NCBI GenBank assembly: GCA_005804885.1
Contig: SYOX01000319.1
Span: 1-64,000, forward strand
Source of the DNA: Pseudomonadota bacterium
GTDB lineage: Bacteria; Myxococcota_A; Bradymonadia; Bradymonadales; GCA-2716585
Length of the DNA stretch: 64,000 nucleotides
Direction: 5' to 3'
Below, piece by piece: positions 1 through 64,000 of the stretch (its first letter is position 1; every line of letters starts with the position of its first letter). The notes below the pieces were generated by a model. The model was not told the origin of the DNA. It did no database searches and was given only the letters and a program-made list of their open reading frames with translations. A program made the position numbers and the translations under genes.

Positions 1-12653
<12,653 letters not shown>

Positions 12654-12664
12654 TCCCCCCTGCG

Positions 12665-12688
12665 ACCCTCTGGCGCCCGCCAGAGGGT
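12665..12688 (+). terminator. Perfect 10-bp stem hairpin just after the giant gene
   Basis: ACCCTCTGGC and GCCAGAGGGT flank a 4-base loop, starting 12 bases after the TGA stop. No T-run follows (the sequence is C-rich), so it is either a Rho-assisted/atypical terminator or an mRNA 3'-end stabiliser. Confidence 0.5.
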
Positions 12689-12720
12689 CCGCCCCCCCCT
12701 CCCCCCCGAACAAACCCCCC

Positions 12721-12893
12721 CTGATACCAGACCACAGACGAAGGGCTTGCTTTGTGGGCCAGGACAGGGGGATGGCCTGGGCCTGGGCCTGAGCGAGGCT
12801 GGTGCCATCGCACCGCCGAGTGATGGCCCTGGCTCAGGGCGCCGCCTGGACCGGCCGACAAAGTGAGTCTCTCGGCTGTGGTCTGGTATGAGC
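12721..12893. repeat. Long near-palindromic intergenic element (~170 bp)
   Basis: The outer arms ATACCAGACCACAG (12724-12737) and CTGTGGTCTGGTAT (12877-12890) are a perfect 14-bp inverted repeat. The pairing continues inward imperfectly for about 45 bp, around a second inner inverted repeat (GCCTGAGC... with ...GCTCAGGGC). It starts with CTGATAC, like the element at 24977. No coding signal is seen here. It fills most of the 437-bp gap between the giant gene and the MBL gene; the remainder (12894-13090) shows no clear feature. Confidence 0.75.
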
Positions 12894-13090
12894 CCGTCTG
12901 GCGCGCTTGCGCGCCGCTCATCGAGCCCCAGCTCCGTCCCTGCGCTGCGATCGCGCCGCCTCAACCCGGCGGCCACGGGCTCCCTGGCTTGTCTGGCGCC
13001 GCGCGCACCTCCACGGGCCGCGGGAGGGCCGCGTCAAGGGAGAGCTTTCGGGAGAGGGCAGGGCGCGCAGGAGAGCGCAGGGCGCGCGGG

Positions 13091-13753
13091 CTACATCCCG
13101 CGCAGGAAGGGGTTGGTGCGCCGCTCGTGGCCTAGGGTGGTCTCGGGGCCGTGCCCGCTCAAGACCAGCGTGTCCTCGGGCAGCTGCGCCAGCCGGGCCA
13201 GCGACTTGAAGATCGTCGGGCCGTCGCCGCCGGGCAGGTCCGTGCGGCCGATGGAGCCCCGGAAGAGCACGTCGCCGCTGAAGATGATCCCCTGGGCCTC
13301 GAAGTAGAGGCAGCAGCTCCCGGGCGTGTGGCCGGGCGTCAGCAGGATGGTCGCGCTCAGATCCCCCAACGTGATCGTGTCGCCCTCCTGCCAGAAGACC
13401 TCCGGCGGGGGCAGGGCGCCGATCCGGATGCCCAGCATCTGCCCCTGCAGCGGCGCGGCCTCGTAGAGGGGCAGCTCGTCCCGGTGGATGTGGATCGGCG
13501 CCCCATAGCGCGCCCTGGTCTCCTTGAGGGCCGCGACGTGGTCGATGTGGGCGTGGGTCTGCAGCAGCTTGACGACCGACAGCGCCGGGCCGTGCTGGAC
13601 CATCGCGTCGATGGCCTCGGGCTCGGCCACCGAGTCGATGACGGCGCCCTGGAGCGTCCTGGCGCAGCCGATCACGTAGCAGTTCGTGGCGATCGCGCCC
13701 AGCGGCGCGGCCCGGATCAGGAGGCCCTCGTGTTCGAGGTGGGCGAAGTTCAT
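13091..13753 (-). CDS. MBL-fold hydrolase, glyoxalase II-like
   Basis: A 220-residue metallo-beta-lactamase-fold protein. The metal-binding HxHxDH motif appears as THAHIDH near residue 65, with a later H (GHTPGS, ~residue 134) and D (FSGDVLF, ~155) as expected for binuclear metal centres. The size and the early TNCYVIG segment are typical of the short hydroxyacylglutathione-hydrolase-like family (GloB/YcbL type), which hydrolyses thioesters; the real substrate cannot be told. No signal peptide, so cytoplasmic. The ATG at 13753 has a GAGGG-like ribosome site. It is separated from the giant gene by a palindromic element and is convergent with it. Confidence 0.9.
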   Translation of the reverse strand: MNFAHLEHEGLLIRAAPLGAIATNCYVIGCARTLQGAVIDSVAEPEAIDAMVQHGPALSVVKLLQTHAHIDHVAALKETRARYGAPIHIHRDELPLYEAAPLQGQMLGIRIGALPPPEVFWQEGDTITLGDLSATILLTPGHTPGSCCLYFEAQGIIFSGDVLFRGSIGRTDLPGGDGPTIFKSLARLAQLPEDTLVLSGHGPETTLGHERRTNPFLRGM

Positions 13754-13889
13754 GGGCGCCCTCAGGTGGCAAGGGGTCGTGTCGAGGTGCGCGGCGTCGA
13801 GAGCTTCCGTCGAGGCGCGCGCGGCGAGGCGGGGGAAATTTCCCGCGCCTCGATGAACATATCCCAGGAGGCCGCGTCAGTAGAGGCGC

Positions 13890-13957
13890 GTTTCGATGCC
13901 GCGCCCAGTTTTCCTTGGCCTGGCTTCAAAGTAGTATGTTGGGCGCGGCATCGAAAC
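13890..13957. repeat. 18-bp perfect inverted repeat upstream of DUF3108 gene
   Basis: GTTTCGATGCCGCGCCCA (13890-13907) is exactly reversed at 13940-13957 around a 32-base AT-richer centre holding TAGTAT (13932-13937), a possible -10 box, with a weak TTTTCC 17 bp upstream. It could be an operator pair around a promoter for the gene at 14022, or a small mobile palindrome. Confidence 0.6.
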
Positions 13958-14021
13958 AAGCCATCTGGTCCCGATCAGGACACCGGATCCGGCCGCTGTC
14001 ATCACCCTCAAGGAGATCGAG

Positions 14022-15023
14022 ATGGCCCCTCAAAGCCCGCAAGCCCCGACCTCCCTCCTTCGACGACACACCCAGCGCGTGGCCCTGGCGACGCTGATCA
14101 CGACGATCCTGATCGCCCCCGGCGCCTTGATGGCCGAGGGCACCTCGGCCAGCAAGCCCCCGGCCCCCTTCAACGCCCGCAAGGCCAGCTCGACCGCCCT
14201 CAAGGCCGCCCCGAAGATCACCGGCAAGCCCATCAAGCTCGACGCCCTCGCCGTTCAGGACAAGTCCAGCAAGCAGTTCCGCTTTGACGGCGAGGAGCTC
14301 TATTTTGGCGTGGAGGTCTCGGGCTCGGACGCGGCCAGAGCCTCGCTGCGCGTCGGCAAGCGGCAGACCGCCCGCGGGGTCACCTTCGTGCCCGTGTCCG
14401 GCAATGCCATCACCCACGGCTTCTTCGCCAAGAGCTACCCGGCGGACAACAAGGCCGACACCTTCATCAACATCGACACCCTCCAGCCCATCAAGGCCGA
14501 CAAGGTCATCAAGGAGAAGGACGAGTCGCGCACCTACAAGGTCCGCTACGACCCGAAGACCTTCAACGCCGCGGTCGAGAAGACCCTGAGCAAGGACAAG
14601 AAATCCCGCAAGAACAACTACGACAAGCCCGTGCCGGCCTCCATCCACGACGGCATCTCCTGGCTCTACGAGCTGCGCCTGGAGCCCCTCAAGAACGGCG
14701 ACGTCTACACCTACTACATCTACGATGGCTGGAAGCTGTCCCGCTTCAAGGTCACCGTCGTGGGCCGCGAGAAGGCCTGGACCCCCATCAAGGAGTACAA
14801 GGCGGTCAAGGTCGACATCGAGCGCACGATCCTCAACTCGGCCTGGCCCAAGGGCTCCAAGAACCGCACCACGCCCCAGCTCACCGAGCGCGAGAAGCCC
14901 TACTACTTCTCCTCCATCCACCTGTCGGACGACGCCCAGCGCCTCCCCGTGCGGATCTTCATCACGACGAAGACCGCGGACGCCGACCTGAAGCTCGTCA
15001 AGATCGTCGAGGCCGCGAAGTAG
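14022..15023 (+). CDS. Exported DUF3108-like protein
   Basis: A 333-residue protein with an N-terminal hydrophobic segment after a basic start (RRHTQRVALATLITTILIA), a signal peptide that probably ends around AEG. The mature part begins with the DUF3108-type opening (FDGEELYFGVEVSG) and shows the family pattern of beta-strands, a central INIDTLQP and a YDPKTFN segment. The function of DUF3108 proteins is not established; they are periplasmic or outer-membrane-associated. The start has a strong AAGGAG site and lies just after an 18-bp inverted repeat. It is transcribed alone and is convergent with the VWA/GATase gene. Confidence 0.7.
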   Translation: MAPQSPQAPTSLLRRHTQRVALATLITTILIAPGALMAEGTSASKPPAPFNARKASSTALKAAPKITGKPIKLDALAVQDKSSKQFRFDGEELYFGVEVSGSDAARASLRVGKRQTARGVTFVPVSGNAITHGFFAKSYPADNKADTFINIDTLQPIKADKVIKEKDESRTYKVRYDPKTFNAAVEKTLSKDKKSRKNNYDKPVPASIHDGISWLYELRLEPLKNGDVYTYYIYDGWKLSRFKVTVVGREKAWTPIKEYKAVKVDIERTILNSAWPKGSKNRTTPQLTEREKPYYFSSIHLSDDAQRLPVRIFITTKTADADLKLVKIVEAAK

Positions 15024-15047
15024 GCGCCTGAGGTGGCGAACCTGGAG

Positions 15048-15150
15048 GGCCGATGGGCTTGAGGGGCCGAGGCCGTCGAGGCCGACAGCCTTCTTGAACG
15101 CTGATTGGTTTGAGGGACCGAGGTCGTCGAGGCCGACAGCCTACTAGAGC
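15048..15150. repeat. Element of the TCTAGA/GGTTTGA repeat family, copy A
   Basis: Two tandem copies with a 51-bp period (starting ~15052 and ~15103), each of the form GAT-GG-TTGAGGG-CCGAGG-CGTCGAGGCCGACAGCCT. The second contains a 44-bp stretch (15097-15140) that matches perfectly, in reverse complement, 60757-60800. The right end CTAGAG overlaps the TAG stop of the minus-strand gene at 15144. Confidence 0.8.
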
Positions 15151-17492
15151 CGACCCCAGCGCCTCCGAAGCGTCCACTCCGTCCCCAGCAGCCCGCAGAT
15201 GATGGCCAGCACATAGAGCGTGTCCCACAGGTCGATGAGCTTGCGGCTGTTGACCTGCACCACACGCGGCTCCTTGAAGGTCAGGTCGGGGTCGAAGTCG
15301 GGCAGGAGCTGGAAGGTGCCCTGGCCGGCCTCGGCGACCGCCTTGAGCAGCTCCTCGCGCGGCTCGATGGCCCGAAGCTCCTGGGAGTCCAGCGAGACGA
15401 GGAAGATGTCCCTGTCGACCAGCTCCCCCCCCTCGGTCCTGGCCTTGGCGATGACCTCGTAGGCCCCCGTCTCGGTGGCCGGCAGCACGACCTCGGCCCG
15501 GCCCCGCTCGTCCGTGACGAACTTCACGGCCTCAAGCGCGCGAGGGTCGCCCTCGGCCTCGTCGCCGCTGAGCGCCTCCAGAGGCCGGTAGAGGACCTCC
15601 AGGCTGCCCTCCACCCCCGGCGCGGGCGTGTAATCGGGCTTGACCAGCCGGACCTGGATCGGCACGTCCTGCCCCGGCCTCGCCACCGCCTCGTCGATCT
15701 CTATCCTCAAGAGCTTCAGATCCGGGTCCTTGATCAGCCACCGGATCGCCGAGTTCCAGAAGGTGTGGTAGGGCCGGCTCGTGCCACCCTCACCGACGCT
15801 GTGGAAGCTCCACATCCAGGTCGCGTCCGTGGTCACCGCCATCGAACGCCCCTTGCCCACCTCCCAGACCGCCACCGCGGGCATCGGCTTGCCCTCGGCC
15901 TCCAGGCTCGGGTGCACGCCCAGGACCGTGGCCTCGGGCCGCGCCCCCAGCGTGACGTTGAGCCCCTCCAGCGCCGGCAGGCCCTCCCAGCGCTCTCGGT
16001 TGACCGCCGGCTCAAAGGCCAGCTGCGTGATCGGGTGGCGCTCGCCGGCCTCCGTCAGCTTCATCACGAAGGGGCTCTCGCGCACCAGCGCCTCGCGCGG
16101 GCCGATCGGCGGCAAGACCACCGGCAGGATGTCCGCGATCGCCGTGCCCTGGTAGCCGCCGCTGCCCATCGACAGCTCCCCGCCCAGCATCACGAAGCCG
16201 CCACCGTTGCGGACGTACTCGGCCACACGCGGCAGGTACTGCGTCATCTGGTAGGGCTGGTAGTTGAAGTTCTGGAAGAAGACGATGTCGAAGCTCCCCA
16301 GCTCCTGCTCGAAGAGCTCCTGGGTCGGGAAGGGGATCAAGCTCAGCTCGTTGTTCGGCACCACCTGCGCGTTCTCGTTCGTCCGCAGGATGAAGAAGCT
16401 GATCAGGTCCACGTTCGGGTTGCGCTTGAGCAGCTGCCGCAAGAATCGCTCGTCCCAGGAGGGCTGGCCGACGACCTGCAAGGCCCGGATCTTGTCCCGG
16501 ATCACCTTGAGCACGAAGTCCTTCCGGTTGTTCTCCAGCAGCGCCTCCCCGCTCCACGTCGGCACCGTCACCGTGTAGATCTCGCGGCCGATCTGCTGGG
16601 GCACCAGCTCGAAGCTGACCTTGTACTCCGTCGCGTCCGGCCCGATCTCCACCTCCCGCGTCTGCAAGACCCGACCCTCCCTCCGCAGCGTCACCGGGAT
16701 CGTCTCGGGCTCGAAGCCGATCACGTGCAAGACCACGTCGACGCTGATCTTGTTGCGCACGAAGGCGAAGTCGTCGTAGAGCACCCGCTTGATCGACAGA
16801 TCCTTGAGCCCCTCCCGCGTCGCCGTCCCCACCGTGTGCACCGGCGCCCCCAGCCTCTCCAGGAAGGTCCTGGTCTCCTGATCGAGCGCCTCGCCTGGCC
16901 GGACCCTCCCGCCGAGCAGCCCCGAGTCGATCCCGTCCGAGAGGATCACCACCCCGCCCAGATCGCGGCGGCCCACCTTGCGCACCACCTCCTCGATGGC
17001 CTCCAGCGTCCGCGTCGCGTCCCCCTCGGCCTTGAGCCCAGGGTGCACCACCTCCGCCCAGGTGCTCGGCCGGAGCCCCTCGTCGAAGGTGTAGACGTCA
17101 AAGGCGTGATCCTCGTTGGGCTCCGTGAGCAGCTTGCGCGCCGCGTCCTTGCCCAGCGCCTCCCGCACGCGATCGAGCCGCGTCGAGTCGTCCTCGACGC
17201 GCAAGGTCTGCGAGCGGCTCGTGTCCACCAGCACCGCGACCCGGTTCTTGACCTTGGTCACATTGCGCAGCTCCAGGGCCGGCTCCAGCAGCATCAACAC
17301 CGCCAGCCCGTAGACCGAAGCCCGCAACGCGATCAGCGACCACCGCCGCGCCCGCGTCATGTCCCGCAGGTCGTACCACGACAGCCCCACCACCAGCGCG
17401 CCGAGCAGGACCAGCGCCGCTACCGCCGCCGGCCCCCAGTCCCCCAGGAAGAGCAGCCCGCCCTCGTTGTAGTCACCAAAGAGACCTGACAT
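15144..17492 (-). CDS. Membrane protein with VWA and glutamine-amidotransferase-like domains
   Basis: 782 residues. Two N-terminal membrane helices (~18-38, ~52-68) are followed by a VWA domain with the MIDAS start VLVDTSRS. A Cys-poor beta region and a class-I glutamine-amidotransferase-like fold follow (from IRALQVVGQPSWDERF to ...MLGGELSMGSGGY), then an Ig-like region and a C-terminal helix (LYVLAIICGLLG). Proteins of this layout in myxobacteria and planctomycetes lie beside MoxR/DUF58/DUF4159 genes and are thought to act in envelope or chaperone-like processes; the biochemical role is unknown. The start codon follows the DUF4159 stop by one base (TGACATG), so translation is probably coupled. 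Confidence 0.8.
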   Translation of the reverse strand: MSGLFGDYNEGGLLFLGDWGPAAVAALVLLGALVVGLSWYDLRDMTRARRWSLIALRASVYGLAVLMLLEPALELRNVTKVKNRVAVLVDTSRSQTLRVEDDSTRLDRVREALGKDAARKLLTEPNEDHAFDVYTFDEGLRPSTWAEVVHPGLKAEGDATRTLEAIEEVVRKVGRRDLGGVVILSDGIDSGLLGGRVRPGEALDQETRTFLERLGAPVHTVGTATREGLKDLSIKRVLYDDFAFVRNKISVDVVLHVIGFEPETIPVTLRREGRVLQTREVEIGPDATEYKVSFELVPQQIGREIYTVTVPTWSGEALLENNRKDFVLKVIRDKIRALQVVGQPSWDERFLRQLLKRNPNVDLISFFILRTNENAQVVPNNELSLIPFPTQELFEQELGSFDIVFFQNFNYQPYQMTQYLPRVAEYVRNGGGFVMLGGELSMGSGGYQGTAIADILPVVLPPIGPREALVRESPFVMKLTEAGERHPITQLAFEPAVNRERWEGLPALEGLNVTLGARPEATVLGVHPSLEAEGKPMPAVAVWEVGKGRSMAVTTDATWMWSFHSVGEGGTSRPYHTFWNSAIRWLIKDPDLKLLRIEIDEAVARPGQDVPIQVRLVKPDYTPAPGVEGSLEVLYRPLEALSGDEAEGDPRALEAVKFVTDERGRAEVVLPATETGAYEVIAKARTEGGELVDRDIFLVSLDSQELRAIEPREELLKAVAEAGQGTFQLLPDFDPDLTFKEPRVVQVNSRKLIDLWDTLYVLAIICGLLGTEWTLRRRWGRL

Positions 17493-17493
17493 G

Positions 17494-18300
17494 TCAGTCG
17501 ATTTTCCACTTGCGGCGCTTGAGGATGAAGGGCACGTGCACCTGATCCTCCTTGTAATTCAAGCACATGGAGTACATCACGATGTTGATCCCCAGCCGGT
17601 AGGACATCTCCCGCTGGCGCTCCCCGCCCGGGAAGACGTCGAAGTCGAAGTTGCCCAGGTTGTCCCGGCTCCACGCCCCCAGCATGTCATTGCGGTTCAG
17701 GAGCACCAGCGCCCTGTCCTCTCCGAAGATCCCCTCCATGGTCGACGAGATCGCCACCCGGCCCACGGGCTCGGGGATGAGGTAGAAGCTCTTGAACAGG
17801 ACGTGGCTGCGCGGGATCTCCACAAAGGGCTGGCCCGGCAGCACGCGCGCCAGCTCTCGCCGCGCCGCCGCCTCGAAGGGGCCGCCCCGGGCCGCGTCGG
17901 CCGAGTCGATCACCAGCGTCCCGCCCGCCCTCAAGAAGAGCCCCAGGTTCTCCACCTCGACCTCCGACAGGGGCGCGAAGTCCGCGTCCCCCAACCAGAA
18001 GATCAGCGGGTGCCTCAGCAGCGCCCGGCGATCGCGCGCGCTGACGCTGACCGTCTGCGGATCGACCCAGATGCTGGTGCGCTTCTCCACCTCCTGGAGC
18101 ATCTTGCGCAGCCCGTTCGGCCTCGGGTTCCACTGCCCGCCCTCGTACTGGAGCACCGCGACGACGAGCCGGCTGCTCGCCCCCATGCCCAGCGCCTCCC
18201 GCGGACCCAGCAGCGCCGCGGCCGCCCCGGCGCACAGCAACCCCAGCGCGCCGCGCCGCGTCGGCGCCCACCTCCCCCTCAAGATCGCCTCGTCCGACAT
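17494..18300 (-). CDS. DUF4159 protein with Tat-like signal peptide
   Basis: 268 residues. The N terminus reads PTRRGALGLLCAGAAAALLG, a twin-arginine-like signal followed by a hydrophobic core. The mature part fits DUF4159: it begins LVVAVLQYEGGQWNPRPNG and contains FWLGDADF, a Gly-rich FLRAGGTLVIDSAD and GINIVMYSMCLNYKEDQVH near the end. DUF4159 domains resemble the GATase-like fold and usually accompany the VWA/GATase membrane protein, as here (next gene, one base downstream). The function is unknown. The start lies 10 bases after the helicase stop, suggesting one transcript of helicase, DUF4159 and VWA/GATase. Confidence 0.85.
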   Translation of the reverse strand: MSDEAILRGRWAPTRRGALGLLCAGAAAALLGPREALGMGASSRLVVAVLQYEGGQWNPRPNGLRKMLQEVEKRTSIWVDPQTVSVSARDRRALLRHPLIFWLGDADFAPLSEVEVENLGLFLRAGGTLVIDSADAARGGPFEAAARRELARVLPGQPFVEIPRSHVLFKSFYLIPEPVGRVAISSTMEGIFGEDRALVLLNRNDMLGAWSRDNLGNFDFDVFPGGERQREMSYRLGINIVMYSMCLNYKEDQVHVPFILKRRKWKID

Positions 18301-18310
18301 CGCTCGGGCC

Positions 18311-20356
18311 TCACTCGTTGAACAGGATCTCGCGCATGGCCGCCAGGTGCCGCTTGCGCGCCGCGCGGCTGGCCTCGGCGTTCTGGTTGCCGCCCGCCGA
18401 GGCCAGCTGGCGGCTGATGAGCTCCTCCGGGATCTCGGCCAGGAAGCGGCTCGGCGTCCTCTGGCGCGCCATCTGCCCGCGGCCTCGCTTGCGCGCCGAG
18501 GTCAACACCAGGCGCTCCTTGGCCCGCGTGATCCCCACGTAGGCCAGCCGCCGCTCCTCCTCCAGATCGCCGTCGCCGCCAGCCTCCAGGCTGCGGCTGT
18601 GGGGCAGGATCTCCTCCTCGAAGCCCACCAGATAGACCTGCGGGAACTCCAGCCCCTTGCTGGCGTGCAGCGTCATCAGCGTGACCTGATCGACCCGATC
18701 CTCCGGCTTCTCCGTCGGGCTCGTGTCCAGCGTCAGCCGCGCCAGCCACGCGTCCAGCCCGCTGGACCCCTGGCGCTTCCAGAAGTCCTCCACCGACACC
18801 TTGAGCTCCTTGACGTTCTCCAGCCGGATGCGCGCCACCTTCTCGCTCTTCTCGCTCTGAAGCAGCCACTCCTCGTAGGCCAGCTTGTCGATCAAGCCCG
18901 CCAGCGCCACCCCGAGCGGCTCGCGCTCGAACCGGCCCTTGAACTCGTCCAGGATCTCGACAAATTCCCGCATCCCGCGCCGGCTCGACGGCGCCAGCTC
19001 GTTGATCATCTCGCACTGGCGCAGCGCCACGTGCAGCGGCAGCCGGTGCGCCTGCGCGTAATCGTTCAGGTGGGTGAGCGCCTGCGCGCCGATGCTGCGC
19101 CGCGGCGTGTTGATCACCCTCCTGAGGCTGATCTCGTCCTTCGGGTTGAGCATCACCTTCATGTACGCGACCAGATCCTTGACCTCCCGGCGGTCAAAGA
19201 AGGACTTCCCCCCCACGAGCTTGTAGGGGATGTCCAGGGCCCTCATCGACTCCTCGAAGGGCCGGCTGATGGCCGCCACCCTCATCAGCACCGCGAAGCT
19301 CGACCAGCCCTGGCCGCCGTCGACGTGCTGCCGGTGGATGTCCCCCGCCACGAAGTCCGACTCCTCGCTCTCGTTCTCCAGCTCGAAGTACGACAGCCGC
19401 TCGCCCTCGCCCAGCGCGCTCCACAGCGTCTTGTCGCGCCGCTGCCGGTTGTTGCCGATGATCGCGTTGGCCGACTTGAGGATCGTCGTCGTCGACCGGT
19501 AGTTCTGCTCCAGCTTGATGACCTTCGCCCCCGGGAACTGCTTGTCGAAGTCCAGGATGTTCTGCGCCACCGCCCCCCGGAAGGCGTAGATCGACTGATC
19601 GTCGTCGCCCACCGCGCACAGGTTGTTGCGCGGGTTGCAGATCAACGACAGCAGCTCCAGCTGGGTGTCGTTCGTGTCCTGATACTCATCCACCATCACG
19701 TACTGGAACTGCGCGCGGATCGCCTCGCGCAAGTCCTCGTTCTTGCTCAACAATTCCACCGGGAGCGTGATCAGGTCGTCGAAGTCCACCGCGTTGAGCG
19801 ACCGGCACGCCTCCACGTAGCGCGTAAAGACGTTCTGCGCGAAGGGCACCAGCGGGTTGAAGCGCATCGACTTGAGCGCGCGCGGCTCGCAGAAGGCGTT
19901 CTTGGCCCGGCTGATGATCGCGTGGATCTTCTTGGCGTCCGGCGCCTGCGACTTGAGCGGCATGTCCTCCATCACGTCCTTGACCAGCCGCACCTGATCG
20001 CCCTGATCCAGGATCGAGAAGGGGCGCCGGAAGCCCAGCCGCCCGATGTGCGTCCTGAGCAGCTCCGCCCCCAGCGCGTGGAAGGTCGACAGGTGCAGCC
20101 GCTCGGCCACCTTCTTGCCCACCATCTGCGCCGCCCGCTCGCGCATCTCCCCGGCGGCCTTGTTCGTAAAGGTCATCGCCAGGATGTTCTCCGGCGCGAT
20201 ACCCCGGTGCAGCAAGTACCCGATCCGCCGCGTCAGCGTGCTCGTCTTGCCGCGGCCCGCGCCCGCCAGCACCAGCAGCGGCCCGTCGACGTGCATCGCC
20301 GCCTGCCGCTGCGGCGGGTTGAGCCCGCTGAGGATCTTCTCCACCGTCGCCATCAA
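18311..20356 (-). CDS. uvrD: UvrD/PcrA/Rep-type 3'-5' DNA helicase
   Basis: 681 residues, superfamily 1A helicase. A Q-motif region (LNPPQRQAA, ~12-20) is followed by Walker A AGAGRGKT (31-38), TFTNKAAGEM (motif Ia), VDEYQDTN (motif II), QSIYAFRGA (motif III), LEQNYRS (motif IV), TLMTLHASKGLEF (motif V) and YVGITRAKERL (motif VI). This is close to the length of Rep/PcrA. It unwinds DNA in repair and replication-fork restart. The usual Walker A Ser of UvrD-type helicases (GAGSGKT) is Arg here, which still fits GxGKT. It heads a minus-strand run with DUF4159 and VWA/GATase genes, an unusual neighbourhood for a helicase. Whether it is UvrD, PcrA or Rep cannot be decided by eye. Confidence 0.92.
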   Translation of the reverse strand: MMATVEKILSGLNPPQRQAAMHVDGPLLVLAGAGRGKTSTLTRRIGYLLHRGIAPENILAMTFTNKAAGEMRERAAQMVGKKVAERLHLSTFHALGAELLRTHIGRLGFRRPFSILDQGDQVRLVKDVMEDMPLKSQAPDAKKIHAIISRAKNAFCEPRALKSMRFNPLVPFAQNVFTRYVEACRSLNAVDFDDLITLPVELLSKNEDLREAIRAQFQYVMVDEYQDTNDTQLELLSLICNPRNNLCAVGDDDQSIYAFRGAVAQNILDFDKQFPGAKVIKLEQNYRSTTTILKSANAIIGNNRQRRDKTLWSALGEGERLSYFELENESEESDFVAGDIHRQHVDGGQGWSSFAVLMRVAAISRPFEESMRALDIPYKLVGGKSFFDRREVKDLVAYMKVMLNPKDEISLRRVINTPRRSIGAQALTHLNDYAQAHRLPLHVALRQCEMINELAPSSRRGMREFVEILDEFKGRFEREPLGVALAGLIDKLAYEEWLLQSEKSEKVARIRLENVKELKVSVEDFWKRQGSSGLDAWLARLTLDTSPTEKPEDRVDQVTLMTLHASKGLEFPQVYLVGFEEEILPHSRSLEAGGDGDLEEERRLAYVGITRAKERLVLTSARKRGRGQMARQRTPSRFLAEIPEELISRQLASAGGNQNAEASRAARKRHLAAMREILFNE

Positions 20357-20444
20357 TCAGACTCCTTCCCTGAGTCCCAGCCCATCGCCGCCCGTGCCCC
20401 ACGTCGGCGCCCCACGCGCCTCCTCAAGCCCGCCCCGGCGGCCT

Positions 20445-22040
20445 CTATCGGCACACCCCGACGCCGCTGCTGCCGTCGACAAACTGGCTCTCGCGGCACC
20501 GGCGGCCCTGCGAGCAGTCCTCCTCGCCCCGATCCAGGCGGCAGAGCGCCGCACACGCGAAGCGACCCTGCCCGGCCGGGTGGCAGATCACGTCGTCGCC
20601 GCACATCGTGCCCCCCTGCGCCCGGCTGCACGCGCTGCCCTCGGGCAAGTCCAGCGAGGGGAAGCACAGCCCGAAGTCCGTGTCGAAGGAGAAGCAGGCC
20701 GTCTCGCCCTGGCACAGCGCCGGCAGCTCGTCGCGCCCCGCGAAGGGGTGGCACAGCCGCTCGCAGGTCGTGCTGAACTGATCCACCTGCGTGCAGATCA
20801 ACCCCGCCTCACACACGCCAAAGACCTCGACTTCCGGGTTGCACTCCTCGCCCTCGGGGGTGTCGCCGACCGGCACGCAGCCGCCCGTGTCCCGCAGCGC
20901 GATGCAGCCCTGGCCCTCGAAGCAGCCCGTCTGCGTCCCCGGATCGCACTCGGCCAGACACAGGCCGTCGATGCCCCCATCGTCGATCTCGAAGGCGCAG
21001 ACCGACCCCGGCTCCGGGCACGTGCTGTCCGGGTCCGGCGCGTTGAAGGAGCACGTCCCGAAGCAGATCCCGTCGCTCTGGCCCGCGAAGTCCACGCACG
21101 CGAACTCGCCGTCGACCCCTACCTCGAAGGGGTTGCAGGGCTGGTTCTGGAAGAGGCACTGGTCCGAGGGCGCCTCGCGACAGTCGCAGTCGACGCAGAT
21201 CTGACCCTGGGGGCACGAGCCCGGCTCGCAGCACTCGTCGCAGACCCCCTCGTCGACCTGCCCGTCGCAGTCGTCGTCCCGGTTGTTGCACACCTCCATG
21301 GCCGGCAGCGGCGCCGTGCACCCCACGAAGCGACCCCCCCGGCACGACTCCGTCCCCTGCCCGCAAGCCGAGCGACAGACCCGCTGCAGCGCCTCATCGA
21401 CCTGCCCGTCGCAGTCGTCGTCCAGCCCATTGCACGCCTCGCCGGCCCTCGGGTTGATCGCCGGGTTGGCGTCATTGCAGTCCAGCGCGCCCTCGCACCC
21501 CCGGCCCGCCCCGAAGCCGTCGCCGTCCGCGTCCTGGCACTCGTCCCTCGGCACGCACGCCCCCCCCTGGCAGATCGTCCCCTGCGCGCAGCGCTCAAGC
21601 TCGAAGCCCTGCCCATCCCGACGACACACCCGGATCTGGTCGTTGCTCGCGCACTCCCGCTCGCCCGGCCTGCACAACAGCTCCCCGTCCGGCGGATCGA
21701 CGTCCGGCCTGTCCGCGTCCGCCGGCAGATCGACGTCCTCCGCGCCCACGTCCATCGGCGGCGGCAGATCCGGGTCGTCAAATCCCCCGTCCGCGTCCCG
21801 ATCGCTCGGCGCGAAGCCCACGTCGTCCACCCCTCCGCCCGGTCTCCGCCCCGGCGGCGCCGCCACGCACACGCGCCCCACGCACTCCAACCCAGGACCG
21901 CACTCCGCCGTCGCCCCGCACTCGGCGCCCGCGCCCTGCCCAAAGGGCCGGTTGTCCAGGCAACCCCCCAGTAAGGTCAGCGCTCCCCCGAGGACAAGCG
22001 ACCACATCAAGAATATCGAGGGTTCTCTACAGGTTCTCAT
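20445..22040 (-). CDS. Cys-rich lipoprotein with two MopE-type repeats
   Basis: I start it at the ATG at 22040, which gives a clean lipoprotein signal (MRTCREPSIFLMWSLVLGG...LLGGC); the tracked ORF begins 20 codons earlier at a GTG and would bury it. 531 residues. An acidic Asp/Pro-rich linker precedes one full MopE-type unit (DCNDANPAINP...CNGLDDDCDGQVDE) and one short unit (CNNRDDDCDGQVDE). A long series of Cys-containing segments resembling EGF or disulfide-knot modules follows. It is probably outer-membrane anchored and disulfide-rich. It shares its repeat type with the giant gene at the window start, so both may belong to one surface system. Specific function unknown. Confidence 0.8.
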   Translation of the reverse strand: MRTCREPSIFLMWSLVLGGALTLLGGCLDNRPFGQGAGAECGATAECGPGLECVGRVCVAAPPGRRPGGGVDDVGFAPSDRDADGGFDDPDLPPPMDVGAEDVDLPADADRPDVDPPDGELLCRPGERECASNDQIRVCRRDGQGFELERCAQGTICQGGACVPRDECQDADGDGFGAGRGCEGALDCNDANPAINPRAGEACNGLDDDCDGQVDEALQRVCRSACGQGTESCRGGRFVGCTAPLPAMEVCNNRDDDCDGQVDEGVCDECCEPGSCPQGQICVDCDCREAPSDQCLFQNQPCNPFEVGVDGEFACVDFAGQSDGICFGTCSFNAPDPDSTCPEPGSVCAFEIDDGGIDGLCLAECDPGTQTGCFEGQGCIALRDTGGCVPVGDTPEGEECNPEVEVFGVCEAGLICTQVDQFSTTCERLCHPFAGRDELPALCQGETACFSFDTDFGLCFPSLDLPEGSACSRAQGGTMCGDDVICHPAGQGRFACAALCRLDRGEEDCSQGRRCRESQFVDGSSGVGVCR

Positions 22041-22145
22041 TGGATTTCCGGTGGGACCCGGCGCGCCGGGTGTCAGCCTCATCCCGCAAGAGGCCCGCAC
22101 ACTCTACCGCTGGCCTCTCCGCCCGGCAACCCCACCCTCGGCGAT

Positions 22146-22168
22146 CGCCCCACGCTCCTCGCACCGCC
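22146..22168. repeat. Partial end of the 290-bp terminal-inverted-repeat element
   Basis: CGCCCCACGCTCCTCGCACC with its flanks matches the terminal arms of the elements at 36276 and 57223. Only this one end is evident; the rest of the spacer is occupied by the 80-bp repeats. Confidence 0.6.
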
Positions 22169-22182
22169 CGGTGGGCGGGCAA

Positions 22183-22262
22183 GGTGGATCGCATACTCCA
22201 CCCCCTGTCCCCCTCCTCGCTCCGCAAGGAGGGGGAACGCTCGTATTACGGACAAGGTGGAT
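22183..22262 (+). repeat. 80-bp inverted repeat, left arm
   Basis: It matches the reverse complement of 22490-22569 with one difference in 80 bases (GCATACT versus GCACACT). Each arm contains its own hairpin, CCCCCTCCT...AGGAGGGGG. A degenerate third copy lies at 22417-22489, in the same orientation as the right arm. The 22041-22744 spacer has no credible gene upstream of the kinase start. Confidence 0.85.
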
Positions 22263-22489
22263 AGGGGGGCTCGTTGGGTGGGCACGGTGATTTGGTGGGT
22301 GGGCCGCAGGAGCCATCGCCGGGATCACTGGCCGCCTGGGGCGGGTGGTGATGTCGTCGGGGCGGGACCCGATCCACCCAGCCCCTCATTCGAGCGTCCC
22401 CGAACCACCCAACCCGTAATTCAAGCGTTCCCCCTCCTTGCTCCGCGAGGGAGGCAGTGCCTCTCGGGGGACAGGGGGGTGGAGTGCCG

Positions 22490-22569
22490 ATCCACCTTGT
22501 CCGTAATACGAGCGTTCCCCCTCCTTGCGGAGCGAGGAGGGGGACAGGGGGTGGAGTGTGCGATCCACC
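22490..22569 (-). repeat. 80-bp inverted repeat, right arm
   Basis: Right arm paired with 22183-22262. With the degenerate copy immediately before it, the repeat is present three times within about 400 bp, in both orientations. The stretch from 22570 to 22650 adds short repeats of GAGCGTGGG type like those at 57520-57680. Confidence 0.85.
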
Positions 22570-22744
22570 TCCTCCCTCACTACGAGCGTGGGACGTTCGT
22601 GGAGTGTGGGGTGATCGTCGAGCGTGGGGCGTGGGGTCAAAAACTAGACGGGGGACGATCTGCGACCTACACCTACATGGTCCCACCTGGGCGGCGCGAC
22701 AGGAAGCGCGCAGGCCCGCTCACGGATCGAGGCAGGGGAGAGGC

Positions 22745-23794
22745 ATGGACCGCAGGCGTCTTGGCTCGGGGGATCTCATCTTTGGCCGCTACGAGGTGAT
22801 CGCGCTGGCCGGCGTCGGCGCGACGAGCTTCGTCTACCGTTGTCGCGACGGCGAGGACCGGGAGGTCGCCGTCAAGGTCCTGCACGACGACCTCATGGGG
22901 GACAAGGCGGCGCGGCGCCGATTCTTGCGCGAGGCGCACCTGCTCAAGCAGCTCGACCACCCGAACATCGTCAAGGTCCACGACATCATCGAGACGCCCC
23001 TGATGCTGGCCTACGCCATGGATCACGTCGAGGGGCAGACCCTCAAGGCGTGGTTGCGCGATCGGGCCTCGGCCGGCTTCGACGCCGAGGCGCGGATCAT
23101 CGCTCTGGAGCTGCTCTCGGCTCTGGGTCACATCCACGCTCAGGGGGTGATCCATCGGGACATCAAGCCGGCCAACATCATGCTCGACAGCGTCACGCTC
23201 GACGGCGTCTCGGGCTGCGCCCGGATCCGCCTGATCGACTTCGGCGTGGCGCGGCTGACCGACGCGGACCCCGACCCCGAGGACATCGAAGCGATCCGCG
23301 GGACGGCGGCCTACATCTCGCCGGACGAGATCCGCTCGCCCTTCGAGGTCTGCCCGGCCAGCGACCTCTACTCGCTCGGCGTGGTCTTCTACGAGATGGC
23401 GGCCGGAGAGCGCCCCTTCGAGGGCCGCCCCGGCCCTGAGCTGCTCTGCGCCCACCTGCACACCACCCCGCTGAGGCCCAGCCACCACAACGACGGCCTC
23501 AACGAGCACCTCGACGCCCTGATCATGCGCCTGCTGGCCAAGACCCCCGAGGCCCGCTTCGGCTCCTGCGTCGAGCTTGAGCGGGCGCTGGTCCAGGCGC
23601 TGGCCGCCGATCTGGAGATCGACATCCCCATCGTCGTCGAGGAGGCCCCGACCCTCGATCTGCAATGGCTGGCCATGCTCCAGGTCGTCCTGATGCACCT
23701 CCTGATGACCGTCCTGAGCACCGGCAACACCGGCCAGCCCGACGACCCCCACCACTTCAGCCGCCCCTACATCGACTTCCCTGCCGTCGTCTGA
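22745..23794 (+). CDS. Serine/threonine protein kinase
   Basis: The tracked ORF begins inside the upstream repeats; I start at the ATG at 22745, preceded by AGGGGAGAG. 349 residues. Eukaryotic-type kinase (Hanks type): glycine-loop region ~21-30 (AGVGATSFVY), ATP-site Lys in VAVKVL (K44), catalytic loop HRDIKPAN (137-144), DFG (165-167), SPDE in place of APE, and SDLYSLGVVFYEM. After the kinase domain (~16-290) a hydrophobic stretch WLAMLQVVLMHLLMTVL (308-324) may be a membrane helix, with a ~25-residue tail. There is no sensor domain after it, unlike long PknB-type kinases. It phosphorylates proteins; the targets are unknown. A CNB-hotdog gene follows 137 bp downstream. Confidence 0.93.
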   Translation: MDRRRLGSGDLIFGRYEVIALAGVGATSFVYRCRDGEDREVAVKVLHDDLMGDKAARRRFLREAHLLKQLDHPNIVKVHDIIETPLMLAYAMDHVEGQTLKAWLRDRASAGFDAEARIIALELLSALGHIHAQGVIHRDIKPANIMLDSVTLDGVSGCARIRLIDFGVARLTDADPDPEDIEAIRGTAAYISPDEIRSPFEVCPASDLYSLGVVFYEMAAGERPFEGRPGPELLCAHLHTTPLRPSHHNDGLNEHLDALIMRLLAKTPEARFGSCVELERALVQALAADLEIDIPIVVEEAPTLDLQWLAMLQVVLMHLLMTVLSTGNTGQPDDPHHFSRPYIDFPAVV

Positions 23795-23931
23795 TCTCCT
23801 CGTCCTTCCTTGACTTTCACTTCGCCCTGTTCGGACAATCGCCGACGTCAGGGGGGTCAGATCCGGCCTCCCTGGGCGTCGTGGGCGAGCCCGGATCGCG
23901 GGCTGGGGTGTGACAGGCAGGGGAGGGGGAG

Positions 23932-24915
23932 ATGACGATCAACCTGGCGCTATTGCGCGGAGTGCCGCTGATGGCGCGGCTTCGCGACAACGATCTGGGC
24001 CAGCTCGCCAAGACGCTGGTGGGGGTGTCCTTCGGCCCCGGCGAGGTCATCGTGGAGGAGGCCGAGGCGGGCGACGCGCTCTACATCGTGGTCGACGGCG
24101 TCGTGGAGGTGTCGCTCTCGGGCGGCAAGGGCGAGCGCTTCGTGGTCAGCAGGCTGCGGGCCGGGGATTACTTCGGGGAGATGAGCCTGATCGACGGCTC
24201 GGCGCGCAGCGCCACGGTGCGCTCGGTCGACAGCGCCTCGCTCTTGCGGCTGGGGCGAGAGGACTTCATGGGGGCGGCGACCTTGCACCCCTCGATCGCC
24301 TTTGCGGTCATGCGGGAGTTCTCGCGGCGGCTGCGGACGGCCGACGCCCACATCGGGCTGCTGACGCGCCACTCGGTCAACCCCCCGAGCATGGGCCGCG
24401 ATGAGGATCCGGCTGCGCTCCAGGAAGAGCAGAAGCTGTTGCTGCTGCGGGACTTTTTGCAGGCCGGGGTGCCCTTCCACGGCGCGGTGGGCTTGATCTT
24501 CGAGGAGCTTGAGCCGGGGCTGGCGATCTGCCGGGTGCCCTGGCGGGCCTCGCTCGTCGGCGATCCCTTCATGGGGACGCTGCACAGCGGCGTGATCTCG
24601 ACGCTGGTCGAGGCCGCCGGCAGCGCCGCGGTCTTCGCCATGCTCGACGCCGCCGAGGATCGCGTCTCGACCGTCGACCTCCACGTCGACTTCGTGCGGC
24701 CCGGCTGGGAGGACGACCTCGTGTGCGAGGCCAGGGTCGTGCGCATGGGCAACCGCGTCGCCCAGACCCAGGTCCGCGTCTGGAGCGCCGCCATCCCCAC
24801 CGATGCCGCGGGCCTGGCCAACCCCATCGCCACCGCCCGCGCCGTCTACAACGTCGAGCGCGGCCCGTCCCCCTCGCCGCCCGCCGACCCCGACGCCGAC
24901 CTGATCGACCTCTGA
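23932..24915 (+). CDS. Cyclic-nucleotide-binding domain fused to a hotdog thioesterase-like domain
   Basis: 327 residues. Residues ~1-125 form a cNMP-binding (Crp/EPAC-type) domain: LADNDL-like start, PGEVIVEEAEAGDALYIVVDG, and the phosphate-binding cassette FGEMSLIDGSARSATVRS. A helical linker (~140-175) leads to a PaaI-like hotdog domain (~180-305) with the helix GTLHSGVISTLVEAAGSAA and strands STVDLHVDFVRPG and RVAQTQVRVW. Known hotdog proteins of this type hydrolyse acyl-CoA thioesters. The architecture suggests an acyl-CoA thioesterase gated by cAMP or another cyclic nucleotide, which is inference. There is no DNA-binding HTH, so it is not a Crp regulator. The start has a strong GGGGAGGGGGAG site. 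Confidence 0.85.
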   Translation: MTINLALLRGVPLMARLRDNDLGQLAKTLVGVSFGPGEVIVEEAEAGDALYIVVDGVVEVSLSGGKGERFVVSRLRAGDYFGEMSLIDGSARSATVRSVDSASLLRLGREDFMGAATLHPSIAFAVMREFSRRLRTADAHIGLLTRHSVNPPSMGRDEDPAALQEEQKLLLLRDFLQAGVPFHGAVGLIFEELEPGLAICRVPWRASLVGDPFMGTLHSGVISTLVEAAGSAAVFAMLDAAEDRVSTVDLHVDFVRPGWEDDLVCEARVVRMGNRVAQTQVRVWSAAIPTDAAGLANPIATARAVYNVERGPSPSPPADPDADLIDL

Positions 24916-24976
24916 CCGTCCCACGGCCACGGGGCAGCCGCCCAGAGGCTCCCCACGACGGATCGAGGATGGGCGT

Positions 24977-25063
24977 CTGATACGGAACCACGTTCGAACC
25001 ACTGTCATCTTGGGCATCCTGGTGGCCCAAAGTGTAAGTGGCTTGAGCGTGGTTCCGTATCAG
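24977..25063. repeat. 87-bp palindromic element
   Basis: CTGATACGGAACCACG (24977-24992) is exactly inverted at 25048-25063. The inner parts (TTCGAACCACT...CTTGGGC and GCCCAAAG...AGTGGCTTGAG) also pair imperfectly, so nearly the whole 87 bp can fold on itself. It shares the CTGATAC...ACCAC outer motif with the larger palindrome at 12721. It sits between two convergent genes. Confidence 0.8.
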
Positions 25064-25146
25064 TCAGGAGAGGCTTCCAGGCCGATGGTGGGTTCTATCA
25101 AGGCCATCGCCTGGATGGCCTCGCGGGTGGTCGCGGGGGGGCGGGG

Positions 25147-25938
25147 TCAGGCGGCTTTGAGCAGCGCCCAGAGGGCGTCGAGGGTCGCGGCGGCGCCTGC
25201 GGCGATCTTGTGCTCGACGGCGCGCGAGACCTCGGTGGGGCCGGGGTTGATCTCGACCGTCAGGGCGCCGCGGCGACGGCCGTCGAGGACCGGCGCGGCG
25301 ATGTAGGGGAAGACGCTCGTCGTGCCGACGGAGAAGATCGCGTCGAAGCCGCGGGTGACCTCTCTCTGGAGCCGCCCGATGCGATCCGGGTCGAGCATCT
25401 CGCCGAAGAGCACGACGTCGGGCCGGATCACCGCCCCGCAGTCCGGGCAGCGGGGGACCTGGTCGCCCGCGGTCGGGTCTGTTGAGGCCAGGGCGGGGAG
25501 GTCGTCGTAGCTCTTGGCGGTGGCGCGCCAGGGGCAGGCGACGCAGCGCAGCTCGTGGACGTCGCCGTGGATGTTGATCACCTCGGTGGAGCCGGCGGCG
25601 CGGTGCAGGCCGTCGACGTTCTGGGTCAGGACCAGGACGTCGAAGCGGGACTCCATCTCGGCGATGACGGCGTGGCCTCTGTTGAAGCCCGCGCCTCGGC
25701 AGGCGCGCTCGATCTGGGCGAGGTACTTCCAGGTCAGCGCGGGGCGGGATCGGAAGACCTGGCCGGAGAGGGCGACCTCGATGGGCAGGCCGTCTTCGGT
25801 CTTCTGGTCGTCGTAGAGGCCCCCGATGCCCCGATAGGTGGGCAGGCCGGAGTCGGCCGAGAGGCCCGCGCCGGTGATGAAGAGCAGGCGCCGGCTTCGG
25901 GAGAGCCGGTCGGCTATGATGGGCAATGGGTCGTTCAT
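25147..25938 (-). CDS. cobB: Sir2-family NAD-dependent protein deacylase
   Basis: 263 residues. All sirtuin landmarks are visible: GAGLSADSGLPTYRG (~23-37) for NAD binding, TQNVDGLH (~109-116), catalytic His in NIHGDVHEL, two Cys pairs (CVAC, CPDC) for the structural zinc, VVLFGE, SVGTTSVFPY and a late EINPGPT. Sirtuins remove acyl groups from lysines and consume NAD. The class could be CobB-like, but the usual substrate-site Tyr/Arg pair for desuccinylation is not obvious to me, so plain deacetylase is the safe call. The long overlapping ORF 25064-26245 is a shadow. It is divergent from pdxH, 104 bp apart, so the two promoters share that gap. Confidence 0.92.
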   Translation of the reverse strand: MNDPLPIIADRLSRSRRLLFITGAGLSADSGLPTYRGIGGLYDDQKTEDGLPIEVALSGQVFRSRPALTWKYLAQIERACRGAGFNRGHAVIAEMESRFDVLVLTQNVDGLHRAAGSTEVINIHGDVHELRCVACPWRATAKSYDDLPALASTDPTAGDQVPRCPDCGAVIRPDVVLFGEMLDPDRIGRLQREVTRGFDAIFSVGTTSVFPYIAAPVLDGRRRGALTVEINPGPTEVSRAVEHKIAAGAAATLDALWALLKAA

Positions 25939-26042
25939 CGCTCGCCTTGGGCCGCCGGGGTGGTTTATCTCTGGGAGCGGCGGCCGACAGGGCTTGAGGA
26001 TGACTCAATCGGGCCGGGCCTTCAACGTGGAGCGCGCAGACA

Positions 26043-26639
26043 TTGAACGATCCTGTGTATTTGAGCGCACTTGAGCGCATCGAGTCCCTCATCGAGGAGG
26101 CCCGCCGGAGCGGCGCCTTCGCGGAGCCGACGGCCATGACCCTGTGCACGGTGGACGCCGAGGGGCTGCCCAACGCCCGTGTGGTGTTGCTCAAGGGGCT
26201 GGACGCGCGGGGCTTCGTGTTCTTTACGAACCACGACAGCGTCAAGGGTCGGGAGCTGGCGGCGCGGCCCTTCGCGGCGCTGTGCTTCTATTGGGGCGCG
26301 ATGCACCAGCAGGTGCGGGTGCGGGGCCGCGTCGAGGCGGTGTCGGAGGAGGAGTCGGACGCCTACTTCGCCACTCGCCCGAGGGGCAGCCAGCTGGGCG
26401 CGTGGGCCTCGTTCCAGTCCCAGGTGCTGGACGACATGGCGACCCTTGAGGCTCGCCTGGAGGAGGTCGAGGCGCTCCATGAGGGCGTCGAGATCCCGAG
26501 GCCGCCCAACTGGGGGGGCTTGCGGGTGGTGCCCTCGCGCATCGAGTTCTGGGAGGGGAGGAGCCACCGGCTGCACGTCAGGCGCGCGGTGGAGCCGGAC
26601 GAGCGCGGCGTGTGGCGCTCGCAGGGCTTGTACCCGTGA
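26043..26639 (+). CDS. pdxH: Pyridoxamine/pyridoxine 5'-phosphate oxidase
   Basis: 198 residues, FMN-dependent. It uses FMN to oxidise PNP or PMP to pyridoxal 5'-phosphate (vitamin B6). Family signatures are [41 protein letters not shown] and the C-terminal [25 protein letters not shown]; the last is the substrate-binding tail. The usual terminal RLAP is RSQGLYP here. The start is TTG; an in-frame stop lies 14 codons upstream with no ATG or GTG between, and GGAG sits 11 bases before the TTG. It is divergent from the sirtuin gene. Confidence 0.93.
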
Positions 26640-26778
26640 TCGGGCGGGTTTCTGGGCGTCGCGGGGGCAGGGTGGGGTCAGGATCTTGATTGCGGGCTAT
26701 TCTTGAGCCTTAGTGGAGGGACACGAAAGGTTTGCGTCGGCGCGGCCTTGCAGGGCGGGGGCAACCCGGGGAGGAGCC

Positions 26779-28986
26779 ATGAGCGTGGCCGAGAGGATCC
26801 AGAGTTGGGCGCGTGAGCTGGTGGCGCCGAAGCGGCCGGAGCCCTCGTACCCGAGGTTGCCGGAGGTGCGGGACAAGGGCCAGAGCAACGTCGATGGGAT
26901 GTACTTGATGGGGGAGGTGGCCGGCACGCCCTTGATCAAGCTGGGCCTGAACGACGGGGTCAGGACGGTCGAGCACCTTGCGCCGGGCCTGCCGCCGGTG
27001 GAGCAGAGCGGGGAGGTGCTGGACTTCCTGATCGTGGGTGCGGGGGCCTCGGGGCTTGGGGCGGCGATGAGGGCGCACGAGCTCGGTCGCCGCTGCGTGG
27101 TGCTGGAGTCCGACCGCGTGGCCCAGACCGTGGTCAACATGTACAAGGGCAAGATCCTCTTCGCCGAGCCGGAGGGGCTGCCCAACCGCTCCTCGATGTG
27201 GTTCGAGGAGTGCACGAGGGAGGTCTTGCTGGAGCGGTGGCGGGCGCAGATCGCCGAGGTCGGCCTGGACGTGCGGGAGTTCGAGAAGGTCGTGGACGTC
27301 AAGCGCGCCGGGGATCACTTCGAGGTGACCTCGGACAAGGGGCGCTACAAGGCGCGGCACGTCCTGCTGGCGGTGGGCAAGGCCGGCAACCCGCGCAAGG
27401 CCGGGGTGCCCGGCGAGCTGGAGCACGCGGGGCGGATCCACCATACGATGAGCGATCCGTCGGAGATCGAGGGGCAGCGGGTCTTCGTGTACGGGGGCGG
27501 GGACGTGGCCTGCGAGGCGGCGCTGGCGCTGGTGGGGCGCAACGAGGTCACGATGGTGACCATCGACGAGTCCTTCATCTACCCGAAGAAGCGCAATGCG
27601 GACGCGGTGCTGGCGGCGGCGGCGGCCGGTCAGGTGGATCTGCACTTCGGCGCCCGGCTCAAGGCGATCGAGGAGGGCGCGGTGCGCTTCGAGTCGGGGG
27701 GTCAGGAGCGCCGTGTGGGCAACGATCTGGTCTTCGAGATGATCGGGGCGGAGCTGCCGCTGGGCTTCTTCAAGAAGATCGGGATCAAGCTGGAGGCGAC
27801 CTGGGACGCGCAGCGGTGGGCGATGCTGGCGCTGGTGAGCCTCTTCGTCTACTCGCTCTACGCGCTCAAGAAGTACCCGAAGGTCGTCCACTCGTGGCCC
27901 TTCAACCACCTGATCGAGCGGGACGATTACCGGTCGGTGATCAACGCCATGTTCGGGGTCTGTTTCCTGCCCTTCCGGTGGCTCTTTGATGACGGGGCCT
28001 ACCGGACGATGCTGGGGGATCTGGGCTTCCAGCAGGGCTACCTGTACAGCTTCGCGTACACGGTGTTGATGATCGGCTTCGGGTGGCTGGCCTTCGTGCG
28101 CTGGCGAGGGATCGCGCGGAACCCGAGCTACCAGCGGTGGCGCTACGCGTCGCTGATCTTCTTCCAGGTGGCCTTCTTCATCATCGTCAATGCTGTTGCG
28201 GTGCAGGCGTTTACGCTGCAGCACGCGTGGCGGGCGTGGGGGCTGTACCAGCCCTGGCCCTTGTTCTTCAACACCTTCTTCTGGTGGTACGAGGGTGTGC
28301 CGAAGTACGTGATCTACACCTTCGTGGGGTCGGGGCTGGTGGGGACGCTGGTGGCGATCCCCCTGGCGTCGAGGTGGCACGGCAAGCGATTTTGCACGTG
28401 GATATGCGGGTGCGGGGGGCTGGCCGAGACGCTGGGGGACAGGTGGCGGCACCTGTCGGCGAAGGGCCCGAGGTCGCGGGCGTGGGAGTTTCAGGGCGTG
28501 GCGGTGCTGGTGGCGGCCTTTCTGGTGACGATGGTGGTGGTGGGGGCCTTTGACACGCAGGGGAACAACGGCTGGTGGGTGGCCTACGATTACATCGTGG
28601 ACTTCTGGCTGGTGGCGGTGATCCCGATCGCGCTCTACCCCTTCTTCGGGGGCAAGGTCTGGTGTCGGTACTGGTGTCCGCTGGCGGCGCTCAACGGGCT
28701 GCTGGCGGGGTGGTACGGCAAGCTCAAGATCCGGTCGAACGACAAGTGCATCACGTGCACGTTGTGCAGCCGCCACTGTCAGGTGGGGGTGGACGTGATG
28801 GCCTTTGCCAAGAACCAGGAGCCCTTCGACAACGCCAACTCGGCCTGCATCCAATGCGGGATCTGCATCGACGTCTGCCCGATGGACGTGTTGTACTTCG
28901 ACACCTCGGACGAGGTGAGGGTGGACGTCAAGAAGGCCGGAGACCTGGAGTCGGCCGCGGCGGTCACGATGGTGATCGGGAGGTAG
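26779..28986 (+). CDS. Flavin pyridine-nucleotide oxidoreductase fused to a polyferredoxin membrane domain
   Basis: I start at the ATG at 26779 (GGGGAGGAG before it), not the tracked 26713. 735 residues. Residues ~82-355 are a thioredoxin-reductase-like domain with two dinucleotide motifs, VGAGASGLG (~86-94) and VYGGGDVACEA. The second part is a NosR/YccM/NapH-type membrane domain with about six helices, Cys motifs CTWICGCGG and CRYWCPL near membranes, and two 4Fe-4S clusters (CITCTLCSRHC, CIQCGICIDVCP). This implies electron flow from NAD(P)H via FAD to Fe-S at the membrane. The usual C-terminal flavin motif (GxYxxGE) is absent after the NAD domain; a matching stretch DGMYLMGEVAGTPLIKLGLN lies at ~39-58, as if circularly permuted. 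The acceptor is unknown. Confidence 0.88.
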   Translation: MSVAERIQSWARELVAPKRPEPSYPRLPEVRDKGQSNVDGMYLMGEVAGTPLIKLGLNDGVRTVEHLAPGLPPVEQSGEVLDFLIVGAGASGLGAAMRAHELGRRCVVLESDRVAQTVVNMYKGKILFAEPEGLPNRSSMWFEECTREVLLERWRAQIAEVGLDVREFEKVVDVKRAGDHFEVTSDKGRYKARHVLLAVGKAGNPRKAGVPGELEHAGRIHHTMSDPSEIEGQRVFVYGGGDVACEAALALVGRNEVTMVTIDESFIYPKKRNADAVLAAAAAGQVDLHFGARLKAIEEGAVRFESGGQERRVGNDLVFEMIGAELPLGFFKKIGIKLEATWDAQRWAMLALVSLFVYSLYALKKYPKVVHSWPFNHLIERDDYRSVINAMFGVCFLPFRWLFDDGAYRTMLGDLGFQQGYLYSFAYTVLMIGFGWLAFVRWRGIARNPSYQRWRYASLIFFQVAFFIIVNAVAVQAFTLQHAWRAWGLYQPWPLFFNTFFWWYEGVPKYVIYTFVGSGLVGTLVAIPLASRWHGKRFCTWICGCGGLAETLGDRWRHLSAKGPRSRAWEFQGVAVLVAAFLVTMVVVGAFDTQGNNGWWVAYDYIVDFWLVAVIPIALYPFFGGKVWCRYWCPLAALNGLLAGWYGKLKIRSNDKCITCTLCSRHCQVGVDVMAFAKNQEPFDNANSACIQCGICIDVCPMDVLYFDTSDEVRVDVKKAGDLESAAAVTMVIGR

Positions 28987-28995
28987 GGGGGGCCT

Positions 28996-29033
28996 GGCGG
29001 GTTCGTCAGCGGCGTATCGCGGACGAACCGGCC
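28996..29033 (+). terminator. 12-bp stem hairpin after the polyferredoxin gene
   Basis: GGCGGGTTCGTC (28996-29007) pairs with GACGAACCGGCC (29022-29033) with one mismatch and a 14-base loop. It begins 9 bases after the stop. No T-run follows, so it is a likely but unproven terminator. Confidence 0.5.
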
Positions 29034-29043
29034 GGGGGGCAGG

Positions 29044-29116
29044 TCCAGAGCGTCGATGGGTTTGACTCCCGTCGGCCTGGTCGGCCACGGTCGCTCAAAC
29101 CCATCGGCCCTCTAGC
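29044..29116. repeat. Element of the TCTAGA/GGTTTGA repeat family, copy C (short)
   Basis: The left end TCCAGAGCGTCGATGGGTTTGA and the right end TCAAACCCATCGGCCCTCTAG form an imperfect inverted pair. GGTTTGACTCCCGTCGGCC (29059-29077) is identical to 60624-60642. The right end overlaps the TAG stop of the small minus-strand gene at 29112. Confidence 0.75.
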
Positions 29117-29222
29117 GGGCGGCCTTGGCCTCGAGGAGGCGGCGCCTGAGGCGGGCCTTCTTGCGGTTGCGGCTGCGAATGCTCTTCATCTTCGGCGAGT
29201 TGCGCGCGTCACCACGTCCCAT
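29112..29222 (-). CDS. Small very basic protein, 36 aa
   Basis: Too short for the ORF track. Translation of the minus strand gives MGRGDARNSPKMKSIRS... ending ...LLEAKAAR, with 14 Arg or Lys among 36 residues. A GGAG site sits 8-11 bases before the ATG. The MGRGD start recalls the bacterial 30S THX proteins (MGKGD), while the KM-x-RKKARLRR part recalls AURKAIP1/COX24-like ribosomal small proteins; the match to either is weak. A ribosome-associated role is plausible, not shown. It follows the 83-aa gene by 113 bp on the same strand. Its TAG stop lies within a repeat element. Confidence 0.65.
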   Translation of the reverse strand: MGRGDARNSPKMKSIRSRNRKKARLRRRLLEAKAAR

Positions 29223-29335
29223 TGGGGATCTCCATCATCAGAGTGGGCCTTTGGCCCGTTGGGTTTGGGCTTTGAGCCCTGTCGTTGCGGGGCGTGTGCC
29301 CTGCAGCGGTCGTTGGTTGTTGTCGGCGTCGAGCG

Positions 29336-29587
29336 TCAGTAGCTGGCCATGCGGACGGCGCGCTCGAGGGCGACGAAGTCGTTGTAGGAGTTGTTGCGGA
29401 AGATGACGGTGTCCTCTTCCTCGTCGAGGCCGTTGGCGGCGATCTGGTCCGAGAGCCAGGAGGCCAGGTCCGCGTTGTTGTCCAGCGCGGCGTTCTGCAA
29501 GGGGTCAAGCGGGGCGTCGGTGGCCTTGAAGAGGGCGCCGTAGAGCTTGCCGTAGCGCTGAATTGCGTTGAACTTGAAGGTCGCCAT
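29336..29587 (-). CDS. Small acidic protein of unknown function, 83 aa
   Basis: I do not recognise the family. The start is well supported: AAGGAG seven bases before ATG, and a promoter with perfect TTGACA and a 17-bp spacer (29665-29693). The protein opens with a short aromatic/basic segment (ATFKFNAIQRYGKLYGALFKA) and continues acidic (DNNADLASWLSDQ, LDEEEDTVIF). It has no Cys, no signal peptide and no membrane helix, so it is cytoplasmic and probably a small adaptor or structural protein. It may be co-transcribed with the basic 36-aa gene downstream. Confidence 0.7.
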   Translation of the reverse strand: MATFKFNAIQRYGKLYGALFKATDAPLDPLQNAALDNNADLASWLSDQIAANGLDEEEDTVIFRNNSYNDFVALERAVRMASY

Positions 29588-29664
29588 GCCAACTCTCCTT
29601 ATCTCGTCGAAACTCTGGGATGGCGCGCGGGGTTGGAGTCGATCAGCCCCGCAGCGCGCCAGAC

Positions 29665-29693
29665 AATATGTCGAAGGGTCGAGGGGCTGTCAA
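29665..29693 (-). promoter_or_regulatory. Sigma-70-type promoter for the 83-aa gene
   Basis: On the minus strand: TTGACA, a 17-base spacer, then CATATT. It is 78 bases upstream of the ATG at 29587. The perfect -35 box in GC-rich DNA makes it convincing. The surrounding gap 29588-29963 holds this promoter and the divergent one at 29817. Confidence 0.65.
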
Positions 29694-29816
29694 GGACGCG
29701 GTGGCCGTGGGGTCGAGGTCGGGGAGCGCGGTGGGCAGGTCGAGCGCCGGCGTGGGCGGCCCGAGGGTCAAGGGGAGGTCGAGGGGTCGCGCAGACCGGC
29801 GGCGCGAGGGTGGCGC

Positions 29817-29846
29817 TTGCCTGAGGGCGGCCTTGGGGCATATAGT
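29817..29846 (+). promoter_or_regulatory. Sigma-70-type promoter for the DsbA-like lipoprotein
   Basis: TTGCCT, an 18-base spacer, then TATAGT. It lies about 118 bases before the ATG at 29964 and faces away from the 83-aa gene promoter. Confidence 0.6.
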
Positions 29847-29963
29847 CTGCCCTCGCGCCCGCGGGGGACGCGAGGCTGTGAGCGTGGGTTCAGGGGATCT
29901 CGTCCTGGTCGTCGCGCCTGCGGGGTGATGGTGAGAGTGTTCTCAAAGATTCAGAGTGGAACC

Positions 29964-30926
29964 ATGCATCGAGTTCTGAGGGTCCTGGTCGCCTCGACGA
30001 TCGCCCTGTCGGCGGTCCTGGGTGCGGCGGGTTGCAACAACCACGGCGAGGTCGCGCTGCCGGACGCGCGCAAGGTCGCCGAGCCGGGCGAGGAGGGGTC
30101 GGGCGAGCCGTCCAAGGCGCCCCCTGAGGCCTCGCAGATCTCGGAGGGGCTCTACCCGGAGCTGCCCCTGGGTTTGCTCAGCAACAAGGAGCGCGAGGCG
30201 CTGGTGCGGATCACGAAGGCGCAGCTGTGCCCGTGTCCGAAGTCGTCGGTGTCGATGCACGAGTGCCTGCAGAAGGTCGAGACGCAGTGCGGGCTGGCGA
30301 TGAGCGGCGCGATGACGGTGATGCAGAAGCTCAAGGAGGGCAACAGCGAGCGGGACGCGCTCGGTGCGCTGGGCGCGTACATCGACTCGTCCTACAAGAA
30401 GCACGACTTCGATCTGGAGGGCGTGGCCTACCTGGGCAACCCGAAGGCGCCGGTGGTGATCGTCGAGTTCGCGGACTTCGAGTGCCCTTTTTGCAACATG
30501 GCGCGCTCGATCGTCAAGGAGGTGCTCACGGTGCACGGCGACGACGTGGTCGTCTATTACAAGCACTTCCCGCTCGGGACGCACGAGCACTCCTTCAGCG
30601 CGTCGTGCGCGACGCTGGCGGCGCAGAAGCAGGGCAAGTTCTGGGAGATGTACAACCTGATCTTCGACAACCAGAAGTCGCTCTCGGAGGAGAAGATCCG
30701 GTCGCTGGCCCAGGCTCTGGGCTTGAACATGGATCAGTTCCTCAAGGACTGGAAGGACGCGGCGGTGGCCGAGCGGGTCGAGAAGGAGAAGCAGGAGGGC
30801 GCGGCGGCCAACGTCGACTCGACGCCGACCTTCTTCATCAACGGCCGCAAGTTCCTTGGGGACAAGACGCCCGGCGGGCTGCTGCAGGCGGTGTCCGACG
30901 AGCTCAAGGACGTCCAGAAGAAATAG
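29964..30926 (+). CDS. DsbA-like thioredoxin-fold lipoprotein
   Basis: I start at the ATG at 29964 (320 residues), which gives a signal peptide ending LGAAGC, a lipobox-like site; the tracked ORF begins far upstream at a TTG. A Pro/Glu-rich linker and a helical segment containing CPCPKS precede a DsbA/DsbG thioredoxin fold (~150-315) with the active site FADFECPFCN (CPFC), FPLGTHEHSF, and the cis-Pro loop STPTFFING. It is a periplasmic thiol-disulfide oxidoreductase, anchored if the lipobox is used. That fits a genome making many disulfide-rich exported proteins. The outer-membrane barrel gene follows about 100 bp downstream on the same strand. Confidence 0.88.
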   Translation: MHRVLRVLVASTIALSAVLGAAGCNNHGEVALPDARKVAEPGEEGSGEPSKAPPEASQISEGLYPELPLGLLSNKEREALVRITKAQLCPCPKSSVSMHECLQKVETQCGLAMSGAMTVMQKLKEGNSERDALGALGAYIDSSYKKHDFDLEGVAYLGNPKAPVVIVEFADFECPFCNMARSIVKEVLTVHGDDVVVYYKHFPLGTHEHSFSASCATLAAQKQGKFWEMYNLIFDNQKSLSEEKIRSLAQALGLNMDQFLKDWKDAAVAERVEKEKQEGAAANVDSTPTFFINGRKFLGDKTPGGLLQAVSDELKDVQKK

Positions 30927-31028
30927 TTGATGGCGGCCCGTCATCAGGAGAAGCTCGGGGTCGGCGGCGAACGCCGCCCCGTGACCCAGGCAGGCCCGCA
31001 GGCGGGCCAGGATCCAGGAGCCGAGGTG

Positions 31029-32672
31029 ATGATTGAGCGCGCGATCCAGGGATCGGCGGGGGAGAGGGCGCCCGGGGTGTCCAGGCTGGGGGGTCGCGCG
31101 GCGAGCCCGAGGCCGTGGGGGCAGCCCGCGCTCTCGACCTTGCCGCTGGGGGCCTTGCTGGGGTTGGGGGCCTTGCTGGCCTCCGAGGGGCTGATCGCGC
31201 CGGGCGGCTCGGCGGCGCACGCGGCCGACGTGACGGACGTCCTGGACGCGGCCGACGGCGAAGACCCCTTTGACTTGACGCTGTCGCCGCGCTTTCGACA
31301 GCGGCGCGAGGCGGCGATCATCCGGAGGGAGTACCCCTGCGATCCGAACGCCTCGGCCGAGGCCCAGGCCCGCTTCCCGAGGCTGGACAACCGCTGCGCC
31401 GAGCCCAGCGTCGTCTTCCGCAAGGAGATGGAGTACGAGCGGCAGATCAACACCCTGGACATCGATCTGCGCATCGGGGTCTTCAAGGACGTCGAGCTGC
31501 ACGCGACCTTCCCGATCGTCTTCAGCGACCAGCGCATCCTGCGCTACGCGGACGCGGACGCGGGGCTGGGGGCCGACCCGGTCAGCCCGGAGAACTCCTC
31601 CGTCGATCCCTCGGACGATCGGATCGTGCGGGACATCACCGACAACGGGGCCACCGATCTCAACCGCCAGAGCTTCACGACCTTCCGCTACTTCAGCCTG
31701 GCCGGAGAGGGGAACCTGGGGGTTCAGCGCAAGGGCTTCGGGGACATGACGCTGGGCTTCGCCTGGGCGCCCTTCAACCACGCGCGCGACGAAACCAAGG
31801 CGACCCTCAAGCTGGGCTTCGACTACCTGCTCCCGACGGGGGAGATCGCCCAGGCGGGCAATGAGGGCGTCGGTCGGGGCGTGCACGAGCTCAAGTGGAC
31901 CGTGGCGGCCTCCAAGCGCTTCAAGTACCTGGAGCCCTACTTCTCGGTGAACGCCTCTGTGCCCTTCGTGGCCAGCGAGTCGCTCTTTGAGGACGTCAGC
32001 GTCGGCCAGACCCTCGTCGAGCCCGGCCAGAGGGCCGAGATCAGCTTCGGCTCCGAGTTCATCCTGCACGAGAAGGCCGAGGTCGGCCAGCGCTTCGTCC
32101 TGGATCTCGGCGTCACCTACGGCTACACGGCCGAGGGCCGCGACTACAACCCGCTCTCTGACGCCCTGAACAGCTCCGAGTGCAATGGCCTGACCCCGGA
32201 TCAGATCCGCGAGGCCATCGAGGTCGTGCGCGACCCCAACCAGAACGCCGATCGGACGACGATCAACCGCGCGGCCTGCCGCTGGATCCTCGATCAGCCC
32301 GCCAACTCCGAGGGCGGCCCCGTCTTTGATCCCAACGTCGCCGAGGTGGGCCAGATCCCCTTCTCACACGACGGCATCCTCGACTACGAGGCCTACGCCA
32401 CCTTCGGCGCCCACCTGGGGCTCTCCTTCCAGCCGACCCCCTATGTGCTCTTCGGCGCCCGCCTGGGCGTCGAGCACATCCAGGAGCACTTCATCACCAC
32501 CGCCCGCACCGGCGTGGACTCCGAACTCGACGAGGACATCACCGTCAAGTTCGACGATCCCAACGAGCGCAACCCCCAGCACAACCCCAACGTCGACGCC
32601 GTCGGCAACCGCTTCCGCATCGAGGAGTCGATCAACTTCAACTGGTCCATCAACCTCGCCCTCCAGTTCTGA
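31029..32672 (+). CDS. Outer-membrane beta-barrel protein
   Basis: I start at the ATG at 31029 because AGGAG lies about 9 bases upstream; the tracked ORF adds 34 residues. 547 residues. A signal peptide (LGALLGLGALLASEGLIA...AHAAD) is followed by amphipathic strands such as INTLDIDLRIGVFKDVELHA, VLFGARLGVEHIQEH and a final INFNWSINLALQF with a terminal Phe, the BAM-recognition signature. Acidic loops contain two potential disulfide pairs (YPCDP...NRCAE; SECNG...AACRW). Transporter or channel is possible, but no specific family is recognised. The gap to the DsbA-like gene is 102 bp, so they may share a transcript. Confidence 0.75.
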   Translation: MIERAIQGSAGERAPGVSRLGGRAASPRPWGQPALSTLPLGALLGLGALLASEGLIAPGGSAAHAADVTDVLDAADGEDPFDLTLSPRFRQRREAAIIRREYPCDPNASAEAQARFPRLDNRCAEPSVVFRKEMEYERQINTLDIDLRIGVFKDVELHATFPIVFSDQRILRYADADAGLGADPVSPENSSVDPSDDRIVRDITDNGATDLNRQSFTTFRYFSLAGEGNLGVQRKGFGDMTLGFAWAPFNHARDETKATLKLGFDYLLPTGEIAQAGNEGVGRGVHELKWTVAASKRFKYLEPYFSVNASVPFVASESLFEDVSVGQTLVEPGQRAEISFGSEFILHEKAEVGQRFVLDLGVTYGYTAEGRDYNPLSDALNSSECNGLTPDQIREAIEVVRDPNQNADRTTINRAACRWILDQPANSEGGPVFDPNVAEVGQIPFSHDGILDYEAYATFGAHLGLSFQPTPYVLFGARLGVEHIQEHFITTARTGVDSELDEDITVKFDDPNERNPQHNPNVDAVGNRFRIEESINFNWSINLALQF

Positions 32673-32688
32673 TCCGCCCTCCCTGTGC

Positions 32689-32716
32689 TTGACTTGTCCA
32701 CCCCTCGGCGTAACAC
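32689..32716 (+). promoter_or_regulatory. Possible promoter for the TetR gene
   Basis: TTGACT, a 16-base spacer, TAACAC, about 145 bases before the GTG start at 32860. The -35 is good and the -10 poor. Confidence 0.4.
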
Positions 32717-32859
32717 TGACCTTCAAGTGCGCATCTACATGGCCTTGGAGCTGTCCCAAGGGGTTTTTCAGGGCCCCGCGCTTTTCGCCGATGGTGAGGT
32801 TGATCCTTGGGCATCGATCATCACGGCGAGCAAGGCCTGCCCTGAAGGGAGCGGTCACG

Positions 32860-33666
32860 GTGACGGACATCAAAGAAGAGACCGGTGAGTTTCTGTTGAC
32901 CGGGCAGGGCATCGCCCGGATCGGGGGGCAGACCTACGAGCAGCTTGTCGAGTCGGTCATCCGCGAGGCCATGCAGCGGATGGGGCCGCGGCCGGTCTTG
33001 AGCGCCCAGGGCGCCGATCTGGTCGACGGGCCCTCGGAGTTCGAAGGGCTCTCGATAGGCGCGCTGGATCGGGCCTTCCTGGCCACCCGCGATCTCCTCG
33101 TCGAGGCGGGCCTGGAGGCCGTCACCCTGGGGCGCGTCGTCGAGATCGCCGGGCTCACCCCCGTCGAGGCCCTGATCCTGTGTCGCCACCTGCCGACCCC
33201 CTCGGCGCTGATCGCCGAGGTCTTCGAGCGCCTCAACGCCCCGCTGATGGAGACGCTCTCCAAGGCCGCCGTCGAGCAGGGCTCTGTCCTGGACAACCTC
33301 GAGTCCATCGGCCGGAGCTGGTTCGAGATGGCCTGCCGCGACGTCCCTCTCTACCTGGTCTACATCGACGTGATCCGCATGCGCATCCCCACCGGGAAGG
33401 TCGACCCGACGCTGGTCGAGCTGCTCGTGCGCCAGAACAGCAAGAAGCAGGCGATCTTCTCGGGCCTGCTGGCCGAGGGCCAGATGCGCGGCGAGGTCCG
33501 CGCGGGCAAGGTCGAGGTCATGATGGCGACCCTGATCGGCTGCTTCCACGGCATGCTGCTGATCCTGAGCAACCCCCAGCAGCTCGTCGCCGCGGGCGTC
33601 TACGCCGAGGACGTGATCGAGGAGACGATCTGGGTCATGATCGGCGGCCTGCGGCCCCACCCCTGA
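32860..33666 (+). CDS. TetR/AcrR-family transcriptional regulator
   Basis: I use the GTG at 32860, with GGGAG nine bases upstream; the tracked ORF starts within the previous gene. 268 residues. After an unusual ~60-residue N-terminal extension comes the TetR DNA-binding domain (AFLATRDLLVEAGLEAVTLGRVVEIAGLTP...LIAEVFERL, ~65-115), in which the second helix reads TLGRVVEIAG. The C-terminal helices form the ligand/dimer part. The ligand and targets are unknown. It may regulate the barrel gene upstream. It is convergent with the M42 peptidase. Confidence 0.8.
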   Translation: MTDIKEETGEFLLTGQGIARIGGQTYEQLVESVIREAMQRMGPRPVLSAQGADLVDGPSEFEGLSIGALDRAFLATRDLLVEAGLEAVTLGRVVEIAGLTPVEALILCRHLPTPSALIAEVFERLNAPLMETLSKAAVEQGSVLDNLESIGRSWFEMACRDVPLYLVYIDVIRMRIPTGKVDPTLVELLVRQNSKKQAIFSGLLAEGQMRGEVRAGKVEVMMATLIGCFHGMLLILSNPQQLVAAGVYAEDVIEETIWVMIGGLRPHP

Positions 33667-33728
33667 GGCAGCCCTCCTTCGCATCTGCCCCTCCTTGCCC
33701 GCCGATCCCGCGCTGAGCGGGCCGGTGG

Positions 33729-34759
33729 TTATCGGGTGAGGTAGGCGACGATGAGGTCGACGGCGGCCTTGAGGTCGTCCTTGTGGACGGTCTCGGTGAC
33801 GGTGTGGACGTAGCGGCAGGGGACGGAGAGGGTGATGGCCTTGCAGCCGGCGCGGGCGCGCTGGAGGGCGCCGGCGTCGGTGCCGCCCAGCGGGAGGATC
33901 TCGAGCTGGTAGGGGATGCTCTGTCGCTCGGCGACGTCGATGAAGGCGTCGACGAGGCCCCGGTCGGAGATGGAGAAGCTGTCCATGATCTTGATGGCGA
34001 CGCCGCCGCCGAGGCGGGTGATCTGCTCCTCCTCGGGGATGCCCGGGTGATCGACGGCCAGGGTGACGTCGACGGCGATGCCGATGTCGGGCTCGACGTG
34101 GAAGGCGCCGACGGTGGCGCCGCGCACGCCGATCTCCTCCTGGACGGTGAAGCAGACGCAGACGTCGTGGGCGAGGTCTTCGATCTCGGCCAGGCGCTCC
34201 AGGACGCGGACGCCGGTCCAGCAGGCGATCCTGTTGTCGAGGCACTTGCCGGAGACAAGCTGGCCGAAGTCGACGAAGTCGGCGATGAGGGTGACGGGGT
34301 CGCCGGGCTTGACCTTCGCGCGGACCTCGTCGGCGGGCAGGCCGGTGTCGATGATCAGGTCGATGATCCGGACATTGCGCTTCTTGTCGTCCTCGGTCTG
34401 GATGTGGACGGGGCGGCCGCCGGGGTTGAGGTTGCCGATCAGGTCGCCCGAGCGGGTCTGGATGAGCGCCCTCCGCGCGTAGAGGTTGTGGACGTCGAAG
34501 CCGCCGAGCTGCTGGAGGCGGATGAAGCCCCTGGCGTCGACGCTGCGGACGTAGAAGGCGATCTCGTCCATGTGGCAGGCCAGCATCACGCGGCGGCTGG
34601 CCTCGGTCCTCTTGCGGGCCGCCCGCCACGCGAAGAGGTTGCCCATGGCGTCCTCGGTGACCTCGGTGGCGATGGGCTCGACGTGCTGGCGCAGCAGCGC
34701 GCGGACCCGCTCCTCGCGGCCAGGGGCGCCCGGCGTCTCGCTCAGGGCTTTGAGCAGCT

Positions 34760-34763
<4 letters not shown>
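33729..34763 (-). CDS. M42-family metallo-aminopeptidase
   Basis: I start at the ATG at 34763 (GGAGA site), giving 344 residues; the tracked ORF has 42 spurious residues. M42 peptidases are cytoplasmic, two-metal aminopeptidases that often form tetrahedral dodecamers. Ligand motifs in order: CHMDEIAF (H64, D66), KCLDNRIACW (D), VQEEIGVRGA (EE pair, base and ligand), IAVDVTLAVD (D), GGTDAGALQ, and YVHTVTETVH (last His). The start ATG overlaps the miaB stop as ATGA, so the two are translationally coupled in one operon. Confidence 0.9.
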
Positions 34764-36178
<1,415 letters not shown>

Positions 36179-36275
36179 GGGGTGCTGCTGTGGCCTCTTG
36201 CGGGGGGGCGTCCGATCTGCGCTCCGATCGGGGGGCTCAACCTATAAACATGGCCCCGAGGTGTCAACGCCCGAC

Positions 36276-36561
36276 GCCCTACGCTCCTCGCACCGCCCCC
36301 TGCGGGGACGGGCTCGTCGGGTAGGGCTTGGATGCGCGGGGCGGGCTGCGCCCTGTCGGGCGCAGGCCGGCGGGCGGTCGACAGCGGATCGCCGGGGACG
36401 ATCAGCGCGTCGAAGTGGGCCTGTGGATTGGGGTTTTCACTCCCCTGGTGTCGACTTGGGTCGTGCGGGGGCCTGCGACCGACAGGGCGCAGCCCACACC
36501 GGATTTCCAGCCCCACCCGACGAGCCCGCCCCAACGGGGCGGTGCGAGGAGCGTGGGGCGC
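36276..36561. repeat. ~286-bp non-coding element with ~100-bp terminal inverted repeats, copy 1
   Basis: The ends carry ACGCTCCTCGCACCGCCCC (left) and GGGGCGGTGCGAGGAGCGT (right). The pairing continues inward through GGGCTCGTCGGGT-GGGCTTGG and the GGGCTGCGCCCTGTCGG...GCAGGCC box. The centre (~36400-36460) is unpaired. No ORF in it has coding signs. It fills the gap between miaB and the Cys-rich lipoprotein gene. Confidence 0.85.
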
Positions 36562-36682
36562 TGGCCGACGCCGCGGCGTTTCCCTTGTCGTTGGCTTTGT
36601 TTGCAGATCCGGGCCCTCATCCTCTAGAGTCTCCGGAGACGGTCGAGCGCTTTGTGGAATGTCGATGTGGTGGATGAGAGAC

Positions 36683-38875
36683 ATGAAGAAGTTGTTGAGG
36701 GTTCTTGGGCCGCTGATGCTGGCGATCGCGCCGCTTGTCCTGGGGGGGTGCGCCGTCGGCACCGGGGTCGACGCCGTCTGCGAGGAGGACGCGGACTGCG
36801 CCGACGGCGCCTGCCTCGACGGCGTGTGTGTCGCGGCGACCTTCTGCTCGACGGACTTTGACTGCCCCGTTGGCACCTTCTGCGTCGATCGGGTCTGCCA
36901 GAGCTTCGGCAACAACGAGCCCAACAACGACCCCAACAACGAGCCGAACAACGATCCCAACAACGATCCCAACAACGATCCCAACAACGACCCTGGCGAC
37001 GACTGCGAGGTCGACGGCGACTGTCGGGACGATCAGTATTGCGAGGGAGGGGTCTGCGCGGCTGGCTGCCACACCGACGAGGGCTGCATGGTCGGGCAGG
37101 TCTGCGACGTGGCGCGCCATGTCTGCGAGGCGGCCCGCTGTCAGGGCGACGACGATTGCCCCGAGGGCCGGGTCTGCGACCCTGAGAGTGGGGCCTGCGT
37201 GAGCCCGCCGGTGGTCTGCGGCGATCAGACCTGCGGGGAGGGGCAGTGGTGCGACTACTTCGCCGCCGCGTGCATCTCCGCGCTGCCCGGGCCGCCCTGC
37301 ACCTCGGACGCCGGCTGCGCCGAGGGCCAGGCCTGCGCGCCCTCCAACGACGCCGACGAGGCGCTGGTGACGGTCTGCGTGGATCGGGTCGGCCAGGAGG
37401 AGGCCGGCGCGTCCTGCGAGGACGACGGGGCGTGCGCCTCGGGCCTCTGCCTGCTGGGGGTGTGCTTCGGGGCCTGCGCCGAGGACGGCGACTGCACCCT
37501 GGACGGCGCGCAGTGCCGCACGGTGCCCGTGACGCCGCTGCCCGGACACAGCTTCAGCGTGGCGGCCTGCCTCCAGATCGCGCCCTGCACGCGCGACGCC
37601 GACTGCGTCGAGGGCGAGGTCTGCGGGATCGTCCCGGTGGGCGACGGGCTGCTGGCGATCTGCGTCGAGAGGGCGGGGGACAGCCCGGCCGGCGCGGCCT
37701 GCGCCGAGGACGCCGAGTGCGCCTCGGGGGTCTGCGTCGGCGACACCTACCGGCGCTGCCTGGGGGCCTGCGCCTCGGAGGGCGACTGCGCGCCGGCCAA
37801 CACGGACTGCGCCGAGGAGACCTTCCTGATCGACGACGCCGGCACGCCCGACGATCCCAACGACGACGTGACCTCCACCCATCAGGTCTGCGACTGGTCC
37901 CAGGGCACGGGGGCCGCCTGCGGGCGCGACGGCGCCTGCGTCCAGGAGGTCTGCACGCTGGCGTTCGAGGACGACGTCGTTGGCGGCGCCTGTCGGCCCG
38001 CCTGGGGCGCGGCCGGCCCCGGCGCGCCCTGCGAGGACCACAACGACTGCCGCACCGGCCTGTGCCTCGACGGCGGGGTCTGCTACGGCGCCTGCCTGGC
38101 CGACAACGACTGCACCCAGGGCACGACCTGCGAGGGCGTCACGATCGGCGAGGAGCCCGGCGCCCAGGAGATCCAGATCTGCGTGCCGCCGCCGCCGGCC
38201 TGCGCCTCCGATCTGGACTGCGCCGAGGGCCTCTTCTGCCTGCCCGTCGAGGACCCCAACACCCCCAACCAGATCATTACGGCCTGCGTGCAGGGGCCGG
38301 GGGGGGCAGGTCGGGCGGGCCAGAGCTGCACCGTGGACGCCGACTGCGGCAGCGACTTCTGCCTGAACACCCTCTCGGGCACCCGGGTCTGCTACGGGGT
38401 CTGCGAGGTGGGGTCGAACCGCGGCTGCAATGGCGACACGATCTGCTACCCCAACAGCGTCTTCTTGACCTTCGATCAAGACACCGTGCCGGCCGACGAC
38501 GACCGCTACGACTCGACCTCGGCCTGCCAGCCCGACTTCGGCAGCTTCGGGGCCTGCGCCAACGACTCCGGCTGCCCCTCGGGGGAGATCTGCTACCCGT
38601 CCTCCAACCGCTTCCGCAATGCCTTTGAGCTGCGCTGCTTCGACGCCTTCAACCCTGGAGGCCGCGGCCGAGGTGGCTCCTGCAGCACCGACGCGCAGTG
38701 CGCCTCGGACTTCTGCGTCGACGCGGGCTCAAGCGACTTCTGCTTCACGATCTGCGCGAACTCCGCGGACTGCGACGGCCTGCGCTTTTGCGACCCCGCC
38801 GAGCTGACCGTCAACGATCGCGGCACCCCGAGCGAGCTGGACGACATCACCGACACGGTCAACGTCTGCCAATAG
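36683..38875 (+). CDS. Large Cys-rich lipoprotein with NNDP linker
   Basis: I start at the ATG at 36683 (MKKLLRVLGPLMLAIAPLVLGGC; lipobox LGGC); in-frame ATGs at 36659, 36665 and 36674 are alternatives. 730 residues. After two short Cys modules comes a low-complexity linker of NNEP/NNDP units (~76-103), then more than a dozen disulfide-type modules of the form C-x-DDGDC...G-x-C-x4-G-x-C, rich in Asp and Gly. No enzymatic motif is seen. It is probably an outer-membrane-anchored extracellular protein; binding partner unknown. It is transcribed alone, just after the palindromic element. Confidence 0.8.
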   Translation: MKKLLRVLGPLMLAIAPLVLGGCAVGTGVDAVCEEDADCADGACLDGVCVAATFCSTDFDCPVGTFCVDRVCQSFGNNEPNNDPNNEPNNDPNNDPNNDPNNDPGDDCEVDGDCRDDQYCEGGVCAAGCHTDEGCMVGQVCDVARHVCEAARCQGDDDCPEGRVCDPESGACVSPPVVCGDQTCGEGQWCDYFAAACISALPGPPCTSDAGCAEGQACAPSNDADEALVTVCVDRVGQEEAGASCEDDGACASGLCLLGVCFGACAEDGDCTLDGAQCRTVPVTPLPGHSFSVAACLQIAPCTRDADCVEGEVCGIVPVGDGLLAICVERAGDSPAGAACAEDAECASGVCVGDTYRRCLGACASEGDCAPANTDCAEETFLIDDAGTPDDPNDDVTSTHQVCDWSQGTGAACGRDGACVQEVCTLAFEDDVVGGACRPAWGAAGPGAPCEDHNDCRTGLCLDGGVCYGACLADNDCTQGTTCEGVTIGEEPGAQEIQICVPPPPACASDLDCAEGLFCLPVEDPNTPNQIITACVQGPGGAGRAGQSCTVDADCGSDFCLNTLSGTRVCYGVCEVGSNRGCNGDTICYPNSVFLTFDQDTVPADDDRYDSTSACQPDFGSFGACANDSGCPSGEICYPSSNRFRNAFELRCFDAFNPGGRGRGGSCSTDAQCASDFCVDAGSSDFCFTICANSADCDGLRFCDPAELTVNDRGTPSELDDITDTVNVCQ

Positions 38876-38937
38876 CGTCCGCGCGGGGCTCCGGCCCGGC
38901 TCAACATGCCCGCCGCGACGCGCCTGTGGCTCTGCGC

Positions 38938-38966
38938 TTGATCTTATCGAGCAATGGCACTATGTT
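38938..38966 (+). promoter_or_regulatory. Sigma-70-type promoter for rplC
   Basis: TTGATC, a 17-base spacer, TATGTT, about 100 bases before the rplC ATG. The gene thus appears to have its own promoter. Confidence 0.6.
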
Positions 38967-39065
38967 GCGCGGCGCTTCGGCTCCTCGCCTGCGTTCGCGC
39001 GGCGGGCGACCCGCTCCCTACTTCCGGGTGATGGTCGCAGAGGGCTCACAACAAGGAGGCTCAAC

Positions 39066-39785
39066 ATGAAAGGTTTGATCGCCAAGAAGATCGGCATGAC
39101 CCAGTTCTTCGCCCAGGACGGCCGGGTCTACCCCGTCACGGTCCTGGAGGCTGGCCCCAACGCCGTCATCCAGAAGAAGACGGCCGAGGGCAAGGACGGC
39201 TACAACGCCGTCAAGCTGGGCTTCGGCTCCGTCCACAAGCACGAGAAGGAGGGCACCGAGCCCCGCTGGAGGATGACGAAGCCGATGGTCGGCGTCTTCC
39301 AGAAGGTCGGCGTCGATCCCGTCAAGGTGCTGCGCGAGTTCCGGGTCAAGCCCACCGAGCTTGACGCCTTCGAGGTCGGCACCCAGATCGGGCCTGGCGA
39401 CATGTTCATGGCCGGCAACTACGTCGACGTCTCGGGCACCACCAAGGGCCGCGGCTTCACCGGCGTCATGAAGCGCCACAACTTCCACGGCGCCCGCAGC
39501 GAGAGCCACGGTACCCACGAGAACTTCCGGCACGCCGGCTCGATCGGCTCCTCGGCCGACCCCGCCCGCGTCCTGCCCGGCCTTCGCATGCCCGGTCAGC
39601 ACGGCAACTGCCGCTCGACGGTGATGAGCCTGCACGTCATCGAGATCGACGCCGAGAAGAACCTGATCATCGTCAAGGGCGGCGTCCCTGGCCCCAACGG
39701 CGGGATCGTCGAGGTCCGCCAGTCCGCCAAGCGCCCCAAGGCCTTCAAGAGCCCCAACATGATCGCCGAGGCCCCGACGACCTGA
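39066..39785 (+). CDS. rplC: 50S ribosomal protein L3
   Basis: 239 residues. It starts MKGLIAKKIGMTQFF, carries GTTKGRGFTGVMKRHNF and GSIGSSADPARVLPGLRMPG and ends as expected for L3. L3 reaches the peptidyl-transferase centre and helps start 50S assembly. A perfect AAGGAGG-like site precedes the ATG. Two oddities: it is outside the S10 operon (next gene is a protease, previous a lipoprotein) and has its own promoter, and the conserved Gln of the IGQ loop (methylated by PrmB in E. coli L3) is Ser here. It may be the sole L3 gene, relocated, or an extra paralogue. Confidence 0.93.
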   Translation: MKGLIAKKIGMTQFFAQDGRVYPVTVLEAGPNAVIQKKTAEGKDGYNAVKLGFGSVHKHEKEGTEPRWRMTKPMVGVFQKVGVDPVKVLREFRVKPTELDAFEVGTQIGPGDMFMAGNYVDVSGTTKGRGFTGVMKRHNFHGARSESHGTHENFRHAGSIGSSADPARVLPGLRMPGQHGNCRSTVMSLHVIEIDAEKNLIIVKGGVPGPNGGIVEVRQSAKRPKAFKSPNMIAEAPTT

Positions 39786-39838
39786 GAGCGCCCACGACAT
39801 GAGGCCCGCAGACGCCGCGCCAGCCCGCGAGGAGACCG

Positions 39839-41479
39839 ATGAGATCACCCTGTGACATCTCCCTCGCCGCCCTGGTCGCGGCGTCTGCTTTTCTTGGCCT
39901 CACCTGGGCGGCGCTGGCCGCGACCCCGGCGCAGGCCGACTTCATCGATCACTTCGCTCGGACGGACGACATCGGCCCGGCCAAGGTGCCCAGCCTCGGG
40001 CGCTCGCGGATCGTCGTGCTCACGATGGAGGTCGAGGGCTTCGAGCCCCTCGACATGGAGGCCGTCCGGGCCTTCTTCGCCAACGACCCCGAGGCCACCG
40101 GGGTCAACTTCTCCAATTATTACCGCAGGATGAGCCTTGGGGCCTACACGCCCGAGGTGGATGTCATCGACCCGATCCGCTTCGAGGGCTGCCCGCTGCC
40201 GGAGGATTACTTCGGCTTTCGAAACTGCCGCATCCCGCGCAATGGCATCCCCGACGATGGCGGGACGCCGAACGACGCGCTGGACTCGCTGGAGGTGGGG
40301 CTGGCCTTGCTGGAGGAGATCGTGCGGCGGGCCGACGAGGAGCAGGGGGTGGACTTCTCCCGCTACGATCTCAACGGCCTCGACGGCGATCCGGACGGGT
40401 GGATCGACGGGGTGCTGCTGCTGCACAACATCAACTTCGGGGGCATCGCGCTGCCGGTCTTCTTCTTGCGGCGCGAGGGGCCGATCGAGGTCGACGGGAT
40501 CAAGATCAACATCGTCGGGATCGCCGAGTCGCCGCTGGTGGCGCTGCACGAGTTCGGGCACCTGCTCGGGTGGGCGGACCTCTACGACGAGTCCGGCCAG
40601 ACCCAGGGCTACCAGTACAGCGCCATGGGGGAGTGGCTCTACGAGACCGATCCGCCGGCGATGGACGCCTTCAGCCGGGCGGCGGCGGGGTGGATCGAGC
40701 CTCGGATCGTGCGCACGGGGGAGACGATCGAGGGCTTGAGGCTGCCGCCGGCGGGCGACTCGGGGGAGGCCGTGCAGCTCGGCGAGGGGGAGGAGTATTT
40801 TCTGCTGGAGAATCGGGGGGTTGTGAGCGGGGACTATGTGGATGGGGACCTTGAGGGCAGGGGGCTGTCGATCGTGCACGTGAACCTGCGCGAGTACCCG
40901 GACGGTCGGGACGGGACGTGGCCCTTGAGGCTGCTCAACTGCGTCAACTGCACGCCCTGGGCGCCGATGTTGATGAACGAGCAGGCCGACGGGCGCTTCA
41001 GCCTCCAGAGCCGCAATGGACGCCGCAACGACCGGGAGGATCTCTTCCTGCCCGGCGACGAGTTCCTGCCCAACACGATCAACTTCCTGCCGCTGACGCC
41101 GGACAACAAGGCCTTCTCCTCCAACCGCTACGACGGGTCGGTGACGGGGGTCTCGGTGACGAAGGTGCGCCTGGACGGCGAGGACATCCTGGTGGACGTC
41201 AAGATCGAGGAGCCCTGCTCGATCATCGCCTGCAACCGGGGCAAGATCTGCGCCGAGGATCGCTGCGTGGCCGACCCGGACGCGGCGCCGGAGCCTGAGC
41301 CGGAGCCTGAGCCGGTGGTCGAGCCCGAGCCTGTCCCAGCGCCGGCGGCGCCCAAGGAGGGCTGCGCGGTGCCGGTCGGGGGTCAGGGGGGCGCGGGGGG
41401 GCTGCTGGTGTTGCTGGTGGTGGGCCTGGTTCAGCGATCCTGGTCGTGGGGCAGGAGGCCGCGCGGCGAGCGCAGGTAG
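39839..41479 (+). CDS. Secreted M6-like zinc metalloprotease with MYXO-CTERM-like tail
   Basis: 546 residues. A signal peptide ends near QADF. The zinc-site motif ALHEFGHLLGWADLYD (His ~237) is HExxH-like with Phe-Gly between, and a downstream Asp matches the HExxHxxGxxD pattern of the M6 family. Upstream strands resemble M6 domains (RIVVLTMEVEGF, FSNYYRRMSLGAY). A Cys-containing module and a PEPEPEP linker lead to a C-terminal GCAVPVGGQGG, a hydrophobic helix and an Arg-rich end. An exported, membrane-sorted protease is the best call. The last 49 bases overlap the opposite-strand 5'-nucleotidase gene tail to tail. Confidence 0.85.
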   Translation: MRSPCDISLAALVAASAFLGLTWAALAATPAQADFIDHFARTDDIGPAKVPSLGRSRIVVLTMEVEGFEPLDMEAVRAFFANDPEATGVNFSNYYRRMSLGAYTPEVDVIDPIRFEGCPLPEDYFGFRNCRIPRNGIPDDGGTPNDALDSLEVGLALLEEIVRRADEEQGVDFSRYDLNGLDGDPDGWIDGVLLLHNINFGGIALPVFFLRREGPIEVDGIKINIVGIAESPLVALHEFGHLLGWADLYDESGQTQGYQYSAMGEWLYETDPPAMDAFSRAAAGWIEPRIVRTGETIEGLRLPPAGDSGEAVQLGEGEEYFLLENRGVVSGDYVDGDLEGRGLSIVHVNLREYPDGRDGTWPLRLLNCVNCTPWAPMLMNEQADGRFSLQSRNGRRNDREDLFLPGDEFLPNTINFLPLTPDNKAFSSNRYDGSVTGVSVTKVRLDGEDILVDVKIEEPCSIIACNRGKICAEDRCVADPDAAPEPEPEPEPVVEPEPVPAPAAPKEGCAVPVGGQGGAGGLLVLLVVGLVQRSWSWGRRPRGERR

Positions 41480-42870
41480 CTGAAGGGCGTCTCGGCCAGG
41501 AAGTTGGACACGCGCGAGGTGTAGATGTCGGCGTGGCGCTCAAGCTGGCGGGCCATGTAGCTCTTGTCGTTGCCGGCGCGCAGCAGCAGCCCCCACTCCT
41601 CGTTGCCGACCTTGCTGGCGCGCTCGGCCAGGGGCGCGATCTGGCGGTCCAGATCGACGAGGACGGCGCGCGTGCTGTTGAAGCGGGCGCGCAGCGCCTC
41701 GATGGGGTCGGCCGGCGGCGGGCCGTAGGCGCGCTCGTGGCGCTGGATCTGGAGGCGCAGCTCGGAGAGCTGGCGCTCCATGTCGGTCTTGCGGATCATC
41801 ATCCCAGCCAGGGTGGCCTGATCCTGCTTGAAGTCCTCGATGGCCTGGAGCTCGCCCTCCAGCTCGCGCACGACGAGGGCGGTGCGCCAGCGCAGGAGGC
41901 TCTTGGAGACCTGGACGTCGCCGTAGACGTGATCGCCGACGTAGAGGATGTGGTGGCCCGAGACGCCCAGGCAGGCCTCGACCATGCCGGCGTGGCCGCC
42001 GTGGTAGATCCTGCCGGGCTTGAGCTTGCCGACGTTGGGCTTGAGGAGGCCCTGCTCGTCGACGACTTCGAAGCAGGGCAGGCGAGAGTCGAAGAAGTCG
42101 GGCTTGCGGGCCGCGACGATGATGAGGTCGAAGAGATCTCGCCAGGTCATCGCGTCGGGCAGGAAGCGGTCAAAGGCGTAGGTCATCATGGCCTGGGTGT
42201 AGGGCCACTCCGAGTTGGTGATCAGGACGATCTTCTTGCCGGACATCTTCTGGTCGAGCAACGCCAGGGGGGTGTTGGGGTCGAGCTCGACGAAGCGGTC
42301 GGGGTCGCCGATGATGTCGGCCTTGAGCTGCCCCTCCATGTGGGCTTGATCGAGGCTGCTGCGGACCTGCTTGTAGAGGTCTTCGTAGCTGCGCACGCCG
42401 GGCAGCTGGCCGTCGTCGAGGAGGTCGACGAGCTGGCGGTACATCGAGCCTTCGGAGACGGAGAAGAAGGTGTTCAGGAAGTTCCAGCGAGGGTCGGCGG
42501 GGTTGACCTCGACGCGGCTGTAGAGCTTGCGGTGCTCGGCGTAGTCGAGGCGCCGCATGCCGTGGCAGGCGCTCTTGACGAAGCCGAAGCGGTTGGCCTC
42601 GACGATGTTGCCCTCCTGGATGTCGACGAGCAGGCCCCGGAGGATCGCCCTGGGGTCAAAGACCAGCGCCCCGACTGGCCAGCCGCGCTCCAGGAGCTTG
42701 AGGCGCAGGTGTTCGAAGGCGCACCGCTCCCACTCGTCCACGTGGTAGTGGATGAGGGTGTAGTCCATGTCGTAGCCGATGGCCCGCAGCGTGCGCAGGT
42801 TCAGCGTCCTGTTGCAGAAGATCTTCTGGAGCGCCTCCGGGCGGGCTCCAGGTACTGTGTCTTGGGACAT
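41431..42870 (-). CDS. HAD-superfamily 5'-nucleotidase (cytosolic II-type)
   Basis: 479 residues. The DxDxT nucleophile motif appears as GYDMDYTL (D34, D36). Further HAD motifs are KIVLITNSEWPYT (motif II) and HILYVGDHVYGDV (motif IV). This fits the HAD-IG/5_nucleotid family (IMP/GMP-type 5'-nucleotidases), which removes phosphate from purine mononucleotides; the substrate here is inferred. The C-terminal third is coiled-coil-like (ELRLQIQRHERA). It lies 21 bases downstream of the zinc-ribbon gene in the same direction, so they are one operon. Its 3' end overlaps the protease gene. Confidence 0.9.
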   Translation of the reverse strand: MSQDTVPGARPEALQKIFCNRTLNLRTLRAIGYDMDYTLIHYHVDEWERCAFEHLRLKLLERGWPVGALVFDPRAILRGLLVDIQEGNIVEANRFGFVKSACHGMRRLDYAEHRKLYSRVEVNPADPRWNFLNTFFSVSEGSMYRQLVDLLDDGQLPGVRSYEDLYKQVRSSLDQAHMEGQLKADIIGDPDRFVELDPNTPLALLDQKMSGKKIVLITNSEWPYTQAMMTYAFDRFLPDAMTWRDLFDLIIVAARKPDFFDSRLPCFEVVDEQGLLKPNVGKLKPGRIYHGGHAGMVEACLGVSGHHILYVGDHVYGDVQVSKSLLRWRTALVVRELEGELQAIEDFKQDQATLAGMMIRKTDMERQLSELRLQIQRHERAYGPPPADPIEALRARFNSTRAVLVDLDRQIAPLAERASKVGNEEWGLLLRAGNDKSYMARQLERHADIYTSRVSNFLAETPFSYLRSPRGLLPHDQDR

Positions 42871-42891
42871 CGTGCGGTCGCCTCGGTGCCC

Positions 42892-43176
42892 CTAAATGTT
42901 CTTGAAGAGCGCGGCGAGCCTTGAGCGCGCGTCCTGGATCTCGTCGGCGCGGGAGCTCTCGGTGTTTCGAAAGGTGAAGGACTGACAGAAGTTGGCCCGA
43001 TCGCGGTAGCGCTCGAAGTTCCTGATGTCCTCGCGGCAGCGGTCGCCGCCCTCGTCGTAGAAGCGACAGTTCTTGCAACAGTGAAGGTCGGCGTCGCAGT
43101 TGTCGCAGCGGTCAAGGCGCGCGACCTTGACCTCAAGGGTCAGCTCATGACCACAGGCCTGGCATTGATGAGGCAT
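42892..43176 (-). CDS. Small zinc-ribbon protein, 94 aa
   Basis: 94 residues with CQAC, CDNC and CCKNC Cys clusters, then single Cys in DRCRED and ANFCQSF. The pattern C-x2-C, C-x2-C-x-ADLH-x-C-x2-CRFYD, ..., RANFC is one I recall from small conserved proteins of delta-proteobacteria and relatives, whose function is unassigned. One or two zinc sites are likely. GGAG site before the ATG. First gene of a two-gene operon with the 5'-nucleotidase. Confidence 0.75.
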   Translation of the reverse strand: MPHQCQACGHELTLEVKVARLDRCDNCDADLHCCKNCRFYDEGGDRCREDIRNFERYRDRANFCQSFTFRNTESSRADEIQDARSRLAALFKNI

Positions 43177-43206
43177 CTGGGGGGCTCCTCGTAGTTCTTC
43201 AAGAGC

Positions 43207-43225
43207 GAGCGCGCCCGGCGCGCTC
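43207..43225. promoter_or_regulatory. 9-bp perfect inverted repeat in divergent gap
   Basis: GAGCGCGCC-C-GGCGCGCTC lies upstream of the zinc-ribbon operon and of the divergent lipoprotein gene. It could be an operator or a simple GC palindrome. Confidence 0.35.
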
Positions 43226-43275
43226 TCGCGCAGAGAATATCAGAGGCCGGCGGGGACGTTCAACTCCAAGCGCAA

Positions 43276-43304
43276 TTGGGGTCAAAGGGCGTCCGTGCTA
43301 TGAT
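43276..43304 (+). promoter_or_regulatory. Sigma-70-type promoter for the lipoprotein gene
   Basis: TTGGGG, a 17-base spacer, TATGAT, 52 bases before the ATG at 43356. Confidence 0.5.
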
Positions 43305-43355
43305 CCTGATCGGGCCGCGGTCATGGGCCGGGGCGCCTCGCAGCGGGGAGCAGGG

Positions 43356-44006
43356 ATGAGCGGAGCAGGTCGGTCGTGGGGGGTGATGTTCATCGTGGCG
43401 GTGGGCCTGTGGGGGTGCGCGTCTGACAGGACGCCGCACCCGACGGGCGCCATCGAGGCCTACAAGGCTGCGGTCGAGGATCGCGACGCGGCCGAGGTCT
43501 GGGGGCTGCTCGACGAGTCCGCCCGGATGGGCCTGGATGAGGATGGCTTTGCGGCCTACTTCGAGCAGCATTACGACGCGATCCGCGACCAGTCGCGGCG
43601 GCTGGCCCGGCGGGTCGAGGTCGATGGCGCGCTCCAGATCGAGGCCCAGGTGCCGGTGGCCGGCAGCGTCGCGCCCGTCGTCTGGGTCGAGGGCGGCTGG
43701 TTCCTCGGCCGGGAGTCCCCGACCCGGTCGAGCCAGGACACCCCGCGCGACACGCTGGAGGCGCTGCTGCGCGCGCTGGCCGCCCGCGACCTGGAGGGCG
43801 CGATGACGCTCCTGAGCCACGAGCGGCGCACCGTCTACATTCAGGAGATGGACGCGCTGGCCTCGGGTCTGGGCGGCAGCATCGACAACGCGATCGTCAC
43901 CGACGGCGACAGCGCCGTGCTCCCGCTCGACAACGGCGATCGGGTGCTCTTGATTCGAGAGGATGGTGTCTGGAAGCTACAAGGGTACGAACAGGCGGAG
44001 GACTGA
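43356..44006 (+). CDS. Lipoprotein, NTF2-like tandem fold possible
   Basis: I start at the ATG at 43356 (GGGGAG site), giving 216 residues and a signal peptide ending VGLWGC. The mature protein shows two similar helix-strand segments: AIEAYKAAVEDRDAAEVWGLLDESAR and LEALLRALAARDLEGAMTLLSHERR. Each resembles the opening helix of an NTF2/SnoaL-like domain, so a tandem duplication is likely. No catalytic residues identified. The coiled-coil membrane protein gene follows 27 bp downstream; both are probably co-transcribed. Confidence 0.7.
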   Translation: MSGAGRSWGVMFIVAVGLWGCASDRTPHPTGAIEAYKAAVEDRDAAEVWGLLDESARMGLDEDGFAAYFEQHYDAIRDQSRRLARRVEVDGALQIEAQVPVAGSVAPVVWVEGGWFLGRESPTRSSQDTPRDTLEALLRALAARDLEGAMTLLSHERRTVYIQEMDALASGLGGSIDNAIVTDGDSAVLPLDNGDRVLLIREDGVWKLQGYEQAED

Positions 44007-44033
44007 GGCCAGACGGCCAACCCTGGAGCAGAC

Positions 44034-44855
44034 ATGAAGGACTCGTCCGTGGCGTTTCGGCCGCCGTCGCTCTCTGCGGCGCGGGTGCGGCTCGGGGTGG
44101 CGTCCGACCCCTGGGGATTCGGAGCCCTCATCGGCGCGCTCATCCTCTCTGGCCTCCTGAGCTCGCTGGCCGTCTTCGCGGTCGCCCTGGCCTTGCTGAC
44201 CGCGCTGGTCGCCCTGGCCCCGCACCTGGCCCCGCTGCGTCGCCACGCCGAGCGCCGCGCCATGATCAAGCGCCTGCGCCGCGCCGAGCTTCGCCGCCAG
44301 CGGCGCGAACACGGGCACCTCCTGGCGCTGCCCCCCGACCCCCGCGAGCGCTACCGCGCGCTGACCCTCAAGCTCCAGGCCGCCTCCCAGCGCTCCGACG
44401 CGCAGGCGAGCCGCGCCGACGACCACCTCGAAGGGCTCCGGGCCTCCTTCCTGAACCTGCTGACCGCCCAGGCCGTCCACGATCGCGCCCTGGACGCGGT
44501 CGACGGGCCGGCCCTCCAGCGACAGGTCGACCGCCTCACCGCCGAGATCGAGGTCGCCTCGGCCCCCGTCAGAGCCGCCCAGGTGGCCCGCCGACAGGTG
44601 CTGGAGCGCCGCCTGAGGCGCCTGGCCGAGATCCGCGATCAGCGCGAGGTGATCTCGACCCAGCTCCTGATGATCGAGGACCTCGTCAGCCTGCTCGGAG
44701 AGGCCGGCGTGGCGTCTCCCGACGGAGATCTGCTCGGCGATCACGTCGAGGGTCTGCTCGTCGAGATCGACGTCGCCGACGAGGCCACCCGGAGCCTCGA
44801 CGGCGCCGGCCCCCGGCGCGCGATGGCGCGCTTTGAGCGGCAGATCACCGGCTGA
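44034..44855 (+). CDS. Membrane protein with long coiled-coil region
   Basis: 273 residues. One broad hydrophobic stretch or two helices (WGFGALIGALILSGLLSSLAVFAVALALLTALVALAP, ~27-63) is followed by ~200 residues of Arg/Leu-rich heptad-like helix. No domain recognised. It may tether a cytoplasmic coiled coil to the membrane. The TGA stop lies in a tandemly duplicated 30-base segment (44838-44867 and 44873-44902). Confidence 0.65.
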   Translation: MKDSSVAFRPPSLSAARVRLGVASDPWGFGALIGALILSGLLSSLAVFAVALALLTALVALAPHLAPLRRHAERRAMIKRLRRAELRRQRREHGHLLALPPDPRERYRALTLKLQAASQRSDAQASRADDHLEGLRASFLNLLTAQAVHDRALDAVDGPALQRQVDRLTAEIEVASAPVRAAQVARRQVLERRLRRLAEIRDQREVISTQLLMIEDLVSLLGEAGVASPDGDLLGDHVEGLLVEIDVADEATRSLDGAGPRRAMARFERQITG

Positions 44856-44902
44856 GGCCGACGGCGATTGATCGGCAGATCACCGGCTGAGGCCGACGGC
44901 GA
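44838..44902 (+). repeat. 30-bp tandem direct repeat (period 35) at a gene end
   Basis: CGGCAGATCACCGGCTGAGG plus 10 further bases occurs twice exactly. The first copy includes the last codons and stop of the membrane-protein gene, the second lies just after it. It looks like a small slippage or duplication event. Confidence 0.85.
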
Positions 44903-44926
44903 GGTGCCGCCGGTGGCTCGCGCGGC

Positions 44927-45742
44927 TCAGACCGGCTCCAGGCCGAGGACGCGGGCGACAAAGGGCCCCTTGGCCTCCGTGTAGGCCTCCCGGTCGCGCC
45001 GGTGGCGCTCGGCCAGCGCCCGCTTGAGCGCCGCGTACTCGCGGGCCAGGGCCGCGTCGCGCCTGAGGCGGTCCCTGAAGGCGAGACGCTCTCGCCACAG
45101 AGGGGCCGCCAGAGGGACGAGGTGCAGGTGGTGGGTGCGCAGCGCCGGGGAGGGCTTGCAGAACCAGTGCATCAGCGCGGGCTTGTAGGGGAAGTGGAGG
45201 TAGCCGAGGGAGGCGGCGGCGTCGATCGCGGGGCGCGAGGCGTCCAGCGAGGTCACCGCGGCCATGATGTCGATCACGGGCTTGGCGGGCATCCCGGGGA
45301 TCGCGGTGCTGCCGATGTGCTCGATGGGGCCTGCGGCCCCGAGGCCGGGCGCCAGCCAGGGGCCCAGGGCCACCTCCAGGGCCGCCCGCTCGACCTCGAA
45401 GCGGGCCGGCCAGGTCGGATCGTAGTCGACGATCTCGACGGGGGCCTCGCGGGCGCGGGCCAGCCGCTCGATGGCCGCCGCGCCCTGCTCCATGCGCCCT
45501 CGCGCGGCGGCGTTGGCCGAGTGGACGGCGATCTGCGGCGGCTCGAAGCCCTCCAGGGCGACGGCGCGCTCGATCCAGACGATCACGTCGTAGCCCGTGC
45601 CGCGCGCGTCGTCTCCGAGGTCGTGGTCCAGGCTCAGGTGGGTCACGCCGCCGGCCTCAAGGCGCGCGATCACCTCGTCGGGCCATCGAAGCAGCGTCCA
45701 CCCCTGCGGGGCGGGGCGCTCGTCGTCGAGGTAGATCTTCAT
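44927..45742 (-). CDS. cREC receiver-like domain fused to GrpB nucleotidyltransferase-like domain
   Basis: I start at the ATG at 45742, giving 271 residues. Residues 1-~95 match the cyclic-phosphate-processing receiver domain (cREC): MKIYLDDERPAPQGW, LSLDHDLGDDARGTGYDVI, IAVHSANAAARGRM. Residues ~102-270 are a GrpB/UPF0157 domain: VEIVDYDPTWPARFEVER, IEHIGSTAIPGMPAKPVIDIM (GS motif and Asp typical of the polymerase-beta NTase fold), THHLHLVP. cREC domains occur in predicted conflict and nucleotide-signal systems, GrpB in nucleotidyl-transfer contexts. A combined enzyme that makes or processes a nucleotide or cyclic phosphate is inference. It is isolated: upstream is a haem/copper gene on the other strand. 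Confidence 0.85.
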   Translation of the reverse strand: MKIYLDDERPAPQGWTLLRWPDEVIARLEAGGVTHLSLDHDLGDDARGTGYDVIVWIERAVALEGFEPPQIAVHSANAAARGRMEQGAAAIERLARAREAPVEIVDYDPTWPARFEVERAALEVALGPWLAPGLGAAGPIEHIGSTAIPGMPAKPVIDIMAAVTSLDASRPAIDAAASLGYLHFPYKPALMHWFCKPSPALRTHHLHLVPLAAPLWRERLAFRDRLRRDAALAREYAALKRALAERHRRDREAYTEAKGPFVARVLGLEPV

Positions 45743-46042
45743 GGGCTCGAAGCTCCGTCGCGCTCGATGATCGTGTCCATGAAGTCCTCCCCAGGTCGCG
45801 GTCGGTTCGAGGTGGCGCCGTCGATCCGCCACCATCCCTCAAAGGCGCCAGCGCGTCACCTCAAATGACGAAGCAGGCCGATCCCGTGAACCTGCGCGCC
45901 ACGCCCTCGCATCTTGAGGCACAAGGTCCGCGGAGGGCCTGAAACACAATTGAACCTCGGTCAACAATGGAGTACATCTTGGATCCGCGCCGAGAAGGGC
46001 GGCGCGGTTGGCCGGTGTCATGGAGCTCCTGGAGGTATTGGG

Positions 46043-47461
46043 ATGAGATCGAGGTGGTGGGGCGCGGCGGTGTTGATGGGGTTGCTCGCGGCGTGCGGCG
46101 GAGAGCCGAAGGAGCCTGTTGAACCCGAGCCGGGAAACAACGATCCGAACAACGATCCGAACAACGATCCGAACAACGACCCGAATGAGGGCGCGCTGAC
46201 CTTCTTCAAGGATATCAAGCCCTTGCTGGACGCGAAGTGCAACCAGTGCCACTTCGACGGCGGCCCGGCCCCCTTCGCCCTGAGCGACTACGCCCAGGTC
46301 TCGGCGCTGCGCGAGAGCATCCGCCTGGCTGTTCAGGAGCGCACCATGCCGCCCTGGCAGGCGGGCCAGGGGTGCACGGACTATTACGGGGACTTCTCGC
46401 TGAGCGAGGCCGAGCAGCGCGGGCTGATCGACTGGATCGACGGGGGCGCGGTCGAGGGCGACCCGAGCCAGTCGCCGCAGGTCGAGGTCAGGCCGCCGGC
46501 GGGGCTCTCCCGGGTGGACTTGCGGGCGACCTTGCCGGAGGCGTACACGCCGCCTGGGACGAGCCCGGACGATTACCGCTGCTTCCTGGTGGACTGGGAC
46601 GAGGTCGAGACGAAGTACGTCGTCGGCTACGACGTCAAGCCCGACAACCAGGCGATCGTCCACCACCTGATCGCCTACTTGATCACCCCGGATCAGGTCC
46701 AGGAGTACGAGGCGCTCGACGCGGGCGAGCCCGGCGCGGGCTACACGTGCTACGGCGGCCCTGGCGGGAGCCGGACGAACTGGATCGGGGCCTGGGCGCC
46801 GGGCTCCAGCGCCAAGCTGATGCCGCCGGGGACGGGGATCCGGGTCGATCCGGGTTCGAAGGTGTTGATCCAGATGCACTACAACACGCTGGCGGCCGAC
46901 CCGAGCCCGGATCGCTCCACGATCGAGTTCACGCTGGCCGACTCGGTCGAAAAAGAGGCCTACATCTTCCCCTTTACGGACTTCCTCGGCTGGATCCGGG
47001 GCAACGCGATGATCATCCCGCCGGGCGAGAAGGACGTCGTCCACAGCTACGAGTTTGACCCGACCAACTTCCTCGACGCCGTCACCGACGGGGCCATCCC
47101 CAACGGCGCCTTCAAGATCTACTCGGCCTCCCTGCACATGCACACGCTCGGGACGAGCGGCCAGATCGCCATCAAGCGCGGCGGCGAGGGCGACGAGTGC
47201 ATGCTGGAGATCCCGCGCTGGGACTTCAACTGGCAGGACTCCTATGGCTTCATGGAGCCCAAGACCTTCAACACCGGCGACAAGCTCTTCCTGGAGTGTC
47301 ACTGGGACAACAGCGCCGAGAACCAGCCCTTCTTGCGTATGGACACCGACGGAGACGGGACCCCCGACAGCTTCCAGCAGGCCGAGCCGCAGGAGGTGCG
47401 CTGGGGCGAGGGGACCCGCGACGAGATGTGCCTGGGGATCATGTACATCACCGCTCAGTGA
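46043..47461 (+). CDS. Haem-c / copper-monooxygenase-like lipoprotein, copy 1
   Basis: I start at the ATG at 46043, after TGGAGG. 472 residues. The lipobox LLAAC is followed by an NNDP linker (~33-46). A c-type haem site KCNQCH (~72-77), with FDGGPAPFALSDY and MPPWQ, forms the short cytochrome-like N-terminal domain. The rest matches PHM/DBM-type copper type II ascorbate-dependent monooxygenases: IVHHLIAYLI, QMHYNTL, SLHMHTLGTSG and DFNWQDSYGFMEPKTFNTGDKL; the His pairs are candidate copper ligands. The enzymes hydroxylate their substrate; the substrate is unknown. It is periplasmic-facing and lipid-anchored. Its paralogue follows after 14 bp. Confidence 0.85.
   Translation: MRSRWWGAAVLMGLLAACGGEPKEPVEPEPGNNDPNNDPNNDPNNDPNEGALTFFKDIKPLLDAKCNQCHFDGGPAPFALSDYAQVSALRESIRLAVQERTMPPWQAGQGCTDYYGDFSLSEAEQRGLIDWIDGGAVEGDPSQSPQVEVRPPAGLSRVDLRATLPEAYTPPGTSPDDYRCFLVDWDEVETKYVVGYDVKPDNQAIVHHLIAYLITPDQVQEYEALDAGEPGAGYTCYGGPGGSRTNWIGAWAPGSSAKLMPPGTGIRVDPGSKVLIQMHYNTLAADPSPDRSTIEFTLADSVEKEAYIFPFTDFLGWIRGNAMIIPPGEKDVVHSYEFDPTNFLDAVTDGAIPNGAFKIYSASLHMHTLGTSGQIAIKRGGEGDECMLEIPRWDFNWQDSYGFMEPKTFNTGDKLFLECHWDNSAENQPFLRMDTDGDGTPDSFQQAEPQEVRWGEGTRDEMCLGIMYITAQ
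46181..46282 (+). repeat. 102-bp perfect direct repeat between the two monooxygenase genes, copy 1
   Basis: It is identical base for base to 47620-47721, covering NEGALTFFKDIKPLLDAK plus the haem site and part of the following domain. Flanking sequence differs considerably. Confidence 0.85.
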
Positions 47462-47475
47462 GGTAAAACCACGCC

Positions 47476-48912
47476 ATGACCATCAAAGCCCCTCTCAAGG
47501 CCCTCGCCCTGACCCTGTTGGCCTGCGCCAGCCTGGCCGCGTGCAAGAGCCCGGCGCCGGACCCCGCGCCGTCCAACAACGACCCGAACAACGACCCGAA
47601 CAACGAGCCGAACAACGATCCGAATGAGGGCGCGCTGACCTTCTTCAAGGATATCAAGCCCTTGCTGGACGCGAAGTGCAACCAGTGCCACTTCGACGGC
47701 GGCCCGGCCCCCTTCGCCCTGGATGACTACGAGCAGGTCGTCATGCTGCGCGAGAGCATCGCGCTGTCGCTGGAGAGCGGGCTCATGCCGCCGTGGCAGC
47801 CCTCGGAGGCGTGCAACAGCTTCGAGGGCGACTTCTCGATGAGCGCCGAGCAGAAGTCGAAGCTGCTGGAGTGGCTCGAGAGCCCCATGAACGCCGGCGA
47901 TCCAGCGTCGGCGCCCGAGGCCGTGACCCCGCCGAGCCTGAACCTGCCGCGCGTCGACCTGACGATCACCATGCCCGAGGCCTACAAGCCTCGCCTGAGC
48001 CCGGACGACTACCGCTGCTTCGTCATGGACTGGCAGGAGACCGAGGAGCGCTTCGTCACCGGCTTCCAGGCCGCCCCCGGTAATGTCGCGATCGTCCACC
48101 ACGCGCTGGCCTTCGCCATCCCCCCCGACAAGGTGCCGACGGTCGAGGCCCTCGACGCCGCAGAGGAGGGGGTCGGCTACACCTGCTACGGGACCCCCTT
48201 CGGGGATCTGGGCGTCGACAACTTCCCGTCCTTGCTGGGGACCTGGGTTCCGGGCACCGCCGCGATCTCCTTCCCGAAGGACACGGGGATCCGGATCGTG
48301 CCGGGTTCGAAGATCGTCATCCAGATGCACTACAACACTCTGAGCGGGAACGCCCAGGACGATCGATCCTCGATCCAGTTCACCCTGGCGGACTCGGTCG
48401 AGGACGAGGCTGTCTTCCTGCCCTTCACCAACCCGGAGTGGCTCGACGGTGACGGGATGCTCATCCCCAAGGGGGACAGCGACGTGCGCCACAGCTTCGG
48501 CTTTGATGTGACCCGCTACGTCAACTTCGTCTCGCAGGACCGCATCCCCGCCGGTGCCTTCATGGTCCACTCGGCCTTCTTGCACATGCACACCCTCGGG
48601 GCCTCGACGCGGATCTCGGTGATGCGTCAGGGCGGCGAGGATTGCATGCTGGATATCCCGCGCTGGGACTTCAACTGGCAGGCGACCTACACCTTCACCG
48701 AGCCCAGGAGGGTCGACCCTGGCGACGCCATCTTCATGGAGTGTCGGTGGGACAACAGCGCCGAGAACCAGCCCTTCGTCAACGTTGACACCGACGGCGA
48801 CGGCGCCCCTGACACCTTCCAGCAGCGCGAGTCCCAGGACGTGCGCTGGGGCGAGGGGACCACCGACGAGATGTGCATCAGCTTCCTCTACGTCACCTCC
48901 GCCCCGCGTTGA
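47476..48912 (+). CDS. Haem-c / copper-monooxygenase-like lipoprotein, copy 2
   Basis: 478 residues, same architecture as the previous gene: signal with LLACASLAAC lipobox, NNDP/NNEP linker, haem motif KCNQCH, then a monooxygenase-like domain with IVHHALAFAI, QMHYNTLSG, LHMHTLGAST and DFNWQATYTF. It is clearly a tandem duplicate, but the catalytic half has drifted in loops while the 102-bp haem segment is identical. The 14-bp gap and shared direction make one transcript probable. Different substrates for the two copies would be the natural guess. Confidence 0.85.
   Translation: MTIKAPLKALALTLLACASLAACKSPAPDPAPSNNDPNNDPNNEPNNDPNEGALTFFKDIKPLLDAKCNQCHFDGGPAPFALDDYEQVVMLRESIALSLESGLMPPWQPSEACNSFEGDFSMSAEQKSKLLEWLESPMNAGDPASAPEAVTPPSLNLPRVDLTITMPEAYKPRLSPDDYRCFVMDWQETEERFVTGFQAAPGNVAIVHHALAFAIPPDKVPTVEALDAAEEGVGYTCYGTPFGDLGVDNFPSLLGTWVPGTAAISFPKDTGIRIVPGSKIVIQMHYNTLSGNAQDDRSSIQFTLADSVEDEAVFLPFTNPEWLDGDGMLIPKGDSDVRHSFGFDVTRYVNFVSQDRIPAGAFMVHSAFLHMHTLGASTRISVMRQGGEDCMLDIPRWDFNWQATYTFTEPRRVDPGDAIFMECRWDNSAENQPFVNVDTDGDGAPDTFQQRESQDVRWGEGTTDEMCISFLYVTSAPR
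47620..47721 (+). repeat. 102-bp perfect direct repeat, copy 2
   Basis: Second copy of 46181-46282. The identity includes synonymous sites, so recent gene conversion is more likely than amino-acid selection. Confidence 0.85.
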
Positions 48913-49012
48913 TCGCGGCTCCTGGCGTCGGCGCGGCGATCTGCGGCGCGGCTCGCGATGGTGCGCTGCGCGTCGGCGCGGCGAGGTGGGGCCAACCCCG
49001 GTCAGCTCGGCG

Positions 49013-50521
49013 ATGACGATCTCAGCGGCTCAGCTTCATCACGTCCTGCCCGAGCTCTCGGCGCCCGTCGGCGGCGTGGCGCGCAAGGTCTGGTGCCAGG
49101 ACGCCGAGACCGTGGTGATCGGCTTTCGCGGCGAGGGTCAGGACCACCGGATCTTGTTGAGCGCGTCGCCTGGGGCGAGCCGCGCGCACGCGGTGGCGCG
49201 CAAGCCGGTGCAGCCGTCCGAGCCGCCGGCCTTCGTGATGTTGTTGCGCAAGACGCTCGTCGGCGCTCGGCTGCTGTCGGTGGGTCAGGTTCAGGACGAC
49301 AGGCTCCTGCGGCTGGACTTTGATCGCCGGGTGGACGCGGAGGGGTCGCGCGCGCGCTTCGCGCTGGTGGCGGAGCTGACCGCGCGCCAGAGCAACCTCT
49401 ACCTGCTTGACGGGGAGGGGGTGATCCTGGGTCGGCTCTTGCCGGGGGTGGCGTCGGGCGGCCGCTCTCTGGAGGTCTGGTCGCCCTGGGAGCCGCCGCC
49501 CGAGCCGCCTGAGCGCGTCCGCGAGCGCGCCTGGGAGGACGCTCTGGGCCTGGAGGCGATGGCGGCGGACGGGTCGCGGTCCAGGGCGCTGGAGGCGCAC
49601 CTGGTGGCCTCAGCGGCGAGGGCGTCGCGGGAGGCGGCCGGGCGAGAGCTGCTCAAGCGGCTGCGGCGCCACCTCAAGGCGCTGGAGCGGCGGGTGGAGG
49701 CGGTCGGCGAGGATGTCCAGCGGGCGGAGGAGGCGGCGGCGTGGCGTCGCTGGGGAGAGCTGCTGCAGTCGGCCTACGGGCGGGCGGTCAAGGGGTCGTC
49801 GTCGCTGATGGTTCCGGACTACTACGCCGAGGGGATGCCGGAGGTGTCGGTGCCGCTGGACCCGACGCTGGACCTGAAGGGCAACATCGAGCGCTACTTC
49901 CGGCTCTACCGCAAGTACAAGTCGGCCGAGGAGACGATCCTGGAGCGGCTTGAGGCCGTCGAGGGGGCGCGAGACGCGGCCCAGGCGGCGCTGGCGGAGG
50001 CCGAGGCGCTGATCGCGGCCGAGGACGAGGGGCCGGAGGCCATCGAGGCGCTCGCCGAGCGGCTTGAGGGTCAGGGCCTGCTGGGGAGGCCGCCGCAGGG
50101 TCCGCCGGGGCGTCGGGGCGAGGTCGGCGCGGCGCTGCCCTATCGGGAGTTCGCCAGCCGGTCTGGGCGGGTGATCCTGGTGGGCAAGGGCGGCAAGGCG
50201 AACGACACGCTGACGCTGAAGGTGGCCCGCGGCAATGATCTGTGGCTGCACGCGCGGGATCTGGCCGGGGCGCACGTGGTGGTGCGGCTTGAGCGTGGCG
50301 CGGAGGCAGACGAGCAGACGCTCCTGGACGCGGCGACGCTGGCGGCCCATTACTCCAAGGGTCGGCGAGATACGCTGGTGGACGTGCAGGTGACGCGGGC
50401 CAAGAACGTGCGAAAGCCGAAGGGCCTGCCGCCGGGGATGGTGACGGTGGCCGACGCGCGGACGATCGCGGTGCGGATCGAGGAGGCGCGGCTGGAGAGG
50501 CTCTTCGGCGGCCAGCGCTGA
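49013..50521 (+). CDS. rqcH: NFACT-family ribosome quality-control factor (RqcH/Rqc2-like)
   Basis: I start at the ATG at 49013; the tracked ORF begins inside the previous gene. 502 residues. The N-terminal NFACT-N/FbpA domain has the invariant Asp-Arg pair in QVQDDRLLRL (D96-R97), matching the DR motif required in B. subtilis RqcH for alanine-tRNA recruitment. A coiled-coil middle (~200-345) precedes the NFACT-R domain with NDLWLHARDLAGAHVVV, AAHYSKG and VQVTRAKNVRKPKGLPPG. It acts on stalled 50S subunits to add Ala tails. This is a recognised widespread factor; the copy is somewhat short for the family. Confidence 0.88.
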   Translation: MTISAAQLHHVLPELSAPVGGVARKVWCQDAETVVIGFRGEGQDHRILLSASPGASRAHAVARKPVQPSEPPAFVMLLRKTLVGARLLSVGQVQDDRLLRLDFDRRVDAEGSRARFALVAELTARQSNLYLLDGEGVILGRLLPGVASGGRSLEVWSPWEPPPEPPERVRERAWEDALGLEAMAADGSRSRALEAHLVASAARASREAAGRELLKRLRRHLKALERRVEAVGEDVQRAEEAAAWRRWGELLQSAYGRAVKGSSSLMVPDYYAEGMPEVSVPLDPTLDLKGNIERYFRLYRKYKSAEETILERLEAVEGARDAAQAALAEAEALIAAEDEGPEAIEALAERLEGQGLLGRPPQGPPGRRGEVGAALPYREFASRSGRVILVGKGGKANDTLTLKVARGNDLWLHARDLAGAHVVVRLERGAEADEQTLLDAATLAAHYSKGRRDTLVDVQVTRAKNVRKPKGLPPGMVTVADARTIAVRIEEARLERLFGGQR

Positions 50522-50619
50522 TCGTCGGCCATGCAGGAGATCGCCGGGCCAGGGGGTTGGCGCGGGGGTGTGATCGCGCGGCCCGTGGCGGCTTGTGGGT
50601 GCGTCGTCGCCAGGCGGGG

Positions 50620-51084
50620 TCAGAGGCGGGTCAGGAGGGCGGTGACGCCGGGGATCTCGACCTCGTCGCCGCGCAGCGCCTGGAGGCTCCAGCGCCAGCC
50701 GAAGCCGGTCAGGGTGGCGACGAGGGCCATCGTGATCAGGGAGAAGACCATGGAGACGGGGACCCAGTCGTCGGCGAGGCGGCCCAGGAGTCCATGGGCC
50801 AGCCCGAGGACGATCATGAGCAGGGTGTAGAGGGTGGCGAAGAAGACGCCGTGGCGCGCGTGGGGGCCGAGCTCCGGGTCGTTGCGGAAGCGGGCGTAGA
50901 CCAGGACGGGCAGGAAGACGCCGCAGCAGGTCATGGGCCAGAGGTAGCACATTCGGATGAGCAGGGCGTGGTCGCGGGTGACGAGGAGGCGGCGGACGCC
51001 GGAGCCCTCGACGCCCTTGATGCGGCGCATGGCGAAGGTGATGAAGCTGGGGGAGGGGGGATCGGGGGGGCCTGGGTCGGTCAT
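50620..51084 (-). CDS. Small membrane protein, DUF4870-like
   Basis: I use the ATG at 51084, 19 bases after the lolA stop, giving 154 residues; the tracked ORF overlaps lolA. A Pro-rich start is followed by three to four hydrophobic segments (LIRMCYLWPMTCCGVFLPVLV, GVFFATLYTLLMIVLGLAHGL, VSMVFSLITMALVATLTGFG). The distant resemblance is to DUF4870-like proteins. No catalytic residues. The gap suggests co-transcription with lolA, on the minus strand. Confidence 0.55.
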   Translation of the reverse strand: MTDPGPPDPPSPSFITFAMRRIKGVEGSGVRRLLVTRDHALLIRMCYLWPMTCCGVFLPVLVYARFRNDPELGPHARHGVFFATLYTLLMIVLGLAHGLLGRLADDWVPVSMVFSLITMALVATLTGFGWRWSLQALRGDEVEIPGVTALLTRL

Positions 51085-51103
51085 CGGGGGGTCAAGGGGG
51101 TTC

Positions 51104-51856
<753 letters not shown>

Positions 51857-51937
51857 CGTTGATCTCTCCAGCAGTCGAACATCATCATCGGGCCACATCA
51901 TCATCATCAACAAAAGCATGAAGGGGGTGCGTTTTAT

Positions 51938-53263
51938 TCAGCCGGCCATGCGGCCATCGCCGGACTCGGGGTCGGCCTCCCCTCGCCGCATGATCTCGAC
52001 CTGGATGACGCGGGTGGTGTCGGCGTTGGTGACCTTGAAGAGCAGGTTGCCGAGCTCGACCTCGGTGCCGATCTCGGGCACGGCGCCGATCTGGGACAGG
52101 ATGAAGCCCCCGAGGCTGTCGTAGTCGGGGTGATCGGGGAAGGTGACGTCGAGCTCATCCTCGATTTCGTCCAGGGGGCAGCGCCCGACGGCGAGCAGGT
52201 GTCCCTCGCCGAGGATCTGGAAGTAGTCCTCTTCGGCGTCGTGCTCGTCCTGGATGTCGCCGAAGAACTCCTCGATGATGTCTTCGAGGGTGATCAGGCC
52301 GCTGGTGCCGCCGAACTCGCCGACGACGATGGCCATGTGGATGCGGCTCTTCTGGAACTCGCTCAGGAGGTCGGAGATCTTCTTGGACTCGGGGACGAAG
52401 TAGGCCGGCTTGATGTACTCGTCGATGTCAAAGTCGAGGCCATCGGCGCCCTTGAGCTTGAGCTGCTTGAGGAGGTCCTTGGCGAAGAAGACGCCGACGA
52501 TGTTGTCGATGGTCTCGTCGAAGACCGGCAGCCGGCTGTGTCCAGAGGCGGTCAGCTTGTCGAGGGCCTCGTGGAAGTCCTCGCGGCGATCGATGGCGAT
52601 CATGTCGATCCGGGGGATCATGATCTCGCGAACCTTGGTGGTGGTGAAGTCAAAGGCCGACTGGAGGATGCGCTCGCGTCGGTCTTCCAGGTTCCCTCCT
52701 CGACTGCCGAGCTCGACGAGATATTCAATGTCTTCTTCCGTGACGCGGGGGCCTTGGGGGGCTTCTTCGAAGGTGTCGCCGGTCAGGGCCATTAGAGCGC
52801 GGGTCATGCGGGAGAAGATCCAGGTCAAGGGGAAGAAGATCACGTAGGGGATGCGCATGAGCCACATCATGCGGCCCGCGATCTGGCGGGAGCGGGAGCG
52901 CGCGAGGGTCTTGGGGGTGATCTCGCCGAAGGTCAGCAGCAGCAGGGTCATGCAGCCGATCGCGAGGGGCAAGGCCGTCTGGGCGTACTCGGTGCCGTCG
53001 AGCAGGAGGTGGGCCAGCTCGGTGGACAGGGCCGAGGCGGAGATGTTGACGATGTTGTTGCCGATCAGCATGCAGGTCAGCACCATCATGGGGCGGTTGC
53101 GCCACAACTCCAGGGCCTTGGACCAGAAGTTGTTCGAGTCGATGAGCTTCTGGGTCTGGATCGGATCGAGCGCCGTCAGCGCCGTCTCGGATGCTGAGAA
53201 GAAGGCCGACAACCCCAGGCAGAGCCCCATCAGGGCTGCGTAGGGGGCAATCTGGGCTAACAT
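51938..53263 (-). CDS. CNNM/CorC-type membrane protein with CBS domains
   Basis: 441 residues. An N-terminal CNNM/DUF21 region of about four helices (ALMGLCLGLSAFFSASETALTAL ..., with the ETALTA and GEITPKTLARSRS signatures) is followed by two CBS repeats (REIMIPRIDMIAI..., HMAIVVGEFGGTSGLITLEDIIEEFFGDIQDEHD) and a C-terminal CorC/HlyC domain (YFQILGEGHLL...LDEIEDEL...). Members transport or regulate divalent cations such as magnesium; the exact role here is unknown. The minus-strand gap before radA (53264-53618) has no convincing gene. Confidence 0.9.
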   Translation of the reverse strand: MLAQIAPYAALMGLCLGLSAFFSASETALTALDPIQTQKLIDSNNFWSKALELWRNRPMMVLTCMLIGNNIVNISASALSTELAHLLLDGTEYAQTALPLAIGCMTLLLLTFGEITPKTLARSRSRQIAGRMMWLMRIPYVIFFPLTWIFSRMTRALMALTGDTFEEAPQGPRVTEEDIEYLVELGSRGGNLEDRRERILQSAFDFTTTKVREIMIPRIDMIAIDRREDFHEALDKLTASGHSRLPVFDETIDNIVGVFFAKDLLKQLKLKGADGLDFDIDEYIKPAYFVPESKKISDLLSEFQKSRIHMAIVVGEFGGTSGLITLEDIIEEFFGDIQDEHDAEEDYFQILGEGHLLAVGRCPLDEIEDELDVTFPDHPDYDSLGGFILSQIGAVPEIGTEVELGNLLFKVTNADTTRVIQVEIMRRGEADPESGDGRMAG

Positions 53264-53618
53264 GTCCGGGTTCTCGTCTGCAGGGCACGGCGCGAGGGCT
53301 TCGGCGCCACGCTCCCTGGCATCAGCGGTGGGTGACTTTGGCGAGGTCGATCAGGGCCTGGGGGAGGTTCCCCGGTCTTGTCTGTGAAAGGTTGATCCGA
53401 GTCCATCTGCCGACTGTACGGGCCTCTCTTGCCGACGCCCTGGCCTTCGAGGGTGTCGACTGAAGATCGCTGGTGGGGCGACCTCCACCTTGGAGGCCCC
53501 TCATCGCCAGCACGGCGTGCTCGTCTTCCTTGAGAGCGATCGCCAGGGTTTCACGTCTCAAGTCAGGGCTCGTCCCGACACGTCAGAGTGTGAGCATACA
53601 CGGCGCCGCCTGTCAAGC
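53264..53618. other. 355-bp gap between CNNM and radA genes, no convincing gene
   Basis: The 79-codon minus-strand ORF 53322-53561 starts at TTG without a clear ribosome site and has no recognisable motif, so I do not call it. No strong repeat or hairpin is seen. A TTGACA-like box on the minus strand at about 53609 lacks a fitting -10. Confidence 0.5.
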
Positions 53619-55007
53619 TCAGGTCGTCTTTCCGAAGAGCTGCTTGAGCACATCCGCCACCGTGCTGACCCCGCGCAGGGCGATATCGGGCATCGGCTCG
53701 CCCTCGGCGGTCAGGGTCTTGAGGTTGCCCTCGGGCAGCACGCAGCGCTCAAAGCCGAGCTTGTTGACCTCCGACAGCCTGCTCATCGCCTGGCCCACCG
53801 CGCGGACCTCGCCGGTGAGGCCGACCTCGCCGAAGAGCACCGTGCCCTGGTCGATGGGGACATCGAGCTGGGAGCTGGCCAGCGCCGCCACCAGGCCCAG
53901 ATCCACGGCCGTCTCGGCCACCTTGACCCCCCCGGCGATGTTGACGAAGACGTCGCTGCCGGTGACCTTGAGCCCGGTGCGCTTCTCCAGGATGTTGAGC
54001 ATCAAGAGCACCCGGCTGGTGTCGACCCCGATCGCGGTGACCCGCGGCGGCCCGTAGCTGTTCGGGCTCACGAGCGCCTGGACCTCGACCAGCAAGGGGC
54101 GGCTGCCCTCGAAGGTGCACACCACCGCCGAGCCCGAGGCGTCCTCGGGCCGCTCGGCCAGGAAGATCCGCGAGGGGTCCGGGATCTCCACCAGCCCCTT
54201 GTTGCGCATCTCGAAGACGCCGATCTCGTTCGTCGACCCGAAGCGGTTCTTGACCGCGCGCAAGATCCGGAAGGGCATCCCGTGGCGCCCCTCGAAGTAG
54301 AGCACCGTGTCGACCAGGTGCTCCAGCAGCTTCGGCCCCGCGATCGCGCCGTCCTTGGTCACATGGCCCACGAGGAAGACCGGCAGCCCCGTGCCCTTGG
54401 CCAGCTGCGTCAGCGCCGAGGTCACCTCCCGGAGCTGCGCCACCGACCCCGGCGTCGACTGCAGCTGGGTCGTGGCCATGGTCTGGATCGAGTCCACCAC
54501 CAGCAGGTCCGGCCCGATGGCCTTGACGTGCTCGGTCAGCTCCTCCAGGCGCGTCTCCACCACCAGGTAGAGATCCTTGCCCTCGACCCCCAGGCGCCGA
54601 CCCCGCATCCCGATCTGCGCCAGCGACTCCTCCCCCGACAGGTACAGGACCTTGCGGCCCGTCTCGGCCAGCTTGCCGGCCAGCTGCAACATCAAGGTCG
54701 ACTTGCCGATCCCCGGCTCGCCGCCGACCAGCACCACCGATCCCTTGACGATGCCCCCGCCGAGCACCCGGTCAAACTCCGAGATCGAGGTCGTCGTCCT
54801 CGGATCCCGCACCAGATCCAGGTCCCCGAGCCGGACCGGCTTGCCCGTGGGCTTGAGCGTCTCCGAGGTCCGCGCCGTCGCCGTCCTGGGCGCCACGCGC
54901 TCCTCCTCGAAGGTGTTCCACTCCCCGCACCCCGAGCACCTCCCCACCCAGCGGGCCTCAAGGTGCCCGCAAGACTGGCAGATGAACTGGCTCCTGATCT
55001 TCGCCAT
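53619..55007 (-). CDS. radA: DNA repair protein RadA (Sms)
   Basis: I start at the ATG at 55007 (GGAGAGAGG site), 462 residues; the tracked ORF adds 24. An N-terminal zinc finger (CQSC, CSGC) precedes the RecA-like ATPase domain with Walker A GGEPGIGKST (~93-102), the RadA-specific KNRFG motif (AVKNRFGSTNEIGVFEM), and a C-terminal Lon-like domain (VSPNSYG...GGVKVAETAVDLGLVAAL...). RadA helps branch migration in recombination. It stands on the minus strand, with an SDR-like gene upstream separated by 52 bp. Confidence 0.95.
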   Translation of the reverse strand: MAKIRSQFICQSCGHLEARWVGRCSGCGEWNTFEEERVAPRTATARTSETLKPTGKPVRLGDLDLVRDPRTTTSISEFDRVLGGGIVKGSVVLVGGEPGIGKSTLMLQLAGKLAETGRKVLYLSGEESLAQIGMRGRRLGVEGKDLYLVVETRLEELTEHVKAIGPDLLVVDSIQTMATTQLQSTPGSVAQLREVTSALTQLAKGTGLPVFLVGHVTKDGAIAGPKLLEHLVDTVLYFEGRHGMPFRILRAVKNRFGSTNEIGVFEMRNKGLVEIPDPSRIFLAERPEDASGSAVVCTFEGSRPLLVEVQALVSPNSYGPPRVTAIGVDTSRVLLMLNILEKRTGLKVTGSDVFVNIAGGVKVAETAVDLGLVAALASSQLDVPIDQGTVLFGEVGLTGEVRAVGQAMSRLSEVNKLGFERCVLPEGNLKTLTAEGEPMPDIALRGVSTVADVLKQLFGKTT

Positions 55008-55059
55008 CGAACCCTCTCTCCTGGATTCAGATCCTCTCGACGCCCTTGGGTCGTCGGCC

Positions 55060-56160
55060 TCAGCTCCCCAGGAGCCCACCGGCGCCCTTCGGGCCGCCGA
55101 CCGTCGCCTCGACGGCCGCCTGAAGCGTCTCCTCCAGCGGCCTCGGCCTCAAGCCCAGCTCTCGCGCCGCCCTCTCGTTGGACACCTCGGCCCGCCGAAC
55201 CATCTGCCGCGCCTCCGCGGCCGACAGAAAGCCGCGACCCCCCGACACCGACGCCACACGCCCCGACCAGCGCCCGATCGCCTCGACCACCCCGTCCGGC
55301 GCCCGCCCCAGCGGCCCCCGCGCGCCCACGACGGACGCGACCTTCCCCATCAGCGCCTCGACCTCCACGCCGTGCCCGCCGAGGATGTAGCGCCGCCCCT
55401 CCCGACCCGAGCACGCCGCCTCGACGATCCCCGCCGCCGCGTCCCGCGCGTCGATCACGTTGACGCGCCCCCTCGGCGCCAGCCTCCCGCGACCCTCGAC
55501 GCACGCCCTGAACCACCCCTCGATGCCCTCCGGGACCCCCCTCGGCCCCAGGCACCAGGTCGGGTTGACCACGATCACGGGCAGCCCGCACCCCGCAGCC
55601 TTGAGCGCCTCCAACTCCAGGAAGGCCGCCGCCTCCACCTCGGGGCCGACCCCCGCGCCGGGCAGGATCCGATCGCCCTCCGACGCGGGCCGCCCCGCCT
55701 CCCCGGGCTCGCCGACCGTCCACCACGACGAGACAAAGACCACCCGGCTCATCTCCGCGCTGGCCGCCACCGCCAGGGCCGCCCGCAAGCCCTCGATCGC
55801 CTCCGGCAGCGCCTCTCGCCACCAGGGCTGCGCGCAGATCATCGCGTCACAACCCCAGGCCGCCCGCTCCAGCGACTGAAGATCGCCCAGCGACCCCACC
55901 GACCACTCGATCTCCAAAGGCGATTCGGCCTCGACCGCCGAGCCAGCCGCGCCTGTCGATGGATGGACCTCCGAAGGCCTCGCGCTGACCCCGACGCTCT
56001 GCCACGACCTCAACCCCCGCGCCGCGATACGCCGCGCCGACAAGGCCGACAGGATCTCCAACCCGAGCGGGCTGTCGCCGCCGAGCACCAGCGCCCTGTG
56101 GATGGGCGGGCGATCGACCTCCAGCCGCTTGAGGCGCTCATCGAGGTAGTTCGAACTCAA
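55060..56160 (-). CDS. SDR-like NAD-dependent epimerase/reductase homologue, catalytic residues missing
   Basis: Best start is the TTG at 56160, six bases after AGGAG; the tracked GTG is earlier. 366 residues. The Rossmann start ALVLGGDSPLGLEI and VVFVSSWW, VVNPTWCLGPRG fit the extended SDR/dihydroflavonol-reductase group. Where YxxxK is normally expected, the sequence runs EAAAFLELEAL without Tyr or Lys. So it may bind NAD(P) without the usual catalysis. A promoter with TTGACA and TATAGT lies upstream (56229-56255). Confidence 0.7.
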   Translation of the reverse strand: MSSNYLDERLKRLEVDRPPIHRALVLGGDSPLGLEILSALSARRIAARGLRSWQSVGVSARPSEVHPSTGAAGSAVEAESPLEIEWSVGSLGDLQSLERAAWGCDAMICAQPWWREALPEAIEGLRAALAVAASAEMSRVVFVSSWWTVGEPGEAGRPASEGDRILPGAGVGPEVEAAAFLELEALKAAGCGLPVIVVNPTWCLGPRGVPEGIEGWFRACVEGRGRLAPRGRVNVIDARDAAAGIVEAACSGREGRRYILGGHGVEVEALMGKVASVVGARGPLGRAPDGVVEAIGRWSGRVASVSGGRGFLSAAEARQMVRRAEVSNERAARELGLRPRPLEETLQAAVEATVGGPKGAGGLLGS

Positions 56161-56228
56161 GCCTGCTCCTCTTGCGCCCCGCACACGCCGGACATCCGCC
56201 GATGGTCCAGAGCTTCACAGTCACGCAC

Positions 56229-56255
56229 ACTATACAAAGGTTCAACTCCTGTCAA
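56229..56255 (-). promoter_or_regulatory. Promoter for the SDR-like gene
   Basis: Minus strand: TTGACA, a 15-base spacer, TATAGT, about 69 bases before the TTG start. Boxes are near-perfect but the spacer is short. Confidence 0.5.
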
Positions 56256-56302
56256 GCCCCGCGCGCCCCCCGCACTGGTCCGCCAGCCGCCCAGCGGCGC
56301 GG

Positions 56303-57139
56303 TCAGCGCTGGCGGAAGAGGACGGCGTTGACCTCGCCTGCGCCGCCGTCGGGGCAGGGCGCGTCGAAGCCGATCGCCTCGCCGACGAGCCGGACGAAGC
56401 CGCCGCCGTCGACGGCGGTGACGAGCTGGCGCTGGCCGGCGTAGAGGGGATCGCCGGGGATCCCAGGGCTGTTCAGGTCCAGCGGGAAGCGCACCCCAGG
56501 GCCGCAGGCCGCCTCGATGGGGTCGCAGTCGCTGCCCTCGCCGCGCACGAAGCGCCACCCCTGGCCCTGGCAGGGCAACCGGTCGTTGTCGCCGTCGCAG
56601 GCGGCCAGGATCAGCGTGTTGTCGTCGACGCGGTGCAGCTCAAGCAGGCGAGCGTCGAGCCCCACGCCGCCCTCGACGTAGCGCACCCGGACCTCGGCGC
56701 CGACCTCCACGCCCAGCAGCGGCCCCGCCTCCGGGTCGAGGGGGCGCGTGTAGACGATCCGGGCGCTGGGGCCGCCCTCGAAGGCCACCGTCACCGAGGC
56801 CTCGGGGTCCTCCGGCAGCGGCTCGATGACTCGCCCCGTCAGGCCCAGCGCCAGCGCCTGCGGCTCGACGCCGGCGATCTCGACCGTGAAGCGGAAGCCG
56901 GTCTGCGGCGCGGCGCACGCGTCCCCGAGGACCTCCCCCGGCGCCGAGGGGTCGCCGAGCAGGATCTCGTCGTCGAAGCCCTCCGGGGTCTGGCAGGCCC
57001 CCTCCCGACACACCCGTACCCCCTGGCAGTCCCCGTCGGTCTGACACCCCGTCTTGTCCTCGTCGATGCAGCCCGACGCCAGGGCCAGCCCCAAGGCCGC
57101 CAAGATCACCAATGTTTTCAACACCTTGCGTCTGTCCAA
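56303..57139 (-). CDS. Lipoprotein of unknown function
   Basis: The tracked ORF begins within the palindromic element and is not credible; I start at the TTG at 57139 (LDRRKVLKTLVILAALGLALASGC), 278 residues. The start is uncertain (a GTG five codons later is possible). After the lipobox are Cys-containing segments (CQTDGDCQGVRVCREGACQ, one EGF-like module), then a beta-rich domain ending FVRLVGEAIGFDAPCPDGGAG. No family recognised. The exported/lipid-anchored call rests on the clear signal. Confidence 0.65.
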   Translation of the reverse strand: MDRRKVLKTLVILAALGLALASGCIDEDKTGCQTDGDCQGVRVCREGACQTPEGFDDEILLGDPSAPGEVLGDACAAPQTGFRFTVEIAGVEPQALALGLTGRVIEPLPEDPEASVTVAFEGGPSARIVYTRPLDPEAGPLLGVEVGAEVRVRYVEGGVGLDARLLELHRVDDNTLILAACDGDNDRLPCQGQGWRFVRGEGSDCDPIEAACGPGVRFPLDLNSPGIPGDPLYAGQRQLVTAVDGGGFVRLVGEAIGFDAPCPDGGAGEVNAVLFRQR

Positions 57140-57222
57140 TGCCCTGCTCTCGGCGATCGAGGTCAACCCGCGCCCCAAGCCTACAGCGCCGCCGGGCGCA
57201 AGGGAAGGGCGGCGGGAGGTCG

Positions 57223-57520
57223 AGCGCCCCACGCTCCTCGCACCGCCCCCCTCCGGGGGACGGGCTCGTCGGGTGGGGCTTGGATGCCCGGGGTGGGCTG
57301 CGCCCGATGGGCGCAGGCCGGCGGGCGGACGACAGCGGATCGAAGGGCAGGATCGGTGCGTTGGCGGCGCCGCTGGATTTGGACAGGGCGGCGTGACAAG
57401 GACGCGGCCTGTCGTGTCGACTTGGTTCGTGCGCGGGCCTGCGACCGACAGGGCGCAGCCCACACTGAGTTTCTAGCCCCACCCGACGAGCCCCCGTAGG
57501 GGTGCGAGGAGCGTGGGGCG
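57223..57520. repeat. ~298-bp non-coding element with terminal inverted repeats, copy 2
   Basis: Second full copy of the element at 36276. The same ends (CCCCACGCTCCTCGCACC... and ...GGTGCGAGGAGCGTGGGG), the same GGGCTCGTCGGGTGGGGCTTGG box and the same GCCTGCGACCGACAGGGCGC box are present, while the central ~50 bp differ. It lies upstream of the lipoprotein gene. Confidence 0.85.
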
Positions 57521-57680
57521 CTCGTCGCGCGTGGGGTGATCGTCGAGCGTGGGGTGATCGTCGCGTGGGGCGCTCGTCGCGTGGGGTGATCGTCGCGTGG
57601 AGCGCTCGTCGCGTGGGGCGTTCGTCGTGCGTGGGGTGCTCGTCGAGCGTGGGGTGCTCGTCGAGCGTGGGGCGTTGGGG
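57520..57680 (+). repeat. Tandem array of ~19-bp GC-rich units (GCGTGGGGTGATCGTC type)
   Basis: Eight or more imperfect units of the form CGTCG-(A)GCGTGGGG-TG/CG-ATCG or CTCG follow the palindromic element directly. Related units occur at about 22600-22640. It has no coding sense; it is either a satellite-like array or a multiple binding site. Confidence 0.75.
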
Positions 57681-57699
57681 GGCAGCGAGAGGTCGAGGG

Positions 57700-58584
57700 T
57701 CAGCGCCTGGGGACGTGGAGGATGAAGGCGCCGAAGGAGCCGTCGGGGAGCAGCTCTGGGGCGTAGCGCAGGTTGTGGGCGGTGCACCACTCGACGAGGG
57801 CGATCTTGAGGACGGGCTCGGCGGCGGACTGGAGGCCCTTGCCGGTGATGACGCGCAGGTAGCGGTCGCCGCGGTCGCGGGCCAGCGCGACGGAGTTCTT
57901 GATGGCCTCCAGGCCGACCTCCCGGATCATGCCTCGGAGGTTGACGCTGGGCAGGGGCGCGCGCTCGGCGGCGGCCCTGGCCTCTTCGATGAGGCGGAGT
58001 TGATCGCGGGTCAGGGTGGGCACGTCGTCGCCGGTGACGGTCTCGACGGCGCGCTCGCGGGTGTCCTCGGGAGGCGGCGAGGCGGTGAGCTTGTAGAGGC
58101 GGTCGACGTCGATGGGGGTGGGGACGTGGATGTTGTCCTTGATCCGGGTGACCTCGTCGGAGAAGAACTCGGCGGCGAAGAGGGCCTCGGCGCTGGAGTA
58201 GGGGTCGGGGGGCGGCGCGTTGGGATCGGGCTGGGGTTGGACGTGTCGGGTGATGGGGCCCTGTCCGCCGTACTTGCCGGCGTTGATCTTGGAGGCGTCG
58301 AGATCACCGAGGGCGGCGACGAAGAGGTCTGCGTCGGACATGTGGACGTCGGCGCCGCGGCGGAGCTGGTCGGCGCCGATGATGGGGCGGCGCTCGGCCT
58401 GGGCCTCGGCGACGAGGTGCTGGCGCTGGCGCCGCTCGGCCTCGCGCTCGGCCTGGACGTCGCGGGCCTGGGCCTTCTTCTGTCGGGCGAGGCCGGCGAG
58501 GGCGGCGAAGGGCTTGTTGTCGAAGGTCTCGGGGGCGGGCTTGGGGGTGGTGGGGCTCTTGTTGTTGCGCTTCTTCTTGGCCAT
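57700..58584 (-). CDS. Smr-domain protein
   Basis: 294 residues. A basic, Lys/Arg-rich N-terminal half with helical segments (QAEREAERRQRQHLVAEAQAERR) leads to a C-terminal Smr domain (~210-290): VNLRGMIREVGLEAIKNSV, ITGKGLQSAAEPVLKIALVEWC. Smr domains are nucleases on DNA or RNA, often at stalled ribosomes (SmrA/SmrB) or with MutS2. The usual LHG is LRG, so catalysis may be altered. The start is nine bases after the MBL gene's stop; third gene of a minus-strand operon. Confidence 0.85.
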   Translation of the reverse strand: MAKKKRNNKSPTTPKPAPETFDNKPFAALAGLARQKKAQARDVQAEREAERRQRQHLVAEAQAERRPIIGADQLRRGADVHMSDADLFVAALGDLDASKINAGKYGGQGPITRHVQPQPDPNAPPPDPYSSAEALFAAEFFSDEVTRIKDNIHVPTPIDVDRLYKLTASPPPEDTRERAVETVTGDDVPTLTRDQLRLIEEARAAAERAPLPSVNLRGMIREVGLEAIKNSVALARDRGDRYLRVITGKGLQSAAEPVLKIALVEWCTAHNLRYAPELLPDGSFGAFILHVPRR

Positions 58585-58593
58585 GGGTCGGGC

Positions 58594-59373
58594 TCAGGGC
58601 GAGTGGATGTCGAGGTATGTGCCGTCGAGGGCCTCGATGACGGGGCCTTCGAAGCCGTGGGCGCGGACGCGGGCGGGTGCGTCGACGCCGTCGAGGGAGT
58701 GGTAGCGGTGGACAAGGGCGAGGCTGCGGAGGCGGGCTTCGACGGCGACGCGGGCGACCTCGCGGGGGGTCATGTGACCGGGGTGCTTGTCGTCTTCGGG
58801 CGAGGAGCACTCGAGGACGCCGAGGTCGGCGTCCTGGCACAGCGCGATGAGGTTGGGGCACAGGTCGCTGTCGCCGGAGTAGGCGACGCAGGCGCCGTCG
58901 GGGTGTTCGAAGCGGAGGCCGACGCTGGTGTCGTGGTGCGCGACGGGCAGGGCGCGGGCGGTCAGGCCGGCGACGTGGAGGGGGGAGTCGTCGAGCAGGG
59001 TCCAGCGAATTTCGAAGCCCAGGGGCGAGAACCACTTGCCGAGGGGGTCGGCGAAGCGGCTCTGGATGAAGCGGCGCATCTTGGGGCTGACGAAGATGGG
59101 CAGGGGTTCGGCGCGGGGGTGATCGCCGCGGGCGGCGAACATGAGGGCGGGCAGGTCGAGGCAGTGGTCGAGGTGTCCGTGGGTGATGAAGATGGCGCGC
59201 AGGTCGTGCCAGGGGACGCCCTGTGCGGCGAGGCGCCAGAGGGTGCCAGGGCCCATGTCGACGAGGACGGGACCATCGGGGGCGTGCAGGAGGTGGCCGG
59301 AGGGGGAGCGCAGGGGGTGGGGTGCGGCGGTGCCGGCGCCCAGGACGGTCCAGGCCAGCGGGCGGGCGCCCAT
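58594..59373 (-). CDS. MBL-fold hydrolase, RNase Z/AtsA-like
   Basis: 259 residues. It starts TVLGAGTAAPHPLRSPSGHLL and carries ITHGHLDHCLDLP as the metal motif, later VAYSGDSDLC with the bridging Asp, and final YHS where RNase Z has HxS/T. The overall order matches the RNase Z-like subgroup, which includes tRNase Z and other phosphodiesterases; no exosite arm is evident, so a tRNA role is not assumed. The ATG is five bases after the upstream lipoprotein's stop and the Smr gene follows after nine bases: one operon. Confidence 0.8.
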   Translation of the reverse strand: MGARPLAWTVLGAGTAAPHPLRSPSGHLLHAPDGPVLVDMGPGTLWRLAAQGVPWHDLRAIFITHGHLDHCLDLPALMFAARGDHPRAEPLPIFVSPKMRRFIQSRFADPLGKWFSPLGFEIRWTLLDDSPLHVAGLTARALPVAHHDTSVGLRFEHPDGACVAYSGDSDLCPNLIALCQDADLGVLECSSPEDDKHPGHMTPREVARVAVEARLRSLALVHRYHSLDGVDAPARVRAHGFEGPVIEALDGTYLDIHSP

Positions 59374-59378
59374 GGGGG

Positions 59379-60437
59379 TCAGGGCTCCACGGGGTTCTTG
59401 GGGGAGTCGTACTTGTAGGGCATCTTGACGCGGACGAGGCCGGGCTGTCCGAAGATCTTGCCGGGGAGCAGCAGCCGGAGCTCCTTGATCGTCTCGGGGG
59501 GTCGCTCGAAGAGGGCGAAGTCCTGGAGGCTCTTGCCGGCGTTGATGGAGACGGCCGAGGCGGTCTGGTCGACGACGGTGCGGTCGGCGCCGAAGCGGGC
59601 GCGCATGAATCGGCCGCCGCCGCCCTCTTCGTGGAGGGCGGGCGCCAGGGCCTTGCCGGCGGTCTGGTGGTTGGGGTCGTAGGTGATGGACTCGGCGCCG
59701 TCGTTCTTGATCTCGTAGGTGATCTTCAGGACAGGGTCCTTGGAGAAGCCGTCCTTGGCGCCTTCCTTGAGCTTGACGTACTCGATTTTTGCGGACTGGA
59801 CCGTGAGGGTGGCGGAGCCGACCTTGACGGCCTCGCCGATGTTGTGGACGACGACCTCGGGCAGCGCGGTGGGCTCGTAGGTCATCTTGATGAGCATCAT
59901 GCCGCTGCCGCCGTGGAGGCTGGGCGGGACGGTCAGGACGAGGGCGCGCTGCCCTTCCTCGGGGGCCTTGAAGAGGTAGATGTCGGTGACGCTCTTGCCG
60001 GGGGCCAGGTCGACGTTCTGGGTCTGCTGGCCGGCGAGCAGGCCCTCCTCGATGAGGACGGCCTCGATGGGGTTGGAGGGCCTGGCCTTGGGGCCGGGAT
60101 CGACGAAGAGGATGGGGGCCTCGAGGTTGGTGGTCTTGGCCTTGTCGTGGGTGGGCTTGTAGAGGAAGTTGGCCTCACCCTTGTTGGCGAAGGTCAGCGA
60201 GAGGGCCAGGACGGGCTCGCCGTAGATCAGCGGGCCGTCGGGGCCTTCGAGCTCGACGCGCTCGAGCGTAAAGCCGGCCAGCGTGACCGCGATGGGGGCG
60301 CCCTTCTCCTGGGTGGGGGCGCCGAGGGCGCCGACCGTCTCCTTCTTGCAGCCGATCGCCAGAGTCGCCATCGCGCACACCAGCGTGGCCACCGTGAACG
60401 TCGTCGCGCTCTGCCCGCGTTCCGCAAACCTTGTCAT
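59379..60437 (-). CDS. Lipoprotein with repeated beta-sandwich domains
   Basis: I start at the ATG at 60437 (MTRFAERGQ...), giving 352 residues and a lipobox LAIGC. The mature protein has two similar beta-rich halves: AVTLAGFTLERVELEGPDGPLIYGEPVLALSLTFANKG and VGSATLTVQSAKIEYVKLKEG...DPVLKITYEIKND. This resembles DUF4352/Telobox-like Ig folds. Function unknown. First gene of a minus-strand operon with the MBL and Smr genes. The promoter may lie at 60550-60579. Confidence 0.7.
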   Translation of the reverse strand: MTRFAERGQSATTFTVATLVCAMATLAIGCKKETVGALGAPTQEKGAPIAVTLAGFTLERVELEGPDGPLIYGEPVLALSLTFANKGEANFLYKPTHDKAKTTNLEAPILFVDPGPKARPSNPIEAVLIEEGLLAGQQTQNVDLAPGKSVTDIYLFKAPEEGQRALVLTVPPSLHGGSGMMLIKMTYEPTALPEVVVHNIGEAVKVGSATLTVQSAKIEYVKLKEGAKDGFSKDPVLKITYEIKNDGAESITYDPNHQTAGKALAPALHEEGGGGRFMRARFGADRTVVDQTASAVSINAGKSLQDFALFERPPETIKELRLLLPGKIFGQPGLVRVKMPYKYDSPKNPVEP

Positions 60438-60549
60438 GGAGATCCCGTTTGGAAGTTGCACATGATCAATTTCGCGCGTCGAGCACGCGAGAGCTACCCG
60501 ACAAGGTGTCGCGGGAGATGCTTCGGTGCGCCCTCGAACGCCGCAGGGG

Positions 60550-60579
60550 ACGCTAACATCGGCGTGCGCGTCGTGTCAA
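60550..60579 (-). promoter_or_regulatory. Possible promoter for the lipoprotein-MBL-Smr operon
   Basis: Minus strand: TTGACA, an 18-base spacer, TAGCGT, about 113 bases before the ATG at 60437. The -35 is perfect, the -10 weak. Confidence 0.4.
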
Positions 60580-60607
60580 CATCGCTATCTGCCCCGATCG
60601 GAGGGGA

Positions 60608-60806
60608 TTCTAGAGCGCTGACCGGTTTGACTCCCGTCGGCCAACGGGCCGACAACGCCGATGCCGTCGTCGTCGATGCTCGACGGGCCAAAGGCCCGCC
60701 TGTGCGTCACCCACTGGGTGCTCCTCCTTGGCGTCTATCTGGCCGACGGCGTCTTCGCTGTCGGCCTCGACGACCTCGGTCCCTCAAACCAATCAGCGTT
60801 CTAGAA
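60608..60806. repeat. Element of the TCTAGA/GGTTTGA repeat family, copy B (full, ~199 bp)
   Basis: The ends TTCTAGAGCGCTGACCGGTT (left, then TGA) and, in reverse complement, TTCTAGAACGCTGATTGGTT (right) form a 23-bp terminal inverted repeat with three differences. Bases 60757-60800 match 15097-15140 in reverse complement over 44 bp; 60624-60642 match 29059-29077. The right end overlaps the TAG stop of the Omp85 gene. With 60438-60607 (operon promoter) this accounts for the 363-bp gap. Confidence 0.85.
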
Positions 60807-63800
60807 GATGTAGCCGACGTTGATATGAAGGTCGCCGAAGTTCTCGCCGAGGCGCCGGTTGAGCAGCAGGCCGTAGTCGACCAGCAGGGGGATCTGGCCA
60901 AGGACGAGCCAGCGGACGCCGAGCCCGGCGGTGTGCCGCAGGTCCTCGCGGGGATCGACGCGGGCCAGATCCTCGAAGCAGTCGACGCGCGCGGGCGCCT
61001 CGGTGCTCAGGAAGTCGACCGGGGCGCGGCAGTCCACGAGCAGGCCGGAGTCCAGGAATGCGGCGCCGAAGAGGTCGGCGCTCCGGAGCAATGGGTAGCG
61101 CAGCTCCAGGTGGCCCAGGGCGACGAGCTCGCCGCCGCGAGGCTCGAAGTTGGCGGAGATGGGGCCGACGCCGTCGTCGCGGATGCCGCGGACGGTGTTG
61201 GCGCCGCCGAGCTTGAAGAGCTCGTCGGCGGGGATGGTCTCGGTGTCCAGCAGCGGGACGATGGCGCCGATGCGGGCGCCGTAGGCCAGCGTCAGGGTGT
61301 CGAACCAGGTCCACAGCTGGGTGCCGGTCAGAGAGAGCTTCAGGAAGGTGGTGGGGGAGTCGAAGACGTCGGCGGCCAGCTCGGCCGAGCTCTCCAGCAG
61401 GTAGCCGCGGGTGGGGTTGAGCTTGGAGTCGCGGCGGTCCAGGCTCGGGTTGAGGGTCAGCTTGGTGATGTCCAGGGGAGGGCTGAACAGACGTTCTCCT
61501 TCGAGGTTTCGCAGGTCCTGGGCCCTGCTGCGGGTGGTGAAGCGCCGCTGCTCGATGGAGATCTGGGCCACGAGGCCCTCGAGGACCTCGCGGCTGAGGT
61601 TCTTGCGCACGGTCAGGCGGGCGCCGCCCTCCTCCTTGTCCAGCTCGGTGTTTTCGACGCCGAGCAGGTCGAGGGTGTAGAAGAGGGTCACGGACAGCTC
61701 GCTGCTGAGCAGGATCGAGCGCGGCGCGAAGAAGACCAGCTCGGAGGCGGTCAGGAAGTCCAGGGTGCCGATCAGGTCGGGGTCCAGGGCGCCGAGGGCG
61801 TCGCTCAGGCGCAGGGCGTCGACGGCGGCCTTGAGCTTGAGCTGGAGGCCGCGGCCGAGGCCGAGGAGGTTGTTCTCGACCAGCGCGGTCTCGACCGTGA
61901 GGATGAAGCTGGCGTTCTCGTCGAGCAGGTCCCGGCTCTCGCCGCCGACGCGCAGGTCCCAGAACTGGGAGGGCAGCTCCTCGACCAGGATGACGAGGGC
62001 GACGCGGTTGCTGGCCGAGGCGCGGGTGATGGCGTCGGGGTCCAGGCCGATGGCCTTGATGGTGACGGACTCAAAGAGGCCCAGGCCGCGCAGGTTGCTC
62101 TGTCCCTCGTAGAGGCGGGTGAGCTGGAGCAGGTCGCCGGGCCCCAGCGGCAGCTCGTCGCGCACGACGCTGTCGCGGGTCTCGAAGTTGCCGCGCAGGA
62201 AGACCTCGCTGACGGTCATCAGAGGCCCCTCGTCGATGTCGATCTTGACGTCGACCTCGTCGCCCTGGATCCCCCCGCCCAGCTCGCAGCCGGGGTCGTC
62301 GACGGCGCGCTCGCAGCACCACACGTCCGGGTCGACCTCGCCGCCGCAGGAGCCCGGCGTGCAGCGCTCCAGCGGGTCGATGCCCTGGCGCTCGAAGCAG
62401 GCCTGGTCGATGGAGGGCAGGGCGCAGTCGCTCCAGTCCGACTCGGAGGTGCGGCAGGCGGCCTTGATCTCGGCTCTGGGGTATCCGCGGGCGTGGTACA
62501 TCAGCAGCAGGCGGCCGAGGTCGTCGTTGAGCGAGGCGGGGTTGAAGGGCTCGCCGTCGGCCAGCTTCATCGCCGCCCGGATCTCTTCGCGGTCGATGCC
62601 CGGGGTGCGCGGCAGGTAGACGCGGCGCACGAGGGTCCGATCGCCCTCCTCGACGAAGATCTTGACGTGGAGATCCTGGCCGTCGTTGCGCACCGAGAGC
62701 TGCCAGCGCGGGGCCGTGGCCCGCAGGTAGCCCTCGAGCTGGTAGGCGGCCACGATCTTGCCCAGGTCGGCCTCAAGCTCGGCGCGCTGCAAGAAGCCGC
62801 CGGCCTCGAAGAGGCCGTAGGCGCGCGCGCTCATGGCGGCCCTGAGGGCCTCTTCGTCGAGGTTGCCATTGCCCTCGAAGGTGATCGAGCGCAGCTCCGA
62901 GCGCACCCCCTCCTTGATGGTGAAGAGGATCTCTCGCTCCCGGTCGTTGATCTCGTGCTCGCGGCCCTCGACCGTGGCGAAGTAGTTGCCGGAGGTCTCG
63001 TAGAGCGAGCGCAGCGCGTCGACGGTCTTGGCGATCTCGACCTTGTCGACGTAGCCCGACTGGACGAAGGTGGCCTTCTCGGCCAGCTCCAGGCCGGTGA
63101 AGCGCTCATTGCCTTCGAAGTTCAGCCGCCACAGCGGGCCCTCGTCGATCTCGATGAAGATCTCGACGAGCCCCTCGGTGACCTTGCGGTCGATGTGCTG
63201 GTCGACGATCCGGGTCCGGTAGAAGCCCCTCTGGCGGTAGGCGTCCAGGACCGCGTCGATGCCCGCCTTGAGCTTCTGGTCGGTGAAGGTGCCGAACCAG
63301 CCGATGGGCTCGATCAGGATCGATCGCAGCGTGCTGTAGCTGAGCGCCTCGTGGCCGCCGATGACCACCCGCTCGATCTCCAGCGCCTTGCCCTTCTGGA
63401 CGACGACCTCGACGTCGACCGCGTTGGTGCCGGCCACCGGCGTGTGGATGATCTCGACCTTCGTGCCGAAATAGCCCTCCTGCTCGTAGCGGGCCGCGAT
63501 GGCCTCCTTCTGCTGGCGCAGCGCGCCGGCGTCGTCGCTGAAGATGCTGCCCCGGCGCATCAGCAGGCGCTTCTCGATGTCCGCCTCCAGCAAGGGGTAG
63601 GTGCCCTGGTAGCTGATCCGGCGCACGGTCCGGGCCACCTCGGCCTCGAAGGTGACCTCGCTGCCGCCGGGCACGGCCTTGAGGCGCGCGCTGACCTCCG
63701 AGAAGAGGCCCGTGCTCTTGAGGCGCTCGGCGGCGGCGACGAGCAGCTCGGCGTCGTCCGGGGCGCCGACGCACAGGTCCATGAGGTTGATCAGCCGCTC

Positions 63801-64000
63801 TCGCTCCTGCGCCGTGCTGCAGCCCTCCTGGTCGCAGGTCAGCTCCAGCTTCATGATCCGCCCGCCGGCCTGGGGGTCGAGCGTCGCCTGCCGGACCAGG
63901 CGCTCCATCAGCCGCTTGTCCTGGCAGTCGTAGCCGTCGTAGGCCGCGACCTCGCCCTGCGCGATGAGCGGCAGGCCCACCGCGGCGAGCACCAGCAGGG
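60801..64000 (-). CDS. Omp85-family outer-membrane assembly protein (BamA/TamA-like), 5' end outside window
   Basis: The frame is open to the window edge (leucine-rich signal-like LLVLAAVGLPLI), so the start is outside. More than 1,063 residues, longer than BamA. The N-terminal two thirds contain several POTRA-like domains with the recurrent pattern ...YEQEGYFGTKVEI, ...YRQRGFYRTRIV, ...YQLEGYLRATA, ...YHARGYPRAEI, and F-GN/RGN turns. A Cys-rich insert of about 60 residues with eight Cys (CRTSESDWSDC to DDPGC) sits between POTRA domains, which is unusual. The barrel carries GGANTVRGI, the conserved VRGF-like motif of Omp85, and ends HINVGYIF with Phe. It inserts outer-membrane proteins. Either the main BamA or a paralogue. 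Confidence 0.88.
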   Translation of the reverse strand, partial: LLVLAAVGLPLIAQGEVAAYDGYDCQDKRLMERLVRQATLDPQAGGRIMKLELTCDQEGCSTAQERERLINLMDLCVGAPDDAELLVAAAERLKSTGLFSEVSARLKAVPGGSEVTFEAEVARTVRRISYQGTYPLLEADIEKRLLMRRGSIFSDDAGALRQQKEAIAARYEQEGYFGTKVEIIHTPVAGTNAVDVEVVVQKGKALEIERVVIGGHEALSYSTLRSILIEPIGWFGTFTDQKLKAGIDAVLDAYRQRGFYRTRIVDQHIDRKVTEGLVEIFIEIDEGPLWRLNFEGNERFTGLELAEKATFVQSGYVDKVEIAKTVDALRSLYETSGNYFATVEGREHEINDREREILFTIKEGVRSELRSITFEGNGNLDEEALRAAMSARAYGLFEAGGFLQRAELEADLGKIVAAYQLEGYLRATAPRWQLSVRNDGQDLHVKIFVEEGDRTLVRRVYLPRTPGIDREEIRAAMKLADGEPFNPASLNDDLGRLLLMYHARGYPRAEIKAACRTSESDWSDCALPSIDQACFERQGIDPLERCTPGSCGGEVDPDVWCCERAVDDPGCELGGGIQGDEVDVKIDIDEGPLMTVSEVFLRGNFETRDSVVRDELPLGPGDLLQLTRLYEGQSNLRGLGLFESVTIKAIGLDPDAITRASASNRVALVILVEELPSQFWDLRVGGESRDLLDENASFILTVETALVENNLLGLGRGLQLKLKAAVDALRLSDALGALDPDLIGTLDFLTASELVFFAPRSILLSSELSVTLFYTLDLLGVENTELDKEEGGARLTVRKNLSREVLEGLVAQISIEQRRFTTRSRAQDLRNLEGERLFSPPLDITKLTLNPSLDRRDSKLNPTRGYLLESSAELAADVFDSPTTFLKLSLTGTQLWTWFDTLTLAYGARIGAIVPLLDTETIPADELFKLGGANTVRGIRDDGVGPISANFEPRGGELVALGHLELRYPLLRSADLFGAAFLDSGLLVDCRAPVDFLSTEAPARVDCFEDLARVDPREDLRHTAGLGVRWLVLGQIPLLVDYGLLLNRRLGENFGDLHINVGYIF

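Follow-up and report, generated by a model that had tools for sequence, protein, structure and literature searches.

A single minus-strand gene in the window (the whole stretch of 64,000 nucleotides analysed here) joins a receiver-like cREC domain to a GrpB domain, both of them complete and otherwise the products of separate genes; the architecture is new, the parts are known. We read the gene as a real, young and lineage-specific fusion of a putative cREC phosphoesterase with a GrpB accessory partner, a reading to which we assign a probability of about 0.6. The gene is laid out as follows.

44927..45742, minus strand: cREC-GrpB fusion gene, one open frame of 271 aa plus TGA, GC3 0.956, no internal stop.
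45485..45742, minus strand: cREC_REC domain (PF20274), residues 1-86, 92 bits, REC-like fold with four strands.
45443..45484, minus strand: junction, residues 87-100 (GAAAIERLARAREA), where in the model the last cREC helix (78-99) passes straight into the GrpB N-terminus.
44945..45442, minus strand: GrpB domain (PF04229), residues 101-266, 152.7 bits, polymerase-beta-like NTase fold.

The sequence-only reading, which gave no strand, had described one frame with a cREC start and a GrpB half. The frame is indeed single and continuous and contains the quoted motifs, running from an ATG at 45742 to a TGA at 44927-44929. Both family assignments were confirmed by Pfam, with scores far above the curated cut-offs and far beyond chance (cREC_REC: E 3.9e-26, 92 bits against a cut-off of 27; GrpB: E 1.2e-44, 152.7 bits against 25.5), and both folds were matched in the model. 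Searches of the organism's own genome located the two domains at the same places, 45485-45742 (cREC, 94.5 bits in the genome search) and 44945-45442 (GrpB), both on the minus strand and free of stops. GC3 was 0.94 in the cREC part, 1.0 in the junction and 0.96 in the GrpB part. A longer version of 302 aa starting at 45835 was set aside; this is probably not the real start, the extension having a GC3 of only 0.63. An AlphaFold2 model of the fusion protein, calculated from an alignment with relatives of both halves, reached a mean pLDDT of 93.4 and a pTM of 0.83. The mixed cREC and GrpB alignments A3 and A4 were misaligned and were left out; A6 was used.

The host genome is a draft of 9.86 Mb in 428 contigs (83.6% complete, 6.6% contamination), and a homologous fusion was found nowhere that we searched. 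Both facts would fit an artefact in which assembly or sequencing joined two separate genes, a chimeric contig included. However, frame 1 of the fusion is free of stops from nt 157 to 466 and frame 2 beyond nt 83, so a single-base indel could not restore a cREC stop near residue 98. No ATG, GTG or TTG lies between M84 and the GrpB half; hence a separate GrpB would have only the in-frame M84 as its start. On these grounds a frameshift or two-gene reading was ruled out. A random chimeric join, for its part, would need to hit the correct frame and the exact end of each domain. Next to GrpB lie g44034 and g43323, a gene pair conserved in other family members, and this anchors the GrpB end in native DNA. 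We therefore regard an artefact as very unlikely; the fusion is most probably genuine, albeit a single case. The host genome holds one cREC, that of the fusion, and one further GrpB.

Within the cREC half, three conserved motifs stand out.

45722..45727, minus strand: acidic pair D6-D7 after strand 1, putative metal site, invariant in 41 sequences.
45620..45628, minus strand: D39-H40-D41 (SLDHDLG) after strand 3, putative nucleophile or metal residues, invariant in 41 sequences.
45512..45523, minus strand: H74-S75-A76-N77 after strand 4, H74 and N77 invariant.

All 15 positions that are invariant across 41 sequences (L5, D6, D7, R9, S37-G43, G50, E58, H74 and N77) are kept in the fusion, and together with the profile score they show that the first half does match cREC. 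Residues 1-90 were modeled with a pLDDT of about 97. Foldseek matched this model to CheY-type receivers with probabilities of 0.97-0.99 and a TM by target of about 0.5, the E-values being only 0.03-0.1. cREC is a putative cyclic-phosphate-opening domain of NAD/RNA systems, predicted in the literature to hydrolyse a cyclic phosphate or cADPr, and its published gene context ties the domain to RNA repair and NAD processing (PMC7824862).

The company kept by other cREC genes was also inspected. In G002, a genome of the same bacterial family, the genes on either side of the sister cREC encode an AAA_33 P-loop kinase and a PTP-SAK phosphatase, and the phosphatase gene overlaps cREC by ATGA. Here (L179, 36-2339) GNAT, AAA_33 P-loop kinase, cREC and PTP-SAK phosphatase genes stand in a row, a candidate for a compact operon of RNA-end or ADP-ribose processing. 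Phage cRECs adjoin an RNA-ligase-like gene (26.2 bits, just sub-threshold), a Fic gene, an NAD-dependent DNA ligase and a calcineurin-like phosphoesterase; the viral loci L184 (3381-4130), L183 (3267-3935) and L187 (590-2542) are those with Fic, RNA-ligase-like and NAD-dependent DNA ligase genes adjoining. The G002 and phage contexts agree with the prediction of cyclic-phosphate opening in NAD/RNA systems (PMC7824862).

The GrpB half likewise carries three conserved motifs.

45305..45319, minus strand: H-I-G-S-T (142-146), GS motif of the NTase fold, H142, G144, S145 and T146 invariant.
45263..45271, minus strand: D158-I159-M160, in which the D-x-D/E motif has its first carboxylate only, D-I-M invariant in 37 sequences.
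45122..45136, minus strand: T203-H204-H205-L206-H207, His-rich strand without acidic residues, T203, H204 and H205 invariant, L206 and H207 nearly so.

The model of this half matches the solved GrpB 2nrk (E 9.4e-12, TM 0.84 by target length), and the next structural matches are uridylyltransferases of the Cid1 type (TUTases), followed by DNA polymerase beta. In the 37 sequences the HxGST, D-I-x and RTHHxH motifs of the fusion GrpB are invariant or nearly so. Canonical polymerase-beta NTases carry a second carboxylate (D-x-D/E) at the position equivalent to GrpB 160. The canonical site, GS followed by D-x-D/E, is incomplete in the fusion GrpB, with GS present and the second carboxylate absent. 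Residue 160 is Met in 37/37 aligned GrpBs, Leu in 2nrk (D-F-L) and Gln in 6n39 (D-I-Q), and the D-I-M motif occurs in 72 of the 79 GrpB rows collected. Strand 202-210 (RTHHLHLVP), the putative counterpart of the strand with the third carboxylate of Pol-beta, has zero acidic residues. Thus, GrpB has the NTase fold, not the standard catalytic set.

These residues bear on the proposal of the sequence-only reading that a single polypeptide could both make and break a nucleotide modification. Such a bifunctional enzyme, in which GrpB would transfer a nucleotide and cREC would open the cyclic phosphate, so that one modification is made and broken or RNA ends are trimmed, would draw on the real NTase fold with terminal uridylyltransferases as next structural matches, on the P-loop kinase, PTP-SAK, RNA-ligase-like, Fic and NAD-dependent DNA ligase genes beside cREC relatives, and on the published link of cREC to RNA repair and NAD processing. 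However, the second carboxylate is missing from all 37 GrpBs as well as from 2nrk and 6n39, the RTHHLH strand has no acid, and no other cREC was found with a GrpB, either fused or neighbouring in the fetched flanks. Moreover, no conflict or RNA-repair neighbours stand beside the window gene. The pairing of cREC with GrpB was conserved nowhere in our searches, and so there is no evolutionary evidence for coupled activities. We therefore consider the bifunctional enzyme very unlikely; of the original interpretation the families, the folds and the single frame hold, whereas the coupled make-and-break is not supported.

The fusion gene is solitary in the window: on one side it converges with two unknown genes, and on the other it diverges from two genes resembling copper monooxygenases. 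PADLOC defence models gave no match, Rfam had no hit in the window, and scans for sigma-70 promoters and terminators were negative. Two further features adjoin the gene.

44833..44902, no strand: 35-bp tandem duplication, 97% matches, 2.0 copies, 24 bp beyond the fusion stop.
45739..45780, minus strand: possible 13-codon leader ORF (MDTIIERDGASSP) preceded by a strong ribosome site (GGGGAGG), its TGA overlapping the fusion ATG (ATGA).

From its sequence, the ORF is possibly a leader peptide with translational coupling to the fusion. The duplication copies the 3' end of the neighbouring gene g44034, its final codons and stop included, and looks like the scar of a recent rearrangement. Beyond the start of the fusion gene, 46043-47461 and 47476-48912 encode adjacent paralogous lipoproteins resembling copper type II monooxygenases. 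Past the signal region, both have a 12-bp repeat that encodes NNDP, and the lipoprotein at 36332-38875 contains similar repeats of NNDP.

The junction itself was compared with the free ends of both domains. Stand-alone cREC relatives terminate in ..AIERLHKAQRP* (in G002) or ..RLAAGQ*, the median distance from the domain end to the stop codon being 14 residues in cREC proteins. Stand-alone GrpBs start with M..APVEx.YDP, a few residues ahead of APVE. The fusion reads ..AIERLARARE-APVEIVDYDP.., with the natural ends of both domains abutting and almost no linker.

The two halves appear to have different ancestries. The cREC half is sister to the stand-alone cREC (about 100 aa) of G002 (SH-aLRT 91), to which it is 62% identical over residues 1-114. 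The GrpB half is closest to betaproteobacterial proteins of the Comamonadaceae (73% to Variovorax), whereas the GrpBs of the bacterial family itself are 39-43% identical to it. In the GrpB tree it is placed among Comamonadaceae GrpBs and not with those of its own family, on no strongly supported branch. Together, the cREC sister within the family, the Comamonadaceae-like GrpB and the adjoining 35-bp duplication suggest that a resident cREC was joined to an incoming GrpB by a recent local rearrangement.

A neutral accident would give much the same picture. A small deletion could have joined neighbouring genes whose products keep unrelated jobs, the linkage having no function; a singleton, a join that falls exactly on the natural end of each domain and adds nothing, halves apparently from different lineages and an adjoining tandem duplication suggesting recent rearrangement would all be expected. 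Yet neither half has lost an invariant residue and GC3 is even along the gene, so that selection still seems to act on both. In addition, the model predicts a compact arrangement at a pTM of 0.83. A neutral fusion is rather unlikely in our view.

How widespread is the fusion? A scan of genomes from 85,462 species, in which six exact 8-residue patterns were used, the best 80 loci were kept and very near genomes were possibly left out, returned 0 cREC-GrpB proteins among these best 80 relatives, all being GrpB-only or cREC-only; by its design of exact patterns and best 80 loci, the scan could miss a distant fusion. Searches of about 1,750 whole genomes also revealed no second fusion. Those with PF20274 covered the phylum of the window (n = 379), two proteobacterial centres (phylum, n = 399; order, n = 399), an actinobacterial centre (n = 297) and a verrucomicrobial centre (n = 195). 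Among 82 distinct cREC domains above 40 bits from genomes and viruses, GrpB was attached only to the one in the window. When the ORFs of the fetched loci, flanks included, were profiled for both domains, the window's own locus was the only one to contain both. Viral loci with cREC numbered 72 and were nearly all stand-alone, no place in plasmid and phage records covered 80% of the fusion query, and searches with the window GrpB found no viral GrpB. Homologues with the same fusion, whose absence the sequence-only reading had named as one half of its own refutation, were absent everywhere searched.

Several candidates were examined and discarded. Three long ORFs with a cREC match were inspected, in L099 (452 aa), L162 (387 aa) and L134 (364 aa). 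Those of L099 and L162 are stand-alone cRECs in GC-rich read-through frames. L134 consists of cREC with an unrelated tail and has no GrpB, and L060 and L063 are GrpB-only ORFs whose tblastn match had begun at residue 14. Given the singleton status, the stand-alone sister cREC in the same family and the grouping of GrpB with betaproteobacterial proteins, the fusion is young and lineage-specific.

GrpB is itself a recurrent fusion partner, in a C-terminal or internal position, and was found joined to CoaE, GNAT, DUF4440 and NTP_transf_2. A repeated GrpB architecture is GNAT-GrpB in Rickettsiales (L064, 937-2001, plus strand; L072, 3966-5540, plus strand), and GrpB-DUF4440 occurs in a Burkholderiales MAG (L043, 3680-4546, plus strand). 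In G011, a genome of the same order as the window's, one frame of 636 aa (L006, 877-2784, minus strand) contains NTP_transf_2 with an intact GS..DLD motif, GrpB and GNAT. This protein may tell more about GrpB than cREC-GrpB does.

The best documented of these partnerships is mycobacterial. Without its GrpB domain, which is required for folding, the CoaE kinase of M. tuberculosis is insoluble; no separate GrpB activity was detected, and the authors ruled out other functions (PMC2765170). By analogy, GrpB might be solely a folding or solubility partner of cREC, which would suit a predicted cREC helix 78-99 running straight into GrpB. However, about 80 other cRECs have no such partner, and cREC therefore does not need GrpB; the conserved GrpB residues, moreover, are all kept. 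A role restricted to folding is unlikely.

In the reading that we prefer, the N-terminal half would be a presumably Mg-dependent, putative cyclic-phosphate phosphoesterase of receiver fold, inherited within the bacterial family. The chemistry would reside in cREC, with D6 and D7 binding metal and D39 or D41 serving as nucleophile or metal ligand. The C-terminal GrpB may act as a nucleotide-binding, substrate-positioning or folding and stabilising partner, comparable to the GrpB (UPF0157) of mycobacterial CoaE. The halves may also act independently on one chain, possibly with no functional coupling. An argument against an accessory GrpB is that this assignment rests on absent residues. D158, H204-H207, K154 and R202 are strongly conserved in GrpB, and on this conservation GrpB is possibly an unusual His/Asp-based transferase. 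Carried further, the fusion might be an enzyme of nucleotides or RNA ends with two sites on a single chain. The product or substrate of an Asp/His-based GrpB transferase would then be the cyclic phosphate opened by cREC; this would be a fused conflict-system pair not described before, and we rate it a long shot.

Should the halves co-operate, the fusion would be a 'Rosetta stone' clue linking cREC, which is common in phages and bacteria, to GrpB, which occurs in numerous bacteria as well as in mycobacterial CoaE; both families are widespread, and their functions are unproven. The fusion also offers a single protein for assaying the predicted cREC chemistry. With a single case, the clue is weak. 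The more general result is that GrpB lacks part of the polymerase-beta active site and turns up repeatedly in fusions.

Compared with known systems, the cREC half of the fusion shares with the cREC_REC family (PF20274) its profile, all invariant residues and the receiver-like fold. The members of this family that we found are free-standing and about 100 aa long, whereas the fusion adds a C-terminal GrpB. The NAD/ADPr- or RNA-end-processing neighbours of the published family context are present for the G002 sister and some phage cRECs, but none lies beside the fusion gene. With GrpB/UPF0157 proteins (PF04229) such as 2nrk of Enterococcus faecalis, the fusion GrpB has in common the fold, HxGST, D-I-M and RTHHLH. 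Known GrpBs are stand-alone or fused to the four partners named above; nothing else searched has one with cREC. CoaE-GrpB is an NCBIfam equivalog (NF002879), whereas cREC-GrpB was seen once, and the N-terminal partner in CoaE-GrpB is a P-loop kinase in place of a receiver-like domain. Nevertheless, in mycobacterial CoaE-GrpB (PDB 6n39; PMC2765170) GrpB is likewise the C-terminal domain of a phosphate-handling enzyme.
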